NCBI RefSeq assembly: GCF_003086775.1
Contig: NZ_CP026001.1
Location: 3,126,407 to 3,190,406, forward strand
DNA length: 64,000 bases
Origin: Stenotrophomonas sp. ZAC14D1_NAIMI4_1
GTDB taxonomy: Bacteria > Pseudomonadota > Gammaproteobacteria > Xanthomonadales > Xanthomonadaceae
Reading direction: 5' to 3'
Shown here: positions 1 through 64,000 of the stretch, piece after piece
How positions within the stretch are numbered: the first letter of the stretch is position 1
Layout: each line of letters begins with the position of its first letter
Translations under genes and position numbers: made by a program
Notes under the pieces: generated by a model
Told to the model about the DNA's origin: nothing
What the model saw: the letters and a program-made list of their open reading frames with translations, nothing else
Databases searched by the model: none

Positions 1-620
1 GCGCGACCCACGCCGGCAACCTGGACCTGAGCTTCCTGCGCTGCGTGCCGAACATGGTGGTGATGGCACCGTCCAACGAAGCCGAATGCCGGCAGATGCT
101 CAGCACCGGCCTGCAGCACCCCGGCCCGGCCGCCGTGCGCTACCCGCGCGGCACCGGCACCGGCGTGGATGCCGGCAACGACCTGTCCACCTTGCCGATC
201 GGCAAGGGCGAGCTGCGCGTGCAGGGCAACCGCATCGCCCTGCTGGCCTTTGGCAGCACCGTCAGCGCCGCCGAACAGGTCGGCCGCGAGCTGGGCCTGA
301 GCGTGGTCAACATGCGCTTCATCAAGCCGCTGGACCGCGAGCTGGTGCTGGCCATGGCCAACAGCCACGACGGCCTGGTGACCATCGAGGACAACGTGGT
401 GGCTGGCGGTGCCGGCTCGGCCGTGGCCGAGCTGCTGAACGCCGAAGACGTGCTGCGCCCGATCCTGCACCTGGGACTGCCGGACGCCTTCCAGCACCAC
501 GCCAGCCGCGAAGACCTGCTGGCGGAAGCCGGCATCGACGCTGCGGGCATCCGCGCGGCAGTGCTCAAGCGCTGGCCGAAGCTGGAAAGCGGTACGCCGC
601 CGCTGAGCGCGGCCAGCTGA
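1..620 (+). CDS. dxs: 1-deoxy-D-xylulose-5-phosphate synthase, C-terminal part
   Basis: The reading frame is open from the first bases of the window and ends in TGA at 618-620; the gene starts upstream. Dxs condenses pyruvate and glyceraldehyde 3-phosphate with thiamine diphosphate, the first step of the MEP isoprenoid pathway, in the cytosol. The visible part (about 205 residues) starts with [17 protein letters not shown], which matches the Dxs pyrimidine-binding domain, and continues through the C-terminal transketolase domain with [11 protein letters not shown] and [16 protein letters not shown]. No defect is visible. A palindromic repeat array starts one base after the stop codon. Confidence 0.95.
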
Positions 621-643
621 GTAGATCCACGCCATGCGTGGAT
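621..643. repeat. SMAG/REP-like palindrome (GTAG head)
   Basis: A GTAG tetranucleotide is followed by a perfect 8-bp inverted repeat (ATCCACGC / GCGTGGAT, loop CAT). It directly abuts the dxs stop codon, so it may also shape the 3' end of the dxs transcript. The GTAG-headed hairpin is the signature of SMAG elements known from S. maltophilia. Confidence 0.75.
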
Positions 644-785
644 GGGCTCATCAGTGCGGACCAACGGTCCGCACCCACCAAACCAGTAGATCCATCAGTG
701 CGGACCAACGGTCCGCACCCACCAAACCAGTAGATCCATCTGTGCGGACCACCGGTCCGCACCCACCAAACCGGCGGTGGATACA
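644..785. repeat. Tandem array of about three 44-bp SMAG-containing units
   Basis: A 44-bp unit that begins with GTAG repeats with exact period (heads at 686 and 730; a first copy lacking the head starts near 646). Each unit holds the hairpin arms GTGCGGACC and GGTCCGCAC around a short loop, and then CACCAAACC. Copies 1 and 2 are almost identical; copy 3 differs at a few bases. This is short-unit duplication of a REP-like hairpin, not a CRISPR, because there are no unique spacers. Confidence 0.75.
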
Positions 786-807
786 CCCACCCAACCGTCG
801 GTGACGC

Positions 808-1011
808 TCAACCGTAGCTGATCGCCTCGACAAACGCGCCGCTGGCTTCCACGCGCACGGCCGCACGCTGGCCGGTATCGGTGAAGTGCAGGCGCGCGAG
901 GGTTTCGGCGAAATCGAAGGCGCGGACACCGTCGCGGAACTCGATCGGTTCCGGCTTGTCCGGGTGCAGCACGCGCCACTGGCGCTGCTCACATTGCAGA
1001 CGGATCAACAT
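808..1011 (-). CDS. Small conserved protein (67 aa), DUF2188-like
   Basis: Start chosen at the ATG at 1009-1011 because AAGGAGTG lies 5 bases upstream on the minus strand; the open frame extends further upstream but without a better start. The protein has QWRVLHP, a central AFDFAETLARLHF and a C-terminal VRVEASGAFVEAI. The layout (W, then F/A-rich helix, then a glycine-turn beta strand) recalls short DUF2188-type proteins; that link is from memory. It is clearly related to the protein at 6732-6989 (shared C..QW, AFD.A, TGQ, VRVEA.G..IEA). Function unknown. Confidence 0.65.
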   Translation of the reverse strand: MLIRLQCEQRQWRVLHPDKPEPIEFRDGVRAFDFAETLARLHFTDTGQRAAVRVEASGAFVEAISYG

Positions 1012-1144
1012 GCGTTGCTCACTCCTTGAACAGCGTATCGATGACGGTGGGCACACCGGGAGGCGCACTGCCCCCGGTTGCCGACGATACGAGGAATGAA
1101 CTGTGACCGCCATCAGATTAATCTGAATCTGAGGGCCACTGCCG

Positions 1145-1684
1145 TCAGTTGATCTGGAACTGGGCCCGGCAACCATCGCTGACCCACACACCGCGGCGGT
1201 CCCAACCCCAGGTACGACCTTCCACGCAGGGGCTGCGCGACTCCTGGCGCACCAGGCGCACCTCGCGGCGGATGCGCGCATCGCAGTACTTCTGCCGGCG
1301 GTCGTTGGAATGGCAGGCGATCACCTGGCCGCCATTGCCGCCCCAACCGCCGCCGCCGTGGCCCCAGCCGCCACGGGATTCGCCCACGAACTCGGCACGG
1401 CAGCCCTGGGTCACCCACACGCCACCACGCGACTGGCCCCAGGTGCGGCCCTCCACGCACGGCGAGCCGGACAACTGGCGGATCAGGCGCGCGCGGCCGT
1501 CCAGGCGGCACTCGTTGCTGCGGTTCTTCACCGATTCGCAGCGCACGATTCCGCCGCCACGGTTGTCGTAGCGGTCGTCATAGCCACGGTTCTGCGCCTG
1601 CGCGGCACCTGCAGCCGCCAGCATCGGCAGCACGAGGCATGCCACGGTTCCCCAGCCCAGTCCCCTGCCCGATCCCTTGCCCAT
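1145..1684 (-). CDS. DUF3011 family secreted protein
   Basis: 179 aa. The start is the ATG at 1682-1684, which has GGAG 8 bases upstream and begins a signal peptide (hydrophobic stretch about residues 10-28 ending AAGAAQA). The mature protein contains two copies of a cysteine-rich module: C, then Y/E-C, a basic strand (LIRQLS or LVRQES), SPCVEGRTWG and VWV..GCRA.F. A glycine-rich linker with GGWGHGGGGWGG joins them. This is the DUF3011 pattern known from Xanthomonadaceae. The three cysteines plus one per module could form disulfides in the periplasm. Role unknown; it stands alone between convergent and divergent neighbours. Confidence 0.8.
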   Translation of the reverse strand: MGKGSGRGLGWGTVACLVLPMLAAAGAAQAQNRGYDDRYDNRGGGIVRCESVKNRSNECRLDGRARLIRQLSGSPCVEGRTWGQSRGGVWVTQGCRAEFVGESRGGWGHGGGGWGGNGGQVIACHSNDRRQKYCDARIRREVRLVRQESRSPCVEGRTWGWDRRGVWVSDGCRAQFQIN

Positions 1685-1825
1685 TGCCACTTCTCCAGAT
1701 GAATACGATGGCGCAAGCATCGGAGATTCCGGGCGCGCCGCACAGAGGGGGCGCATGACATGGTTGGCATTCCGTTCAAGCAACCCAACCGGGCCTGACC
1801 AGAAACCATCAGCACCCGCCGGCGG

Positions 1826-2485
1826 TCACTCTCCCTCGGCCGCCATCGCCAGCGGTGCCCCCAGTTTTTCCTCGAACGCAAACGCGAACAGCTCGGCGTC
1901 ATTGCTGATGCCCAGCTTGCGCATTGCCGAGATCCGCTGCCGGCTGATCGTGCTGACCGTCCGCCGCAACTGTGCGGCGATCTCGGTGATCGACGGCCCG
2001 GATACATACAGCCGCAGCACTTCCAGTTCCTTGGGCGACAGCACGGACAGGGTCCGCTCGCGCCCCGCCTCCTGCAGGCAGGGCGCAAGCTCGGAATCCA
2101 GGTAGATGCCCCCGCCCATGACCGAATCGACCGCATTGCGAAGGCCGTCCACGCCACTGCCCTTGTAGACCAGCCCGCGCACGCCGGTCCGCATGGCCAT
2201 GTTGAGCGTGGTCGGATTAGTGATCATCGTGACCAGGACCACGGGAATCCTGGGGTGATTGCGACGCAGCGCCTGCAGCATCGCCTGGCCATCCGGCCGC
2301 TTTCCACCCGGCATCGAAAAGTCGGTCACCACCAGATCCACATCTTCAGTGGCAAGCAGATCGAGCAGCGCTTCCGCGCACTGCGCCTCGCCCACGACGC
2401 TGTGCCGGCCCTCTGCCTCGATCACAAGGCGGGTGCCAAACAGCACCAGCGGATGGTCATCCGCGATGGCGATTCGAGTGAGCAT
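1826..2485 (-). CDS. Response regulator, RcsB-like (NarL/LuxR family)
   Basis: 219 aa. Receiver domain at 1-125 with acidic pair D9/D10 (ADDHP), phosphoacceptor D55 (VTDFSMPG), T86 and K108; LuxR-type helix-turn-helix at about 148-210 (LSPKELEVLRLY, ITEIAAQL, TVSTISRQ). The receiver reads like enterobacterial RcsB (ADDHP.VLFG, VVGE, DFSMPG, TM..NP). No histidine kinase gene is adjacent, so it is an orphan here. It is divergent from the GTPase/Roadblock operon across an AT-rich gap, which makes that operon or the pilin genes plausible targets (inference). Start is ATG at 2483-2485. Confidence 0.9.
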   Translation of the reverse strand: MLTRIAIADDHPLVLFGTRLVIEAEGRHSVVGEAQCAEALLDLLATEDVDLVVTDFSMPGGKRPDGQAMLQALRRNHPRIPVVLVTMITNPTTLNMAMRTGVRGLVYKGSGVDGLRNAVDSVMGGGIYLDSELAPCLQEAGRERTLSVLSPKELEVLRLYVSGPSITEIAAQLRRTVSTISRQRISAMRKLGISNDAELFAFAFEEKLGAPLAMAAEGE

Positions 2486-2719
2486 GGTGATTGCCTGTAA
2501 ATGGTCACGCCGCAGTGCGCACGGAAAACGCTAATAACCCTTGAACGCTTCGTCAACTTAACATTGGAAAATGCAATTTCTCATCACAAACCCGCGCTCA
2601 TGCACGCCTTTCCATTAATTGCATGACACCCACGTGCATTTGCAACTTTCCCAATAGTTTCATGGAAACAGAAACAGAAACCGACTTATATATCCACCTC
2701 CGATCACTCATGGCGCCCG
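2486..2719. promoter_or_regulatory. AT-rich divergent control region
   Basis: About 230 bp, much richer in A+T than its surroundings, between the RcsB-like regulator and the GTPase operon. It contains several TTGCA/TGCAA half-sites (for example in ATTGCATGA and in CATTTGCAA at about 2637-2645), a 6-bp tandem repeat GAAACA/GAAACA/GAAACC at 2665-2682, and TTATATAT at 2686-2693 that could serve as a -10 for the plus-strand operon. These are candidate binding sites only. Confidence 0.45.
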
Positions 2720-3433
2720 ATGCTCATGGTCCGATTCCGCCGCCATCCTTTCGATGATCTCGAGGCACGTCCTGCCCCCCTGTCGATGCCAGCGGCAACG
2801 CTGCCGGCCGCGGCGCTGCCCTTCGTGCAGCAGCTGCGCATCCACCTCACGAGCGACACCGCGATGCCGCGCAGGTCCGCCTATGCCGCCGTCATCCATG
2901 ACGACACGGCCGTCTGCTGGCTGGACACGAAGAACGACCGCATGATGACCACGGCGCCCGCACCGATCACGCTGACACTGCTGCAGAAACTGCTGGCCGA
3001 GGAGCACCCGGCGTTGAGCCTTGCACCGGTCACGCAGGAGGTGTTCGAGCAGCGCGCGGTCGTGTCCAGCAACCTGGCGCTGCGCCCCACGCTCTGGAAC
3101 ATCGCGCTGGCCGCAACGCGTCTGGATCGCTTGATGCTGCCGCTGCAGATGGACGCCAAGCTGCGCCTGCGCCGCTGGCCGGACTTCCGCATCCTCGCCC
3201 ACCGCCACGACCACTTCCGCCTGTGCGCACTGTTGATCAAGCAGGGCGCCTCCGTCCAGGCGTGCTGCGACATCCTCGACCTGCCGCAACGCCAGGTGCA
3301 GTCGTTCTTCAATGCCGCCTTCCTCACTGCCTACGCCTTCCCGGTGATGGGCAGCGACGCACCGGTCCGCCCCTCGCCCACCGATGGTCTGGTCAATCTG
3401 TGGCGCCAACTTCGTATCCGCTGGAGTGCATGA
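2720..3433 (+). CDS. Conserved protein of unknown function, first gene of GTPase/Roadblock operon
   Basis: 237 aa; not recognised. There is no signal peptide or membrane segment. A helical segment near residues 168-205 (LCALLIKQGASVQACCDILDL, then RQVQSFFNAAF) looks like a small helix-turn-helix or winged helix. That is reminiscent in style of the DUF742 (CvnC) proteins that precede GTPases in actinobacterial conservons, but no homology is established. The stop codon overlaps the start of the GTPase (ATGA), so the two are translationally coupled. ATGs at 2720 and 2726 are both possible starts; neither has a strong ribosome binding site. Confidence 0.75.
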   Translation: MLMVRFRRHPFDDLEARPAPLSMPAATLPAAALPFVQQLRIHLTSDTAMPRRSAYAAVIHDDTAVCWLDTKNDRMMTTAPAPITLTLLQKLLAEEHPALSLAPVTQEVFEQRAVVSSNLALRPTLWNIALAATRLDRLMLPLQMDAKLRLRRWPDFRILAHRHDHFRLCALLIKQGASVQACCDILDLPQRQVQSFFNAAFLTAYAFPVMGSDAPVRPSPTDGLVNLWRQLRIRWSA

Positions 3434-3981
3434 GCGTGCGTGAGCACAAGATCGTCGTTATGGGCCCGCTGGGAGCGGGCAAATCCACCCTGGTGCAGAC
3501 CCTCACCCACGGCAAAGCCGTGGTGACCGAAGCCCGCAATACCGACCCCAGCGTGGGCAAGGAATACACCACCGTTGCCATGGATTACGGCGACATCGAC
3601 CTGCCGGGCGGTGACCGGCTGCGCCTGTATGGCTCGCCCGGGCAGGAACGCTTCTCCTACATCTGGCCGATCCTGCTGGCAGGTGCCGAGGGCGCCATCG
3701 TGCTGGTGGATGGCAGCAAGTGCGTCAATGCCACACTCGCCGGCCAGCACCTGCAGGCCATCGCCGAGCACGCGCCCACCCTGCCGGTGGTCATCGGCAT
3801 CACCAAGTGCGGCCGCACCGACGATCCGATCCTGCCGCACTGGCAGGCGTGGTTGAGCGAGCAGGCCCCGCACCTGCCGGCCTTGCCGCTGGACCCGCGT
3901 GACATGAAGCAGGCCATCACCGCCATGGACCTGCTGATGAGCCAGATCGAATGCAATGCGATGGCGGCCGCGCATGAGTGA
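3430..3981 (+). CDS. Small Ras-like GTPase (CvnD/MglA-like)
   Basis: 183 aa. The ATG at 3430 overlaps the upstream stop, so longer in-frame extensions are unlikely. Walker A GPLGAGKST at residues 12-20, switch region EYTTVAMDYG at 45-54, and DxxG-like YGSPGQERF at 67-75 are clear. The switch/G3 pattern matches the GTPases paired with Roadblock proteins (Streptomyces CvnD, more distantly MglA). The usual NKxD guanine-specificity motif is replaced by ITKCG at 124-128. It probably works as a cytosolic switch with the two Roadblock proteins downstream acting as regulators (inference from MglA/MglB). It overlaps the next gene by 8 bp. Confidence 0.88.
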   Translation: MSVREHKIVVMGPLGAGKSTLVQTLTHGKAVVTEARNTDPSVGKEYTTVAMDYGDIDLPGGDRLRLYGSPGQERFSYIWPILLAGAEGAIVLVDGSKCVNATLAGQHLQAIAEHAPTLPVVIGITKCGRTDDPILPHWQAWLSEQAPHLPALPLDPRDMKQAITAMDLLMSQIECNAMAAAHE

Positions 3982-4348
3982 CGCCCTCAACGCCGCACCT
4001 GCATTGAACGCACTGGCGCGCGACGTCCCGGGCATCCAGGCCATCGTGGTTGCCAGCGCCGACGGCTTCGCGCTCGCCCAGGCCGGGCCGAAAGGCAACG
4101 TGGCCGATCGCCTGGCCGCGATGACCAGCTCGATGCTGGGCCTGGCCAGCGCGCTGGGGCGCGAGCTGCGCTTTGGCGAACTGGACACGCTGATCCTCGA
4201 CGCCGCCGACGGCAAGGTACTGATGCTGGCCATACCCGGATCGCAGCCGCGGCTGCTGATGACCGCGTGCGACCACAGCTGTGTCATCGGCAACGCCCTG
4301 TGGCATGCCAAGCAGTGCGTGCGCACGCTGGCCGACAACACGAACTGA
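3974..4348 (+). CDS. Roadblock/LC7 domain protein 1
   Basis: 124 aa, a single Roadblock/LC7 domain. Features typical of the fold: N-terminal helix ALNALARDVPGIQAIVVASADGFALAQ, a central helix ADRLAAMTSSMLGLASALGRELRFG, then beta strands LDTLILDAADGKVLMLAI. The start at 3974 overlaps the GTPase end, consistent with coupled translation and a complex between the products. Roadblock proteins are often GTPase-activating or scaffold partners of small GTPases (MglB, CvnB); which role applies here cannot be read from sequence. Confidence 0.88.
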   Translation: MSDALNAAPALNALARDVPGIQAIVVASADGFALAQAGPKGNVADRLAAMTSSMLGLASALGRELRFGELDTLILDAADGKVLMLAIPGSQPRLLMTACDHSCVIGNALWHAKQCVRTLADNTN

Positions 4349-4351
4349 TGC

Positions 4352-4774
4352 ATGTCGCTCTCACTGCTCAGACGACTCTTTTCTTCCAAACACCCGCAAC
4401 GGACCACTGAAATGAATACCGCCATCAACAAATGCCTGGACACACTCATGCAGATCAACGGCGCACAAGCCGTTGCACTGGTCGACTACGAGAGCGGCAT
4501 GCTGCTGGGCAACGCCGGCTCGGGCGTGGACATGGAGCTGGCCGCCGCCGGCAACACCGAAGTGCTGCGCGCCAAGATGAAAACCGCCGAGGCCCTCAAC
4601 CTCAACGACAGCATCGAGGACATCCTCATCACCCTGGGCCGCGCTTACCACGTGCTGCGCCCGGTGTCGGCCAAGAAGGGGCTGTTCTTCTACGTCGTGC
4701 TGGACCGGCAGAAGGCGAACCTCGCCCTCGCCCGCCGCATGGTGCTGGATGTGGAAAGTTCGTTGGCGCTGTAA
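4352..4774 (+). CDS. Roadblock/LC7 domain protein 2
   Basis: 140 aa as drawn from the ATG at 4352; an in-frame ATG at 4412 (MNTAINKCL) would give 120 aa and fits a bare Roadblock domain better, so the basic N-terminus (LLRRLFSSKHPQ) is uncertain. The domain shows NGAQAVALVDYESGMLLGN, a helical middle and DILITLGRAYHVLRPV, then LFFYVVLDR and a C-terminal helix. It starts 3 bp after Roadblock protein 1 and ends the operon. Two different Roadblock proteins could form a heterodimer with the GTPase. Confidence 0.85.
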   Translation: MSLSLLRRLFSSKHPQRTTEMNTAINKCLDTLMQINGAQAVALVDYESGMLLGNAGSGVDMELAAAGNTEVLRAKMKTAEALNLNDSIEDILITLGRAYHVLRPVSAKKGLFFYVVLDRQKANLALARRMVLDVESSLAL

Positions 4775-5171
4775 AGCGCAGGCAGCGAAGCGTAAAAATG
4801 GGGACAGGAACGCCTGGGCCGCTCTGGGGAGAGCGACCCAGGCACTGCGGTTCTGTGCAGAAACAGATCATCGATCTGGAAACGTTCCGGAAAGAACGAC
4901 AGCTGCGCGACGCGCGGCTCTGTATTGCCGTGGAAAAGCAAATCCCGCTGCAACCGGCGAACTTTACGGGAATTGATCTCCGCGCAGCGCGGTAAAAGTT
5001 GCATTTACTTGATCCGAACATTTGCAAATGTCGCCACATCAACTCCGGCGACCTTAACTTTACGATTTTTGGAATATCTCATTTTCAGTACAGGTGATTT
5101 CATTCTGGCAAGCCGCGCAGAACAACCCGCGCAGCGAAACCCGAAATCCATAATTCCCGTGAAGGATTATC
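4775..5171. promoter_or_regulatory. Intergenic region upstream of pilin gene, with hairpin and palindrome
   Basis: About 400 bp without a convincing gene. An interrupted stem at 4813-4842 (CCTGGG..CGCTCT / AGAGCG..CCCAGG, loop GGGG) lies just after the Roadblock operon and may terminate it, although no T-tract follows. A perfect 14-bp palindrome ACATTTGCAAATGT sits at 5016-5029, and the following 100 bp are AT-rich, as expected for the pilin promoter. The core CATTTGCAA also occurs near 2637 upstream of the GTPase operon. Confidence 0.45.
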
Positions 5172-5630
5172 ATGAACGCCTCTCGTATCCGCGCATTCCG
5201 CGCACCCAGCCCAGTTTCCCAGCAGAAAGGCTTCTCGCTTATCGAGCTGATGATTGTCGTGGCGATCATCGCCATTCTGGCCATGATCGCGCTGCCGCAG
5301 TACCAGGCTTTCTCTGCCAAATCGAAGATTGCCGGTGGTCTTGCCGAAGTCGCCGGTGGCAAGGTCGGCGTTGAAGCCGTGATGGCCGAAGGCGGTCTCA
5401 TCGCCAATGCAAAGCCGGAGGCACTTGGCCTGCCAGTCAAAGGCTCGCGGTGCGATTCGTTTGACGCGAAGTTCGACGCGTTGGGCGTCGGTGCGTTGAC
5501 CTGCGAGTTGAAGACAGACGCTCGCTACGGCACTGGCACGGTGATCAGCCTCAACCGTAACAGCCAGGGCGTCTGGACGTGCACGAGCACGGTGACCGAC
5601 AAGTCGCTTCTGCCCGCTGTCTGCGTCTGA
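5172..5630 (+). CDS. Type IV pilin-like protein 1 (PilA-type)
   Basis: 152 aa. AAGGA lies 8 bases before the ATG. A prepilin leader of about 20 residues ends in QQKG, and is followed by FSLIELMIVVAIIAILAMIALPQYQ; this has the glycine before F, glutamate at +5 and hydrophobic N-terminal helix that define class III signal peptides cut by PilD. The globular part is short, with Cys pairs (RCDSFD, ALTCEL, WTCTS, AVCV) suited to a disulfide loop. It is either a major or a minor pilin; the usual pilB/pilC/pilD assembly genes are not in this window. Confidence 0.9.
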   Translation: MNASRIRAFRAPSPVSQQKGFSLIELMIVVAIIAILAMIALPQYQAFSAKSKIAGGLAEVAGGKVGVEAVMAEGGLIANAKPEALGLPVKGSRCDSFDAKFDALGVGALTCELKTDARYGTGTVISLNRNSQGVWTCTSTVTDKSLLPAVCV

Positions 5631-5647
5631 CAGCTCTCCCGACATGC

Positions 5648-5680
5648 AAGGCTGGCGTGTGCTCCACGCCAGCCTTTCCT
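5648..5680 (+). terminator. Hairpin between the two pilin genes
   Basis: Stem AAGGCTGGCGT / ACGCCAGCCTT, 6-base loop, followed by only a weak T stretch (TTTCCTT). It may be a partial terminator or an mRNA 3'-end stabiliser that lets pilin 1 be made in excess of pilin 2. Confidence 0.6.
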
Positions 5681-5708
5681 TGGATACACACTTTCCGACG
5701 GAGATCAC

Positions 5709-6197
5709 ATGACCTCTGAAACTCTCCGCAAGGGCGCCACACTCCCCCATGGAACCCAACAAGCCGGCTTCTCCCTCATCGAACTGATGGTGGTCGTGGC
5801 GATCATCAGCATCCTGGCGCTGATCGCGTTGCCGCAGTACCAGCTCTTTTCAGCAAAAGCCCGGGTTGCAGGCGCCCTCGCAGAGATTGCCCCAGGCAAG
5901 GCCACCGTCGAGGCACTGATTGCAGCAGGTCATGACTTCCAGTTCCCGGAGTCACCATCAGGCATGCCCAGCCCAACGCAACTTGGCCTCCCTGAGCAGG
6001 GTACTCACTGCAGATGGATTTCTTTCCCAGCTTCAAATCCCTACGTCATGGATTTCGAAATCATGTGCATATTGGGAGAGCACCCTGGCTACCGGTACGC
6101 TGCTATCCATCTTACGCGCCACCGGGCGACAGGCTCGTGGCGGTGCATGGTGTCTACCGACAATGCAGCCATAGTGCCCACGTCCTGCACTCGATAG
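5709..6197 (+). CDS. Type IV pilin-like protein 2
   Basis: 162 aa, GGAG 6 bases before the ATG. Leader ends QQAG, then FSLIELMVVVAIISILALIALPQYQLFSAKARVAG, nearly identical through the helix to pilin 1, but the C-terminal head differs and carries cysteines at HCRW, IMCIL, RCMV and TSCTR. The shared N-terminal half and divergent head suggest duplication followed by specialisation. Probably co-expressed with pilin 1 through the intervening hairpin. Confidence 0.88.
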   Translation: MTSETLRKGATLPHGTQQAGFSLIELMVVVAIISILALIALPQYQLFSAKARVAGALAEIAPGKATVEALIAAGHDFQFPESPSGMPSPTQLGLPEQGTHCRWISFPASNPYVMDFEIMCILGEHPGYRYAAIHLTRHRATGSWRCMVSTDNAAIVPTSCTR

Positions 6198-6265
6198 CCC
6201 CAGCAACCGGACAACTGCACGTGCAGACACCGAACCGTCTCTCGCGCATCACCCACTACACCCAC

Positions 6266-6763
6266 ATGTCCACCGTACCCGCCGCCAACGACGATCGGTT
6301 TACCCCAGAAAGCCCTGTTGCCATCACCCCCAGGCTTTACGGCCAAGCCCACGCCCTGGTCATCGCAGATGCAAACCCCTGGGTCCGCAGCGAGCTCGTC
6401 CTCGGCATTTTCCCGCACCTGCAGGGTCAGGCTCCCCGCGAAGCCCGCTCACCATCGGAGGTACTGGCACGCATTTCCGAGCCGGCCTGCAAAGTGCTGG
6501 TCATCGACCCCTGCATGCCTACCATCGGCCAAAGCGATGGAATTCCCCTGCTGCGGCGCATCTGCTGCCTGCGCCGCGACCTGCTCATCCTGGTGCTGGC
6601 CGAGGACCCGCAGCGGCTGCTGCAGGACAGGGCGCTGCCGGGGCGGATCGAACACGTCCACACCAAAACCGTCAGCCGTGCATGGCTGTGGCGCTTCATC
6701 ACCCCGGCGCTGAGCCGGGATGCGGCTGGCGTCACGCCGCTGGCGCAGGATGCAGCTCCGTAA
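6266..6763 (+). CDS. Receiver-like protein lacking an output domain
   Basis: 165 aa from ATG 6266; no clear ribosome binding site, and the open frame extends upstream into the pilin gene, so the start is uncertain. Residues 27-148 read as a CheY-like fold related to RcsB: ALVIADANPWVRSEL (one acid of the usual pair, D35, retained), LVIDPCMP with D81 at the phosphoacceptor position, DGIPLLRRI, ILVLAED and HTKTVS with K134. Nothing like a helix-turn-helix follows. It may bind or compete with the RcsB-like regulator at 1826-2485 (inference). Confidence 0.6.
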   Translation: MSTVPAANDDRFTPESPVAITPRLYGQAHALVIADANPWVRSELVLGIFPHLQGQAPREARSPSEVLARISEPACKVLVIDPCMPTIGQSDGIPLLRRICCLRRDLLILVLAEDPQRLLQDRALPGRIEHVHTKTVSRAWLWRFITPALSRDAAGVTPLAQDAAP

Positions 6764-6989
6764 CCTGCTCTGGCGCGACAGCCACCGCCTGGAAACGCAC
6801 GGCTTCGATGCTGTTGCCCAGCGCTTCCACGCGCACGGTGCTCTCCTGCCCGGTCCGGCGATAGTGATCCCCGGCCCGCTCGACGGCGGTATCGAAGGCG
6901 GCAGCCCCCGAACAGAACGCTTCGGCGCTGCCTGCAACGGGATCCAGCAGCGACCACTGGGCGGCACTGCATTTGACGGTAATGACCAT
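6732..6989 (-). CDS. Small conserved protein (85 aa), paralogue of 808-1011
   Basis: Start set at the ATG at 6987-6989, with AGGAG 6 bases upstream; an earlier in-frame ATG lacks a binding site. Shares QW..L.P, F..G..AFD.A, TGQ, VRVEA.G..IEA with the protein encoded at 808-1011, then has an Ala/Pro-rich tail. The 3' end overlaps the receiver-like gene on the other strand by 32 bp (convergent). Function unknown. Confidence 0.65.
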   Translation of the reverse strand: MVITVKCSAAQWSLLDPVAGSAEAFCSGAAAFDTAVERAGDHYRRTGQESTVRVEALGNSIEAVRFQAVAVAPEQVTELHPAPAA

Positions 6990-7220
6990 GACGGACTCCT
7001 GTGTTGGAAGGCGCAGGGGCCCGAGGCCGTCTGCTGATGCCATCCACCCTAATCAGCCGGTCAGGGGCGGCCTATCAGATAAGTACGAAAAATCCGCACG
7101 GAGCTGTCAGAACGCTACCCCCATCACATCTATGAGTCCGTTTAGTGAAGGTTTTCCGTGACTCTTGTCACGAAGTCAGGCGCGCTTCACACTACCGTCA
7201 CTAACAGGGGCCCCTTCCAC

Positions 7221-7325
7221 ATGCGCACCTCGCTTCCGCTGCAGCGTTCGACCTTGCTGAAGTTCTACTTCGTGGCCAGCTATCTGGTTCTGCTTGAGGA
7301 GCTGGTCCGCGCCAGCATCAGCTGA
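7221..7325 (+). CDS. Possible small protein (34 aa)
   Basis: An ATG at 7221 opens a 34-codon frame, MRTSLPLQ then STLLKFYFVASYLVLLEELV, ending TGA. The middle is hydrophobic and aromatic and could be a short membrane or amphipathic helix. No strong ribosome binding site is visible (only AGGGG 13 bases upstream), so it may be spurious. An inverted repeat GTGAC/GTCAC lies at 7158-7171 upstream. Confidence 0.3.
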   Translation: MRTSLPLQRSTLLKFYFVASYLVLLEELVRASIS

Positions 7326-7385
7326 GCGCTTGTTGCCGGCGCGGAAGCGGCCCACACTGAGGCCTCCGGAACCGAGGCCATGCCG

Positions 7386-7661
7386 ATGAAGACTGCCCTT
7401 CTGCCGGTGCTGCTGGTGCTGGCATTGAGTGCCTGCGCACAGCCCGAACCCGCGCCCGCCCGGGATGCCGCCGCCGCCGCGCCCGTGGTCGGCGGCGATC
7501 GCGATGCCCACGGCTGCATCGGTTCGGCCGGCTACCAATGGTGCCAGCGCAGCGGGCGCTGCGAGCGGCCATGGGAGCTGGCCCAGGCCCAGGGCCTGGC
7601 CAACACCGCCGAGGCCATTGATGCCTGGTGCGCGCTGCCGCCCACGCCCGCGCGGAAGTAG
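7386..7661 (+). CDS. Small lipoprotein
   Basis: 91 aa from the ATG at 7386 (an ATG at 7380 adds two residues). A signal peptide TALLPVLLVLALSAC with lipobox LSAC marks a lipoprotein, lipidated on the Cys and exported. After a Pro/Ala-rich linker comes a compact Cys-containing motif, GCIGSAGYQWCQRSGRCERPWELA, which resembles a short domain found in other proteobacterial lipoproteins. No enzymatic motif. It ends 9 bp before the DUF1653 gene, so the two may be co-transcribed. Confidence 0.75.
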   Translation: MKTALLPVLLVLALSACAQPEPAPARDAAAAAPVVGGDRDAHGCIGSAGYQWCQRSGRCERPWELAQAQGLANTAEAIDAWCALPPTPARK

Positions 7662-7670
7662 AATTCCCGG

Positions 7671-7904
7671 ATGTCCGACCTCAGCCCCCTGCCCCGCCTC
7701 GAGCCGGGCCGTTACCGCCATTTCAAGGGCGGTCTGTACGAAGTGATCGATATCGTGCGCAGCAGCGAAACCCTGCAACCGCAGGTGCTGTACCGCGCCC
7801 TCTACGGCGAAGGTGGCCTGTGGGTACGCCCGTACGCCATGTTCGTCGAACAGGTGCCCGGCGAACACGGCCCGCAGCCGCGCTTCGCCCGCATCGACGA
7901 CTGA
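7671..7904 (+). CDS. DUF1653 domain protein
   Basis: 77 aa with the DUF1653 pattern: PGRYRHFKGGLYEVIDI, then QVLYRALYG and LWVRPYAMFVEQV. The family consists of very short, mostly beta, cytosolic proteins of unknown function that occur as single domains in many proteobacteria. Length is normal for the family. Confidence 0.88.
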   Translation: MSDLSPLPRLEPGRYRHFKGGLYEVIDIVRSSETLQPQVLYRALYGEGGLWVRPYAMFVEQVPGEHGPQPRFARIDD

Positions 7905-7976
7905 CGCCCGCGTTCACGGCGCCCCGACGCGCGGCCCGCGCATGCTCGGCAACATCCCTCGAGCTCGTCGGCCAGC

Positions 7977-8744
7977 ATGCGCCAGTGCATCGTTCTGTTC
8001 GGGCTTTCCATGGCCTGCCTGTCCGCACGGGCAGAGCCTCCGTCCGCCCCGCCCGCCTTTGATCGGCCCGGCCTCGGCTTCAGTACCGACACGGTAGGCC
8101 GTGGCGCCGTCGCGCTGGAGTTCGGGCTTCCTTCCTACCTGCGCGAAACCGACGCCGAGGGCGTGCGCAGCACGACCTTGTCCGGCGATGCCCTGCTGCG
8201 CACCGGCCTGGCGCCCGGCCTGGAACTGCAGGTATCGGGTACACCGTGGAATCGCCAGCGCCTGCGCGCGCCAGGTGGCGAGGACACACGCCTGCGCGGG
8301 GCGGGCGACAGCAGCGTCGGCGTGAAGTGGGCCGGCCCCGGCAGCAATGACCGGACCGCATGGGCGGTGCTGGCCACGGCCGTGGTGGCGCGCGGCGACG
8401 CAGCCTTCAGCGACGGCCGGCAATATGCACTTGCGGCCAGCGTGGAGCAGGCCCTGACCGATCGCTGGAGCCTGGGACTGTTTGCCGAGCATCAGCGCGG
8501 CGCGGGCCAACGCACGACCACGTGGGCGCCCAGCCTGTCGCTGCAGGCCACCCCGACGGTGTCCACCTATCTGGAAGCGGGCTTCTTCGACGTCAGCGAT
8601 GCGCCCGACCAGACGCTGGCGGGGGCCGGCCTGAGCTGGCAGGTGCGCCCGGGCGTCCAGCTGGATATCTCATTCGACGTCGGCCTGGACGATGACAGCC
8701 CGGACCTGCAGATGGCCAGCGGACTGTCGGTCTACCTGGACTGA
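7977..8744 (+). CDS. Putative outer membrane transporter-like protein (phenol degradation MetA family type)
   Basis: 255 aa. Signal peptide about 1-19 (LFGLSMACLSARA). The mature part is beta-rich with alternating hydrophobic strands and many Gly/Asp turns (GDALLRTGLAPGLELQVSG, SSVGVKWAG, YLEAGFFDVS, LDISFDVGLDDD), ending in a hydrophobic residue pattern VYLD. This is typical of the PF13557-like 'transporter' beta-barrel family; specific substrate unknown. The stop lies 48 bp before the TetR gene. Confidence 0.65.
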   Translation: MRQCIVLFGLSMACLSARAEPPSAPPAFDRPGLGFSTDTVGRGAVALEFGLPSYLRETDAEGVRSTTLSGDALLRTGLAPGLELQVSGTPWNRQRLRAPGGEDTRLRGAGDSSVGVKWAGPGSNDRTAWAVLATAVVARGDAAFSDGRQYALAASVEQALTDRWSLGLFAEHQRGAGQRTTTWAPSLSLQATPTVSTYLEAGFFDVSDAPDQTLAGAGLSWQVRPGVQLDISFDVGLDDDSPDLQMASGLSVYLD

Positions 8745-8757
8745 GACGCGGCTGCGC

Positions 8758-8781
8758 TACAATCATACCGTCCAGTCGGTT
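8758..8781 (+). promoter_or_regulatory. Candidate -10 and TetR operator in front of tetR/emrE-like pair
   Basis: TACAAT at 8758-8763 is a good -10. It is followed by the interrupted palindrome ACCGTCCAGTCGGT at 8767-8780 (ACCG..CGGT with further symmetry), placed just downstream of the -10 and before the tetR ATG at 8792. A repressor binding here would block its own transcription and that of the exporter. Confidence 0.5.
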
Positions 8782-8791
8782 TCCTTCATTC

Positions 8792-9364
8792 ATGTCCGCA
8801 TCCCCCACCCTCACGCGCCGCAAGGCGCCCGAAGCCGTGCGCCAGGCCCTGCTCGACGCGACCGCCCGCGTGATCGGCCAGGGCGGACTTGCCGCGCTGA
8901 CGGTGCAGGACGTCGCCCGTGCCGCTGGCGTCAGCAAGGGCGCCCTGTTCCATCACTTCAGCAGCAAACAGGCGCTGCTGGACGCAACGCTGACCGCGCT
9001 GGTTTCTGCGTTCGAGCAGGATCTGCGCGCGCACATGCTGCAGGCGCCGCCCGGCCATGGCTGCTTCACCCGTGCCTACGTCGAGGTGAGCTTCAACCAT
9101 CTGCTGCAGCAGACCCAGAACAACGATATCGGCCTGACCATGGCCAACCTGCTGGAACCGGCCATGCTGGCGCACTGGCGCGAATGGATGCGCGGCATGC
9201 TGGCCGAGTTCCCCGGCGAGGCCACCGACCCGCGCCTGTACGCGGCGCGCTGCGCTGCCGATGGCTACTGGGCCACGGCCTATGGCCGCCCGCTGGATGA
9301 GGAAGAACGGCGCAATGCGCTGGCCATGGCGGGCGAAGCCCTGAAACTGTGCATGCCCGGCTGA
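8792..9364 (+). CDS. TetR family transcriptional regulator
   Basis: 190 aa. N-terminal TetR helix-turn-helix at about 20-66: DATARVIGQGGLAALTVQDVARAAGVSKGALFHHF, then SKQALLDA. The C-terminal ligand domain is variable and includes NDIGLTMANLLEPAML. It lies 13 bp upstream of the SMR exporter, so it most likely represses that gene and is relieved by exporter substrates (inference from TetR/SMR pairs). Confidence 0.92.
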   Translation: MSASPTLTRRKAPEAVRQALLDATARVIGQGGLAALTVQDVARAAGVSKGALFHHFSSKQALLDATLTALVSAFEQDLRAHMLQAPPGHGCFTRAYVEVSFNHLLQQTQNNDIGLTMANLLEPAMLAHWREWMRGMLAEFPGEATDPRLYAARCAADGYWATAYGRPLDEEERRNALAMAGEALKLCMPG

Positions 9365-9377
9365 CCTGGAGCCCGCG

Positions 9378-9710
9378 ATGAATCCTTATGCCTACCTGGC
9401 CGCCGCCATCGCGCTGGAGGTGATCGCCACCTCGCTGCTGAAAGCGTCCGAGGGGATGAGCCGGCTCGCGCCCACGCTGGGTGCGCTGGCCTGCTACGGC
9501 GTGTGCTTCTACCTGCTGGCGCTCACGATGAAATCGATCCCCACCGGCATCGCCTACGCGATCTGGTCCGGCGTGGGCATTGTGCTGATTTCGCTGATCG
9601 GCCTGCTGGTGTTCAAGCAGCGCCTGGACACGCCGGCGCTGATCGGCATCGGCCTGATCTGCGCGGGTGTGCTGGTCATCAATCTGTTCTCGAAAAGCAG
9701 CGCGCACTGA
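9378..9710 (+). CDS. Small multidrug resistance (SMR) exporter, EmrE-like
   Basis: 110 aa with four membrane helices, the EmrE length. The membrane-embedded glutamate is E14 (IALEVIATS), and Y60 and W63 in PTGIAYAIWSGVGIVLISL match EmrE residues that line the substrate site. C-terminal ICAGVLVINLFSKS also matches. SMR proteins work as inner-membrane dimers exchanging protons for cationic drugs and quaternary ammonium compounds. Downstream of and probably controlled by the TetR gene. Confidence 0.93.
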   Translation: MNPYAYLAAAIALEVIATSLLKASEGMSRLAPTLGALACYGVCFYLLALTMKSIPTGIAYAIWSGVGIVLISLIGLLVFKQRLDTPALIGIGLICAGVLVINLFSKSSAH

Positions 9711-9742
9711 GCGCGCTGCCGCCGGCCACCTGGGGCAGGCTG

Positions 9743-9916
9743 TCAGGCGACCTTTTTGGCCACGCTCCTGCCGATCAGGAACAGGATCACCGCGATGATG
9801 ATGCCTGCCCAGAACAGGAACTTGGCGATGCCGACTGCGGTACCGGCGATGCCGCCGAAACCGAGCACACCGGCAATGAGGCCGATGACGGCGAAAATGA
9901 TGGCCCACTTGATCAT
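9743..9916 (-). CDS. DUF1328 family membrane protein (YtjA-like)
   Basis: 57 aa: MIKWAIIFAVIGLIAGVLGF at the N-terminus, then GGIAGTAVGIAKFLFWAGII and a second hydrophobic helix ending GRSVAKKVA. Two short membrane helices and the GFGGIAG turn are characteristic of DUF1328. GGAAAGGATCG supplies a good ribosome binding site. The family is often stress-induced in other bacteria; no evidence for that here. Convergent with the SMR gene. Confidence 0.85.
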   Translation of the reverse strand: MIKWAIIFAVIGLIAGVLGFGGIAGTAVGIAKFLFWAGIIIAVILFLIGRSVAKKVA

Positions 9917-10013
9917 GTCGATCCTTTCCCCACAGGGACTAATAACAGTGGGATCAGGTTAGGCAGGCGCCGATGCGGGTGCCGTGAGCGCGCCGCGCGC
10001 GCGGCGTGAACGT

Positions 10014-10652
10014 TCAGCGCGGGCGGAAGCGCAGCAGCGCGACAGCGAACGCGAGGAACACGCTGCCCACCAGCCGTTCGAACCAGCGCTGCGCGAAGGG
10101 CTTGGCCAGCCAGCGGCGCAGGCTGTGCCCGCCCGCGGCATACATCACGTACCAGAACAGTTCGCAGGCGGCGAAAGTGGCCACCAGCACCGTGTACTGC
10201 AGGCCCTGCGCACGCGCGGGATCGACGAACTGCGGCAGGAATGCGGCGGCGAACAGCAGCAGCTTCGGGTTGCTCAGCCCCACCAGCAGACCACCGCGGA
10301 AGACCGACCACGCACCGTGCACCGGCGCCAGCAGCGGCTCGCTTCCGGCACCCGTGGCGACCGGACGGCAGCTGTCGCGCCAGGCCTTGATGCCCAGCCA
10401 GGCCAGATACGCCACGCCCAGGTAACGCAGCACTTCGAACAACATCGGCGAGGAACGCAGCAACGCGCTCAGGCCAGCAGCCGAAGCGGCCAGCACCAGC
10501 AGCATGGCCAACAGGCAGCCGGCCATGGCCGGCACGCTGCGGCGGAAACCCAGCCCGACGCTGCGGCCCAGGATATGCAGCATGTTCGGGCCCGGCGTGC
10601 CGCACAGCACGAAGACCGTGGCCAGGAACCACCACCAGGTATGCAGGGCCAT
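10014..10652 (-). CDS. LysE/RhtB family amino-acid exporter
   Basis: 212 aa, about six hydrophobic helices. The family signature PGPNMLHILGRSVGLGFRRS follows the first helix (CGTPGPNM), and LLVGLSNPKLLLFAAAFLPQF is the conserved central motif. Proteins of this family export amino acids or homoserine lactones from the cytosol; substrate cannot be deduced. Divergent from the racemase gene. Confidence 0.9.
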   Translation of the reverse strand: MALHTWWWFLATVFVLCGTPGPNMLHILGRSVGLGFRRSVPAMAGCLLAMLLVLAASAAGLSALLRSSPMLFEVLRYLGVAYLAWLGIKAWRDSCRPVATGAGSEPLLAPVHGAWSVFRGGLLVGLSNPKLLLFAAAFLPQFVDPARAQGLQYTVLVATFAACELFWYVMYAAGGHSLRRWLAKPFAQRWFERLVGSVFLAFAVALLRFRPR

Positions 10653-10802
10653 TGTTGTTCTCGACGCGGGGAGCCCACCAGCTTACGGGCTGGCGGCGCG
10701 CCGCGGTACGTACAGCGCCGGCCACGAATGACGGTTACAGATGGCGCCCTGCACGCGGCCACCGGTCTGTGCTGCAATGGTGGCTCCAGCATGGAGATAC
10801 GC

Positions 10803-11495
10803 ATGAAGACCCTGGGCCTGATCGGCGGCATGAGCTGGGAAAGCTCGGCGCAGTACTACCGCCTCATCAACGAGGATGTCCGCCAGCGACTGGGGGGCGC
10901 GCATTCGGCGCAGCTGCTGCTGTGGTCGGTGGATTTCGCCCGCATCAAGCAGTTGCAGCATGACGGCGACTGGGACGCGCTGGGCACGGAAATGATCGAT
11001 GCCGCACGCCGCCTGCAGGCCGGTGGCGCCGACCTGCTGGTGGTCTGCACCAACACCATGCACAAGCTGGCCCCGCAGATGGAAGCCGCCTGTCCGCTGC
11101 CGCTGCTGCATATTGCCGACCCGACCGCCCAGGCGATCCTGCAGGCGGGCCTGCGCACGGTCGGCCTGCTCGGCACCGCCTTCACCATGGAAGAGGACTT
11201 CTACCGTGGGCGGCTGAGCGATCGTTTCGGGCTGGAGGTGCTGGTGCCCGACGCTGACGACCGCCGCGACGTGCACGACATCATCTACCGCGAACTGATT
11301 GCAGGCGTGGTCAGCGAAGCTTCGCGACAGGTGTACGTGGACGTGATCACGCGGCTGGTCGCCCGTGGCGCCGAGGCGATCATCCTGGGTTGCACCGAGA
11401 TCATGCTGCTGGTACGTGAGCAGGACAGCCCGGTGCCGCTGTTCGACACCACCACCCTGCATGCACGCGCCGCCGTGGATGCCGCACTGGCATAG
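10803..11495 (+). CDS. Aspartate/glutamate racemase family protein
   Basis: 230 aa. Start at ATG 10803, with GGAG 7 bases before it; ATG 10791 is the alternative (MEIR extension). Starts MKTLGLIGGMSWESSAQYY as in YgeA/RacD proteins. Both catalytic cysteines are present: C82 in VVCTNTMHK and C197 in ILGCTEIMLL. These pyridoxal-independent racemases interconvert L- and D-amino acids by a two-base mechanism. Divergent from an amino-acid exporter, which hints at shared amino-acid handling. Confidence 0.88.
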   Translation: MKTLGLIGGMSWESSAQYYRLINEDVRQRLGGAHSAQLLLWSVDFARIKQLQHDGDWDALGTEMIDAARRLQAGGADLLVVCTNTMHKLAPQMEAACPLPLLHIADPTAQAILQAGLRTVGLLGTAFTMEEDFYRGRLSDRFGLEVLVPDADDRRDVHDIIYRELIAGVVSEASRQVYVDVITRLVARGAEAIILGCTEIMLLVREQDSPVPLFDTTTLHARAAVDAALA

Positions 11496-11501
11496 CGGTT
11501 T

Positions 11502-11562
11502 GTAGAGTCGAGCTTGCTCGACTGCTTCTTTGCTCCGTAGAGTCGAGCTTGCTCGACTCTAC
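11502..11562. repeat. Pair of SMAG palindromes
   Basis: Two GTAG-headed hairpins in the same orientation (11502-11523 and 11537-11562). Both have arms AGTCGAGC / GCTCGACT; the second continues to CTAC, making it fully symmetrical. They sit between the racemase (plus) and the gene at 11573 (minus), i.e. at two converging 3' ends, a typical place for REP-like elements. Confidence 0.8.
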
Positions 11563-11572
11563 AAAGCGCGCT

Positions 11573-11932
11573 TCAGCCTTCGCGTATTTCCAGCGCGGTC
11601 ACCAGCCACTCGACCACCGCCGGCGAATCGCACAGGAAGAACACGGCATCACCACTGCGCGCCTCGCTGAGCAGGCGGTACACGCTGATGGCCGCGGCGG
11701 CCTGATTGGCAATGAACACCTCGCCGCTGCGAGGCCCTTCAACCTGCCGCGACTCGCGCTGCAATGCCTGGCGCGCGGCAACGGTTTCGGCCGGCTCGGC
11801 CTCACGGCTGAGATCCTCGCCACGCAGGCCCCATGAAACAAAGACGCGCTTTTCCTTGAACGTGGTGTCCAGGACGCGGACGCCGTCCGTGCCTGCGTCG
11901 GCCGAACGATGAATGACGGTACTGCTGATCAA
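11573..11932 (-). CDS. Hypothetical protein (119 aa)
   Basis: Not recognised. The open frame begins far upstream, but composition becomes protein-like only from about 11932. There a TTG codon follows AGGGGG by 5 bases on the minus strand and is taken as the start (uncertain). The product has TTFKEKRVFVSWGLRGEDL, an Ala/Glu-rich helix and FIANQAAAAISVYRLL, ending in DAVFFLCDSPAVVEWLVTAL. No signal peptide, membrane segment or known motif. Confidence 0.5.
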   Translation of the reverse strand: MISSTVIHRSADAGTDGVRVLDTTFKEKRVFVSWGLRGEDLSREAEPAETVAARQALQRESRQVEGPRSGEVFIANQAAAAISVYRLLSEARSGDAVFFLCDSPAVVEWLVTALEIREG

Positions 11933-12087
11933 CGCAACCCCCTGTGGTCGTCGTGGTCCGCGCATCGTCCTGCACGCCCGCCGCAACCGCCGGTGGCGGG
12001 TGCGAGGAGAATGCCGATGCAATCGGATGTGCGCCGATGATAAGGGAAGTACCGCAGCGTATGGGCTGCGGGCCTGAACGCCCGGTA

Positions 12088-12420
12088 TCAGGTAGCAACC
12101 GGCAGGTAAGCCGCGACCCGCAACTCCAGCAGTGCCATCAGCGCCGGGTCCATGCAACGGTAGTCGTCGGGGATGTCCAGGCAGTGCAGCGGCGTGTGTT
12201 CCAGCAACCGCGGGAAGGCTGCCTGCAGACGATGCTGGTGCTTGGGCTCCATGACGAAGATGACATCAGCCCAGCGGATATCCGCCGGGCTGATGGGATG
12301 GCGTGCATGCGGGCTGGTGCCCGCCGAACGTCCGGCGAAGCCAGGCCGCCGTCGCCACATGGCTTCGGCGGTCGGGCTGCGCAGCTGGTTGCGGCTGCAG
12401 ACAAACAGAAGGTTGATCAT
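12088..12420 (-). CDS. Low-molecular-weight protein tyrosine phosphatase-like protein
   Basis: 110 aa. The N-terminus INLLFVCSRNQLRSPTAEA holds the phosphatase P-loop CX5RS (C8, R14, S15). VIFVMEPKHQHRLQ and CLDIPDDYRCMDP match the short COG4551-type predicted tyrosine phosphatases; the conserved D in the IPDDY segment could be the general acid. Shorter than classical LMW-PTPs (about 150 aa). The gene overlaps the upstream small gene by 4 bp (ATGA), so they are coupled. Confidence 0.8.
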   Translation of the reverse strand: MINLLFVCSRNQLRSPTAEAMWRRRPGFAGRSAGTSPHARHPISPADIRWADVIFVMEPKHQHRLQAAFPRLLEHTPLHCLDIPDDYRCMDPALMALLELRVAAYLPVAT

Positions 12421-12617
12421 CCCTGCTCCAGCAGCTGCGTGGTGCTGAGGATGGGATAGGTAAACCCCAACTGGCGCGCGCGGATCAGCTTGTCGCCGCG
12501 CGTGTAGAGCAGCTTCCAGTTCTTCTCGGGCTTGAAGGCCTGCACCGGTGCAGGGCGGTCACCGCCGTGCAGGCGCGCCCTGGCACGACGCCAGGCTCGG
12601 GTTCTTGCAGTTTCCAT
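12417..12617 (-). CDS. Hypothetical small basic protein, coupled to phosphatase-like gene
   Basis: 66 aa: a strongly basic N-terminus (RTRAWRRARARLHGG) then KNWKLLYTRGDKLIRARQLGF. Its stop overlaps the phosphatase start. ATG at 12615-12617 is preceded by GAGAAAACATC. No known domain. The N-terminal half is Arg-rich, so the true start could be further in. Confidence 0.5.
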   Translation of the reverse strand: METARTRAWRRARARLHGGDRPAPVQAFKPEKNWKLLYTRGDKLIRARQLGFTYPILSTTQLLEQG

Positions 12618-12689
12618 GATGTTTTCTCGTGAGTACCGGGTTCAGCAGCCGCGGTAGTACGAGTGGTGCGAAGCATACAACGCAACAAC

Positions 12690-12720
12690 AAAAAAGCCCA
12701 CGCATCGCGTGCGCAGGCTT
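12690..12720 (-). terminator. Rho-independent terminator of tRNA-Pro
   Basis: On the minus strand a GC-rich stem (AGCC..GCACGC / GCGT..GGCT, loop GAT) is followed by six T residues. It lies 16 bp downstream of the tRNA 3' end. Confidence 0.75.
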
Positions 12721-12735
12721 TCTGTTTCATCACAG

Positions 12736-12812
12736 TGGTCGGGACGGCCGGATTCGAACCGACGACCCTCTGCCCCCCAGGCAGATGCGCTACCAGGCTG
12801 CGCTACGCCCCG
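12736..12812 (-). tRNA. tRNA-Pro (anticodon GGG)
   Basis: 77 nt. The acceptor stem CGGGGCG pairs with CGTCCCG (one G-U), discriminator A, and CCA is encoded. Anticodon arm TCTGC-CTGGGGG-GCAGA gives anticodon GGG; the T arm contains GGTTCGAATCC. D arm AGCGCAGCCTGGTAGCGC is normal. Decodes CCC/CCU. Confidence 0.97.
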
Positions 12813-12851
12813 ACTGATGCTGCGATGTGCCCGCCAGTGCGGCGGGCCGTG

Positions 12852-12857
12852 AAGTAT
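12852..12857 (-). promoter_or_regulatory. Candidate -10 of tRNA-Pro promoter
   Basis: TATACT on the minus strand lies about 40 bp upstream of the tRNA 5' end; no good -35 is visible at 17 bp. A GC-rich discriminator-like stretch follows. Confidence 0.4.
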
Positions 12858-12880
12858 AGCGGATTACGCGGGGTTTTGGA

Positions 12881-13237
12881 TCACCGGCGAAGCAATTGCA
12901 GCACTTCTTCCAGCTCCATGCGTACCTGCTTGATGATCTGGTTGCTCAGCGCCGATTCCTCGCGCGCATCCGGACCATCCAGGCGCAGGCGCGCGCCGCC
13001 GATGGTGTAACCCTGCTCGTACAGCAGGCTGCGGATCTGCCGCACCATCAGCACGTCGTGGCGCTGGTAGTAGCGGCGGTTGCCACGGCGCTTGGCCGGC
13101 TCAAGGCTGGGAAACTCGGTTTCCCAGTAGCGCAGCACGTGCGGCTTGACGTCGCACAGCTCGCTTACCTCACCAATGGTGAAGTAGCGCTTGGCCGGGA
13201 TCGGCGGTAGTTCGCGGTTACTGCCCGGATCCAGCAT
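12881..13237 (-). CDS. MerR family regulator downstream of ihfA
   Basis: 118 aa. MerR helix-turn-helix: [30 protein letters not shown], then [19 protein letters not shown]. The C-terminus is a coiled coil of charged residues without metal-binding cysteines, so this is not a classical metal sensor. It starts inside ihfA (20-bp overlap) and is the last gene of the thrS-to-ihfA cluster; the same merR neighbour follows ihfA in many gammaproteobacteria. Confidence 0.93.
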
Positions 13238-13517
13238 AAGCTTCCACCCTCTCCTTGAGCTTCTGGCCCGGACGGAAGGTGACCACCGTACGGGCGGAAA
13301 TCGGAATTTCCTCGCCGGTCTTGGGGTTGCGACCCGGGCGCTGGTTCTTGCGCCGCAGGTCGAAATTACCGAAGCCGGACAGCTTCACCTGACGTCCCTG
13401 TTCCAACGCTTCACGCAGCACATCGAAGAACGCGTCGACGAATTCCTTGGCTTCCCGCTTGTTCAGACCGACTTCGTCGAACAGCTTTTCCGCCATCTCC
13501 GCCTTGGTCAATGCCAT
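13218..13517 (-). CDS. ihfA: Integration host factor subunit alpha
   Basis: 99 aa, normal length. [31 protein letters not shown], then [30 protein letters not shown] shows the DNA-binding arm with RNPKTG that intercalates via the conserved Pro, as in IHF/HU proteins. IHF bends DNA and serves as architectural factor for recombination and sigma-54 promoters. Order pheT-ihfA as in E. coli. Confidence 0.97.
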
Positions 13518-13544
13518 TGCCTGCTACCCCTGAGTGCTTCCCGC

Positions 13545-15926
13545 TCAGCCGCGGATCCGGGCGTGGTGTTCACGCTCGATCGCAGTGACCGCCTCGGCCA
13601 CCACCGCTTCCACGTCGCGGTCCGTCAGAGTGCGCGACTTGTCCTGCAAAATCAAGCCCATAGCGAGACTCTTGAACCCAGGCTCGACACCCTGGCCGAC
13701 GTAACGGTCGAACAGGTTCAGCTCGCGCAGCAGCGGGCCAGCGGCCTGCCGGATGGTCGCTGCCAGGTCGCTCCAGGCCACCTGTTCAGGCACCAGGAAC
13801 GCCAGGTCGCGGCGCACCGCCGGGAAGCGCGACAGCTCGCCGGCACGCGGCAGCGCACGGGCGGACAGTGCCTCCAGGTCCAGTTCGAAGGCGTAGACGT
13901 CAGCCTCGATGTCCATGGCCTTGGCCAGGCGCGGATGGATCTGGCCGATCCAGCCGATCACCACGCCATCGCGGTACACCTCGGCCGAACGGGCCGGGTG
14001 GCCGAAGGCACGGGTGGACGGGCGGAATTCAAGCACGGCACCGCTGGCGGCGGCCAACGATTCCAGGTCGCCCTTCAGGTCATGGAAATCGACCTTGCGG
14101 GTCGGCAGGCCCCACTGCACGGACTGCGCATCGCCACAGATGGCGGCCGCCACGCGCGGGGTTTCCAGGGGTGCCGGCTGGCCTTCGCCAGCCTGCTGGG
14201 CGAACACCCGGCCCACTTCGAACAGGCGCACGCGGGCCAGCTGGCGGGCGGCATTGCGGCCCAGGGTGGCGACCAGGCCCGGCAGCAGCGCCGGGCGCAT
14301 CACCGCCAGCTCGGCCGACAGCGGGTTGGCCAGCGGCACCAGGTTGTCGCGCAGCTGCCACTGGGTCAGCAGCGCATCATCGACGAAGGCGAAATTCAGG
14401 GTTTCCTGCAGATCGCGGGCGATCAGCTGGCGGCGCACGCTGAGCACGTCCAGCTGGGTCTCGGTCGGCATCGCCACGCGCGCCGCGCCACCCGGCAGGG
14501 TGGTCGGGATCTGCTCGTAGCCGTGGATGCGCGCCAGTTCCTCGATCAGGTCTTCTTCGATGGCGATATCGAAGCGACGGCTCGGCGCGGTCACCTGCCA
14601 GCCTTCGCCGGCCGCGGTCACGCCCATGCCCAGCGCGCGCAGGATGCGCTCGACCTCGGCGTCTTCAATGGTGATGCCCAGCACGCGGGTGATGCGGGCA
14701 CGACGCAGGATGATCGTCGCCGGCGGCGGCAGATCGGCCTCACGCACGGCCTCGGTGACCGGCGCCGGGGTACCGCCGGCCAGGTCCAGCACCAGGCGGG
14801 TGGCGTATTCGATGGCGGTACGCGGCAGCGCCGGATCAACACCACGCTCGAAGCGATGGCCGGCATCGGTGTGCAGGCCCAGCTTGCGGCCACGGCCCAT
14901 GATGGCGGCCGGCGCGAAGTGCGCAGCCTCCAGGAACACGGCGGTGGTGTCGTCGGTGACGCGGGTATCGAAGCCGCCCATCAGGCCGGCCAGGCCGACG
15001 GCACGGTCGGCGTCGGTCACCACCAGGAAGCTGTCGTCCAGCACCGCATCGCGGCCGTCCAGCAGCTTGATCGCTTCGCCGGCACGCGAACGGCGCACGG
15101 CGATGCTGCCCTGCAGGGTGCCCAGGTCATAGGCGTGCATCGGCTGGCCCAGTTCCAGCATCACGTACTGGGTGATGTCGACCAGCAGCGACACCGGGCG
15201 CACGCCGCTGCGGCGCAGGCGCTCGGCCATCCACAGCGGGGTCTTGGCGGCGGCGTTGACGCCCTCGATGACACGGCCCAGGTAACGCGGCGCTTCGGCG
15301 CCGGCGTCGAGCTGGATGGACAGCTCGCGGCTGCCGACCGCCGCAATGGCGTCGGCGGCGAAATCCAGCACTTCGCTGCGGGTGGCCGCGGCCACGTCGT
15401 AGGCGATGCCGCGCACGCTGAAGCAATCGGCGCGGTTGGGGGTCAGCTTGATTTCGATGCTGGCGTCGGGCAGGCCGAGGTACTCGACCAGGGCCTGGCC
15501 GACCGGCGCATCATCAGGCAGCTCCAGCAGGCCCGAGGCATCGGTGTCCAGGCCCAGTTCCTTGGCCGAGCACAGCATGCCGTTGGATTCGACGCCGCGC
15601 AGCTTGGCCGGCTTGATCTTCAGATCGCCGATCTGCGCGCCGACCATGGCCAGCGGCGCGACCAGGCCCGGGCGCGCGTTGGGCGCACCGCAGACGATCT
15701 GCAGCAGTTCGCCCTGCCCTGCATCAACCTTGCACACCTGCAGGCGGTCGGCTTCGGGATGGCGCACGGCCTCGACGATGCGTGCCACGACCACGTGCTG
15801 CAGGCCGTTGCCGAGCGCGGTCACTTCTTCCACTTCCAGGCCGATGGCGGTGAGCACCGCGCTCAGTTCATCGCGCGTGGCGGAGGTCGGGACGTGGCTG
15901 CGCAGCCAGTTTTCGGAGAATTTCAT
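13545..15926 (-). CDS. pheT: Phenylalanine-tRNA ligase beta subunit
   Basis: 793 aa from ATG 15924-15926 (MKFSENWLRSHVPT), the standard start; an upstream in-frame start would add nine residues. Domains: tRNA-binding EMAP-like domain at about 40-150, B3/B4 editing domain at about 210-390, B5 domain, and C-terminal ferredoxin-fold anticodon-binding domain at about 700-792 (SRFPAVRRDLAFLVPEQV). Works as an alpha2-beta2 tetramer with PheS to charge tRNA-Phe and to edit Tyr-tRNA-Phe. Ends 27 bp before ihfA. Confidence 0.97.
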   Translation of the reverse strand: MKFSENWLRSHVPTSATRDELSAVLTAIGLEVEEVTALGNGLQHVVVARIVEAVRHPEADRLQVCKVDAGQGELLQIVCGAPNARPGLVAPLAMVGAQIGDLKIKPAKLRGVESNGMLCSAKELGLDTDASGLLELPDDAPVGQALVEYLGLPDASIEIKLTPNRADCFSVRGIAYDVAAATRSEVLDFAADAIAAVGSRELSIQLDAGAEAPRYLGRVIEGVNAAAKTPLWMAERLRRSGVRPVSLLVDITQYVMLELGQPMHAYDLGTLQGSIAVRRSRAGEAIKLLDGRDAVLDDSFLVVTDADRAVGLAGLMGGFDTRVTDDTTAVFLEAAHFAPAAIMGRGRKLGLHTDAGHRFERGVDPALPRTAIEYATRLVLDLAGGTPAPVTEAVREADLPPPATIILRRARITRVLGITIEDAEVERILRALGMGVTAAGEGWQVTAPSRRFDIAIEEDLIEELARIHGYEQIPTTLPGGAARVAMPTETQLDVLSVRRQLIARDLQETLNFAFVDDALLTQWQLRDNLVPLANPLSAELAVMRPALLPGLVATLGRNAARQLARVRLFEVGRVFAQQAGEGQPAPLETPRVAAAICGDAQSVQWGLPTRKVDFHDLKGDLESLAAASGAVLEFRPSTRAFGHPARSAEVYRDGVVIGWIGQIHPRLAKAMDIEADVYAFELDLEALSARALPRAGELSRFPAVRRDLAFLVPEQVAWSDLAATIRQAAGPLLRELNLFDRYVGQGVEPGFKSLAMGLILQDKSRTLTDRDVEAVVAEAVTAIEREHHARIRG

Positions 15927-15978
15927 GGTGTCACCCTGGTGGGCCCGGCGCATGCGCCTGGGCCTGCGTTGTTGAGTC

Positions 15979-16001
15979 CGCCGGGCATGGCCCGACGCTA
16001 C
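15979..16001. repeat. SMAG palindrome between pheS and pheT
   Basis: A GTAG-headed hairpin (minus orientation) with arms CGTCGGGC / GCCCGGCG (one mismatch) lies in the short gap between pheS and pheT, inside an operon. It could modulate mRNA stability between the two subunits. Confidence 0.7.
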
Positions 16002-16009
16002 CTGGTCCG

Positions 16010-17155
<1,146 letters not shown>

Positions 17156-17201
17156 CTACCTGACACCGTTCCCGTTGAACGGCAACGGCATCGGGAAGGA
17201 C

Positions 17202-17561
17202 TTATGCCGCCAGTGCGCCCTTGGCCTTTTCGGCCAGTGCAGCAAAACCAGCTGCGTCGTGCACGGCGATATCAGCCAGGACCTTGCGGTCCAGGGTGAT
17301 GCCGGCCTTCAGCAGGCCGTTCATGAAGCGGCTGTAGCTCAGGCCGTTGATGCGGGCAGCCGCATTGATACGGGTGATCCACAGCGAACGGAAGTTGCGC
17401 TTCTTCTGCTTACGGCCGATGTAGGCGTACTGCTGTGCCTTGATGACCGCCTGCTTGGCGACGCGGAAGACCTTGCGACGGGCATTGTAGTAGCCCTTCG
17501 CCAGATCAAGGATTTTCTTGTGGCGGCGACGCGCCTGTACGCCACGCTTAACTCGTGCCAT
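17202..17561 (-). CDS. rplT: 50S ribosomal protein L20
   Basis: 119 aa, starts [18 protein letters not shown] and shows the family pattern [17 protein letters not shown] and [18 protein letters not shown]. Binds 23S rRNA early in 50S assembly. In E. coli L20 also represses the rpmI-rplT mRNA. 11 bp after rpmI. Confidence 0.99.
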
Positions 17562-17572
17562 TTTTCAGTTCC

Positions 17573-17770
17573 TCAGAGGTAAGGGAGCATGCGGTCCAGA
17601 CGGCCTGCGTCTTCTGCACGGACATGGCCCGTCTGACGCAGATTACGCTTACGCTTGGTCGCTTTCTTCGTGAGGATGTGGCTACGGTTGGCGTGGCCGC
17701 ACTTGTACTTGCCCGAGGCGGTCTTGCGGAAACGCTTGGCCGCTGCCCGGTTGGTCTTGATCTTGGGCAT
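17573..17770 (-). CDS. rpmI: 50S ribosomal protein L35
   Basis: 65 aa, [20 protein letters not shown], then [22 protein letters not shown]. The ATG at 17768-17770 is the normal start; the longer frame upstream is non-coding. Highly basic 50S protein. Confidence 0.98.
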
Positions 17771-17955
17771 TGCAATGTCCTTGATGGGATATGACCCTGG
17801 TTTCTGACTGATCTGGCGGCGGCCTGGGCCGCTCTTTCCGTCCTGCCATGATCGGCGTACGACCCGTCCTGGGTGGGTCGAGCCGGGCATGATACAGGCA
17901 AAACCGCCCTGCCACCAGCCCCTGCGACCCTTTCCGGCATGAATTACCGTGTTAC

Positions 17956-17990
17956 CGCAAAAGCAAAGGGACGCCCGTGGCGTCCCTTTA
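17956..17990 (-). terminator. Terminator-like hairpin downstream of infC
   Basis: Perfect 11-bp stem AAAGGGACGCC / GGCGTCCCTTT with 3-base loop, followed on the minus strand by GCTTTTGC. The interrupted T-tract suggests partial termination between infC and rpmI, leaving a 185-bp leader for rpmI where L20 control could act. Confidence 0.75.
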
Positions 17991-18036
17991 CCCTGAACCA
18001 TTCAGCCAGGCGCCCCGGAAGGCGGCCCGTCAGGCC

Positions 18037-18564
18037 TCAGGTCTTCTTCTTCGGCGCGATCATCATGACCATCTGACGCCCTTCCAGGCGCGGACGGGAT
18101 TCGATGACGATGTCCTCGCCCAGATCGGTCTCGATCCGGTTGGCCATCTCGCGACCCAGTTCCTGGTGGCTCATTTCACGGCCACGGAAGCGGATGTTGA
18201 CCTTGATCTTGTCGCCTTCCTCAAGGAAACCGCGCATCTTGCGCAGCTTGATCTGGTAGTCGCCCTCGTCCGTGACCGGACGGAACTTCACTTCCTTGAT
18301 CTCGACCTGCTTGGTCTTCTTCTTGGCCTCGCTGGCCTTCTTCTGCGCTTCGAACTTGAACTTGCCGAAATCCATGATCTTGCAGACCGGCGGATCGGCC
18401 TGCGGCTGGATTTCAACCAGGTCCAGGCCTTCATCTTCGGCCATGGACAGCGCTTCGTCGCGCGACAACACGCCGATCATTTCTCCGTCACTGCCGATCA
18501 CGCGGACGCGCGGCACACGGATTTCCTGATTCTTGCGGTTCTGTTTGTTGTCAGGGGTGCTGAT
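18037..18564 (-). CDS. infC: Translation initiation factor IF-3
   Basis: 175 aa if begun at the ATC codon at 18562-18564. No ATG or GTG exists in the plausible start region; a TTG at 18577-18579 is the only common alternative, but it overlaps the Shine-Dalgarno-like GGGAG rather than following one. GGGAG precedes the ATC by 8 bases. Two domains: [18 protein letters not shown].. (N) and [28 protein letters not shown].. to [14 protein letters not shown] (C). Many infC genes use rare AUU/AUC/AUA starts, by which IF-3 represses its own synthesis. Confidence 0.95.
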
Positions 18565-18627
18565 ATTACGTTCTCCCAAGGGTATCGAACCGGTCCGGGT
18601 GCCTGTGCGCCCGGACCGGACCTTTGC

Positions 18628-20529
18628 TTACGCGCCCTCGGCCTGGAGCCGCTCGATGAAGGCCTGCAGGCTCATGCTGCCCAGGTCTTCGCCAGAACGC
18701 GTACGCACCGCCACAGCTCCATTTTCCTTCTCGCGGTCACCGATGACCAGCAGGTAAGGCACGCGCTGCAACGTATGCTCGCGGATTTTATAGCCGATCT
18801 TCTCGTTACGCAAATCCGAGCTGACGCGGAAGCCTTGCTCCGCAAGGGTCTTGGTCACGCTGGAGACGTATTCAGCCTGAGCGTCGGTGATGTTGGCCAC
18901 CACCACCTGGGTCGGCGCCAGCCAGGCCGGGAACTGGCCGGCGTGGTGCTCGATCAGGATGCCGAGGAAGCGCTCCATCGAACCGACGATGGCCCGGTGC
19001 AGCATGACCGGATGCTTCTTCTGGCTGTTTTCGTCCACGTACTCGGCGCCCAGGCGGCCCGGCATCATGAAGTCGACCTGCATGGTGCCCAGCTGCCAGG
19101 TACGGCCGATGGCGTCCTTCAGGTGGTACTCGATCTTCGGGCCGTAGAAGGCGCCCTCGCCCGGCAGCTCCTGCCATTCCACGCCACAGCTGGACAGCGC
19201 CGAGCGCAGCGCGCCTTCGGCCTTGTCCCAGGTCGCGTCGTCACCCAGGCGCGATTCCGGGCGCAGGGCGATCTTCACCTGGATCTCGTCGAAGCCGAAG
19301 TGCTGGTAAACCGCCAGCGCCTGCTGGTGGAACGCGGTCACTTCCGCCTCGACCTGGTCTTCGGTGCAGAACACATGGCCATCGTCCTGGGTGAAGCCAC
19401 GCACGCGCAGGATGCCGTGCAGCGCGCCGGACGGCTCGTTGCGGTGGCAGGCACCAAACTCGCCGTAGCGGATCGGCAGGTCGCGGTAGCTGTGCAGGCC
19501 CTGGTTGAACACCTGCACGTGGCCCGGGCAGTTCATCGGCTTGAGCGCGTAGGTACGCTTCTCGGACTCGGTGAAGAACATCGCGTCCTGGTAGTTGTCC
19601 CAGTGGCCCGATTTCTGCCACAGCGACACGTCCAGGATCTGCGGGCAGCGCACTTCGCCGTAGCCGGTGCTGCGGTAGACCTTGCGCATGTACTGCTCGA
19701 CCACCTGCCACAGCGCCCAGCCCTTGGGGTGCCAGAACACCAGGCCCGGGGCTTCTTCCTGCAGGTGGAACAGGTCCTGCTGCTTGCCGATGCGGCGGTG
19801 GTCGCGCATTTCGGCTTCCTCGATGCGCTTGATGTACGCATCGAGCTGCTTCTTGTCGGCCCACGCGGTGCCGTAGATGCGCTGCAGCTGTTCGTTCTGC
19901 GCATCGCCACGCCAGTACGCGCCGGAAATGCGGGTCAGCTTGAAGGCCTTCAGGAAGCGCGTGTTCGGCACGTGCGGGCCGCGGCACATGTCCACGTATT
20001 CCTGGTGGTAGTACATGCCCATCGCCTGGATGTCGTCGGACATGTCCTCGATCAGGCGCAGCTTGTAGTCCTCGCCACGGGCCTTGAAGATCTCGAACAC
20101 TTCAGCGCGCGGCGTCACCTTCTTGATGACGTCGTAATCCTGGGCGATCAGCTCGCCCATGCGCTTCTCGATGGCGGCCATGTCTTCCGGCGTGAACGGA
20201 CGCTCGGAATAGATGTCGTAGTAGAAGCCTTCGGCGATGACCGGACCGATCACCATCTTCACGTCGGGGTACAGCTGCTTGACGGCGTGGCCGACCAGGT
20301 GGGCGCAGGAGTGGCGGATGATTTCCACGCCCTCCTCGTCCTTGGCGGTGATGATGCGCAGGCGGGCATCGTGGTCGATGACGTCGCTGGCATCGACCAG
20401 CACGCCATCGACCGAACCGGCGATGGTGGCCTTGGCCAGGCCGGCGCCGATCGACTGGGCGACGTCCATGACGCTGACGGGGTTTTCGAATTCGCGGCGG
20501 CTGCCGTCGGGAAGGGTGATATTGATCAT
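18628..20529 (-). CDS. thrS: Threonine-tRNA ligase
   Basis: 633 aa from ATG 20527-20529 ([10 protein letters not shown]). TGS domain at 1-60, second additional (editing) domain at about 65-225 with [16 protein letters not shown], class II catalytic core at about 240-535 with Zn ligands in [16 protein letters not shown] and VMLHRAIVG, and the anticodon-binding domain at the C-terminus. Charges tRNA-Thr. Its 5' leader holds a complete candidate attenuator. Ends 49-64 bp before infC, as in E. coli. Confidence 0.98.
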
Positions 20530-20595
20530 CGCAATGGCTTCGTGCGGGGCCCGCTCGAGCGGGCTGGAAAGCGTTCCGGGCGGTGCCCGGGCAAT

Positions 20596-20618
20596 AAAAA
20601 AGCGCCGCGAGGGCGCCT
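20596..20618 (-). terminator. Leader terminator upstream of thrS
   Basis: On the minus strand AGGCGCC pairs with GGCGCTT (7 bp, one G-U) around loop CTCGC, followed by TTTTATT. It lies between the Thr-rich leader peptide and the thrS start, where transcription would stop before the gene. Confidence 0.8.
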
Positions 20619-20631
20619 GGAACACAGGGCC
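20612..20631 (-). promoter_or_regulatory. Candidate antiterminator hairpin, thrS leader
   Basis: GGC-CCTG pairs with CAGG-(C)-GCC around loop TGTTC. Its 3' arm covers the 5' arm of the terminator (20612-20618), so the two structures exclude each other, as in classical amino-acid attenuators. Confidence 0.55.
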
Positions 20632-20643
20632 TTCGGGGGCAGG

Positions 20644-20670
20644 TCAGCGGTGGGCGGTGGTAGTGCTCAT
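20644..20670 (-). CDS. Threonine-rich leader peptide upstream of thrS
   Basis: ATG AGC ACT ACC ACC GCC CAC CGC TGA encodes MSTTTAHR: three consecutive Thr codons, 26 bp ahead of the terminator stem. A ribosome stalling there under low charged tRNA-Thr would favour the antiterminator and thrS expression. There is no strong Shine-Dalgarno (only GAGCG upstream). Assigned from arrangement, not from a known family. Confidence 0.6.
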   Translation of the reverse strand: MSTTTAHR

Positions 20671-20730
20671 GTCGCACGCTCGGCCGGCGCTGGGCGCGGG
20701 CCACCTTGTTCCAGTCAGGGTTCTGCGTCG

Positions 20731-20759
20731 ATCTTAAACCAGCGCGCGGCAAAGCCCAA
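20731..20759 (-). promoter_or_regulatory. Candidate thrS promoter
   Basis: TTGGGC (20754-20759) and TAAGAT (20731-20736) on the minus strand, separated by 17 bp. It would start transcription near 20724, about 55 bp ahead of the leader peptide. Confidence 0.55.
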
Positions 20760-20815
20760 GCCAGCCGGGCCAATGCCGTGCCAGGGCGGCTGAATGGCGG
20801 CCGCTGGCGGGGCCA

Positions 20816-20838
20816 GATGGCAATGATTACCATACGCA
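20816..20838 (+). promoter_or_regulatory. Candidate Fur box upstream of TonB receptor
   Basis: AATGATTACCAT forms a near-palindrome (ATGRTWAYCAT type) resembling the core of the Fur consensus, about 55 bp upstream of the receptor ATG. Supports iron regulation, but the flanks match poorly. Confidence 0.4.
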
Positions 20839-20889
20839 GGCGTTTCTCACTTGCGTGTGGCGCGCCCCTTCCCGGCCCTGGATCCGCCC

Positions 20890-23028
20890 ATGTCTCCGCA
20901 GTCGTTGCCGGTTCGTGCCGGCCTGTTCCGTGCCCCGCTGTCCACCCTGGCGCTTGCGCTGGCCGCAGCCCTGTCCGGCGCGCTTCCCACCCTGGCCCAG
21001 GCCGATGAAGCGCGCACGCTGGACACCGTGCAGGTGACCGCCCCCATCGCCACCGAAAGCGGCAGCGCGACCAAGACCGACACCCCGCTGCGCGAGATTC
21101 CGCAGTCGATCTCGGTCATCACCGACCGGCAGATGCGCGACCGTGGCATCCACGGCGTGGAGGAAGCGGTGTGGTACACCGCTGGCGCCCAGGGCGGCCA
21201 GTACGGCGAGGACACCCGCAGCGACTGGCTGCTGGTGCGCGGCTTCAAGCCGGCCCGTTACCTTGACGGCCTGGCCACGGTGGAAGGCACCTGGACCGGC
21301 GAATCGCGCATCGAGCCGTATGGCCTGGAGCGCATCGACGTGCTGAAGGGCCCGGCCTCGGTCAACTACGGCGCGATGCCGCCGGGCGGCCTGGTCAATT
21401 TCGTCAGCAAGCGCCCGAGCGCCAACCCGCTGCAGGAGGTGGAACTGCAGGTCGGCAACTACGGCCTGAAGCAGGCCGCCTTCGACATCGGCGGCGCGCT
21501 CAACGACAGCGGCAGCGTCCTGTACCGCCTGGTCGGCCTGGCCCGCAACAGCGACAACGTCATCGACCAGGTCCATGACGACCGCTACTACCTCGCCCCG
21601 TCCATCACCTGGACCCCGGACGAGGCCAATTCGCTGACCGTGCTGGCCCGCTACCAGAAGAACGACACGGTCGAGACGGGCGGCTTCCTGCCCTACCAGG
21701 GCACGGTGGTGCCCGGTGTCAACGGCCGCTACATCTCCCGCCACTTCTTCAGCGGCGAGCCGGGGGTGAACGACTACACCAAGGAAGCCGCGTCGCTGGG
21801 CTATGAGTTCCGCCACGATTTCGGCGACGGCACCGTGTTCAACCAGAACGTGCGCTACAGCTGGGCCGAAGTGGATGCCAGCCACGGCAGTCTGGGCCTG
21901 TTCGGCCTGGCCGCGCCGGACAGCACCGAGCTGGTGCGCTACTACTACCCGCGCATGGACACCTCCGAGAGCGTGGCCATCGACAACAACCTGACGTTCC
22001 GCTTCCACAGCGGCCGCGTCGAGCACACCGTGCTGGCCGGGCTGGACTACCGCCGCGCGCGTGACGACTACGCCTCGGCGTTCCTGTTCGGCGCGCCCGG
22101 CATCGATGCCTACAACCCGGTGTACGGCGCGCCGGTGCAGGTGCCCGACTACACCTCGCGGCAGGTGCAGACGCAGGGCACGCTGGGCCTGTACCTGCAG
22201 GACCAGATCCGCATCGACCGCTGGCTGGTGACCCTGGCCGGCCGCCAGGACTGGGTCGGCACCGATACCGAACAGCGCATCGGCGGCACCGGCACCGCCC
22301 ACCAGAGCGATGACCAGTTCTCCGGCCGGGTCGGCGTGAACTACCTGTTCGACAACGGCGTCAGCCCCTACGTCAGCTGGTCGCAGTCGTTCCAGACCAC
22401 CATCGGCACCGATTTCGAAGGCCGCGCCTTCGTGCCGACCACCGGCGAGCAGTTCGAGGCGGGCGTGAAGTACCAGCCCGAAGGTGGCCGCCTGCTGCTG
22501 ACCGCCGCTGCCTACCAGATCGAACAGGACAACACGCTCACCGTCGACCCGCAGCACACCCTGTTCTCGATCCAGCAGGGCCAGACCCGCGTGCGCGGCG
22601 CCGAGCTGGAAGGCCGCTGGAACATCGGCCAGGGCCTGAGCGTGTATGGCAGCTACACCCGCCTGGACGCCAAGGTCCGCCGCAGCACCGATGCCGCCTC
22701 GCTGGGCAAGCGGGTGGCGCTGGTGCCGAAGGAGAGCGCCTCGCTCGGCGCCGACTACACCTTCACCGCCGGCGCGCTGAGCGGCTTCGGCTTCGGTGCA
22801 GGCGTGCGCTACAACGGTGGCATCTACGGCGACATCTACAACGACTGGTACACCCCGTCGTTCACCCTGATCGACGCCAGCGTGCACTACGACCGTGGCC
22901 CGTGGCGCCTGCAGGTGAACGCCGCCAACGCGGCCGACAAGAAGTACGTGTCGGCCTGCAACAGCGCGACGTGGTGCTACTACGGCTACCCGCGCACCGT
23001 CACCGCCAGCCTGCGTTACCAGTGGTGA
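20890..23028 (+). CDS. TonB-dependent siderophore receptor
   Basis: 712 aa from ATG 20890; a TTG at 20851 is less likely because the signal peptide (hydrophobic 19-36, cleavage after AQA37) fits the shorter form. TonB box LDTVQVT at 44-50, plug domain about 60-170 (LREIPQSISVITDRQM, LVRGFKPARYLDGL, RIDVLKGPASVNYGAMPPGGLVNFVSKRP), then a 22-strand barrel ending in aromatic YQW. It matches FhuA/FpvA-type ferric-siderophore receptors. Followed by three membrane proteins probably acting in the same uptake route. Confidence 0.93.
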   Translation: MSPQSLPVRAGLFRAPLSTLALALAAALSGALPTLAQADEARTLDTVQVTAPIATESGSATKTDTPLREIPQSISVITDRQMRDRGIHGVEEAVWYTAGAQGGQYGEDTRSDWLLVRGFKPARYLDGLATVEGTWTGESRIEPYGLERIDVLKGPASVNYGAMPPGGLVNFVSKRPSANPLQEVELQVGNYGLKQAAFDIGGALNDSGSVLYRLVGLARNSDNVIDQVHDDRYYLAPSITWTPDEANSLTVLARYQKNDTVETGGFLPYQGTVVPGVNGRYISRHFFSGEPGVNDYTKEAASLGYEFRHDFGDGTVFNQNVRYSWAEVDASHGSLGLFGLAAPDSTELVRYYYPRMDTSESVAIDNNLTFRFHSGRVEHTVLAGLDYRRARDDYASAFLFGAPGIDAYNPVYGAPVQVPDYTSRQVQTQGTLGLYLQDQIRIDRWLVTLAGRQDWVGTDTEQRIGGTGTAHQSDDQFSGRVGVNYLFDNGVSPYVSWSQSFQTTIGTDFEGRAFVPTTGEQFEAGVKYQPEGGRLLLTAAAYQIEQDNTLTVDPQHTLFSIQQGQTRVRGAELEGRWNIGQGLSVYGSYTRLDAKVRRSTDAASLGKRVALVPKESASLGADYTFTAGALSGFGFGAGVRYNGGIYGDIYNDWYTPSFTLIDASVHYDRGPWRLQVNAANAADKKYVSACNSATWCYYGYPRTVTASLRYQW

Positions 23029-23035
23029 GCCGACG

Positions 23036-23347
23036 ATGATCACCGTGGGCCTGTCCACGCTGGGCTTCTGCAGCCTGGCCATGCTGTCGGCGATGTTTTC
23101 CGCCCTGGCGTTCTACGCGGCATCGCCGCACTGCCGCTGGCCACGCCTGCGCCGTGCCGGCCGCCTGGGCCGGCAGATCGGCATGGTCGCGGCGGTCGCC
23201 TCGCTGTGGCTGTGGATGGCCGAACTGGGCGTTGCCGCCGGCCTGGTGGCGATGCTGTGCACCTGGATGCTGGTGGCCCTGCTGCTGCCGGCACTGGCAG
23301 CCTGGCACCGCCCGGCCACGGACCTCCCTGGCAGAGGCCCGCGCTGA
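23036..23347 (+). CDS. DUF3325-like small membrane protein
   Basis: 103 aa, three hydrophobic helices (SLAMLSAMFSALAFYAA; MVAAVASLWLWMAELGVAAG; VAMLCTWMLVALLLPALAAW) with a basic loop between. Size, topology and place between a TonB receptor and DUF3649/PepSY genes fit DUF3325. Function unknown; the TGA overlaps the next ATG by one base (coupled). Confidence 0.7.
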   Translation: MITVGLSTLGFCSLAMLSAMFSALAFYAASPHCRWPRLRRAGRLGRQIGMVAAVASLWLWMAELGVAAGLVAMLCTWMLVALLLPALAAWHRPATDLPGRGPR

Positions 23348-23610
23348 TGTGGACGCGCGCCCTGTCGGGCATCTTCGCTGGCTTCTTCCTTGCCGCCGCT
23401 GCCACCGGCCTGCTGACCTGGCTGCCGCCGGGGCCGTGGCCGAGCGCGGTGGTGCCGGCCCTGATCGCTTTCGTCCCGCTGTGGATGCTGGCGGCGCTGT
23501 GGGCCTTCAGTTTCCGCACGGTGGCGCGCGCCTGGCTGGTGCCCGCCGCCTGTGCCGCCGGCGGCTTCGCCGCGCTGTGGCTGCTGCGCCTGAGCGGCGC
23601 GGTGCAATGA
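23347..23610 (+). CDS. DUF3649-like small membrane protein
   Basis: 87 aa, three hydrophobic helices (ALSGIFAGFFLAAAATGLLTW, VVPALIAFVPLWMLAALWAFS, WLVPAACAAGGFAALWLL). Second of two small inner-membrane proteins in the receptor operon; DUF3649 by pattern and context. No conserved polar catalytic residues seen. Confidence 0.7.
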   Translation: MWTRALSGIFAGFFLAAAATGLLTWLPPGPWPSAVVPALIAFVPLWMLAALWAFSFRTVARAWLVPAACAAGGFAALWLLRLSGAVQ

Positions 23611-23620
23611 GAACGACCGC

Positions 23621-25180
23621 ATGAAATTCAGTTCGCAGACCCTGCGTACCTTCACCACCCTGCACACCTGGGTCGGCCTGGTGGCCGGCTTCGGCCTGTT
23701 CGTGGCGTTCTATGCCGGTGCCCTCACCCTGTTCCACCACGACCTGCCGATGTGGCAGACGCCGGGCGCGGCCAGCGTGCTGCCGTCCGGGCTGGATGAT
23801 GCGCAGTACCTGCTGGACGACGTGCTGGCCAAGCACCCGGAGGCGCGCCGCCATGTCGGCATGACCTTCCCCGGCGCCGAGCACCCGCAGCCGCTGGCCT
23901 ACTGGCAAGGGGCCGACGGCGGCTGGCGCTATGCCTGGCCCGGTCAGACCGGCGGCAGCCCGACGCCGCCGCAGGCCGGCCTGGCCGAGCTGGTCAACGA
24001 GCTGCACTACAGCCTGGGCCTGCCGGTGGCCGGCATCTACGTGATGGGCATCGTCAGCCTGCTGTACGGCATGGCCCTGCTCAGCGGCGTGGTCATCCAC
24101 CTGCCCAAGCTGCTGGGTGACCTGTTCGCGCTGCGCCCGGGCCGCAACCTCAAGCAGATGTGGCAGGACGCGCACAACGTGATCGGCGTGCTCAGCCTGC
24201 CGTTCCACCTGATGTTCGCGGTGACCGGCGCCCTGCTCTGCCTGGTGTTCATTCAGATCGCCCTGCTCAACCCGCTCATCTTCGAAGGCAAGGCCATGCA
24301 GGTGGTGCCGGCGGCGATGGACACCGCGCCGGTGCGCGAGGCCGCGGGCGTGCCGGCCGCACCGGGCAGCCTGCGCGAGCTGCACGCACGCGCCCTGGAA
24401 GTGGCGCGCGCACAGGGCGTTGCCGATTTCGAACCGGCCTACCTGAAGCTGGCCAATGGCGCAGATGCCAACGCCACCATCGAGATCACCGGCGAATCCA
24501 GCGGCACCCTCGGCCCGCTCGGCTCGGTCGCACTGGATGTGGCCAGTGGCCGCGTGCTGGCCAGCCAGCTGCCCGGCCATCGCGATGCCAACCACGCCAC
24601 GCTCAGCGCGGCGTACGCCCTGCACTTCGGCGAGTTCGGCAACGGCGTGGTGGTCTGGCTGTACTTCCTGCTGGGGCTGGGCGGCGCCTTCCTGTTCTAC
24701 TCGGGCAACCTGCTGTGGATCGAATCGCGGCGCAAGCGCCGGCAGCCGCAGCAGCCGCGTTCGGGAGTGAACATGGCGCGGGCGACGGTGGGCGTGTGCA
24801 TCGGCCTGTGCGTGGCGATTTCGGTGGCGTTCGTCACCGCGCTGGTGCTCGAACGGGTGGCCCCGGCCGCGGTGGACCACGGCATCCGCTGGGCCTGCTT
24901 CGGCACCTGGGCGGCGTGCGCGCTGTGGGCGGCCCTGCGCCGGCCGGCGCAGGCCGCGCGTGAACTGCTGTGGGCCGCAGCCATCAGCACCGCCCTGGTG
25001 CCGGTGATGCATGGCGCACTCAACGGCGACTGGCCGTGGCTGGCCGCCGCGCGCGGGCTGTGGCCGCTGTTCTGGATCGACGTGGTGGCGCTGGCGATGG
25101 CGTTCGGCTTTGCGCGGCTGGCGGTGGCCAGCCAGCGCCGTGCCCGTGATGGCGACCCCAACAGCGTGTGGGCCAATTGA
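23621..25180 (+). CDS. PepSY-associated transmembrane protein
   Basis: 519 aa. N-terminal helix TLHTWVGLVAGFGLFVAFYAG, then periplasmic PepSY-like region, helix at about 140-165, a helix pair near 185-215 (LSLPFHLMFAVTGALLCLVF), a second periplasmic domain, and five hydrophobic segments to the C-terminus. Conserved histidines near membranes (TLHTW, LFHHDL, ELHYSLGLP) recall PepSY_TM proteins proposed to reduce or handle ferric-siderophores at the inner membrane. Last gene of the receptor operon. Confidence 0.85.
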   Translation: MKFSSQTLRTFTTLHTWVGLVAGFGLFVAFYAGALTLFHHDLPMWQTPGAASVLPSGLDDAQYLLDDVLAKHPEARRHVGMTFPGAEHPQPLAYWQGADGGWRYAWPGQTGGSPTPPQAGLAELVNELHYSLGLPVAGIYVMGIVSLLYGMALLSGVVIHLPKLLGDLFALRPGRNLKQMWQDAHNVIGVLSLPFHLMFAVTGALLCLVFIQIALLNPLIFEGKAMQVVPAAMDTAPVREAAGVPAAPGSLRELHARALEVARAQGVADFEPAYLKLANGADANATIEITGESSGTLGPLGSVALDVASGRVLASQLPGHRDANHATLSAAYALHFGEFGNGVVVWLYFLLGLGGAFLFYSGNLLWIESRRKRRQPQQPRSGVNMARATVGVCIGLCVAISVAFVTALVLERVAPAAVDHGIRWACFGTWAACALWAALRRPAQAARELLWAAAISTALVPVMHGALNGDWPWLAAARGLWPLFWIDVVALAMAFGFARLAVASQRRARDGDPNSVWAN

Positions 25181-25186
25181 GGCACC

Positions 25187-25209
25187 CGCCGGGCATGGCC
25201 CGGCGCTAC
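25187..25209. repeat. SMAG palindrome
   Basis: Minus-oriented GTAG element with arms CGCCGGGC / GCCCGGCG, between convergent 3' ends of the PepSY gene and the GH18 gene. Confidence 0.8.
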
Positions 25210-25219
25210 CAGTCCGGGG

Positions 25220-26404
25220 TCAATCGCCGACGCGGGCCTTGTGCCACGGTGCCAGCATGGCGTTGAGCAGGCTGGCCTGTTCGTCATCGCCGGTCAGCTC
25301 CCACATGAACACGCCGGCCAGGCCCTGCTCGCGGGCGAACTGCGCGCGCAGGCCGATGGAACGCGGGTCTTCGTAGCTGATGAAGATCTTCTCGGCCGCG
25401 TTGTACAGCCAGGGGCTCTGCGCCTGCGGCTGCCAGTGTTTCGTCCAGCCCGGCTGGTCCAGGTAACGGGCCTTGATCACCCGCCAGTCGCCGGCATCGG
25501 CCGGTGCGCTGTAGGCCTGGTACACCCCATCAGGCGCCTCGCCGGTCACCTTGAAGCCACGCCCGTAGAACGGCACGCCCAGCACCAGCTTGTCGGCCGG
25601 CACGCCATGGTCGCGGTAGTACTGCACCGCACCGGCCACGTTGTTCCAGCGCCGCAGCTCCGGCGCCAGCGGGTCGGCCGCCACTTCATGCAGCGGCGCG
25701 TTGAAGGTGGACACCGCCGAGAAGCCGGTGCCCATGTCGTAGCTCATCAGGTTGATGAAATCGAGCACATTGGCCAGCGCCGGCAGGTCATAGCTGGCGG
25801 CCGGATCATACGGGCCATCGGTCTGCAGGCGGCCGGCTGCGAGGGCGGCGGTCAGCAGCATCGGCTGGCCAAGCTTGCGGCCGCGCGCATCCAGCGCCAC
25901 GCGGAACGCCTGCGCGAGCCGGGTCATGTTCGCGCGGTCCTGCGGGCGATGGGCCAGCTCCTTCGGGCCGCCACTGACCGGGAATTCCCAGTCGATGTCC
26001 ACGCCATCGAAGCTGCCCGCGTACTGGTCGAAGAACAGCGCCATGCACGAATCGACCAGGCGCTTGCGGCTGGCCTCGGTCAGCGCGGCATCGGAAAAGC
26101 CACCGGCGCCCCAGCCGCCGATGGAGATCAGCGTGCGCAGGTGCGGGTGCGCCTTCTTCAGCTCGGCCAGCGCGGCGAAGTTGTCCGCCGCTTCGGCGCC
26201 GACCGTGCAGCGCCCTGCGTCGATGGTGGAGAACGCATAGAACAGGTGGGTGAGGCGATCGGCTGGAATACGCGACACCGGGTAGCGCTCGGCCGAACCA
26301 CCGGGGTAGTAGGCACCGTAGATCGGCGGCTGCGCCGCGTGGCTGGCGACAGGAACGGCGGCGGCGATCAGCAGGGCAAGCCCGGCCAAGGTCTGGCGCA
26401 ACAT
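25220..26404 (-). CDS. Secreted glycoside hydrolase family 18 (chitinase-type)
   Basis: 394 aa from ATG 26402-26404, with GGGAG 6 bases before it. Signal peptide 1-24 (ALLIAAAVPVASHAA). TIM-barrel motifs: LISIGGWG at 92-99 and FDGVDIDWEF at 132-141 with catalytic Glu140 and Asp136/138; NLMSYDM and GVPFYGRGF follow, and the C-terminal VFMWELTGDD carries the barrel Trp. Cleaves chitin or related beta-1,4-GlcNAc polymers outside the cytosol. No carbohydrate-binding module is seen. Confidence 0.93.
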   Translation of the reverse strand: MLRQTLAGLALLIAAAVPVASHAAQPPIYGAYYPGGSAERYPVSRIPADRLTHLFYAFSTIDAGRCTVGAEAADNFAALAELKKAHPHLRTLISIGGWGAGGFSDAALTEASRKRLVDSCMALFFDQYAGSFDGVDIDWEFPVSGGPKELAHRPQDRANMTRLAQAFRVALDARGRKLGQPMLLTAALAAGRLQTDGPYDPAASYDLPALANVLDFINLMSYDMGTGFSAVSTFNAPLHEVAADPLAPELRRWNNVAGAVQYYRDHGVPADKLVLGVPFYGRGFKVTGEAPDGVYQAYSAPADAGDWRVIKARYLDQPGWTKHWQPQAQSPWLYNAAEKIFISYEDPRSIGLRAQFAREQGLAGVFMWELTGDDEQASLLNAMLAPWHKARVGD

Positions 26405-26419
26405 GGAAACTCCCGGTAG

Positions 26420-26445
26420 GTAGAGACGAGCGTGCTCGACTCTAC
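26420..26445. repeat. SMAG palindrome in GH18 5' region
   Basis: GTAG-headed hairpin with arms AGACGAGC / GCTCGACT plus closing CTAC, 16 bp upstream of the GH18 start and close to the start of the divergent TPR gene, so it lies in a promoter region. Confidence 0.75.
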
Positions 26446-26496
26446 ACGGATCCGGCATCGGCTAAGGTAGCCGCGGATCTTCAATCGCACACGGAC

Positions 26497-27486
26497 ATGA
26501 GCACAGACGACAACGCCTCCCACGATGACACCCAGGATGCACTGCAGGCCCTGGAGGCACGCGCCTATGCGGCGTTCGACGATGGCGAACTGGCGCAGGC
26601 CGCGGACCTGTTCGGCGAGCTGATCGGCCATGCGCCGGAGATCCCCTACCTGCATTACATGCGCGGGCTGGCGCACAAGTACCTGCGCAACTGGCCTGCT
26701 TCGCTGCAGGACAACCTGCGTTCGGCGCAGGTGCGCGGGGACTTCGACGAGGCCACGGCCTGGAATGCCGGCATCGCTGCTTCGGCCGTGGGTGACTGGG
26801 CCGAGGCACGGCGGCAGTGGACGCACTGTGGCATCACCCTGCCCGAGGGTGAGGGGGCGATCACAGGCGACTTCGGCGTGGCCTGCGTGCGCCTGGCACC
26901 CTGGGCCGATGCCGAGGTGGTGTACATGAGCCGCATCGACCCGGTGCGCGCGCGCATCGACAACGTGCCTCTGCCCGAAAGCGGCTTCCGCTTCGGCGAC
27001 ATCGTGCTGCATGACGGTGCCTGCACGGGCCTGCGCACCTACCGCGACATCGAGGTGCCGGTGTTCAACGCGATGCAGCGCCTGCAGGCATCGGACATGG
27101 CGACCTTCACCGTGTTCGTGCAGTGCGACGGCCCCGAGGACGTCGCAGCCCTGGAGGCCATGACCCTGCCCGGCATCGGCACGGTCGAGGATTGGACCGC
27201 CACCGTGCGCCGGCTGTGCCGCCGCTGCAGCTACGGCACGCCGCACCGGCATGACGACGACGCCGGCAACGATGATGGCGGTGGTTGGGCACGCGAGCGT
27301 GATCTGGGCATTGCCGCCCAGGGCCGGGCCGCGGTGGAAAAGCTGCTGGCCACCTGGACCGCTGCGGCACCGGGGCGCGTGCTGCAGGCCATCGAGCAGC
27401 GCGAGCATCCGCTGAGTGATCCGGCGCCGGGCCAGGTGTGGTGGCTGGGCGAGGAAGAAGAGGATGAGCGCGTCAACCAAGGTTGA
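26497..27486 (+). CDS. Tetratricopeptide-like repeat protein of unknown function
   Basis: 329 aa. Residues about 15-110 form helical repeats of TPR type (AYAAFDDGELAQAADLFGEL, YMRGLAHKYLRNWPASLQDN, AGIAASAVGDWAEARRQW). The rest is a mixed domain with FRFGDIVLHDGACTGLRTY, and a His/Asp-rich loop HRHDDDAGNDDGGG; the C-terminus is Glu-rich. No signal peptide. Not recognised beyond the repeats; divergent from GH18. Confidence 0.75.
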   Translation: MSTDDNASHDDTQDALQALEARAYAAFDDGELAQAADLFGELIGHAPEIPYLHYMRGLAHKYLRNWPASLQDNLRSAQVRGDFDEATAWNAGIAASAVGDWAEARRQWTHCGITLPEGEGAITGDFGVACVRLAPWADAEVVYMSRIDPVRARIDNVPLPESGFRFGDIVLHDGACTGLRTYRDIEVPVFNAMQRLQASDMATFTVFVQCDGPEDVAALEAMTLPGIGTVEDWTATVRRLCRRCSYGTPHRHDDDAGNDDGGGWARERDLGIAAQGRAAVEKLLATWTAAAPGRVLQAIEQREHPLSDPAPGQVWWLGEEEEDERVNQG

Positions 27487-27567
27487 CACCCACACGCCTT
27501 GTGGCACAGGGGCTTCAGCATTCTTCAGGCAGGTTTCCAGCACTTCAGGCGCCACGCAGGTTCAATC

Positions 27568-27589
27568 GGGCTCCCCTTTGATGGAGCCC
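27568..27589 (+). promoter_or_regulatory. Hairpin covering the ribosome binding site of the serine hydrolase gene
   Basis: GGGCTCC (27568-27574) and GGAGCCC (27583-27589) form a 7-bp stem. The 3' arm contains the GGAG that is the only Shine-Dalgarno of the ATG at 27594. Translation may depend on melting this structure, or it may be the end of an upstream element. Confidence 0.5.
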
Positions 27590-27593
27590 GACG

Positions 27594-28658
27594 ATGCGTT
27601 CGACCCTGCCTGCCCTGGCCCTGCTCTGCGCCGTATTCGCCCTGCCCTTCGCGGCCCGCGCCACGCCACCTGACCCAGCCCGCCTGCAGGCCCTGCAGCA
27701 GGCCATCGCCACCGACGAACTGAAGCAGATCCGCAGCGTGCTGCTGCAGGTGGATGGCAAGGTGGTCTACGAGGGCTATTTCAACGGCGCCGATGCGCAG
27801 ACCCTGCACGACGTGCGCTCGGCCAGCAAGGGCGTGACAGCGCTGCTGGTCGGTGCCGCCATCGGCGATGGCACGCTGCCCGGCGTGCAGGCCCGGGTGT
27901 ACGACTACTTCCCGGCCTTCACTGCCCGGCACGCCATCGATTCGCGCCTGCGCGGCACGACCGTGCAGGACCTGCTGACCATGAGCAGCCTCTGGGAATG
28001 CGATGACGAGAACCCGTTCTCGGCCGGCCACGAGGAGCGCATGTACGTGCGCGAGCGCTGGCTGGACTTCGCCCTGGCCCTGCCGGTGAAGGGCTTCGCG
28101 CCGTGGATGCAGCGCCCGGAGGACAGCCCGCATGGCCGCGCATTCGCGTACTGCACCGCCAGCCCGTTCGTGCTGGGCGCCGTGCTGGAACAGGCCAGTG
28201 GCCAACCGCTGGCCGAGTACGCCGCACGGGTCCTGGAGCGGCCGCTGGGCATCACCCGCAGCCAGTGGAACCGCTCGCCGGAGGGCATCGGCATGGGCGG
28301 CGGCGGCACGCGCTACCGCACGCAGGACCTCGCGCGGTTCGGCCAGCTGGTGCTGGACGGTGGCCGCTGGCAGGGCCGCCAGCTCGTGCCCAGGGACTAC
28401 ATCGAGGCGATGGTGCAGGCGCAGGCAACCACCTCCGACGGCAGCGACTACGGCTACCAGTGGTGGGGCCTGAAGCTGGACGTGCAGGGTTCGCCGCGTA
28501 CGGTCTGGGCGATGTCCGGCAACGGCGGCAACTACGTCTTCGTGCTGCCCGAGCAGCGCGTGGTGGCGGTAGTCACCAGCCAGGCGTTCAACCGCAACTT
28601 CGCCCACCCGCAGTCGCGGCGCATCCTCACCGAGTTCCTGCTGCCGGCGCTGCGCTGA
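27594..28658 (+). CDS. Serine hydrolase, beta-lactamase/class C fold
   Basis: 354 aa. Signal peptide about 1-23 (LALLCAVFALPFAARA). The SxxK nucleophile motif is S76-A-S-K79 (VRSASKGVTALLVG); the second motif region is FAYCTASPFVLG; near the C-terminus AMSGNGGNYVFVLPE holds the HxG/KTG-equivalent position. Such proteins include esterases, D-aminopeptidases and beta-lactamase-like enzymes, so the substrate is open. Its last 32 bp overlap the convergent regulator gene. Confidence 0.85.
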   Translation: MRSTLPALALLCAVFALPFAARATPPDPARLQALQQAIATDELKQIRSVLLQVDGKVVYEGYFNGADAQTLHDVRSASKGVTALLVGAAIGDGTLPGVQARVYDYFPAFTARHAIDSRLRGTTVQDLLTMSSLWECDDENPFSAGHEERMYVRERWLDFALALPVKGFAPWMQRPEDSPHGRAFAYCTASPFVLGAVLEQASGQPLAEYAARVLERPLGITRSQWNRSPEGIGMGGGGTRYRTQDLARFGQLVLDGGRWQGRQLVPRDYIEAMVQAQATTSDGSDYGYQWWGLKLDVQGSPRTVWAMSGNGGNYVFVLPEQRVVAVVTSQAFNRNFAHPQSRRILTEFLLPALR

Positions 28659-30192
28659 GCGCGGCCAGGTCATCCGGCCGCCACGGTGCCGCCAGCACCA
28701 GCGCACGCTGGCGCGCAATGTCGGTGTCGAGGCGATCCAGCAGCGCAGGCCACCCCGGGGCGTTGTGCAGGGGCACGAACAGGGGCGTCACGCGCAGCCA
28801 TGCCACGTCGCGGAAGCCATCGTCGACGGCCTGATGCAGCGCTGCCACGGCGTCTGTGTGGCGCCCGCCGGCCTGCAGCAGCAGCGCCCGTTCCAGCGCC
28901 GCGTCCGGCCAGCCGTCGCCGGCGTTGGCGGCGCGCTGCTGCAGCCGCTCACCGAGCCACATCGCCCGTGAGGGTGGCACGCCATGCAGGTCCGCCAGGG
29001 TCTGGCCGAGCGACTGCTGGGGCCGAAGCTGGCGGCCACGCTCGAACGCCGCGGCGGCCGCCGCCGGGTCGCCGGCCAGCAGTGCCAGCTCGCCCTGCAG
29101 GCGCAGCAGTTGTGGATGCGGCGTGCCGCGCGCGAGCGCCTCGTCCAGCGCCTGCCTGGCCTGCTCCGGCGCGCCGGCCACATACAGGCTGCGCGGCCAG
29201 GCGATATTGGAAAACACGTTGTCCGGGTACAGTTGGAAGTTGCGCGCATGGCGCTGCGCGGCGGCCTGGGTGAAGCCAAGCAATTCCAGTTCGCGCGCGA
29301 CCTGCACGTCACGGAAGCGGACGCGCTCTGGCGCCTTCAGCGACAGGTTCCCGCGCAACGCCGTGACCAGCTCGCCACGCTCCTGCTGCAGGTAGGCCAG
29401 CGATGCGCGGCTGCGTTCGTCGGCGGGGTCCAGCTCGATGGCGCGCGAGTAGCCCGCGATGGCCTGCCGCATGTCGCCCAGGCAATCCTGCGCGTAGCCC
29501 CACAGGGCGTGCGCGGCAGCATCATCCGGCGCGCGCTGGCGCTCCTGGTCGGCCAAGCGCAGTGCTTCTTCCATCTGCGCGGGCGTGCCGTTGAACAGGC
29601 ACCCCTGCGCGGACAGCGCCCGTGACAGGCCACGGCGGGCCGGTACGGATTCGGGATCGGCCTGCAAGGCCTGCCGGTACAGGCTGATCGCCCGTTCGTT
29701 GTTGCTGGCCTGGCCGATGCCGGCGTAATAGTCGGCGCGTTGCAGCACCGGCTGCGCGGCCCCCTGCGGTACTGGCCGTGGCCACAGCACGAATACGACC
29801 GCGGCCACGGCCACTGCCGCGGCAGCCGTGGCTGTCCAGGCGGCCTTCCGGTCCCATCCTGATCGCGCGGGCGGTGCGCTGACCGCGACCGGTTGCGCGC
29901 AGAGCTGGTAACCGCGACCGCGCACGGAACGGATGTAACGCGGGTGCCGGCTGTCATCACCAAGGGCCTGGCGCAGCAGCTTGACCCGCTGGCTGACCGC
30001 GTCTTCGCCGACCACCGCCGGTGCCCAGACCTCGGCGGCCAGGGTATCGAAATCCACGACGTCGGTACCGTGGGCCAGCAGCACGTCCAGCAGGATCCAG
30101 GTCATGCCGCTTATCGGCAGCGGTTCGCCAGCGCGGCTGACCCGTCGGGCCGGGCGATCGATGTCCAGGTCCAGCAGGCGAAGGGTGTCCAT
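28627..30192 (-). CDS. CadC-like transcriptional regulator with TPR domain
   Basis: 521 aa. Residues about 5-97 are an OmpR/PhoB-type winged helix (LLDVLLAHGTDVVDFDTLAAEVW, VSQRVKLLRQALGD, IRSVRGRGYQL). A membrane helix at 117-140 (ATAAAAVAVAAVVFVLW) follows, then a long helical TPR-like domain predicted outside the cytosol. This one-component architecture is like CadC/ToxR: membrane-anchored DNA binding coupled to a sensor. The target may be the adjacent serine hydrolase (inference). Confidence 0.88.
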   Translation of the reverse strand: MDTLRLLDLDIDRPARRVSRAGEPLPISGMTWILLDVLLAHGTDVVDFDTLAAEVWAPAVVGEDAVSQRVKLLRQALGDDSRHPRYIRSVRGRGYQLCAQPVAVSAPPARSGWDRKAAWTATAAAAVAVAAVVFVLWPRPVPQGAAQPVLQRADYYAGIGQASNNERAISLYRQALQADPESVPARRGLSRALSAQGCLFNGTPAQMEEALRLADQERQRAPDDAAAHALWGYAQDCLGDMRQAIAGYSRAIELDPADERSRASLAYLQQERGELVTALRGNLSLKAPERVRFRDVQVARELELLGFTQAAAQRHARNFQLYPDNVFSNIAWPRSLYVAGAPEQARQALDEALARGTPHPQLLRLQGELALLAGDPAAAAAAFERGRQLRPQQSLGQTLADLHGVPPSRAMWLGERLQQRAANAGDGWPDAALERALLLQAGGRHTDAVAALHQAVDDGFRDVAWLRVTPLFVPLHNAPGWPALLDRLDTDIARQRALVLAAPWRPDDLAALSAAPAAGTR

Positions 30193-30235
30193 GGGCGAAG
30201 CATAGCGTTACGGCTGCGCCGGAAGACAGGCAAAG

Positions 30236-30261
30236 AAAAAGCGGGCCGAAGCCCGCTTTTT
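30236..30261 (-). terminator. Terminator downstream of pnp
   Basis: GCGGGC-TTC-G-GCCCGC stem with A and T runs on both sides; works in both directions. Ends the rpsO-pnp transcript after two SMAG elements. Confidence 0.8.
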
Positions 30262-30274
30262 CATTTCAGCGAAG

Positions 30275-30344
30275 GTGTGAGGACCAACGGTCCTCACCTA
30301 CCGACCTCTGCGCGAAGGTGTGAGGACCAACGGTCCTCACCTAC
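30275..30344. repeat. Pair of SMAG palindromes downstream of pnp
   Basis: Two minus-oriented copies (30275-30301 and 30318-30344), each with arms TGAGGACC / GGTCCTCA, identical in the core, in the same orientation, between pnp and its terminator. Confidence 0.8.
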
Positions 30345-30364
30345 CGTCATCGACCAGAGGTCGA

Positions 30365-32473
30365 TTACTCGGCGCTGGCGCCTTCGCCTTCTTCCACGGC
30401 CTTCATCGACAGGCGGATACGGCCCTGCTTGTCGACTTCCAGGACCTTGACCTTGACCACATCGCCTTCCTTCAGCACGTCGCCGACCTTCTCGACGCGG
30501 TCGCTGGAGATCTGCGACACGTGGACCAGACCGTCCTTGCCCGGCAGGATCGTGACGAACGCACCGAAGTCCATGATCTTGGCGACCTTGCCTTCGTAGA
30601 TGCGGCCCGGCTCGACGTCCGAGGTGATCTGCTCGATGCGGGCCTTGGCGGCCTGGGCAGCGATGGCGTTGACCGAAGCGATGACGATGGTGCCGTCATC
30701 CTGGATGTCGATCTGGGTGCCGGTTTCCTTGGTGATGGCCTGGATGGTCGAGCCACCCTTGCCGATCACTTCGCGGATCTTGTCCGGGTGGATCTTGATG
30801 GTCAGCAGGCGCGGCGCGTAGTCCGACAGCTCTTCACGCGGAGCGGTCAGGCCGTGGGCCATTTCGCCCAGGATGTGCAGACGGCCAGCCTTGGCCTGCT
30901 GCAGAGCCTGCTTCATGATCTCTTCGGTGATGCCTTCGATCTTGATGTCCATCTGCAGGGCGGAGATGCCCTCAGCGGTACCGGCAACCTTGAAGTCCAT
31001 GTCGCCCAGGTGATCTTCGTCACCCAGGATGTCGGACAGGACGACGAAGCGATCGCCTTCCTTGACCAGGCCCATGGCGATACCGGCAACCGGTGCCTTC
31101 ACCGGCACGCCGGCGTCCATCAGGGCCAGCGACGAACCGCAGACCGAGGCCATCGACGAGGAGCCGTTCGACTCGGTGATTTCCGAGACGACGCGGATGG
31201 TGTACGGGAAGGATTCCAGCGACGGCATCACAGCCAGCACGCCGCGCTTGGCAAGGCGACCGTGGCCGATTTCGCGGCGCTTCGGGCCCATCATGCGGCC
31301 GGTCTCACCCACCGAGTACGGGGGGAAGTTGTAGTGGAACAGGAAGTTTTCCTTGTACTCACCGGAGACGGCATCGATGACCTGGCCATCACGGGCGGTG
31401 CCCAGGGTGATGGTCACGATGGCCTGCGTTTCACCGCGGGTGAACAGCGAGGAACCGTGGGTACGCGGCAGGATGCCGGTCTGCACGGCGATCGGGCGGA
31501 CGGTGTCCAGCTGACGGCCGTCGATGCGGACCTTGGTGTCCAGCACCGAGTTGCGCATGGTGCTGTATTCCAGCTCGCCGAATTCCTTCGACAGCTCGGC
31601 CGGGTTCCAGCCCTCAGCGGCCACGCGGCCAGCCAGGGTTTCAACCACGTCCTTCTTGATCGCCGAGATGGCGTCACGGCGCTGCAGCTTGTCGCGCACC
31701 TGGAAGGCTTCGCCCAGGCGCGGGCCGATGGCTTCCTGCAGGGCGCTGATCAGCGCGTCGTTCTTGGCCGGGGCCACCCAGGTCGACGGCTTGGTGCCGG
31801 CTTCCACGGTCAGCTCGTTGATCGCGTTGATGACCTTCTGCATTTCGCGGTGACCGAAGGTCACGGCGCCCAGCATCACGTCTTCGGACAGCAGCGCGGC
31901 TTCGGATTCAACCATCAGCACGGCGTTGGCGGTACCGGCAACGACCAGTTCCAGCTCCGAATCCTTCAGTTCCGACACGGTCGGGTTGAGGATGTACTCA
32001 CCGTTCTTGTAGCCGACCTTGGCGGCGGCGATCGGACCCTTGAACGGGGTACCGGCCAGCGACAGGGCAGCCGAGGCACCGATCAGCGCCGGGATGTCAC
32101 CGTCGATTTCCGGGTTCAGCGACATCACCGTGGCGATGATCTGGACTTCGTTCTTGTAGTCTTCCGGGAACAGCGGACGGATCGGACGGTCGATCAGACG
32201 CGAGATCAGGGTTTCCTTCTCGGTCGCGCGGCCTTCGCGCTTGAAGAAGCCACCCGGGATACGGCCACCTGCGTAGAACTTCTCCTGATAGTCACAGGTC
32301 AGGGGGAAGAAATCCTGGCCTTCGCGCGCGCTCTTGGCGGCAACGGCGGAGACCAGCAGCACGGTGTCGTCGAACTTGACGATGACGGCGCCACCGGCCT
32401 GACGGGCGATTTCGCCGGTTTCAAGCGTGACGGTGTGCTTGCCGTACTGGAAGGTTTTGGTGATTTTTGCCAC
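30365..32473 (-). CDS. pnp: Polynucleotide phosphorylase
   Basis: 702 aa from a GTG at 32471-32473 with AAGGA 9 bases upstream. Two RNase PH domains (about 5-145 and 310-450; [52 protein letters not shown]), a helical linker, a KH domain near 553-612 ([18 protein letters not shown]), and an S1 domain near 620-690. Phosphorolytic 3'-5' exoribonuclease of the RNA degradosome. Downstream of rpsO as in E. coli. Confidence 0.98.
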
Positions 32474-32578
32474 GGAGGGTGTCCTTGGGGATGCTGTCTG
32501 CGAATTTGGACCGTCGGCGACCCATGCCGCCTGCGGGTGACCGGATCGTTCCGGTCTGAATCGGTATTTCGGTGCTAC

Positions 32579-32612
32579 AAAACAAAACCGCGGCGCATCG
32601 CTGCGCCGCGGG
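32579..32612 (-). terminator. Terminator between rpsO and pnp
   Basis: CCGCGGCGCA pairs with TGCGCCGCGG (10 bp, 4-base loop), followed on the minus strand by TTTTGTTTTG. A strong intrinsic terminator in the classical rpsO-pnp position. Confidence 0.85.
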
Positions 32613-32623
32613 GGATTCTTTGC

Positions 32624-32884
32624 TTAGCGACGCAGGCCAAGCTTTTCGATCAGGGCCTTGTAACGCTCGACGTCCTTCTTCTTCAGGTAGTCGAGCAGGC
32701 TGCGACGGCGGTTGACCATCTGCAGCAGGCCGCGGCGGCTGTGGTGGTCCTTCTTGTGGGTCTTGAAGTGGCCGGTCAGCAGTTCGATGCGGGCGGTCAG
32801 CAGGGCAACCTGGACTTCCGGGGAGCCGGTGTCAGCCGAGCTGCGCTTGTTGTCTTCAATGACCTTCTGGGTGTCGATCGACAT
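32624..32884 (-). CDS. rpsO: 30S ribosomal protein S15
   Basis: 86 aa from ATG 32882-32884 ([33 protein letters not shown]). Contains [31 protein letters not shown], the rRNA-binding region. Primary 16S rRNA-binding protein. The upstream frame extension has no start signal. Confidence 0.99.
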
Positions 32885-33057
32885 TTTCTTTTTCTCTGTG
32901 ATGCGTGGCCGGCAGGAACGCGCTTCGCGCACCGCCAGGCTCGCCGTGGACTACGAGGATGAAACCTGCGCGAGGCAGGTTGCCGGAAAACGGCCGCGAA
33001 ATTGTAACGGTCAGGGGCTCCGGGAACAAGGACCGGGGCTGAACCGCCCTCCCCCTG

Positions 33058-33966
33058 TCAGAGGTTGAACCGGCGCTGCGGGGCCAGCAGGCCACTGTCG
33101 TCGACCTGGCCCAGGCCCTGGACAGCATCGTCCGGACCGTACACGGCCACCAGGCCGCGCGGCCACGACGGGTCGCGCTGGCGCTGGCCGACACAGAAGC
33201 GATGGGCCTGTTCAGCGTCGAGGTCGACGCGCGGGTATTCGGCCAGGCCGGCAGCCAGCGGCAGCAGCAGTGCGTCCATGCCGGCTTCGTCGCCGGCCTC
33301 GACCATCGCCCGCAGCTGGTCCAGGGTGACCATGGCCGGGGCATGGAACGGCTCGACCCACAGCCTGCGCAGCGCGCTGATGTGGGCGCCGCAGCCCAGC
33401 GCCTCGCCGAGGTCGCGGGCCAGGCTGCGGATGTAGGTGCCCGAACCACAGGTCACCCGCAGGCGCAGGCGATCGGCCTGCTGCTCGAGCACCTCGATGG
33501 CCTGCACGTGCACCTCGCGCTCGGGCGCCTCGATGGCTTCACCGCGGCGGGCCTTCACATACAGCGGCTCACCGCCCTGCTTCAGCGCCGAATAGATCGG
33601 TGCCCGCTGCAGGATGCGGCCGGTCAGCGGCGCCAGGGCGACCTGCAGGGCCTCGGCACTGATGGCCGGCACCGGGCGCTGCAGCAGCACCTGGCCTTCG
33701 GAATCATCGGTATCGGTGGTCTGGCCGAGCTGGATCTCGGCGTCGTAGGCCTTGGCCGAACCCAGCAGCAGGCCGGCGATCTTGGTCGCCTCGCCGAAGC
33801 AGAGCGGCAGCAGGCCGGTGGCCAGCGGGTCAAGGCTGCCGGTATGGCCGCCCTTTTCGGCACGGAACAGGCGGCGGGCCACCTGCAGGGCGGCGTTGGA
33901 GCTCATGCCGGTCGACTTGTCGAGCAGCAGGATGCCATCCAGGCGGCGGAACTGAATTCGGGTCAT
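33058..33966 (-). CDS. truB: tRNA pseudouridine(55) synthase
   Basis: 302 aa. The catalytic region [23 protein letters not shown] holds the catalytic Asp (in GSLDPLATG). [24 protein letters not shown] is the second TruB motif; a PUA-like C-terminal part follows. Makes pseudouridine 55 in the T loop of tRNAs. Ends the rimP-to-truB part of the operon; rpsO follows after 170 bp. Confidence 0.97.
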
Positions 33967-33977
33967 GACAGATACGG

Positions 33978-34000
33978 GTAGCGCCGGGCCATGCCCGGCG
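33978..34000. repeat. SMAG palindrome between rbfA and truB
   Basis: Plus-oriented GTAG hairpin, arms CGCCGGGC / GCCCGGCG, immediately upstream of truB. Confidence 0.75.
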
Positions 34001-34044
34001 AGCGCGAAGCGCGGCCAGCGTCCGGCCTCGCACGGTCAGAATGG

Positions 34045-34067
34045 AAAACGCCGGGCATCACCCGGCG
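34045..34067 (-). terminator. Terminator-like hairpin after rbfA
   Basis: CGCCGGG pairs with CCCGGCG around a 5-base loop, followed on the minus strand by TTTT. It lies 6 bp after the rbfA stop; partial termination inside the operon is possible. Confidence 0.55.
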
Positions 34068-34072
34068 CAAGC

Positions 34073-34456
34073 TTATTCTTCGTCGCTCTCGCGACGCTTC
34101 TCCGCGGCCAGCGTATCGGGCAGGTCGCGCAGGAGGTTGTCGATGTGCTCACCACGGTCGACCGAGTCGTCGTAGTGGAAATGCAGCTCGGGCACGTGGC
34201 GCAGCTTCATCGCGCGGGCCAGGTCCATGCGCAGGCGGTAGCCCAGCTCCTTCAGGCCGGCCACGGCTTCGGCCGAACGTTCCGGCATCAGCGCGGTGAC
34301 GAACACCTTGGCATGGGCCATGTCGCGGGTGATTTCCACGTCGGACACGCTCACCGAGGGCAACCCGTGCTCGCGCACGGCGTTGTGCACCAGGGTGCCG
34401 AGTTCACGGCGCAGCTGGGCGGAGACACGGTCGGTTCGATGGAAAGTCTTGGGCAC
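34073..34456 (-). CDS. rbfA: 30S ribosome-binding factor A
   Basis: 127 aa from the GTG at 34454-34456 (PKTFHRTDRVSAQLRREL), the family's normal N-terminus; an ATG at 34489 would add 11 unrelated residues. KH-type fold, with VSDVEITRDMAHAKVFVTAL and LRMDLARAMKLRHVPELHFHYD. Needed for 16S rRNA maturation and cold adaptation. Acidic tail EKRRESDEE. Confidence 0.96.
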   Translation of the reverse strand: MPKTFHRTDRVSAQLRRELGTLVHNAVREHGLPSVSVSDVEITRDMAHAKVFVTALMPERSAEAVAGLKELGYRLRMDLARAMKLRHVPELHFHYDDSVDRGEHIDNLLRDLPDTLAAEKRRESDEE

Positions 34457-34477
34457 GAGAGGCTCTTGGTTCAGTTG

Positions 34478-34685
34478 TCGCCCGACCAACGGTCGGGCGC
34501 TACTCTTGATTCAATGGCCGCCCGACCAACGGTCGGGCGCTACATCTACAGGGTCGCCCGACCAACGGTCGGGCGCTACATCTACAGGGTCGCCTGACCA
34601 ACGGTCGGGCGCTACATCTACATGGTACCCGACCGTTGGTCGGGTTCTACATCACGGTAGGGCCCGACCGTTGGTCGGGCCACCT
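34478..34685. repeat. Array of six SMAG palindromes between infB and rbfA
   Basis: Four minus-oriented elements (near 34481-34504, 34520-34543, 34553-34579, 34589-34615) with arms CGCCCGACC / GGTCGGGCG and GTAG heads spaced 35-40 bp, followed by two in the opposite sense (near 34624-34652 and 34657-34682), arms CCCGACC / GGTCGGG. The cores are almost identical, so copies arose by recent local duplication. It fills the infB-rbfA gap. Confidence 0.85.
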
Positions 34686-34692
34686 TGCAGCA

Positions 34693-37341
34693 TTACAGGG
34701 TGCGCGGCACTTCGATACGCTCGAAGCACTCGATCTGGTCACCCGGCTTGACGTCGTTGTAGGCCTTCACCGCGATACCGCATTCGGTACCGTTGCGGAC
34801 TTCCTCGACGTTTTCCTTGAAGCGGCGCAGCGATTCCAGCTCGCCCTCGAAGATCACCACGCTGTCGCGCAGCACGCGGATCGGCTTGTTGCGCTTGACC
34901 ACGCCCTCGATGACCATCGAACCGGCAACGGCGCCCAGCTTGGAGCTGCGGAACACGTCGCGGACTTCGGCGATACCGATGATCTCTTCGCGGATCTCCA
35001 CGCCCAGCAGACCGGAGGCCACCTGCTTCACCTGGTCGATCACGTCATAGATGATCGAGAAGTAACGCAGGTCCACGCCGTTGGATTCGATGATGCGACG
35101 GGCCGAAGCATCCGCACGCACGTTGAAGCCGATGACGGTGGCCTTCGAAGCGGCGGCCGAATTGGCGTCCGACTCGGTGATGCCGCCCACGCCGGAGTGG
35201 ATCACGTTGATGCGGATATCTTCGTTGGACAGCGCGACCAGTGCCTGGCTCAGGGCCTGCACCGAACCCTGCACGTCGGCCTTGATGACCAGGTTGAGGA
35301 CCTGCTGGCCCTCGCCCTTGCCCAGGGTCGCCATGATGTCTTCCATGCGGCTGCCAGCGGTGGCGACCAGGCGCGATTCACGGCGCTTGGTCTCACGCTG
35401 CTGGGCAACGTCCTTGGCCAGGCGCTCGTCCTCGACGACCACGAAGTCGTCACCGGCTTCCGGCACGCCGGACAGGCCCAGGACCTGCACCGGGATGGAC
35501 GGGCCAGCGAACTCCGGCTGCTTGCCGGTTTCGTCGAACAGCGCACGCACGCGGCCGTACTGGATGCCGCACACCAGGTAGTCGCCCTTCTTCAGGCGGC
35601 CCTGCTGCACCAGCACCGTCGCAACCGGGCCACGGCCCTTGTCCAGCGACGATTCGATCACCACGCCTGCGGCGCGGCCTTCGTCGACGGCCTTCAGTTC
35701 CAGCAGTTCAGCCTGGACCGAGACGGCGTCCAGCAGGTCGTCGATGCCCAGGCCGGTCTTGGCCGAGATCTCCACCATCTGGATGTCACCACCGAAGTCT
35801 TCGGCCACGACCTGCTCGGAGAGCAGCTCGTTCTTGACCCGCATCGGGTCGGCGCCGGACTTGTCGATCTTGTTGATGGCCACGATCAGCGGCACACCCG
35901 CCGAACGGGCGTGCTGGATCGCTTCCTTGGTCTGCGGCATGACGCCGTCGTCGGCGGCAACCACCAGCACCACGATGTCGGTCAGCTTGGCACCGCGGGC
36001 ACGCATCGAGGTGAACGCGGCGTGGCCCGGGGTATCCAGGAAGCTGATGACGCCCTTCGGCGTATCAACGTGGTACGCACCGATGTGCTGGGTGATGCCA
36101 CCGGCTTCGCCGTGGGCAACCTTGGTGCGGCGGATGTAATCCAGCAGCGAGGTCTTGCCGTGGTCGACGTGGCCCATGATGGTGACCACCGGCGGACGCT
36201 GCACGGCTTCGCCCTGGTTTTCACCGGTCGAGGCCAGCAGTGCGTCTTCGGCATCGTTGTCATTGGCACGGATCGCCTTGTGGCCGAGTTCTTCGGTCAC
36301 CAGCGCGGCGGTGTCATGGTCGATGGACTGGGTGATGGTGGCCATCACGCCCATCTTGAACAGCGCCTTCACCACCTCGCCACCCTTCAGCGCGAGCTTC
36401 TGCGCCAGGTCGGCCACGGTGATGGTTTCGCCGATCGCCACTTCACGCACGACCGGTGCGGTCGGACGCTCGAAGGCGTGCGGACCGGCGTTGTTGCCAC
36501 CGCGCGACATGTCGCGACGGCCGCCACTCTGGTTGCGGCCACCCGGGCGACCACGGTTGTTGCTGTTGTTGCTGTTGCCACGACGCGCACGGTCGGCAGC
36601 AGACAGGTGCATCTGGCCGGCGAAGCGATCGCCCGGGCCACGCTCGTTGCGCGGCGCGCTGCGGTTGTTGCGGTCGTCGCTGCGCGGCGGCGCCGGCGGT
36701 GCACCACGCGGTGCGGCCGGAGCGGCAGCCGGGGTACGCGGCGGGCGCGGCGCGGTTTCGTCGATCGGCGCACGCTTGGGCTTGGTGGCAGCCAGGGCCT
36801 CGGCGGCCTTGGCGGCCACTGCAGCTTCCTCGGCAGCCTTCTTCTCGGCCTCGGCGCGTTCCTTGGCGGCAACTTCTTCCTCACGGGCACGGACGATGGC
36901 TTCGTCGCGCAGACGATCCTTTTCGGCCAGGGCCTGCTGTTCGGCGAGGTTGCGGGCGCGCGACTCTTCCAGCTTGCGCAGGATGTCGGCACGCTCTTCG
37001 TCCGGCGTCATGGCACGCGCACCATCCTTGACGTAGGTACGCTTCTGGCGCACCTCGACATTCACGGTCGTCTTGCTGCGACCGGAATTGACCGTCACTT
37101 CCTGCTGTTTCCGGCGGTTGAGCGTGATCTTCTTTGCAGACTGATCAGTCTCCTCCGGGGCCTGCTCGGGCTTGCCGTGCGAACGACGAAGGAAGCCCAG
37201 GAGCTTCACCTTCTCGGTGCTGGTCACGACCTGGTCGGGACCGCTGAACTTCATGCCGGCACCGGCCAGCTGTTCCAGCAGTTTCTCGACCGGCGTGTTG
37301 ACCAGTTCGGCAAGCTTGCGGATGGTGGTTTGCTGCGACAT
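34693..37341 (-). CDS. infB: Translation initiation factor IF-2
   Basis: 882 aa. N-terminal IF2_N modules, a long charged Ala/Lys/Glu region and an Asn/Arg/Gly-rich stretch with [20 protein letters not shown] (about 255-290). The G domain starts near residue 385: [21 protein letters not shown] and INKIDK. C-terminal beta-barrel and fMet-tRNA-binding domains follow. Delivers fMet-tRNA to the 30S subunit. Between nusA and rbfA, as in E. coli. Confidence 0.98.
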
Positions 37342-37433
37342 TCGGATCCTATGATCTTGTGGGCGCCCCCCCGCAGATGGAGGTGGCGCGGATTCTACGC
37401 CCTGATCGGCTCAGGGCCCTGTTCATTGCCGGC

Positions 37434-38945
37434 TCATTCGCCGCGTTCCAGTCGGGCGATCTCCTCGGCACGCGCGGCCAGGATCAGCGCCGCGGCGCGC
37501 TCCTGGTCCAGCCCTTCGATGCCGAAGTCCATGACCTCGTCGGCGGCCAGGTCGGAAAGCTCCTCGCTGGTGCGCACGCCGTGGCCGGCCAGCGCGTAAG
37601 CGGTGGCTTCGTCCATGCCCTCAAGGGACAGCAGGTCCTGCGCCGGCTGGCCGTCTTCAAGGCCTTCTTCGACTGCCAGGGCCTCATTGAGCAGCGCATC
37701 GCGGGCACGAGCGCGCAGCTCTTCGACGATGTCCTCGTCGAAACCTTCCACGGCCAGCAGTTCGCCGACCGGGACATATGCAATTTCTTCAACCGTGCCG
37801 AAGCCTTCGCTGACCAGGATGCCGGCGATTTCCTCGTCCACTTCCAGCTTGTCCATGAACAGCTGGCGGGCCGAGGCCTGCTCGGCTTCGGACTTGGCGG
37901 TGACCTGGTCCTGGGTCATCACGTTCAGCTGCCAACCGGTCAGGCGGCTGGCCAGGCGCACGTTCTGGCCGCCCTTGCCGATGGCCTGGGCCAGGCGGTC
38001 TTCGGCCACGGCCAGATCCATCGAGTGCTTGTCTTCATCGACGATGATCGACTGCACTTCGGCCGGCGCCATCGCGTTGATGACGAAGTTGGCCGGGCTA
38101 TCGTTCCACAGCACGATGTCCACGCGCTCGCCATTGAGCTCGTTGGACACGGCCTGCACGCGCGAACCGCGCATGCCGATGCAGGCACCGATCGGATCGG
38201 TACGGGTATCGTGGGCCAGCACGGCGATCTTGGCGCGGTCGCCCGGATCGCGGGCACAGGCCTTGATTTCCACCAGGCCCTGGCCGACTTCCGGCACTTC
38301 GAGCTTGAACAGCTCGATCATGAACTCCGGGGCGGCGCGGCTGATGAACAGCTGCGGGCCACGCGGTTCCGAACGCACTTCGGCCAGGTAGCCGCGCACG
38401 CGGTCACCGGCGCGCAGCACGTCGCGCGGAATGCCCTTGTCCTTCGGGATGAAGCCTTCGGCGTTGCCACCCAGGTCCACGTAGATGTTGCCGCGCTCGG
38501 CGCGCTTGACCACACCGGTGATCAGCTCACCGACGCGATCCTTCCACGCATCGACCACCTGCTGGCGCTCGGCTTCGCGCACGCGCTGCACGATGACCTG
38601 CTTGGCAGCCTGGGCGGCGATGCGGCCGAAATCGGGGTTTTCGATCTGTTCTTCGATGAAGTCACCGACGTCCACGCCTTCGGCTTCTTCGATGGCGTCC
38701 ATCAGGCGGATCTGCCGGTCCGGCGATTCCATGACCACGTCATCGGCCACCACTTCCCAGCGGCGGAAGGTTTCGTAGCTGCCATCCTTGTGGTCGATGA
38801 CCACGCGGGCCAGCACTTCCTCGTCGGGATAGCGCTTCTTCGCTGCGGACGCCAGGGCGGCCTCGATCGCATCGAAGATCACTTCACGCGGCACGCCCTT
38901 CTCGTTGGCGACCGCGTCCACTACCAGCAACAGTTCCTTGCTCAT
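37434..38945 (-). CDS. nusA: Transcription termination/antitermination protein NusA
   Basis: 503 aa from ATG 38943-38945 (MSKELLLVVDAVANEKGVP). N-terminal RNAP-binding domain, S1 domain near 135-200, two KH domains (IGACIGMRGSRVQAVSNEL; AIGKGGQNVRLASRLTGW), and the duplicated acidic C-terminal repeats typical of gammaproteobacteria. Binds RNAP and nascent RNA, affecting pausing, termination and antitermination. Confidence 0.98.
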   Translation of the reverse strand: MSKELLLVVDAVANEKGVPREVIFDAIEAALASAAKKRYPDEEVLARVVIDHKDGSYETFRRWEVVADDVVMESPDRQIRLMDAIEEAEGVDVGDFIEEQIENPDFGRIAAQAAKQVIVQRVREAERQQVVDAWKDRVGELITGVVKRAERGNIYVDLGGNAEGFIPKDKGIPRDVLRAGDRVRGYLAEVRSEPRGPQLFISRAAPEFMIELFKLEVPEVGQGLVEIKACARDPGDRAKIAVLAHDTRTDPIGACIGMRGSRVQAVSNELNGERVDIVLWNDSPANFVINAMAPAEVQSIIVDEDKHSMDLAVAEDRLAQAIGKGGQNVRLASRLTGWQLNVMTQDQVTAKSEAEQASARQLFMDKLEVDEEIAGILVSEGFGTVEEIAYVPVGELLAVEGFDEDIVEELRARARDALLNEALAVEEGLEDGQPAQDLLSLEGMDEATAYALAGHGVRTSEELSDLAADEVMDFGIEGLDQERAAALILAARAEEIARLERGE

Positions 38946-38949
38946 TGGC

Positions 38950-39540
38950 TCACTCCGCGCGCGGCTTTTTTGCCGCCGGCTCGTTGGAAGAAGAATTCTT
39001 GTCCGGCTTCGGACGCTTCGGCGCCGGGCCGGTCGGCTTGCTCGGGGCCAGGCCCAGGGCAACCCAGTCCGGCATGATCCGGGCCTTGTCGATGTTGTCG
39101 GCCGACACGACCACTTCGGTCTTGTCGACGATGAAGGTGATGGTGTCCGCGGCCTCGTCGGTCGCTTCGATGCGGCCCTGCAGGCGACGACGGTTGTCCT
39201 GCGGCAGCTTCAGCGTGACCTTGGCCATTTCGCCCAGGTGACGGCCGAACTGCTCCAGGTTGAACAGCGGACGGTCGACGCCCGGCGAGGACACTTCCAG
39301 CGTGTAGTTGCCGCTGATCGGGTCTTCCACGTCCATCTGCGCGGACACTTCGCGGCTGACGCGCTCGCAGTCGTCCACGTTGATGATGCGCTCGGGCTGT
39401 TCAGCCAGCGGCACGTCGATGTAAAGGCGCAGGGTCGCACCGCCGGGGGCCGGCAGATACTCAACGCCCAGCAGCTCCAGGCCCAGCGACACAACGGTCG
39501 GGGCGAGCAGATTCGCGATGTCGGTTGCCTTGTCGCTCAC
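38950..39540 (-). CDS. rimP: Ribosome maturation factor RimP
   Basis: 196 aa from the GTG at 39538-39540 ([28 protein letters not shown]). The pattern [49 protein letters not shown] is diagnostic. The frame upstream of the GTG passes through a hairpin and repeats, so it is non-coding. C-terminal tail is Pro/Lys-rich. Needed for 30S maturation; first protein gene after the two initiator tRNAs. Confidence 0.96.
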
Positions 39541-39896
39541 AGCCTGCCTTGATCTCTTGGTTGGGTGCCGGCCACAGCCGGCGGGAAACATGACGCCCCG
39601 GAAACGACAAAGGGCCCGCTGGGCCCCTTTTTCCGGAAAGACTCCGGTGACTGGATTCCGGTTGCAACGCGCTGCGTAAGCGTGTTGCGAGCCCTCCTTC
39701 CGGACCGGGTCTCCCGATGGGAGGCCGCCTTCAGGGGTACTGCCTAGGCCGCTGATGATAGCGGCTGCACCGCACTGGTGCAAGGCTTGGGCCGGCCTGA
39801 AACCGACCGCTGCGCTCGCCGGGCATGGCCCGGCGCTACCGGGGCAACGCGCGGCGGTAGCGCCGGGCCATGCCCGGCGGATCCAGCAAACCCCAA
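39541..39896. promoter_or_regulatory. Leader region of rimP-nusA-infB operon
   Basis: About 360 bp without a gene. Contains a GC-rich hairpin at 39609-39630 (GGGCCC..GGGCCC, A/T runs on both sides), which could act as a terminator or antitermination target for NusA autoregulation, and an inverted SMAG pair farther upstream. No clear promoter is visible, so transcription may start at the tRNA promoter at 40274-40302. Confidence 0.45.
39817..39879. repeat. Two SMAG palindromes in inverted orientation
   Basis: 39817-39839 (minus) and 39857-39879 (plus) share arms CGCCGGGC / GCCCGGCG and face away from each other; together they could also fold as one long stem. Confidence 0.8.
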
Positions 39897-39930
39897 AGAA
39901 AAACGCCTTCGAAGCAGGACTTCGAAGGCG
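39897..39930 (-). terminator. Terminator downstream of tRNA-fMet genes
   Basis: Perfect 11-bp stem CGCCTTCGAAG / CTTCGAAGGCG, 5-base loop, followed on the minus strand by TTTTTC. Strong intrinsic terminator 12 bp after the tRNA. Confidence 0.85.
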
Positions 39931-39941
39931 ATCTCTTTACT

Positions 39942-40018
39942 TGGTAGCGGGGGCAGGATTTGAACCTGCGACCTTCGGGTTATGAGCCCGACGAGCTGCC
40001 AGACTGCTCCACCCCGCA
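39942..40018 (-). tRNA. Initiator tRNA-fMet (CAT), copy 1
   Basis: 77 nt with encoded CCA. Anticodon arm TCGGG-CTCATAA-CCCGA with the three consecutive G-C pairs that mark initiator tRNAs. Acceptor pairs G2-C to G7-C, but the first position is T opposite T, unpaired as required of initiators (E. coli has C opposite A). T arm GGTTCAAATCC. Confidence 0.97.
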
Positions 40019-40101
40019 TCAGAAGCGGAATTATGAGTGATAACTTCAAAACATGCAAGCTTTCCCTCATTCATCAAACCGGTTGGCGCCGTTTCGATGT
40101 T

Positions 40102-40178
40102 TGGTAGCGGGGGCAGGATTTGAACCTGCGACCTTCGGGTTATGAGCCCGACGAGCTGCCAGACTGCTCCACCCCGCA
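40102..40178 (-). tRNA. Initiator tRNA-fMet (CAT), copy 2
   Basis: Identical in all 77 positions to the downstream copy, including the T-T mismatch at the acceptor end. The two are 83 bp apart with unrelated spacer sequence and are probably transcribed together from the promoter at 40274-40302. Confidence 0.97.
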
Positions 40179-40273
40179 CCGGAAGTGTTTGAACTGCTGC
40201 CCTGCTCTTTCGAGGAGGGCTATCGCAACGATGTTCTGGCTGAACCGCTGCAGTGACAACTCAGGCTGCGCAT

Positions 40274-40302
40274 ATTACACGAATCGCGCAGCTTTGTGTC
40301 AA
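40274..40302 (-). promoter_or_regulatory. Promoter of tRNA-fMet genes
   Basis: On the minus strand TTGACA (40297-40302), 17-bp spacer and TGTAAT (40274-40279): a near-consensus sigma-70 promoter. It begins only 4 bp after the end of nuoN. Likely drives both tRNAs and possibly the rimP operon. Confidence 0.85.
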
Positions 40303-40305
40303 CTT

Positions 40306-41769
40306 TTATGCAAGATGCGCAAATGCCTGCTGGCACCAGACCATGATCGGGTTCCAGGCCAGGCCCAGAGCCAGCAGTGCCAGGGCATTCACGCCCAGCA
40401 CCACGCCCAGCACGCGGTCGTTGTTGCGCGGCATGGCCTCGCCCACCGGCTCATCGAAGTACATGACCTTGATGACGCGCAGGTAGTAGAAGCAGCCGAC
40501 CACGGCGCACAGCACGCCCAGGATGGCCAGCCACAGCAGGCCGCCGTTGACGGCTGCGCCGAGCACGGCCAGCTTGGTCCAGAAGCCCAGGAACGGCGGG
40601 ATGCCTGCCAGCGACGCCATGATGCACAGCACCAGGCCGGCCATCCACGGGTTGCGGGCGTTCAGGCCCTTGAAGTCCTCGATGTTCTCGGCTTCAAAGC
40701 CGGCGCGCGACAGGGCGATGATCGCACCGAAGGCGGCGGTGGACATGATGGCGTAGGCCAGAGCGTAGAACAGCGCTGCGGCATAACCCTGCGCGCCACC
40801 ACCGGCGATGCCCATCAGCAGGAAGCCGATGTGCGAGACGGTGGAGAACGCCAGCATGCGCTTGAGGTTGCTCTGCGCGATGGCCATCAGGTTGCCGATG
40901 ACCAGCGACACGGCGGCCAGGCCGGCGATCAGCAGCTGCAGTTCGGTCGACAGCGGGCCCACGCCCATTTCCAGCAGGCGGTACGCCATGCCGAAGGCGG
41001 CCAGCTTCGGTGCCGAGCTGATGAACAGCGCGATCGGTGCCGGGGCACCCTGGTACACGTCCGGCAGCCACATGTGGAACGGCGCGGCACCCAGCTTGAA
41101 GGCGACGCCGGCGATCATGAACACCGCACCGGTGATCAGCAGCACGCGCTCGTCCGAATGCGGGATGGCGGCCTGGATGGCGTCCAGGTGCAGGCTGCCG
41201 GTGGCGCCGTAGATCAGCGACATGCCGTACAGCAGCAGGCCCGATGCCAGCGAACCGAGGACGATGTACTTCATCGCCGCTTCCGAGGCCAGGCCGCTGT
41301 CGCGGTTGCTGGCGACCAGGGCGTAGGAGCACAGGGCCAGCAGTTCCAGGCCCAGGTAGACCATCAGCAGGCTGCCGGCCGAAACCAGGATCATCATGCC
41401 GGCGGTGCCGAACAGGATCAGCACCGGGATCTCGCCCTGGAACAGGTTGCGGTCGCGCAGGTAGCGCCAGCCGTAGACCAGGGTCAGGCCGCTGAGCAGC
41501 ACGATCCCGGTCTTCATCACGTCCGCGGCGGTATCGCGCACGAACATGCCGTGGAAGACCTCACCCTGCCCGCCCACGCCGGTGGCGAGCATGAACAGCA
41601 CCACGGCCAAGGCAGCGACCGAGAACAGGTGGGTGACGATCTTGTTCCGGTTGCTGACGAACAGGTCGAGGATCATCAGGGCGAAGGCGCTGCCGATCAG
41701 CACCAGCTCGGGAGCGAGCGGTGGCAGGTCAGCGGCGGTCAATGGCAACAGCGGCGAGGTGGTCATCAT
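40306..41769 (-). CDS. nuoN: NADH-quinone oxidoreductase subunit N
   Basis: 487 aa from ATG 41767-41769 (MMTTSPLLPLTAADLPPLAPE). About 14 membrane helices of the Mrp-antiporter-like family, with the key Glu/Lys motifs in helices (YLGLELLALCSYALVA, FMIAGVAFKLGAAPFHMWLPDVYQGAPAP). Proton-pumping arm of complex I. Last gene of the operon; no terminator follows before the tRNA promoter. Confidence 0.98.
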   Translation of the reverse strand: MMTTSPLLPLTAADLPPLAPELVLIGSAFALMILDLFVSNRNKIVTHLFSVAALAVVLFMLATGVGGQGEVFHGMFVRDTAADVMKTGIVLLSGLTLVYGWRYLRDRNLFQGEIPVLILFGTAGMMILVSAGSLLMVYLGLELLALCSYALVASNRDSGLASEAAMKYIVLGSLASGLLLYGMSLIYGATGSLHLDAIQAAIPHSDERVLLITGAVFMIAGVAFKLGAAPFHMWLPDVYQGAPAPIALFISSAPKLAAFGMAYRLLEMGVGPLSTELQLLIAGLAAVSLVIGNLMAIAQSNLKRMLAFSTVSHIGFLLMGIAGGGAQGYAAALFYALAYAIMSTAAFGAIIALSRAGFEAENIEDFKGLNARNPWMAGLVLCIMASLAGIPPFLGFWTKLAVLGAAVNGGLLWLAILGVLCAVVGCFYYLRVIKVMYFDEPVGEAMPRNNDRVLGVVLGVNALALLALGLAWNPIMVWCQQAFAHLA

Positions 41770-41781
41770 CAAATCCTGGAA

Positions 41782-43290
41782 TTACAGCAGCTTGCTGGAT
41801 GCGATCTGCATCGCCAGCTTCGCGATCGAGGGCTCCATCAGGTCGGTCAGCGGCTTGGGGTAGATGCCCAGGGCCAGCACGCCGATGGCGAACACGGTCA
41901 GCAGCGCCCATTCGCGGCCGTTGATGTCCTTCAGCTCAGCCACGTGGCTGTTGGCCACTTCGCCGAAGAAGATGCGCTTGTACAGCCACAGGGTGTAAGC
42001 CGCACCGATGATCAGGGTGGTGGCGGCGCCCAGGGCGATCCACGGATTGCGCTGGAACGCAGCCAGGATGACCATGAATTCACCGGCAAAACCACTCGTG
42101 CCCGGCAGGCCGGCATTGGCCATGAAGAACAGCATGGCGAAGGTGGCGAACCACGGCATCACGTTGACCACGCCGCCGTAATCGGCGATGCGGCGGCTGT
42201 GCATGCGGTCGTACAGCACGCCGACGCAGGAGAACATCGCGCCGGACACGAAGCCGTGCGAGATCATCTGCACCATGGCGCCCTGCAGGCCCAGGCGGGC
42301 GGCATCGGCGTTGCCGGCTTCACGCACCAGCCACAGGGCGATGAAGGTGCCCAGGGTGACAAAGCCCATGTGCGCGATCGACGAATAGGCGATCAGCTTC
42401 TTCATGTCGTCCTGAACCAGGGCGACCAGGCCGACGTAGATCACGGCGATCAGCGACAGGGCGATGACCAGCCAGGCCCACTCGCTCGACGCATCGGGGA
42501 CGATCGGCAGGTTGAAGCGCAGGAAGCCGTAGCCACCGATCTTCAGGGCGATGGCGGCCAGGATGACCGAACCGGCGGTCGGCGCTTCCACGTGGGCGTC
42601 CGGCAGCCAGGTGTGCACCGGGAACATCGGCACCTTGACCGCGAAGGCGATCAGGAAGGCGAAGAAGATCCAGGTCTGTTCCTTGGCGCTCAGCGGCAGC
42701 GCGTACAGGTCGGCCAGCTGGAAGCTGCCGCCCTTCATGTACAGGTAGATCAGCGCCACCAGCATCAACACGGAGCCGAGGAAGGTGTACAGGAAGAACT
42801 TCATCGCGGCGTAGATGCGACGCGGGCCGCCCCAGACACCGATGATGAGGAACATCGGGATCAGCATCGCCTCGAAGAACACGTAGAACAGCATCGCGTC
42901 CGTGGCCGAGAAGATGCCGACGGTGACGCCTTCCAGGATCAGGAAGGCAGCCACGTACTGGTTGACGCGCTTGTCGATCGCGCTCCAGGCGCCCAGCAGG
43001 GCCAGCACGCCGACCAGGGTGGTCAGCAGGATCAGCGCGATGGCGATGCCATCCACGCCCAGGTTGTAGCCGATCTTGTACGCCGGGATCCACGCATGGG
43101 TCTCGACGAACTGCATGCCATCGGCAGCCGGGTTGTAGCCGCTGAGCAGCGAGAGACTCGCAACGAAGGTCAGCAGCGCCACGCCGATCGACGCCCAGCG
43201 GGCGGTCTGCGCATCACGGATCGCAAGGATCAGGGCACCGCCGAGGATCGGCAGCCAGATGAGGACACTGAGTAGGGGCCAGTTCGACAC
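41782..43290 (-). CDS. nuoM: NADH-quinone oxidoreductase subunit M
   Basis: 502 aa from a GTG at 43288-43290 (SNWPLLSVLIWLPILGG). Antiporter-like, with FFEAMLIPMFLIIGVWGG, KVPMFPVHTWLPDAHVEAPTAGSV and a conserved Lys in the central helices. Second of the three large proton channels of complex I; 12 bp before nuoN. Confidence 0.98.
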   Translation of the reverse strand: MSNWPLLSVLIWLPILGGALILAIRDAQTARWASIGVALLTFVASLSLLSGYNPAADGMQFVETHAWIPAYKIGYNLGVDGIAIALILLTTLVGVLALLGAWSAIDKRVNQYVAAFLILEGVTVGIFSATDAMLFYVFFEAMLIPMFLIIGVWGGPRRIYAAMKFFLYTFLGSVLMLVALIYLYMKGGSFQLADLYALPLSAKEQTWIFFAFLIAFAVKVPMFPVHTWLPDAHVEAPTAGSVILAAIALKIGGYGFLRFNLPIVPDASSEWAWLVIALSLIAVIYVGLVALVQDDMKKLIAYSSIAHMGFVTLGTFIALWLVREAGNADAARLGLQGAMVQMISHGFVSGAMFSCVGVLYDRMHSRRIADYGGVVNVMPWFATFAMLFFMANAGLPGTSGFAGEFMVILAAFQRNPWIALGAATTLIIGAAYTLWLYKRIFFGEVANSHVAELKDINGREWALLTVFAIGVLALGIYPKPLTDLMEPSIAKLAMQIASSKLL

Positions 43291-43313
43291 GTCTTCTTAT
43301 TCCGTACAGGTCA

Positions 43314-45485
43314 TCAACGCAGGTAATGCATCAGCACGCCCAGGAGGGCAATCAGGCCGATGATCATTGCGAAGGCGTAGTGATAGAGGAAACCGGATTG
43401 GGTACGACGCAGCACGCCGGCTGCGACGTCCACAACACGTGCCGAGAGATTGACCACGCCATCGACGATGTTGCTGTCGATCCAGCGTGCGACCTTGCCG
43501 AGCTTGACGCTGCCACCGGCGAAGCCATCGATCCACAGCTTGTCGAAGCCGTACTTGTTTTCCAGCACCGAGACCAGCGGAGCGAAGGTCCTGCGGGCCT
43601 TGCCCGACAGGTCCGGCTTCCACAGGTAGAACAGCGCGGCCAGCAGGAAGCCTGCCAGGGTCAGCCAGAACGGCGGCAGCATCATGCCGTGCAGCGCGAA
43701 CGCCACCGGACCATGGAACTCCTCGCCGAGGAAGCCGACGGTGTTCTTGGCCGGATCGTAGAAATCGACGATGCCGGTGAAGAACGTGGTCGCCTGGCCC
43801 TTGATCGCCTCGTGGGCGTGGTGGCCGGCCCAGTCGGTGCCGTGCAGCATCGGGCCGATGCTGAAGAAACCGATGGCGATCGAGGGGATGGCCAGCAGGA
43901 TCAGCGGCAGGGTCACCACCCACGGGGTTTCGTGCGGCTCATGCGGACCGTGGCCATGGCCGTGGTCGTCATGGGCATCGCCGTGGTGCGCGTCGGCATG
44001 ATGGGCATCGGCGGCATGATGGTCGTCATGGCCGTGGTCATCATGGTGCGCATCGCGGAAGCGCTCCGGACCATGGAAGGTCATGAACAGCAGGCGGAAG
44101 CTGTAGAAGCTGGTCACCAGCACCCCACCCAGCACTGCCCAGTAGCCATAGGTGGCCACCCAGCTGTTCTGGATATGGGCGTGGATCTCGGCCGCCTCGA
44201 TGATGGTGTCCTTCGAGTAGAAGCCGGAGAAGAACGGCGTACCGACCAGGGCCAGCGTACCGATCCACATGGTGATGAAGGTGATCGGCATGTACTTGCG
44301 CAGGCCGCCCATCTTGCGCATGTCCTGCTCGTGGTGCATCGCGATGATGACCGAGCCGGCACCCAGGAACAGCAGCGCCTTGAAGAAGGCGTGGGTCATC
44401 AGGTGGAACACGGCGGCCGAGTAGGCCGACACGCCCAGTGCAACCGTCATGTAGCCCAGCTGCGACAGGGTCGAGTACGCGACCACACGCTTGATGTCGT
44501 TCTGCACGATGCCGATCAGGCCAGTGAAGAACGCGGTGGTGGCACCGATGAAGAGGATGAAGTTCAGCGCGGTCTGCGACAGCTCGAACAGCGGCGACAT
44601 GCGGGTGACCATGAAGATACCGGCGGTCACCATGGTCGCGGCGTGGATCAGTGCCGAGATCGGGGTCGGGCCTTCCATCGAGTCCGGCAGCCACACGTGC
44701 AGCGGGACCTGGGCCGACTTGCCCATGGCGCCGATGAACAGGCAGATGCAGATGACCGTGGCGATCGACCAGACGACCGGCTCGCTCAGCAGCTGCATGC
44801 CCAGCAGGGTGCCGTCCCAGACCTGCATCTGCGCCTGCGGGCTGGACAGCACGCTGGCCTGCGAGAACACCTGCGAGTAATCCAGGGTGCCGAACACCCA
44901 CAGCACGCCGGCGATGCCCAGCAGGAAGCCGAAGTCACCGACGCGGTTGACCAGGAACGCCTTCATGTTGGCGAAGATCGCGGTCGGGCGCTTGAACCAG
45001 AAGCCGATCAGCAGGTACGACACCAGGCCCACCGCTTCCCAGCCGAAGAACAGCTGCAGGAAGTTGTTGCTCATCACCAGGGTGAGCATCGAGAAGGTGA
45101 ACAGCGAGATGTAGCTGAAGAAGCGCTGGTAGCCCGGGTCTTCTTCCATGTAGCCGATGGTGTAGATGTGGACCAGCAGCGACACGAAGGTCACCACCAC
45201 CATCATCATCGCGGTCAGCTTGTCGACCATGAAGCCGACATGGGCCGAGTACTGGCCCACTTCGAAGAAGGTGTACAGGTTCTGGTTGAACGGCTGCGCA
45301 CCGCCCCAGACCAGCTGGTACAGGGTGTACATCGACAGGGCGCAGCTGATGGCCACGCCGAGGATGGTGACGGTCTGTGCGCCGAAGCGCTTGACCTGGC
45401 GACCGAACAGGCCGGCGATGATGCTGCCGAACAGCGGTGCAAGCACCACTGCGATCAACAGACTCTTGGAGAGAGTGATTTCCAT
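43314..45485 (-). CDS. nuoL: NADH-quinone oxidoreductase subunit L
   Basis: 723 aa, longer than E. coli NuoL (613). Antiporter core with FFGWEAVGLVSYLLIGFW and SAQVPLHVWLPDSMEGPTPIS, then the long lateral C-terminal helix. A His/Asp-rich insert lies near residues 475-518 (HHDDHGHDDHHAADAHHADA and on), exposed between membrane helices. Distal proton channel of complex I. Confidence 0.97.
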   Translation of the reverse strand: MEITLSKSLLIAVVLAPLFGSIIAGLFGRQVKRFGAQTVTILGVAISCALSMYTLYQLVWGGAQPFNQNLYTFFEVGQYSAHVGFMVDKLTAMMMVVVTFVSLLVHIYTIGYMEEDPGYQRFFSYISLFTFSMLTLVMSNNFLQLFFGWEAVGLVSYLLIGFWFKRPTAIFANMKAFLVNRVGDFGFLLGIAGVLWVFGTLDYSQVFSQASVLSSPQAQMQVWDGTLLGMQLLSEPVVWSIATVICICLFIGAMGKSAQVPLHVWLPDSMEGPTPISALIHAATMVTAGIFMVTRMSPLFELSQTALNFILFIGATTAFFTGLIGIVQNDIKRVVAYSTLSQLGYMTVALGVSAYSAAVFHLMTHAFFKALLFLGAGSVIIAMHHEQDMRKMGGLRKYMPITFITMWIGTLALVGTPFFSGFYSKDTIIEAAEIHAHIQNSWVATYGYWAVLGGVLVTSFYSFRLLFMTFHGPERFRDAHHDDHGHDDHHAADAHHADAHHGDAHDDHGHGHGPHEPHETPWVVTLPLILLAIPSIAIGFFSIGPMLHGTDWAGHHAHEAIKGQATTFFTGIVDFYDPAKNTVGFLGEEFHGPVAFALHGMMLPPFWLTLAGFLLAALFYLWKPDLSGKARRTFAPLVSVLENKYGFDKLWIDGFAGGSVKLGKVARWIDSNIVDGVVNLSARVVDVAAGVLRRTQSGFLYHYAFAMIIGLIALLGVLMHYLR

Positions 45486-45492
45486 CTGTGGA

Positions 45493-45798
45493 TCAGCCCT
45501 TCAGCGAATCGACTTCGCCGACATTGATTGTGCGGCGTGTACGGAACAGGGTCACCAGGATCGCCAGGCCGATGGCGGCCTCGGCAGCGGCAACGGTCAG
45601 GATGAAGAACACGAACAGCTGGCCGGACGGATCGCCCAGCTGGCGCGAGAACCCGACGAAGTTGATGTTCACCGACAGCAGCATCAACTCGATGGACATC
45701 AGCAGGACGATGATGTTCTTGCGGTTGAGGAAGATGCCGGCAAGGCTGATGCAGAACAGCACCGCGCCCAGCGCCAGGATGTGGCCGAGAGTGATCAT
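45493..45798 (-). CDS. nuoK: NADH-quinone oxidoreductase subunit K
   Basis: 101 aa, three membrane helices. The conserved Glu residues in helices 2 and 3 are visible ([37 protein letters not shown]). Small core subunit of the membrane arm; its start overlaps the nuoJ stop by 4 bp. Confidence 0.98.
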
Positions 45799-46454
45799 GC
45801 CTGGGTCTCCTCGTCGCCCGCGACCGGCTTGGTGTTGCTGTGGACCAGCGGCTTTTCAGCGTCCATCTTGACCACGCGCAGACGCTGCGAGGCCTTGACC
45901 ATGGTCTGGTCGCCCGGGTTCTGGACCTTGACACCGGTACGGCGACGCAGGGTCAGCATGACGGCGGCAACCACGGCCACGGTCAGGATGACGGCGGCGA
46001 ACTCGAACGGCAGCAGGTACTCGGTGAACAGGCTGCGGGCCAGCCAGGTGATGTTGGACGTGTCCGCGGCCAGGGCCGCAGCGTTGTCCGCCGGGAAGGC
46101 GTTGACCGCCCTGCCCTTCACCCCGATCAGGATCAGCATCTGCACCAGCATGGCGACGGCCACGATCAGGCCGACCGGCAGGTAGCGCACCCAGCCCTCA
46201 CGCAGGTTCGTGGGATCGATGTCGAGCATCATCACCACGAACAGGAACAGCACCATCACCGCGCCGACGTAGACGAGCACCAGCGCGACACCGAGGAACT
46301 CGGCACCGACCAGCAGCCACACGCAGGCAATGGAGAAGAAGGTCAGCACCAGGCAGAGCACGGCGTGAACCGGGTTGCGCACGCTGATCACCGCACCGGC
46401 CGAAACCGTTGCCGCGATGGCGAACACCCAGAAAGCGATATTTACCCAATCCAT
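45795..46454 (-). CDS. nuoJ: NADH-quinone oxidoreductase subunit J
   Basis: 219 aa, five membrane helices (N-terminus [42 protein letters not shown] with the family's pi-bulge region). C-terminal hydrophilic tail about 50 residues. Core membrane-arm subunit. Confidence 0.97.
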
Positions 46455-46463
46455 CTCTCGACC

Positions 46464-46952
46464 TCAGCGGTAAGCGGCATCGGCGGCACGACGCTCGGCG
46501 ATCTCGTTTTCGAGACGATCGCCAAGGGCCAGCAGCTGCGGCTTGGTAACGATGTTTTCGCCACGGTTCTCGAAGTGGTACTCGAGGATGTGGGTTTCGA
46601 CGATCGAGTCCACCGGGCAGCTTTCTTCACAGAAGCCGCAGAAGATGCACTTGAACAGATCGATGTCGTAGCGGGTGGTACGGCGGGTGCCGTCCTCGCG
46701 CTTGGCCGAGTCGATGGTGATGGCCAGTGCCGGGCACACCGCTTCGCACAGCTTGCAGGCGATGCAGCGCTCTTCACCGTTGGGGTAACGGCGCAGGGCG
46801 TGCAGGCCACGGAAGCGCGGCGACTGCGGGAACTTCTCCATCGGGTACATCATCGTGTACTTCGGCTTGAAGCTGTACTTCAGCGTCAGCCAGAGACCGG
46901 CCAGCAGTTCGAGCAGCAGCAGGCTCTTGAAGTAATGGGTAATCCTGTTCAT
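46464..46952 (-). CDS. nuoI: NADH-quinone oxidoreductase subunit I
   Basis: 162 aa from ATG 46950-46952; a GTG directly before it is the alternative. Two 4Fe-4S motifs, [12 protein letters not shown] and [12 protein letters not shown], carry clusters N6a and N6b that pass electrons from NuoG to NuoB. N-terminal helix anchors it to the membrane ([19 protein letters not shown]). Confidence 0.98.
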
Positions 46953-46956
46953 CACT

Positions 46957-48051
46957 TTAGACGCCCTTTTGAATCACGCCGAAGAACACCATGACGGCGG
47001 TAACCGCGATCCACAGAATGGCCAGCGGGATGAAGACCTTCCAGCCCAGGCGCATGATCTGGTCGTAGCGGAAGCGCGGGAAGCTGGCACGGAACCAGAT
47101 GTAGGCACTGGCGAAGAAGAACACCTTGACGAACAGCCACGGTGCGCCGCCCTTCCAGATCCAGTCGACCAGCGGCGAGACATCACCGAAGTTGACCCAA
47201 CCCTGGATCGGGCTCAGCCAGCCGCCGAGGAAGAAGATCGAGATCAGGAAGCTGATCAGGATCATGTTCGCGTATTCGGCCAGGAAGAACAGGGCGAAGG
47301 CACCGCCGGAGTATTCGACCATGTGGCCGGCGACGATTTCCGATTCGCCTTCCACCACGTCGAACGGCGCGCGGTTGGTTTCAGCCACGCCCGACACCCA
47401 GTAGATGACGAACAACGGGAACAGCGGCAGCAGGAACCAGTCGAAGAAGCCGGAATTGCCGGCCTGCGCCATCACGATGTTGCTCAGGTTCAGGCTGCCC
47501 GAAGCGATCATCACGCCGACCAGGGCGAAGCCCATGGCGATTTCGTAGCTGATCATCTGCGCCGAGGCGCGCATGGCACCCAGGAACGCGTACTTCGAGT
47601 TGGACGCCCAACCGGCCAGGATGATGCCGTAGATGCCCAGCGAGGTCATCGCCAGCAGGTACAGCAGGCCGGCGTTGGCGTTGGACAGCACGATCTGCGA
47701 ATCGAAGGGCACCACCGACCAGGCCGCGAAGGCCGGGGCCAGGGTGATCAGCGGTGCGAGCAGGTAGATCGCCTTGTTGGCGCTGCTCGGCTGGACCACT
47801 TCCTTGAACAGCAGCTTGAAGACGTCGGCGAAGGCCTGGAAGATGCCCATGCCCACGTACATCGGGCCGTGGCGGACGTGCATCCAGCCGATCAGCTTGC
47901 GTTCCCAGACCACGTAGAAGGCCACCGAGATGATCACCGGAACGGTGATCACCAGGATCTTCAGGATGATCCAGATCAGCGCGCCGATATCACCAAGGCC
48001 AAGCAGCCACTGGTGCAGCGGGTCGACCGCGTTCAACAGCAATTCGTTCAT
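46957..48051 (-). CDS. nuoH: NADH-quinone oxidoreductase subunit H
   Basis: 364 aa, eight membrane helices. Quinone-site motifs include [40 protein letters not shown] (Glu-rich loop) and [19 protein letters not shown]. Core subunit at the junction of the two arms of complex I. Confidence 0.98.
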
Positions 48052-50282
48052 GCAGCCACCACCGATACGCGAGCGGCACCCAGCGGCGCGGTCGCGCCGT
48101 GGCCCGATTCAATCCAGACCGAACCCGCAGCGACGCGGGCGTCGACCACCACCGGCAGGGTGGCCTTGCCGGCATCGGTGCCGACCTTGGCCATCTGCCC
48201 TTCCTGCAGCTGCAGGCGCGCGGCATCGTCAGCGTTCAGCACGATGCGCGGGGCGTTGTTCAGCGGATGCGACTGCAGCGCCGGGGCGCGGCGGACCACC
48301 GCATCGGTGCGGTAGATCGCAGCGGTCGAAGCCACTTCCAGGCCTTCGCCGGCAACGGCCGGCTGGGCCGAGGCAGCCACGGCGACCGACACCGGCACCA
48401 GGCTGGCACGCAGGCCGGCCAGGTCGGTGAAGTCGAAACCGGCCAGTGCCATCTCGCCGCCCAGTGCGCGCAGCACGCGCCAGCCTTCACGGGCCTCGCC
48501 CGGCAGCTTGCCGCCGGCGCGGGCCGACTGCTCGCGACCATCGAGGTTGGTCAGGGTGGCGTCGATTTCCGGCAGTGCACCGATCGGCAGGATGACGTCG
48601 GCAACGTCGCGGGTGGAGACACAGGCGAACTGGCTGAAGGCCACCACCTTGGCACCGACCAGCGCCTTGCGCGCGGCCGGGGCATCGGCGAAGTCCAGGC
48701 CCGGTTCCAGGCCGTACACCACGTAGGCCTGGCGCGGCTGCGCCAGCATGGTGGCGACGTCCTTGCCGGCCGGCAGCACGCCGGCGCGGGCCAGGCCCAC
48801 GGCATTGGCGCCCTGCGGGATGCGGCACAGCCTGGCACCGGTAGCGGCAGCGAAATCACGCGCGGCGGCGCGGATCGCGGCGGCCTGCGGGTGGTTCTCG
48901 GCGATGCCACCGACGATCAGCACGGTGTTGGTACCGCCCTGCACTGCCGAACGCAGTTCTTCGTTGGCCAGCGCGTCGACGAACTTCGACGGGGCGACGA
49001 TCTGCTTGCCGGCAACGCTGAAGGCGAAGTCGAAGTCCACCGGGTTGACGACGTGGATCTTCGCGCCCTTGGTGGTCTGCGCCTTGCGCAGGCGGGCGTG
49101 CAGCAGCGGCAGTTCGTGGCGGATGTTGCTGCCCAGAATGACGATGCGGTCGGCGCCTTCGATCTCGGCCAGCGGCAGGCCGAACACTTCGGCGGTTGCG
49201 GCGTCGGAGAAATCGCGGTTGTTGATGCGGTGGTCGATGTTGTTCGAGCCCAGGCCCTTGGCCAGGCGGGCCAGCAGCGCGCCTTCCTCGTTGGAGGTCG
49301 ACGGGTGCACCAGCACGCCCAGGTGGTCACCCTGGTGGGCCTTGAGGATCTCGGCGGCCGCGGCCAGGCCTTCGGCCCAGCTCACTTCCTTCCACTCGCC
49401 ATTGACCTTGCGCAGCGGCTTGACCGCACGGTCTTCGCTGTACAGGCCCTGGTGCGAGTAGCGGTCACGGTCGGACAGCCAGCACTCGTTCACGGCTTCG
49501 TTGTCGCGCGGCACGGTGCGCAGCACTTCGCCGCGACGCACGTGCAGGAACAGGTTCGAACCCATGGCGTCGTGGTAGCCCAGCGATTCGCGCGCGGTCA
49601 GTTCCCACGGGCGGGCGCGGAACTGGAACACCTTGTTGGTCAGCGCGCCGACCGGGCAGACGTCGACGACGTTGCCGGACAGCTCGGTGGTCAGCGGCTT
49701 GCCGTCGTAGGTACCGATCTGCAGGTTCTCGCCACGGTACATGCCACCCAGTTCATAGGTGCCAGCCACGTCGGCGGTGAAGCGCACGCAGCGGGTGCAC
49801 TGGATGCAGCGGGTCATCTCGGTGGCGACCAGCGGACCCATGTCCTCGTCCGGCACCACGCGCTTGCGCTCGTTGAAGCGGCTGACCGAACGGCCATAGC
49901 CCAGCGAGACGTCCTGCAGTTCGCACTCGCCGCCCTGGTCGCAGATCGGGCAGTCCAGCGGGTGGTTGATGAGCAGGAACTCCATCACCGAACGCTGGAA
50001 CTTGAGCGCCTTCTCACTGCGGGTGGCGACCTTCATGCCGTCCATCACCGGGGTGGCGCAGGCCGGCGCCGGCTTCGGCGACTTTTCCACGTCCACCAGG
50101 CACATGCGGCAGTTGGCGGCGATCGGCAGCTTCTCGTGGTAGCAGAAGCGCGGAATGGAGATGCCAGCCTTGTCGGCGGCCTGGATGATCATCGAGCCCT
50201 TGGGCACGACCAGCGACTTGCCATCGATCTCGATGGTGACGTGATCGGGTGGGACGCTCGGATTTACGGGTTGCGCGCTCAT
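48048..50282 (-). CDS. nuoG: NADH-quinone oxidoreductase subunit G
   Basis: 744 aa. N-terminal ferredoxin-like domain with CRMCLVDVE, the His-containing [11 protein letters not shown] and [10 protein letters not shown] cluster motifs (N1b, N4, N5), then a molybdopterin-oxidoreductase-like domain without cofactor ligands and a C-terminal extension. Electron-transfer subunit of the peripheral arm. Overlaps nuoF and nuoH by 4 bp each. Confidence 0.97.
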
Positions 50283-51619
50283 GCAGCGGCTGCCTCCACC
50301 TTCTTGCCGTCAACCATCGAATGACCGTTGACGATGTAGTACTCGAACTCGTCCCAGAACTGGCGCAGGAAGCCCTGGATGGGCCATGCAGCCGCTTCGC
50401 CGAACGCACAGATGGTGTGGCCTTCGATCTGGCCGGCCACCGCCTTCAGCTGGTGCAGGTCTTCCATCGTGGCCTTGCCGGCGACGATGCGCTCCAGCAC
50501 GCGGTGCATCCAGCCGGTACCTTCACGGCACGGGGTGCACTGGCCGCAGGATTCCTTGTGGAAGAACTGGCTGATGCGGCAGGCGAACTTGACGCAACAG
50601 ACGCTGTCATCCAGCACCACGACGGCGCCCGAACCCAGGCCGGAGCCCAGTGCGCGGATAGTGTCGTAGTCCATCGGCAGGCCCTTCAGCTCGGCCGCGG
50701 TCAGCACCGGCATCGACACGCCGCCCGGGATCGCGCCCTTCAGGGTGCGGCCCGGACGCAGGCCACCGGCCATCGCCAGCAGGTCGTCGAAGGTGGTGCC
50801 CAGCGGCACTTCGAAGTTGCCGCCGTTCTGCACGCAGCCGGAGACCGAGAAGCACTTCGGGCCACCGTTGGCGGTCAGGCTCAGGCCCTTGAACCACTCC
50901 GGACCGTTGCGGATGATCGCCGGCACCGAACCGTAGGTTTCGGTGTTGTTGATCGTCGACGGCTTGCCGTACAGGCCGAAGTTCGCCGGGAACGGCGGCT
51001 TGTAGCGCGGCTGGCCCTTCTTGCCTTCCAGCGATTCCATCAGTGCGGTTTCTTCGCCGCAGATGTAGGCGCCGGCGCCCAGGGCACCGTAGATGTCGAT
51101 GTCCACGCCCGAGCCCATCACGTTCTTGCCCAGCCAGCCATTTGCATAGGCATCGGCCAGGGCCTGTTCGAAGTTCTCGAACGGCTCGTGGTGGAACTCA
51201 CCGCGCAGGTAGTTGTAGCCCACGGTCGAGCCGGTGGCGTAGCAGGCGATCGCCATGCCTTCCACGACCGAATGCGGGTTGTAGCGCAGGATGTCGCGGT
51301 CCTTGCAGGTGCCCGGCTCGGATTCATCCGAGTTGCAGAGGATGTACTTCTGCATGTTGCCCTTGGGCATGAAGGACCACTTCAGGCCGGTCGGGAAGCC
51401 CGCGCCACCGCGGCCGCGCAGGCCCGAGGCCTTGACCATCTCGATGACCTGCTCCGGCGGGATCTTCTCTTCGAGGATCTTGCGCAGGGCGGCATAGCCA
51501 CCGGTCTTCAGGTAGCTTTCGTACGACCACGGGGTGTCGTAATGCAGGGTGGTGTAGACCACCTGGTGCGGCAGCGGCGCGGGGCCGACCGGACCCTTGG
51601 ATTCGTGGTGATGTGCCAT
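50279..51619 (-). CDS. nuoF: NADH-quinone oxidoreductase subunit F
   Basis: 446 aa. NADH- and FMN-binding motifs [13 protein letters not shown] and [24 protein letters not shown], and the 4Fe-4S (N3) motif [15 protein letters not shown]. Site of NADH oxidation in complex I. N-terminal tail His-rich (AHHHESKGP). Confidence 0.98.
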
Positions 51620-51623
51620 GCCC

Positions 51624-52151
51624 TTACTCCAGCCCGTCCAGCAGCTCGTCGACCTTTTCCAGGGTCAGACGCTCATGGTAATGACCGTTGATGACCATCA
51701 TCGGTGCACCACCGCAGCCTGCCAGGCACTCTTCCTCGCGCTTGAGGTAGACGCGGCCGTCCGGGGTGGACTGGCCGTGCTTGATGCCCAGCTTCTTCTC
51801 GCAATGGCGCACGATGTCCTCGGCGCCATTGAGCCAGCAGCTGATGTTGGTGCAGATGGCCACGTTGTTGCGGCCCACCTTCTCGGTCTCGAACATCGAG
51901 TAGAAGCTGGCGACCTCGTAGGCCCACACTGGCGGCAGGTCGAGGTACTTGGCCACGCCGGCGATCAGCTCGTCGGTCAGCCAGCCCTCGTTCTGCTCCT
52001 GGGCCGCGTGCAGGCCCTGCAGCACGGCAGAGCGCTTGCGGTCCGGCGGGAACTTGGACAGCCAGTGATCGATGTGAGCGCGCGTCTTGTCGCTCAACAC
52101 CACCATCGGGTCGACGTCGCGCGCCGTCTCGAAATTACCTGTCGCCTTCAT
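51624..52151 (-). CDS. nuoE: NADH-quinone oxidoreductase subunit E
   Basis: 175 aa. 2Fe-2S thioredoxin-like fold with cysteines in [12 protein letters not shown] and [12 protein letters not shown] (cluster N1a). N-terminal helical part contains [20 protein letters not shown]. 97 bp after nuoD, the largest gap between nuo genes here. Confidence 0.97.
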
Positions 52152-52248
52152 CGGCCGACCTCAGCGAAATGCATAACGTGAAATTGCAGAAACTGCGGCG
52201 CCGGCTTGCGCCGGCTGCCTGCAGCAGGCGTTGGCTTGGCAGACGTCA

Positions 52249-53556
52249 TTACCGGTCAACCTCGCCGAACACCAGATCGTAGGTGCCGATCATTGCCACC
52301 ACGTCAGCCAGCATGTGGCCGCGCACGATCGAATCGATCGAGGACAGGTGGGCGAAGCCCGGCGCGCGCAGGTGCACGCGGAAAGGCTTGTTGGCGCCAT
52401 CGGAGACCAGGTAACAGCCGAACTCGCCCTTCGGGGCTTCCACCGCCGAATAGGTTTCGCCGGCCGGGACGCAATAGCCTTCGCTGAACAGCTTGAAGTG
52501 GTGGATCAGCGCTTCCATGTCGTCCTTCATGTCCTCGCGCTTGGGCGGAGCGACCTTGAAGTTCTTCACCATCACCGGGCCCGGGTTGGCCTTCAGCCAC
52601 GCCACGCACTGCTTGATGATGCGGTTGGATTCGCGCATTTCGGCCACGCGGCACAGGTAGCGGTCGTAGCAGTCGCCTTCCTTGCCCAGCGGGATGTCGA
52701 AATCGACGGCATCGTACTTGGCGTACGGACGCTTCTTGCGCAGATCCCAGGCAACGCCCGAACCGCGCAGCATCACGCCGGTCATGCCCCACTGGTGGGC
52801 CAGTTCCGGACTGACCACGCCGATGCCGACCGTACGCTGCTTCCAGATACGGTTGTCGGTCAGCAGGGTTTCGTATTCGTCGACGCGACCCGGGAACTCG
52901 TTGGTGAAGTTCTCCAGGAAGTCCAGCAGCGAGCCTTCACGCGAAGCATTGAGCTGCTTCAGCGCCTTGCCCTTGTGCCAGCGCGATTCCTTGTACTTCG
53001 GCATGTGGTCCGGCAGGTCGCGGTAGACGCCGCCCGGACGGTAGTACGCCGCGTGCATGCGCGCGCCGGAGACCGCTTCGTAGCAGTCCATCAGCTCTTC
53101 GCGTTCGCGGAAGGCGTACAGCATGACCGCCATCGCACCCAGGTCGAGTGCGTTGGAGCCCAGCCACATCAGGTGGTTCAGGATGCGGGTGATTTCGTCG
53201 AACATGGTGCGGATGTACTGCGCACGCTCCGGCGCCTCGATCCCCATCAGGGTCTCGATCGAGCGCACGTAGGCGTGCTCGTTGCACATCATCGACACGT
53301 AATCCAGGCGATCCATGTAACCGATCGACTGGTTGAACGGCTTGGACTCGGCCAGCTTTTCGGTACCACGATGCAGCAGGCCGACGTGCGGGTCGGCGCG
53401 CATGATGGTTTCGCCATCCATTTCCAGGATCAGGCGCAGCACACCATGGGCGGCCGGATGCTGCGGGCCGAAGTTCATGGTGTAGTTGCGGATTTCCTGC
53501 CGGCTTTCGGCGGGGTTGCTGGCGAAGGCTTCGCCGGCCTGGTGTACGTGGCTCAC
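52249..53556 (-). CDS. nuoD: NADH-quinone oxidoreductase subunit D
   Basis: 435 aa from a GTG at 53554-53556 that overlaps the nuoC stop (GTGA). Contains the family N-terminus [45 protein letters not shown] and the C-terminal [22 protein letters not shown]. Forms the quinone-reduction site with NuoB. N-terminal 25 residues are extra. Confidence 0.98.
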
Positions 53557-54302
53557 TTCACTGCCTCCTGCGCGCGCTCACCTTCTGCGGTCTGCAGACG
53601 GGCGTCGTCACGGATCACGCGCGGCACGCCGACACGCGGCTCCACCGAGGTGACCGGTTCGTAGATCACGCGCTTCTTTTCTTCGTCGTAGCGGACTTCG
53701 ACGTTGCCGATGAGCGGGAAGTCCTTGCGGAACGGATGGCCGACGAAACCGTAGTCGGTCAGGATCCGGCGCAGGTCCGGGTGACCTTCGAAGATCACGC
53801 CGTACAGGTCGAACGCTTCGCGCTCGAACCAGTTCAGGCCCGGCCAGATGCCGGTCAGCGAGGACACCACCGGCAGTGCTTCGTCAGGGGCGAAGCAGCG
53901 CAGGTGCAACATCAGGTTGTGCTGGTAGGAGCGCAGCTGGGCGACCACGGCGAAACGCTGGGTCGGCATGTGCTGCGGGCTCGCGCCATCGGCACCGTTT
54001 TCTTCGGTGGGGAACTCGCCCCACGCGAAACGGCCCTGGGCCTTGCCTTCGACGCCGCGGCTGAAGCCCTGCGAGGACACGTCAGCGGTGTCCCATTCGT
54101 CGGAGCCATAACCGAGGTAATCGACGCCGCAGAGATCCACGGCCTGCTCGAAACCAAACTCGTCACGCAGCGCCAGCGCGGTGGCATGCCACTCGGCGGC
54201 AGGCACCTCCAGCGTCACTTCGCCGCGGGGTTCGACCACGATGACCTTCGCACCAGCGAAACGTGCGGAGAGTCGGTCGATGAAGGATGCTTGCTCTGCC
54301 AT
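53553..54302 (-). CDS. nuoC: NADH-quinone oxidoreductase subunit C
   Basis: 249 aa. The 30-kDa subunit motif [37 protein letters not shown] is near the C-terminus; the N-terminal domain is longer than in minimal family members, with an insert [19 protein letters not shown]. Separate from nuoD (not a fused NuoCD as in E. coli). Confidence 0.97.
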
Positions 54303-54335
54303 GGGGGCTTGGCGCGCTCTTGTAGTGTGGAAGGG

Positions 54336-54890
54336 TCAGCGGGCGATGGTCTGTGTACGCCAGATCTTCTTCTGCAGCTGCAGGATCCCGTACACCAGCG
54401 CCTCGGCGGTCGGCGGGCAGCCCGGGACGTAGACGTCCACCGGCACCACGCGATCACAGCCGCGCACGACAGAATAGGAGTAATGGTAGTAGCCGCCGCC
54501 GTTGGCGCAGCTGCCCATCGAGATGACCCACTTCGGGTCCGGCATCTGGTCGTAGACCTTGCGCAGCGCCGGGGCCATCTTGTTGACCAGGGTGCCGGCC
54601 ACGATCATCACGTCGGACTGACGCGGCGACGGGCGGAACACCACGCCGTAGCGGTCAAGATCCAGGCGCGCGGCGCCGGCGTGCATCATCTCGACCGCGC
54701 AGCAGGCCAAACCGAAGGTCATCGGCCACATCGAGCCGGTGCGCGCCCAGTTCAGCAGTGCGTCGACGCTGGTGGTGACGAAGCCCTTTTCCAGCAGCGG
54801 GTTGTCGCCCTCCGGCCGCAGGATGTCATCAACCCGCCCTTCCGGGACCGGGTTGTTCATGAGGCCATCGAGAGTCTGAATCACTCCCAT
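54336..54890 (-). CDS. nuoB: NADH-quinone oxidoreductase subunit B
   Basis: 184 aa from ATG 54888-54890. Cluster N2 ligands: [11 protein letters not shown], then [11 protein letters not shown] and [13 protein letters not shown]. Accepts electrons from NuoI and passes them to quinone. Begins 10 bp inside the nuoA end. Confidence 0.98.
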
Positions 54891-55237
54891 TCCAGCGCTC
54901 CCTTCTTCCAGACGTAAATGAAACCGAGGAACAGCATGCCGACGAACAGGCCCATGGTGACGAGCGAACGGGCGCCCAGCTCCATGAAGACCTGGGTCCA
55001 CGGCACGATGAAGATGATTTCCAGGTCGAAGACGATGAACTGGATCGCGATCAGGTAGTAGCGCACATCGAACTTCATGCGCGCGTCTTCGAAGGCCTCG
55101 AAGCCGCACTCGTACGGCGAGAGCTTTTCCAGATCGGGGCGGCGGGGACCGAGGAATCGACCGATCAGCATCAGCGTGATGCCGATACCGGTCGCGACGA
55201 TCAGAAACAGCAGAGACGGCAAATATTCGGCCAGCAC
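54881..55237 (-). CDS. nuoA: NADH-quinone oxidoreductase subunit A
   Basis: 118 aa from the GTG at 55235-55237 ([19 protein letters not shown]), which gives the usual family length; an ATG farther upstream would add 26 polar residues. Three membrane helices, with [22 protein letters not shown] as the signature loop. First gene of nuoA-N. Confidence 0.95.
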
Positions 55238-55347
55238 AGCGATTCTCTCTTGCCTCTGCCGCCGCGCCTGCAGGCGCTTTGGCATGGGGGAGTGGACGGG
55301 AAACGGCTGGCGCATTGCGCGCCAGGAGAACCCGCTTTACTTACAAA

Positions 55348-55432
55348 TGGTGCCCAAGAGGGGACTCGAACCCCTACGACCTAAGTCGCTACCACCTCAA
55401 GGTAGTGCGTCTACCAATTCCGCCACCTGGGC
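55348..55432 (-). tRNA. tRNA-Leu (anticodon GAG)
   Basis: 85 nt with long variable arm and encoded CCA. Acceptor GCCCAGG/TTTGGGC-type pairing, anticodon arm CTACC-TTGAGGT-GGTAG (anticodon GAG), T arm GGTTCGAGTCC. Decodes CUC/CUU. It sits between secG and nuoA, as in many gammaproteobacteria. A TACAAT -10 candidate lies at 55471-55476 on the minus strand. Confidence 0.97.
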
Positions 55433-55483
55433 AAACGATCACATCAGTCAGATAACCCGATGCGCCGCATATTGTAACCGTCT

Positions 55484-55921
55484 TCAGTCTTTCTGGGAGC
55501 CTTCCGAAGGCTTTTCTTCACCAGAAACCGAAGATTCCGCCTGAGCCGGCACAGTCGCGGCCGGAACCGGGGCGGCCGGGACCGCATCGGCCTTCGGAAC
55601 GGCCGGAAGTTCACCCGCCGGGGCGGCCGGAGCGCTGGCCGCCGGGGCGGACATCAGGCCCAGGTCCTGCTCGGCCGCCGGACGGCTGCCGTGACCGGCA
55701 TACCAGGCCATGAAGAGGCTGATGCCGAAGAACACCACGGCCAGCCACTTGGTCGACTTGGACAGGAAGTTGGACGCGCCACGCGCACCAAACACAGTGC
55801 CCGAGGCGCCAGCGCCGAAGCCCGAACCAGCCGCCGCACCCGAACCACGCTGCATCAGGATGAGCGCGATCATGGCCACGGCCACGAGCACGTAGACGAC
55901 ATTGAGGATCAACATCAGCAT
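55484..55921 (-). CDS. secG: Preprotein translocase subunit SecG
   Basis: 145 aa from ATG 55919-55921, preceded by GAGGGCGGA. Two membrane helices (LILNVVYVLVAVAMIALILMQ; WLAVVFFGISLFMAWYA) with the conserved loop GSGAAAGSGFGAGASGTVFG, RGASNFLSKST. A 60-residue Ala/Pro-rich, then acidic tail extends past the normal end. Part of SecYEG protein export. Confidence 0.95.
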   Translation of the reverse strand: MLMLILNVVYVLVAVAMIALILMQRGSGAAAGSGFGAGASGTVFGARGASNFLSKSTKWLAVVFFGISLFMAWYAGHGSRPAAEQDLGLMSAPAASAPAAPAGELPAVPKADAVPAAPVPAATVPAQAESSVSGEEKPSEGSQKD

Positions 55922-55953
55922 TGGGAATCCGCCCTCGGACAATACTTGTAGAG

Positions 55954-56709
55954 TTAGTTCGCAGCCGCCGCCTGCGCGATGGCCAGGAAGTCCGCGGCCA
56001 CCAGGGAGGCGCCGCCGACCAGCCCACCATCGACATCCGGCTGCGCGAACAGTTCCCCGGCATTGTCGGGCTTCACGCTGCCGCCGTAAAGAATGGGCAG
56101 TGAATCAGCGATTCTAGCATCGATGCGCGCCACTTCGCCACGGATGAACGCGTGGACCTGCTGCGCCTGCTCCTTGCTGGCGGTCTTGCCGGTGCCGATG
56201 GCCCAGACCGGCTCGTAGGCGACCACGGCAGTGGCGAAACCCTCGCCCCCGACCAGGGCCAGCACCGGGGCCAGCTGGGCGGCGATGACCGCCTCGGTCT
56301 GCCCGGCCTCGCGCTGTTCCAGGGTTTCACCCACGCACAGCACCGGCACCAGGCCGGCATGCAGGGCGGCGGCGAACTTGCGCGCGACCAGCTCGCTGCT
56401 TTCATTATGGTACTGGCGGCGCTCGGAGTGGCCGACCAGGCCGTAGCGGGCACCGACCTCATGCAGCATGGCGGCGCAGACCTCCCCGGTATAGGCGCCC
56501 TTCTCGTTGCTGCTGACATCCTGGGCACCGAACACCAGGCCGGTCCCGCCGAAGTCCTCGACCAGCTCGCCCAGGTAGGGCAGCGGCGGCAGGATGACGA
56601 CCTCCACCCCGGCCTTGGGCAGCCCCGCAGCCACCTGGCCCAGCAGGTCAGTGGCGAATTGACGGCTGCCGTGCAGCTTCCAGTTTCCGGCGACGATCTT
56701 GCGGCGCAT
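55954..56709 (-). CDS. tpiA: Triosephosphate isomerase
   Basis: 251 aa from ATG 56707-56709 (MRRKIVAGNWKLHG). Catalytic residues: Asn9, Lys11, His94 (LVGHSERR) and Glu166 (AYEPVWAIGTGKT). Interconverts DHAP and glyceraldehyde 3-phosphate in glycolysis. The open frame upstream is through repeat DNA and not coding. 32 bp upstream of secG, a common arrangement. Confidence 0.98.
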   Translation of the reverse strand: MRRKIVAGNWKLHGSRQFATDLLGQVAAGLPKAGVEVVILPPLPYLGELVEDFGGTGLVFGAQDVSSNEKGAYTGEVCAAMLHEVGARYGLVGHSERRQYHNESSELVARKFAAALHAGLVPVLCVGETLEQREAGQTEAVIAAQLAPVLALVGGEGFATAVVAYEPVWAIGTGKTASKEQAQQVHAFIRGEVARIDARIADSLPILYGGSVKPDNAGELFAQPDVDGGLVGGASLVAADFLAIAQAAAAN

Positions 56710-56897
56710 GAGCGGGTGGCTCCTGTATGAAGTCAGCCGCCCATGATACCCGTTACGGGAAAAACCCGTTTGCTTGTAAGCGGTTACATGGGTTTTCAGC
56801 GAACGGCGCAGCCCCTCGTGGCGGGTCGGTCGGGTTGGGTGGGTCGCGGAATGCCCGGTTGGGTTGCGCTGGCTTGGCCGGGCGCGGCAGGGGCGCG

Positions 56898-56949
56898 GGA
56901 CACGCCGTGAACCCATCCATGGGGGCTCGTAGGCGCCATCCATGGCGCC
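56898..56949 (+). repeat. 52-bp palindromic element, copy 1
   Basis: Begins GGACACGCCGT and ends GGCGCC; contains two potential hairpins (CCAT/ATGG type around 56912-56931 and GGCGCCAT / ATGGCGCC at its end). 48 of 52 positions match the copy at 57228-57279 in reverse complement. Confidence 0.75.
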
Positions 56950-57109
56950 TGCGCCCCTGCGCAACCCACCCGCCCGGCCTCTGACACATCGCGGCGGTTC
57001 CGGCCGCCACGGAAAGAAAAAAGAAGAGCAAGGGCAAGAGCAGAAGCAGCATTCCGGCGAGCCGCCGGGTTGGACCAGCCCCCTACCCCACTTCGATCTG
57101 ACAGATCTC

Positions 57110-57156
57110 ATCCACGCATGGCGTGGATCTACCGTGTCGACCAAGGTCGACACCTA
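57110..57156. repeat. Two SMAG palindromes
   Basis: 57110-57132 (arms ATCCACGC / GCGTGGAT, closing CTAC) and 57134-57156 (arms GTGTCGACC / GGTCGACAC, closing CTAC), both minus-oriented. The first has the same arms as the element at 621-643. Confidence 0.8.
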
Positions 57157-57227
57157 CCAGGAGCCGCCGGTACCAACCGCCGCGGGAAAGTGTCGGGGGT
57201 GGGGCGGTGTGGGTTGGCAGGACCGTT

Positions 57228-57279
57228 GGCGCCATGGATGGCGCCATCGAGCCCCCATGGACGGGTTTACGGCGTGTCC
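57228..57279 (-). repeat. 52-bp palindromic element, copy 2 (inverted)
   Basis: Reverse complement of copy 1 with four differences. The flanks (GGTTGG.AGGA and CCAACCC) are themselves inverted repeats, so this copy lies in a larger imperfect stem from about 57211 to 57288. Confidence 0.75.
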
Positions 57280-57397
57280 TGCCAACCCGCACCGCCCCGC
57301 CCAACCAGCAGTAACCCAGAGCCGCTTCGGCTCTGGCTCTGGCTTTGGCCTCTGCAGGTGCAGGGCGCAGCCCTGCCGAACACCCTCCCGCTGCGCT

Positions 57398-57420
57398 CGC
57401 CGGGCACGGCCCGGCGCTAC
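57398..57420. repeat. SMAG palindrome
   Basis: Minus-oriented, arms CGCCGGGC / GCCCGGCG with GTAG head, between the tpiA leader and the oxygenase terminator. Confidence 0.75.
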
Positions 57421-57428
57421 CCGTAATG

Positions 57429-57458
57429 AAAAAGCCGCCTTTCGGCGGCTTTCTCATT
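57429..57458 (-). terminator. Terminator of oxygenase gene
   Basis: GCCGCC-GAAA-GGCGGC followed by TTTTTC on the minus strand and by TTTC on the plus strand; bidirectional. Immediately after the oxygenase stop. Confidence 0.85.
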
Positions 57459-58392
57459 ACTTCAGCTTGATCTCGCGCAGGCGTTCCTCGAGGAAGCCGT
57501 GGGCGGTGATCGGCTCCGGGTACCGGCTCGGGTTCTCCGGGGTGATGCACGACGGCAGCACGTCGATCAGGAAGTCCGGGTTCGGGTGCAGGAAGAACGG
57601 CACCGAGTAACGCGGCTGGCGGGCCAGCTCGCCCGGGGGGTTGACCACGCGGTGGATGGTCGACGGGTACACGTGGTTGGTCAGGCGCTGCAGCATGTCG
57701 CCGATGTTGACCACGATGGTGTCCGCGTCGGACGTGAACGGCACCCACTCGCCCTCATGCGACTGCACTTCCAGGCCCGCGGCGCTGGCGCCGACCAGCA
57801 GGGTGATGAAGTTGATGTCGCCATGGGCACCGGCACGCACGTTCGGAATGTCGTCGGTGGTGATCGGCGGGTAGTGGATCGGGCGCAGGATCGAATTGCC
57901 GAAGTTGGTCTTGTCGGCGAAGAAGTCTTCCGGCAGGCCGATGTGCAGGGCCAGTGCCGACAGGACGCGCGAGCCCAGGTTGTCCAGCGCCTGGTACAGG
58001 CCGTAGCCGCGCTCACGGAAACCTTCGACCTCGGTCGGCCACAGGTTCGGCGCCATCACGTCACGGTACTTGGAGTCGTCGGCGATCTCGCGGCCGATGT
58101 GCCAGAACTCCTTCAGGTCGAAGTGCTTGGAGCCCTTGGCGGTTTCCACGCCGAACGGGGTGTAGCCGCGGGCGCCGCCGCTGCCGGCCACGTGGTACTT
58201 GCGCTTGACCTCGTCCGGCAGGGCGAAGAAGGCCTTGAAGACATCGTAGGCCGCGTCGATGTCGGCCTGCGGGATGCCGTGGTTGCGGATGCCCGCGAAT
58301 CCCCATTGGCGGTAGGCCGCGCCCAGCTCGGCCACGAAGGCCTCGCGGTCGCTGTCAAAACGGGTGATGTCGAGGGTCGGGATCTGGCTCAC
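57457..58392 (-). CDS. 2-oxoglutarate/Fe(II)-dependent oxygenase, isopenicillin N synthase family
   Basis: 311 aa. N-terminal DIOX_N region (FVAELGAAYRQWGFAGIRNHGI). Iron ligands H190 and D192 in AGAHGDINFITLL, and H247 in STIHRVVNP; 2-oxoglutarate-binding R261-x-S263 in RYSVPFFLHP. Oxidises a small substrate using O2; the substrate cannot be read from sequence. Divergent from the envelope operon. Confidence 0.92.
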   Translation of the reverse strand: MSQIPTLDITRFDSDREAFVAELGAAYRQWGFAGIRNHGIPQADIDAAYDVFKAFFALPDEVKRKYHVAGSGGARGYTPFGVETAKGSKHFDLKEFWHIGREIADDSKYRDVMAPNLWPTEVEGFRERGYGLYQALDNLGSRVLSALALHIGLPEDFFADKTNFGNSILRPIHYPPITTDDIPNVRAGAHGDINFITLLVGASAAGLEVQSHEGEWVPFTSDADTIVVNIGDMLQRLTNHVYPSTIHRVVNPPGELARQPRYSVPFFLHPNPDFLIDVLPSCITPENPSRYPEPITAHGFLEERLREIKLK

Positions 58393-58587
58393 AGCGGTTC
58401 CTGGCTTGTCGTTGGGTCAATGGGCCGGCAGCTGTCTGCCGGCCAGCCTGAACATTGTGACAGATCGGCCCAGGTACGCCACCGATACAATGAAACAAAC
58501 CGATACAATGCGCCACCCGCGCGAGCAGGCAGCCCCTCCCGGCGCCCATGCAGCACGTCCCCTGCACCCCTGCCCGCCGCCTGCACC

Positions 58588-60471
58588 ATGTCCGTCGCAC
58601 TGCCCGCTGCTGCCCCTGCCCCGCTTTCCGGAAACGACCGCCGCTGGCGCCGGTTGGCGTGGTGGTCGCTGTTTGTCGCGGCCAACGCCGTTCTGGCCCT
58701 GCTGATCGCGCTGGGCAACGTGCCGCTGCGCGACAACCCCGGTGGCGGCCTCGGCCTGGCCTATCTGGCCGTCGCCCTGCCCGGCCACCTGCTGGCGCTG
58801 GGCGCGCTGGCCGGTGCGCTGCCTCTGGCGATCGGCTTGTGGCCGCGCAGTGCGCGCACGCTGACACTTTCAGCCATCGCACTGCAGGGGCTGTGGCTGT
58901 GCCTGCTGCTGGTCGACGCCAAGGTGTTCGCCCTGTACCGGTTCCATCTCAATGCGATGGTCGCCAACATGGTGTTTGGCGGCGCGCTGCAGGACCAGGT
59001 CAGCCTGTCGTGGAAGACCTGGCTGCAGGTGGCCGGCCTGGTGGCGGCCCTCTTTGCTGCCCAGGCGCTGCTGGCCTGGGCCTGCTGGAAGCTGCTCTCG
59101 CCGGCGCCGCACCGGCACCGCGTGCTGCAGGCCTGGACCGCCGTTGCGCTGCTGATGGGCGGCGGCCAGGTCGCCACCGCCTACTACGATGCGCTGGGCG
59201 AACGCGCGGTGATCAGCCAGTGGAACTACCTGCCCTGGGCGCAGCCGATCACCGCCAAGAGTTTCATGCGTCGGCTGGGCGTACACAGCCAGCAGCAGGC
59301 CGGCCTGCCCGACCCGCGCCACGCCCAGCTGCAGTATCCGCTGCAGCCGCTGCGTTGCCAGAGCCACCGCCGGCCCAACGTGCTGATGGTGGTGCTGGAA
59401 TCGCTGCGGCACGACGCGCTGACCCCTCAGTACATGCCCCACACCGCGGCGCTGGCCGGCTCGGCCCGCGTCTACGACCACCACCTCAGCACCGGCAACG
59501 CGACCCGTTACGGTCTGTTCGGCCTGTTGTACGGCCTGCCGGGTGGCTACTGGCCGAGCATGCTGGACGAGCAGCGCGGCTCGCAGCTGTTCAAGGTACT
59601 GCAGCAGCAGGGCTACGACCTGCATCTGTACGGTAGCGCGCCGTTGTACAGCCCCGAGTTCGACCGCACCGCATTTGCCGATGTGCGCGACCAGCTGCAC
59701 CAGGGGCCGACGGAACTGGATCCGTCCGCGCGCGACCAGAGCATCGTCGCGTCCCTGCAGCAGGACATCACCCGCAGCCAGGCCGCGCAGCGCCCCTGGT
59801 TCGGTTTCGTCTTCCTCGATTCCACCCACGCGCCGTACCAGATGCCGGCCGGCTATCCGCCGGTGGCCACGCCGATGGCCGCCGACATCGACTTCCTCAA
59901 ATTCGGCCCGGACCATGACCCGGCGCCGGAGTTGAACCGTTATCACACGGCCGTGCACTACGCCGACAGCCTGGTCGGCCAGCTGCTCGAACAACTGCGC
60001 GCACAGGGCCTGGAGCAGGACACCATCGTGCTGGTGACCGGCGACCACGCCGAAGAATTCAACGACCTCGGCCTGAACTACTGGGGCCACAACGGCAACT
60101 TCTCCAACCACCAGGTGCAGGTGCCGTTCGTGCTGCGCTGGCCGGGCGAAGCCAGCGGCCACGACGCGCGCACCAGCTCCCACGAGGATTGGGTGCCGAC
60201 GCTGATGCGGCATGCGCTGGGCTGCGAGAACGCGCTGGGTGATTTCAGTACCGGCCAGGATCTGCTGGCCGTGCCGCAGGGCCAGCGCTCGCTGGTGGTG
60301 GAGAGCTGGTCACAGCGCGCGGTACGCCACGGCGAGGTGATCTACGTGTTCGACAAGTTCGGCAACGCCACCGCACTGGACCAGGACTACCTGCCCCTAC
60401 CGCAGCAGGCGCCGGATCCGGCCGCGCTGCGCACCGCATGGGACGCGCTCACGCGCTTCCGCAACCGTTGA
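58588..60471 (+). CDS. YejM/PbgA-like inner-membrane sulfatase-fold protein
   Basis: 627 aa from ATG 58588; the frame is open 360 codons further upstream, but there it is antisense to the oxygenase. N-terminal five membrane helices (about 22-190; DUF3413-like), then an arm and a sulfatase/alkaline-phosphatase fold from about 265: PNVLMVVLESLRHDAL, STGNATRYGLFGLLYGLPGGYW, FVFLDSTHAPYQMP, VLVTGDHAEEF. In E. coli YejM senses periplasmic LPS and controls LpxC stability via LapB. Likely the same type of role, though the length is greater. Confidence 0.83.
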   Translation: MSVALPAAAPAPLSGNDRRWRRLAWWSLFVAANAVLALLIALGNVPLRDNPGGGLGLAYLAVALPGHLLALGALAGALPLAIGLWPRSARTLTLSAIALQGLWLCLLLVDAKVFALYRFHLNAMVANMVFGGALQDQVSLSWKTWLQVAGLVAALFAAQALLAWACWKLLSPAPHRHRVLQAWTAVALLMGGGQVATAYYDALGERAVISQWNYLPWAQPITAKSFMRRLGVHSQQQAGLPDPRHAQLQYPLQPLRCQSHRRPNVLMVVLESLRHDALTPQYMPHTAALAGSARVYDHHLSTGNATRYGLFGLLYGLPGGYWPSMLDEQRGSQLFKVLQQQGYDLHLYGSAPLYSPEFDRTAFADVRDQLHQGPTELDPSARDQSIVASLQQDITRSQAAQRPWFGFVFLDSTHAPYQMPAGYPPVATPMAADIDFLKFGPDHDPAPELNRYHTAVHYADSLVGQLLEQLRAQGLEQDTIVLVTGDHAEEFNDLGLNYWGHNGNFSNHQVQVPFVLRWPGEASGHDARTSSHEDWVPTLMRHALGCENALGDFSTGQDLLAVPQGQRSLVVESWSQRAVRHGEVIYVFDKFGNATALDQDYLPLPQQAPDPAALRTAWDALTRFRNR

Positions 60472-60490
60472 AATCCAGGACAGATTCACG

Positions 60491-61636
60491 ATGAACCGCC
60501 CGCTGCGCATCCTCCACACCGAAGCCGCCAAGGGAATGGGTGGCCAGGAGATCTACATTCTTCGCCACATGCAGGTGATGCGTGCGCGCGGCCATGAGGT
60601 CGCGCTGCTGTGCCAGCCCGACGCGCGGCTGGGCACGCTGGCCCGCGATGATGGTTTCACCGTGCACACCCTGCGCATGGGTGGCATGGCCCGCCTGATG
60701 CGCGGCATCTGGTCGGTCTCGCGCCTGGTACGCCGCGAGCGTTACGACGTGGTCAACACCACCAGCCGGCGCGACACGCTGATCGCCGCTGCGGGCGCAC
60801 GCCTGGGCGGAACGCCGCTGGTGGTGCGCTCGCGCCACCTGATGAGCCCGGTCAACTCGCTGCTGACCTATACCGGGCTGCCGCACCGGGTCATCACCGT
60901 GAGCCGGTTCGTCAAGCAGCTGCTGGCCGAGCGCGGCATCGCTGGCGGGAGCATCGGCATCGTGCCGCCCATCGCGGTACCGCCGCGCTGGACCGACATG
61001 CGCAAGGAAGACCCATGGCAGTGCCTGCAGGACGTGCGCGCCGAGGTCCGTGCTGAACTCGGCTTCAGCGGCGAGGACATCGTGGTCGGGTGCGTGGCCG
61101 TGCTGCGCGAGCCGAAGGGCCATGCCGACCTGCTGCGCGCGATCGCGCCGCTGTGCAAGGCCAACCCGCGACTGCACCTGGTGGTGGTGGGCAATGGCGA
61201 GGCGGTCATGCAGCGCCTGCTGGCGATGCGCGAAGAACATGGCCTGCAGCAGCAGGTACACCTGCTCGGCTACCGTGACAGCGCCTGCCGCCTGATGACC
61301 GGCTTTGACATCTTCGCCCTCGCCTCGCACAAGGAGGCCGCCGGCACGGTGTTCCTGGAGGCCGCCTACGTGGCCGTACCGATCGTGGCAACGCGGGTGG
61401 GCGGCGTGCCTGAAATGGTGCTGGAGGGCAGCAATGCGATCCTCACCCGGCTGGGCGACAATGGCGCGCTGACTGCTGCGCTGCGCCTGCTGGTGGACGA
61501 TCCGCAGCGGCGGCAGCTGATGGGCCGTGCAGGCTGGGACTGGATGCGCAGTGCGCACGATTTCAGCCCGGCCGGGCATGGCGAAACCACCGAATCCTAT
61601 TACCACCAGTGGCTGAAGGAGCTGGGACATGGCTGA
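60491..61636 (+). CDS. Glycosyltransferase, GT4-like (GT-B fold)
   Basis: 381 aa. N-terminal Rossmann part with HTEAAKGMGGQEIYILRHM, second half with VGCVAVLREPKGHADLLRAIA and LHLVVVGNGEA, then the nucleotide-sugar Glu motif HKEAAGTVFLEAAYVAVPIVATRVGGVPE. Transfers a sugar to lipid or polysaccharide; acceptor unknown. 19 bp after the YejM-like gene and 8 bp overlapping the deacetylase: one operon. Confidence 0.9.
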   Translation: MNRPLRILHTEAAKGMGGQEIYILRHMQVMRARGHEVALLCQPDARLGTLARDDGFTVHTLRMGGMARLMRGIWSVSRLVRRERYDVVNTTSRRDTLIAAAGARLGGTPLVVRSRHLMSPVNSLLTYTGLPHRVITVSRFVKQLLAERGIAGGSIGIVPPIAVPPRWTDMRKEDPWQCLQDVRAEVRAELGFSGEDIVVGCVAVLREPKGHADLLRAIAPLCKANPRLHLVVVGNGEAVMQRLLAMREEHGLQQQVHLLGYRDSACRLMTGFDIFALASHKEAAGTVFLEAAYVAVPIVATRVGGVPEMVLEGSNAILTRLGDNGALTAALRLLVDDPQRRQLMGRAGWDWMRSAHDFSPAGHGETTESYYHQWLKELGHG

Positions 61637-62486
61637 TGCGCGAACTGTTCCGGTGCTGATGCACCACCACGTCAGCCCCTCGCCGGGGATGATCACCGTC
61701 TCGCCGGAAAACTTCGAGAGCCAGATCGCCTGGCTGGCCGACAACGGCTGGACCTCGCTGACCCTGGACCAGTACGCCGGCTTCCTTGCCGGCAAGCCGG
61801 TGCCGCGCCGGTCCATCGTCATCACCTTCGATGATGGCTACCTGGACAACTGGGTATACGCGCACCCGATCCTGCAGAAGTACGGCATGCATGCGGTGGT
61901 GTTCGTGGTGACCGGCTGGATGGGCGAAGGCGACGTACGCCCGCATGCCGGCATCGCCGGGGCCACGCTGCCGGCGACGCCGGACCACCGTGGCTGCGAA
62001 GCGGCGATCTTCGAGGACGACCGCAGCGACACGGTGATGATGCGCTGGAGCGAAGCGCGCGCAGCCATCGAGGCCGGCACCTTCGAAGTGCACTGCCATA
62101 CCCACACCCACACCCGCTGGCTGCGCCGTGATGACCTGGACCGCGCACAGCGCCGTGCCGGCATCAGCCAGGACCTGGCGATCTCGCGACAGGTGCTGCA
62201 GGACAAGCTGGGCGAAGTGTCCGACACCCTGTGCTGGCCCTACGGCGATTTCGACCAGGATCATGTCGAGGTGGCCCGCGAGCACGGCTTCCGTTACCTG
62301 CACACCACCCATCCGTTCGGCCGCAACGTGGTCGGCGGCGATCCGGAGCGGATCTACCGCTTCGCGATCCGCAACCGCCCGGCCAGCTGGCTGCGCAAGC
62401 GCATCGCGCAGAGCTACAACCCGCTGATCGCGCCGTTCTTCAACGGCTTCAAGGCGCGCCAGAAGAAGATGGTGCCGGGGCCCTGA
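61629..62486 (+). CDS. Polysaccharide deacetylase family protein
   Basis: 285 aa. NodB-type motifs: VLMHHHVSP, ITFDDGYLDNW (catalytic Asp and metal-binding Asp) and HCHTHTHTRW (metal-binding His), then CWPYGDFDQDH. No signal peptide, so probably cytosolic. Removes acetyl groups from an N-acetylated sugar, most likely one made by the neighbouring glycosyltransferase. Confidence 0.9.
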   Translation: MADARTVPVLMHHHVSPSPGMITVSPENFESQIAWLADNGWTSLTLDQYAGFLAGKPVPRRSIVITFDDGYLDNWVYAHPILQKYGMHAVVFVVTGWMGEGDVRPHAGIAGATLPATPDHRGCEAAIFEDDRSDTVMMRWSEARAAIEAGTFEVHCHTHTHTRWLRRDDLDRAQRRAGISQDLAISRQVLQDKLGEVSDTLCWPYGDFDQDHVEVAREHGFRYLHTTHPFGRNVVGGDPERIYRFAIRNRPASWLRKRIAQSYNPLIAPFFNGFKARQKKMVPGP

Positions 62487-62512
62487 TCACGCGCCCCTCG
62501 CTGCGGAAAAAC

Positions 62513-62541
62513 AAAAACGCCCCGGTCTCCCGGGGCGTTTT
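62513..62541 (+). terminator. Bidirectional terminator between deacetylase and glmM
   Basis: CGCCCCGG-TCT-CCGGGGCG stem with A5 before and T4 after; serves both convergent transcripts. Confidence 0.85.
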
Positions 62542-62565
62542 CCGTCTGGGCCCAGTGCAGCCGCC

Positions 62566-63930
62566 TCAGGCGGAGGCTGCCGCCTTCACTGCGGCCGACA
62601 GGCGATCCAGCGTGTCCTGCATCAGCACGGCCTCGTCGGCTTCGACAGTGACGCGCACCACCGGCTCGGTGCCGGACGGACGCAGGAACGCGCGACCGCG
62701 CCCCGCCACTGCCTGCTGTGCTTCGGCCAGCGCCGACTGCACGCTGTCCGCCTGCACGGTGGTCTTGGCCGAGACATCACCCAAGCGCACGTTGACGGTC
62801 TTCTGCGGCACCTTGGCCAGCGGCTGCAGGGCCTGGCGCAGGGTCTGGCCACTGCGGCGCAGGGCCACCAGTACCTGCAGGGCGCTGACGATGCCGTCGC
62901 CGGTGGTTGCGCGGTCCAGGCACAGCAGGTGGCCGGAGGCTTCGCCGCCGAGCACGCCGCCGCCTTCCACCAGCGCCTGGTGCACGTAACGATCGCCCAC
63001 GTTGCTGCGCACGAACGGGATCTGCAGTTCGCCCAGGGCCTTTTCCAGGCCGAAGTTGCTCATCAGCGTGCCGACCACCGGACCGCGCAGGCGGCCGTCG
63101 GCCTGCCACGCACGGGCCAGGATGTAGAGCAGGTCGTCGCCGTCAACCGGGTTGCCCTGGTCGTCGGCCATCAGCACGCGGTCGCCGTCGCCATCGAAGG
63201 CAATGCCCAGGTCGGCACCGGTCTGGCGCACCTTGGCCGCCAGGTTGTCGATGTGGGTCGAACCCACGCCGTCGTTGATGTTGACGCCGTTGGGTTCGGC
63301 ACCGATGCCGATCACGTCGGCACCCAGCTCACGGAACAGCAGCGGCGCGATCTGGTAGGTCGCACCGTGGGCGCAGTCCAGCACCAGGCGCACGCCACGC
63401 AGGTCGAAGGTGCGCGGCACGCTGGCCTTGCAGAACTCGATGTAGCGGCCGACCGCTTCGCGCGCGCGCGCCGCCTTGCCCAGCTTTTCCGACTCGGCCG
63501 TGGTGAACGGCACGTCCAGCGCTGCTTCCAGCGCCAGCTCGGTGGCGTCATCAAGCTTCTCGCCCTGGGCGGAGAAGAACTTGATGCCGTTGTCGTAGTG
63601 CGGGTTGTGCGAGGCACTGATGACCACGCCGGCATCCACGCCCAGGGTGCGGGTGAGGAAGGCCACCGCCGGGGTCGGCATCGGCCCCAGCAGCTGCACG
63701 TCGGCACCGGCAGCCACCAGGCCGGCTTCCAGTGCGGCTTCGAACATGTAGCCGGAAATGCGCGTGTCCTTGCCGATCACCACGATCGGGCGGCGCCCGT
63801 CGTGGCCGCGCTGGTCGACCAGCACGCGGCCCAGCGCATTGCCCAGGCGCATCACGAAGTCGGCCGAGATCGGGCTCTGCCCGACGCGCCCGCGGATGCC
63901 GTCAGTACCGAAGTACCTGCGGCCTGCCAT
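62566..63930 (-). CDS. glmM: Phosphoglucosamine mutase
   Basis: 454 aa. [17 protein letters not shown], phosphoserine loop VVISASHNP (Ser107), metal-binding DGDGDR and C-terminal [11 protein letters not shown]. Converts glucosamine 6-phosphate to glucosamine 1-phosphate for UDP-GlcNAc, feeding peptidoglycan and LPS. ATG overlaps the upstream stop by one base (TAATG), so the gene is coupled to the fragment at the window end. Confidence 0.98.
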
Positions 63931-64000
63931 TACGCAGCCTCCGGCGCCGGCGCCGGCTGGCGGCCGAGCATGGCCAGCAGGTCGGACAGGCGATCACGCA
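63930..64000 (-). CDS. accD: C-terminal fragment, probably AccD
   Basis: Only 22 codons lie in the window: [14 protein letters not shown] followed by a Pro/Ala/Glu tail and TAA overlapping the glmM ATG. The pattern (R-D-R/K-L..LLAML..) fits the end of acetyl-CoA carboxylase carboxyltransferase subunit beta, and accD next to glmM is compatible with xanthomonad gene order. Too short to be certain. Confidence 0.45.

Follow-up and report, generated by a model that had tools for sequence, protein, structure and literature searches.

A putative threonine-sensing transcription attenuator ahead of thrS in Stenotrophomonas and in much of the order Xanthomonadales

The threonyl-tRNA synthetase gene thrS of Stenotrophomonas sp. 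ZAC14D1_NAIMI4_1 appears, with a probability that we put at about 0.88 from sequence analysis, to be governed by ribosome-mediated transcription attenuation that senses charged tRNA-Thr. Attenuators of this kind are known from the leaders of amino-acid operons (trpL, hisL, thrL and pheL); the control of thrS itself relies on a protein-bound operator in E. coli and on a T-box in Firmicutes. According to our proposal, an ample supply of charged tRNA-Thr would let the leading ribosome reach the stop codon of a short leader ORF, where its front edge, at about nt 37 from the ATG, would cover the start of an antiterminator, allowing a terminator to form and transcription to stop before thrS. Under a shortage of charged tRNA-Thr, the ribosome would wait at codons 3-5, the antiterminator would form first and the polymerase would enter thrS. 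The original prediction had placed thrS under ribosome-stalling attenuation, and this is supported by the conservation of Thr codons and terminator among relatives, by a covarying antiterminator and by a switch between the two structures in folding calculations. If true, much of the order, including Xanthomonas and Stenotrophomonas relatives, ties ThrRS to charged tRNA-Thr.

The window, that is, the whole stretch of 64,000 nucleotides that was analysed (contig NZ_CP026001.1, positions 3,126,407 to 3,190,406), carries the thrS control region on its minus strand, where it was read from about 20760 to 20530. The named loci nearest to it are those of Stenotrophomonas, S. maltophilia being 97% identical in ThrS. 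In 5' to 3' order, thrS is preceded by a weak promoter, AAGGTG, a hairpin designated P2, GAGCGTGCGAC, the leader ORF, the antiterminator and the terminator. When the window sequence was read again, every part listed in the original prediction was found where it had been placed; what had escaped notice was the Shine-Dalgarno sequence of the leader, its separation from the start codon by a hairpin, and the occurrence of the arrangement across the order. The features are the following:

20731..20759, minus strand: candidate promoter read in the sequence, TTGGGC (20759-20754), 17 nt, TAAGAT (20736-20731)
20702..20707, minus strand: Shine-Dalgarno-like AAGGTG of the leader ORF (alignment A1)
20682..20702, minus strand: hairpin P2 between Shine-Dalgarno and start codon, with 4 bp, a C.C mismatch, 3 bp and a small loop (covariation)
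20668..20677, minus strand: near-invariant GTGYGACATG, positions -7 to +3 in 174 leaders
20644..20670, minus strand: leader ORF MSTTTAHR*, from ATG at 20670 to TGA at 20644 (sequence; 174 distinct relatives)
20656-20664, minus strand: Thr codons ACT ACC ACC, codons 3-5 of the leader ORF (read in the sequence)
20608..20635, minus strand: antiterminator, 5' strand 20635-20625 and 3' strand 20619-20608 (folding, and covariation in 102 leaders)
20596..20618, minus strand: intrinsic terminator AGGCGCC-CTCGC-GGCGCTT plus T tail, stem 20618-20600 (terminator search and covariation)
18628..20529, minus strand: thrS, threonyl-tRNA synthetase (MINITLPDG...), with its start at 20529 taken from the conserved N-terminus of relatives; the ORF itself spans 18628-20625

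The window sequence alone is no proof of attenuation, since short ORFs with runs of three Arg, Ala, Ser or Lys residues also precede a few others of its 36 terminators (both strands). The argument is therefore carried by relatives. A total of 227 thrS upstream regions were collected, 149 from genomes of the family (Xanthomonadaceae; 149 of its 198 genomes) and 78 from named genomes; the named loci numbered 80, several of them outside the order, and L061 and L085 were left out for having a match that starts inside the gene. Leaders resembling that of the window (type A) were picked by a 15-base pattern around the start block, with at most 4 mismatches and an obligatory ATG, which gave 197 leaders, 174 of them distinct. 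The match in L084 is false and does not belong to the 197, and L018, L231, L237 and L245 are not included in the counts on 174 leaders.

The eight-codon peptide MSTTTAHR with three successive Thr codons, present in the window as the original prediction had described it, proved to be strongly conserved. The type A ORF has 8 codons in 142/174 distinct leaders and ends with TGA in 164/174, and Thr, often found at codon 5 too, occupies codon 3 in 172/174 and codon 4 in 158/174. Regulatory Thr codons are nevertheless few, which counts against attenuation: two or three are present in 157 of the 174, one in 15 and none in 1. Thr constitutes 415 of the 1194 residues after the start. Codon 3 is moreover ACT (168/174) and not the common ACC. 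This codon accounts for just 3/174 Thr codons in eight genes of the window and 58/1700 in thrS genes; in the other leader types described below it makes up 9/23 Thr codons (Shine-Dalgarno-only), 11/26 (leaderless) and 1/38 (type B). Attenuation theory predicts codon choice from the charging of isoacceptors (PMC1183508, from the text available), and this may bear on the rare ACT at codon 3.

At the level of RNA structure, the terminator at 20618-20596 is the sole terminator-like site in 20500-20900, where 0.4 are expected in shuffled sequence. A terminator follows the leader stop codon, at a distance of about 26 nt, in 137/174 distinct leaders versus 1/174 when each was subjected to one composition-preserving shuffle, and a looser search for compact terminators raises the number to 147/174. 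Covariation was analysed in two alignments thinned for similarity, A1 and A2, of 71 and 102 leaders. A2 and the set used for folding were limited to leaders whose compact terminator lies 16-34 nt past the stop, and the terminator is consequently present there by selection; its stem pairs in 93.6% of cells of these 102 leaders and displays 42 double changes versus 10.2 in shuffled alignments (reached in 0/500), the number of pairs with double changes being equalled in 34/500 shuffles.

The alternative hairpin predicted at 20631-20612 is indeed there and can be extended to 20635-20608, where it reaches -13.3 kcal/mol with a z of -2.08 in the window. Its helix joins CCGAGG, just past the stop codon, to CCTCG in the 5' arm and loop of the terminator, so the predicted sharing of this arm between both structures also stands. 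This shared-arm helix pairs in 80.1% of cells and shows 22 double-change cells versus 10.5 in shuffles (1/500), with compensatory examples such as CCAGG/CCTGG in L045 and L139 and CAAGG/CCTTG in L026 and L210. Its covariation is moderate, given that 54/500 shuffles match it in how many pairs show double changes and that the helix slid by 1 or 2 columns yields 19 and 18 double-change cells versus 22, while pairing falls to 61% and 33% versus 80%.

Conservation of the terminator held for most relatives, but not for all, since the 110 nt after the stop contain no T tract in 24/174 leaders. Such leaders lend some colour to the view that the terminator merely ends a small RNA or stray transcript, thrS being read mainly from a promoter downstream and the ORF having no regulatory role. 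We consider this very unlikely, because distance, Thr specificity and the covarying antiterminator are all conserved. Besides, the long ORF upstream of the leader (20851-23028, 725 aa) lies on the opposite strand and points away from it, so that there is no transcript of an upstream gene to be ended. Ten of the 24 leaders belong to a single Xanthomonas-type group that retains the Thr ORF (X. hortorum L036 and L037, X. phaseoli L041, and L012, L014, L016, L017, L019, L021 and L025); in L020, a relative within this group, the leader ORF extends to 16 codons. X. maliensis (L038) and X. massiliensis (L111) retain the terminator. The missing T tract implies that the mechanism has been lost or changed in this group, where either relaxed selection or a different mechanism would be at work.

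The proposed attenuation was also explored by modelling the ribosome as a switch. Folding was restricted to the RNA that is free ahead of the ribosome, whose front edge lies, and was set, some 15 nt past the first base of the P-site codon. A toeprint at +16 is quoted in the available text of PMC3858243. With the A site placed on codon 3, 4 or 5, P(terminator), the probability that the terminator forms, averages 0.29, 0.29 and 0.22, respectively, over 136 type A leaders, and it averages 0.82 with the ribosome at the stop codon; when spacers are shuffled, it is 0.67 at codon 3 and 0.76 at the stop. Between these two positions P(terminator) goes up by more than 0.1 in 106/136 leaders and down in 2, and the increase takes place as the first free nt moves from 31 to 37, which corresponds to the end of a ribosome on the stop codon. 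All these values come from equilibrium folding, with kinetics outside their scope. The window behaves similarly, with 0.0004, 0.0002 and 0.00007 at codons 3, 4 and 5, 0.41 at the stop and 0.07 with no ribosome; in the model, the direction of its switch is right and its off state is incomplete. Among the 34 leaders of other types, the mean changes from 0.71 to 0.93, with an increase above 0.1 in 10 and a decrease in 1, and 11% of shuffled controls rise. In silico, it is the position of the ribosome that selects the structure, an effect that is weaker in the other leader types.

These features place the thrS leader close to trpL, hisL, thrL and pheL, with which it shares a short leader peptide carrying regulatory codons, a terminator, a mutually exclusive antiterminator and, in the folding model, termination favoured by a ribosome at the stop codon (for the trp and his scheme, see the available part of PMC1183508). 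It differs from them in its target, an aminoacyl-tRNA synthetase, in the conserved hairpin that splits the leader ribosome-binding site, and in that no 1:2 pause hairpin was identified in it. The 1:2 hairpin, which guards an untranslated leader against read-through, is typical of trp and his, but we do not treat it as defining for a ribosome-mediated attenuator. A further difference is the predicted antitermination of RNA that no ribosome occupies. When folding starts at the ATG and no ribosome is present, the mean P(terminator) of the 136 leaders is 0.30; because ribosome-free RNA thus mostly antiterminates in the model, repression would require a ribosome to be loaded on every transcript. 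This need may be the reason for the strong conservation of the leader start region, whose near-invariant bases around the start codon are not accounted for by classical attenuation. An Rfam scan gave no match to the leader at gathering scores, be it T-box, thr operon leader or any other family; three matches lie far below them (E 1.3-5), none credible. A tRNA-like operator was also sought by eye, in the leader and next to the thrS start, and was set aside, no anticodon-like loop being seen in P2.

The start region begins with the candidate promoter. Both hexamers and their spacing are found at the predicted site, but a strict sigma-70 scan returns 0 promoters. Among 171 leaders, 89 have a TANNNT box beginning 34-27 nt ahead of the leader Shine-Dalgarno (11.5 per position at that distance versus 0.9 elsewhere), preceded 16-19 nt before by TTG in 44 of the 89. 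Downstream, the leader ORF seems to have its Shine-Dalgarno in the AGGTG ahead of P2: in alignment A1 it is replaced by AGGAG in L055 and L172 and by AGGAA in L089 and L106, and in L219 and L245, where P2 is gone, the distance from AGGTG to the ATG is 4-5 nt. A pairing between AGGTGG and the ACTACC codons was considered and rejected, as leaders with a different codon 4 (L072, L081, L094) retain GGTG. P2 itself owes its support to covariation, because folding of the single sequence gives none: in the window its MFE is -15 kcal/mol with a z of 0.13, no stabler than shuffled sequence. In the alignment, double changes occur in 8/8 of its pair columns and in 38 cells versus 11.8 after shuffling (reached in 0/500 shuffles), its pairs form in 84.9% of cells versus 25-45% for slid controls, and the column of the C.C mismatch that it carries is unpaired in 56/70; the loop is often GNRA. 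Between P2 and the ORF stands GTGYGACATG, near-invariant in 174 leaders and with only C or T at position -4, which extends further as GUGYGACAUG-NNN-ACU. Part of this invariance reflects selection, since the sample was picked using that block. The conserved block CGAGYGTGYGACATG has one exact match in its own genome and 19 matches at up to 2 mismatches versus 39 for the reversed pattern; it is therefore not a common leader there.

Conservation at the RNA level that goes beyond codons, manifested in GUGYGACAUG and in the choice of ACU rather than ACC at codon 3 (168/174), would also suit a scenario in which ThrRS binds the leader as it does the E. coli operator, P2 and GUGYGACAUG-NNN-ACU being a protein site that blocks translation of the leader or of thrS and the Thr codons being incidental. 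A ribosome-binding site split by a hairpin is common to both control regions, here that of the leader and in E. coli that of thrS, where ThrRS binds the hairpin (available text of PMC3858243; the autoregulation is mentioned in the accessible part of PMC2965389). By eye, GACATG...CACT is also shared by the operator-like regions that precede thrS in L084 and L090 (Litchfieldella, Acinetobacter). This scenario is nevertheless most improbable. In E. coli, ThrRS binds the hairpin that precedes the thrS start codon; here there is a separate leader ORF, which in the window begins 141 nt upstream of the thrS start, and the terminator lies between the two; P2 loops are, by eye, GNRA-like or otherwise short and not anticodon-like GGU/CGU; and P2 is missing in other families that retain Thr codons and terminator.

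Within ribosome-mediated attenuation, the near-invariance of the start region suggests a step that couples polymerase and ribosome. P2 and the invariant UGYG might form an RNA polymerase checkpoint, a pause after emergence of the Shine-Dalgarno and before the AUG that loads a ribosome on every transcript; we regard this as a guess, and as rather unlikely to be right. If it were true, P2 would replace the classical 1:2 pause hairpin and the attenuator would be on by default, being turned off only once a ribosome reaches the leader stop codon. The consensus pause has Y-1 G+1, G-10 and a hairpin 11-12 nt upstream (PMC12288461, text available in part). The restriction of position -4 to C or T between invariant G's resembles its Y-1 G+1, but P2 ends 8 nt upstream and not at the published distance, and G-10 is unmatched.

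The distribution of the leader was followed through the order. In the family, 144/149 genomes have a type A leader with Thr in its first four codons; of the remaining five, L219 and L245 carry a Thr leader of another type, L171 has a leader without Thr, and no leader was seen in L193 and L229. A covariance model of the 5' block, run with strict filters that may lose weak matches, found it in 104/250 genomes of the order, once in each except for one weak partial second match in G147. Outside the family, 49/50 matches are on the strand of thrS and 82-234 nt ahead of it, the odd one being a weak match in G219. Across the class (Gammaproteobacteria), 5/369 genomes matched, all five from the order.

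Loci of the order without type A (44, of which 36 have a terminator) nonetheless have, in 32 cases, a short ORF containing two or more Thr codons ahead of the terminator, the runner-up residue in the same test being Arg with 8. Outside the order, none of 28 class loci (out of 51 class genomes with a thrS match) has a Thr ORF before a terminator, and only 9/28 have a terminator at all. In 34 non-type-A leaders, chosen for having a Thr ORF, Thr makes up 87/258 residues after the start. These leaders begin in different ways. Type B leaders, with another hairpin and ATG ACG CGN (peptides MTR...), occur in family f2, most of f3 and two f12 loci; Shine-Dalgarno-only leaders in f11, f6 and two loci of f1; and f4, f7, f8 and f10 include loci with apparently leaderless Thr leaders. 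In 8/9 of these, the distance from the end of a TANNNT box to the start is 6-7 nt; in L317, a locus with a second ATG one codon upstream, it is 10 nt. No Thr leader was found in one f5 locus, five f9 loci, three of four f8 loci and one f12 locus (L295). Across the order, Thr codons and terminator mostly stay and the mode of translation start is swapped, which provides a natural experiment on attenuator evolution.

The idea of thrS attenuation is not new, because a thrL leader (MKRVRPFLETTPGFVPAR) has already been predicted before thrS in a reannotation of Streptomyces lividans, without a U-rich stretch according to the available text (PMC8079986). Both systems have a Thr-containing leader peptide ahead of thrS; as described there, the S. 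lividans leader differs in its 18 codons, leaderless start, two Thr and single hairpin. Leaderless ORFs of attenuators or candidate attenuators have also been described in Actinobacteria (PMC4633059 and PMC8079986, each from the part available). The Thr leaders examined in f4, f7, f8 and f10 resemble them in that the ORF starts a few nt past the -10 box; unlike them, the leader of the window is not leaderless. A literature search of titles and abstracts recognised no thrS attenuator in Xanthomonadales, with an earlier prediction being possible in the most relevant comparative study, Lopatovskaya 2010 (Mol Biol 44:128). To the extent covered by our searches, three things are new: the wide occurrence in this order, leader start modules that have been exchanged, and a conserved start region split by a hairpin.

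Genes behind thrS might possibly be tied to charged tRNA-Thr as well. As a separate observation, infC has an apparent ATC start at 18564-18562 on the minus strand, after GGGAGA; a non-ATG start is known for IF3 autoregulation. In addition, the thrS leader is closely preceded by a tRNA-Val(GAC) gene in 17/18 scanned loci of other genera or families, most of which were picked by eye for it (L284, L285, L286, L288, L289, L291, L292, L299-L302, L313, L314, L219, L231, L237 and L245); it is absent from L282, and the window has no tRNA gene at this place either. This neighbourhood is probably an old synteny. Finally, a repeated palindrome around CCGGCCATCCATGGCCGG, possibly a REP-like element, was seen by eye between the terminator and the thrS start, or nearby, in L044, L046, L053, L068 and L096.
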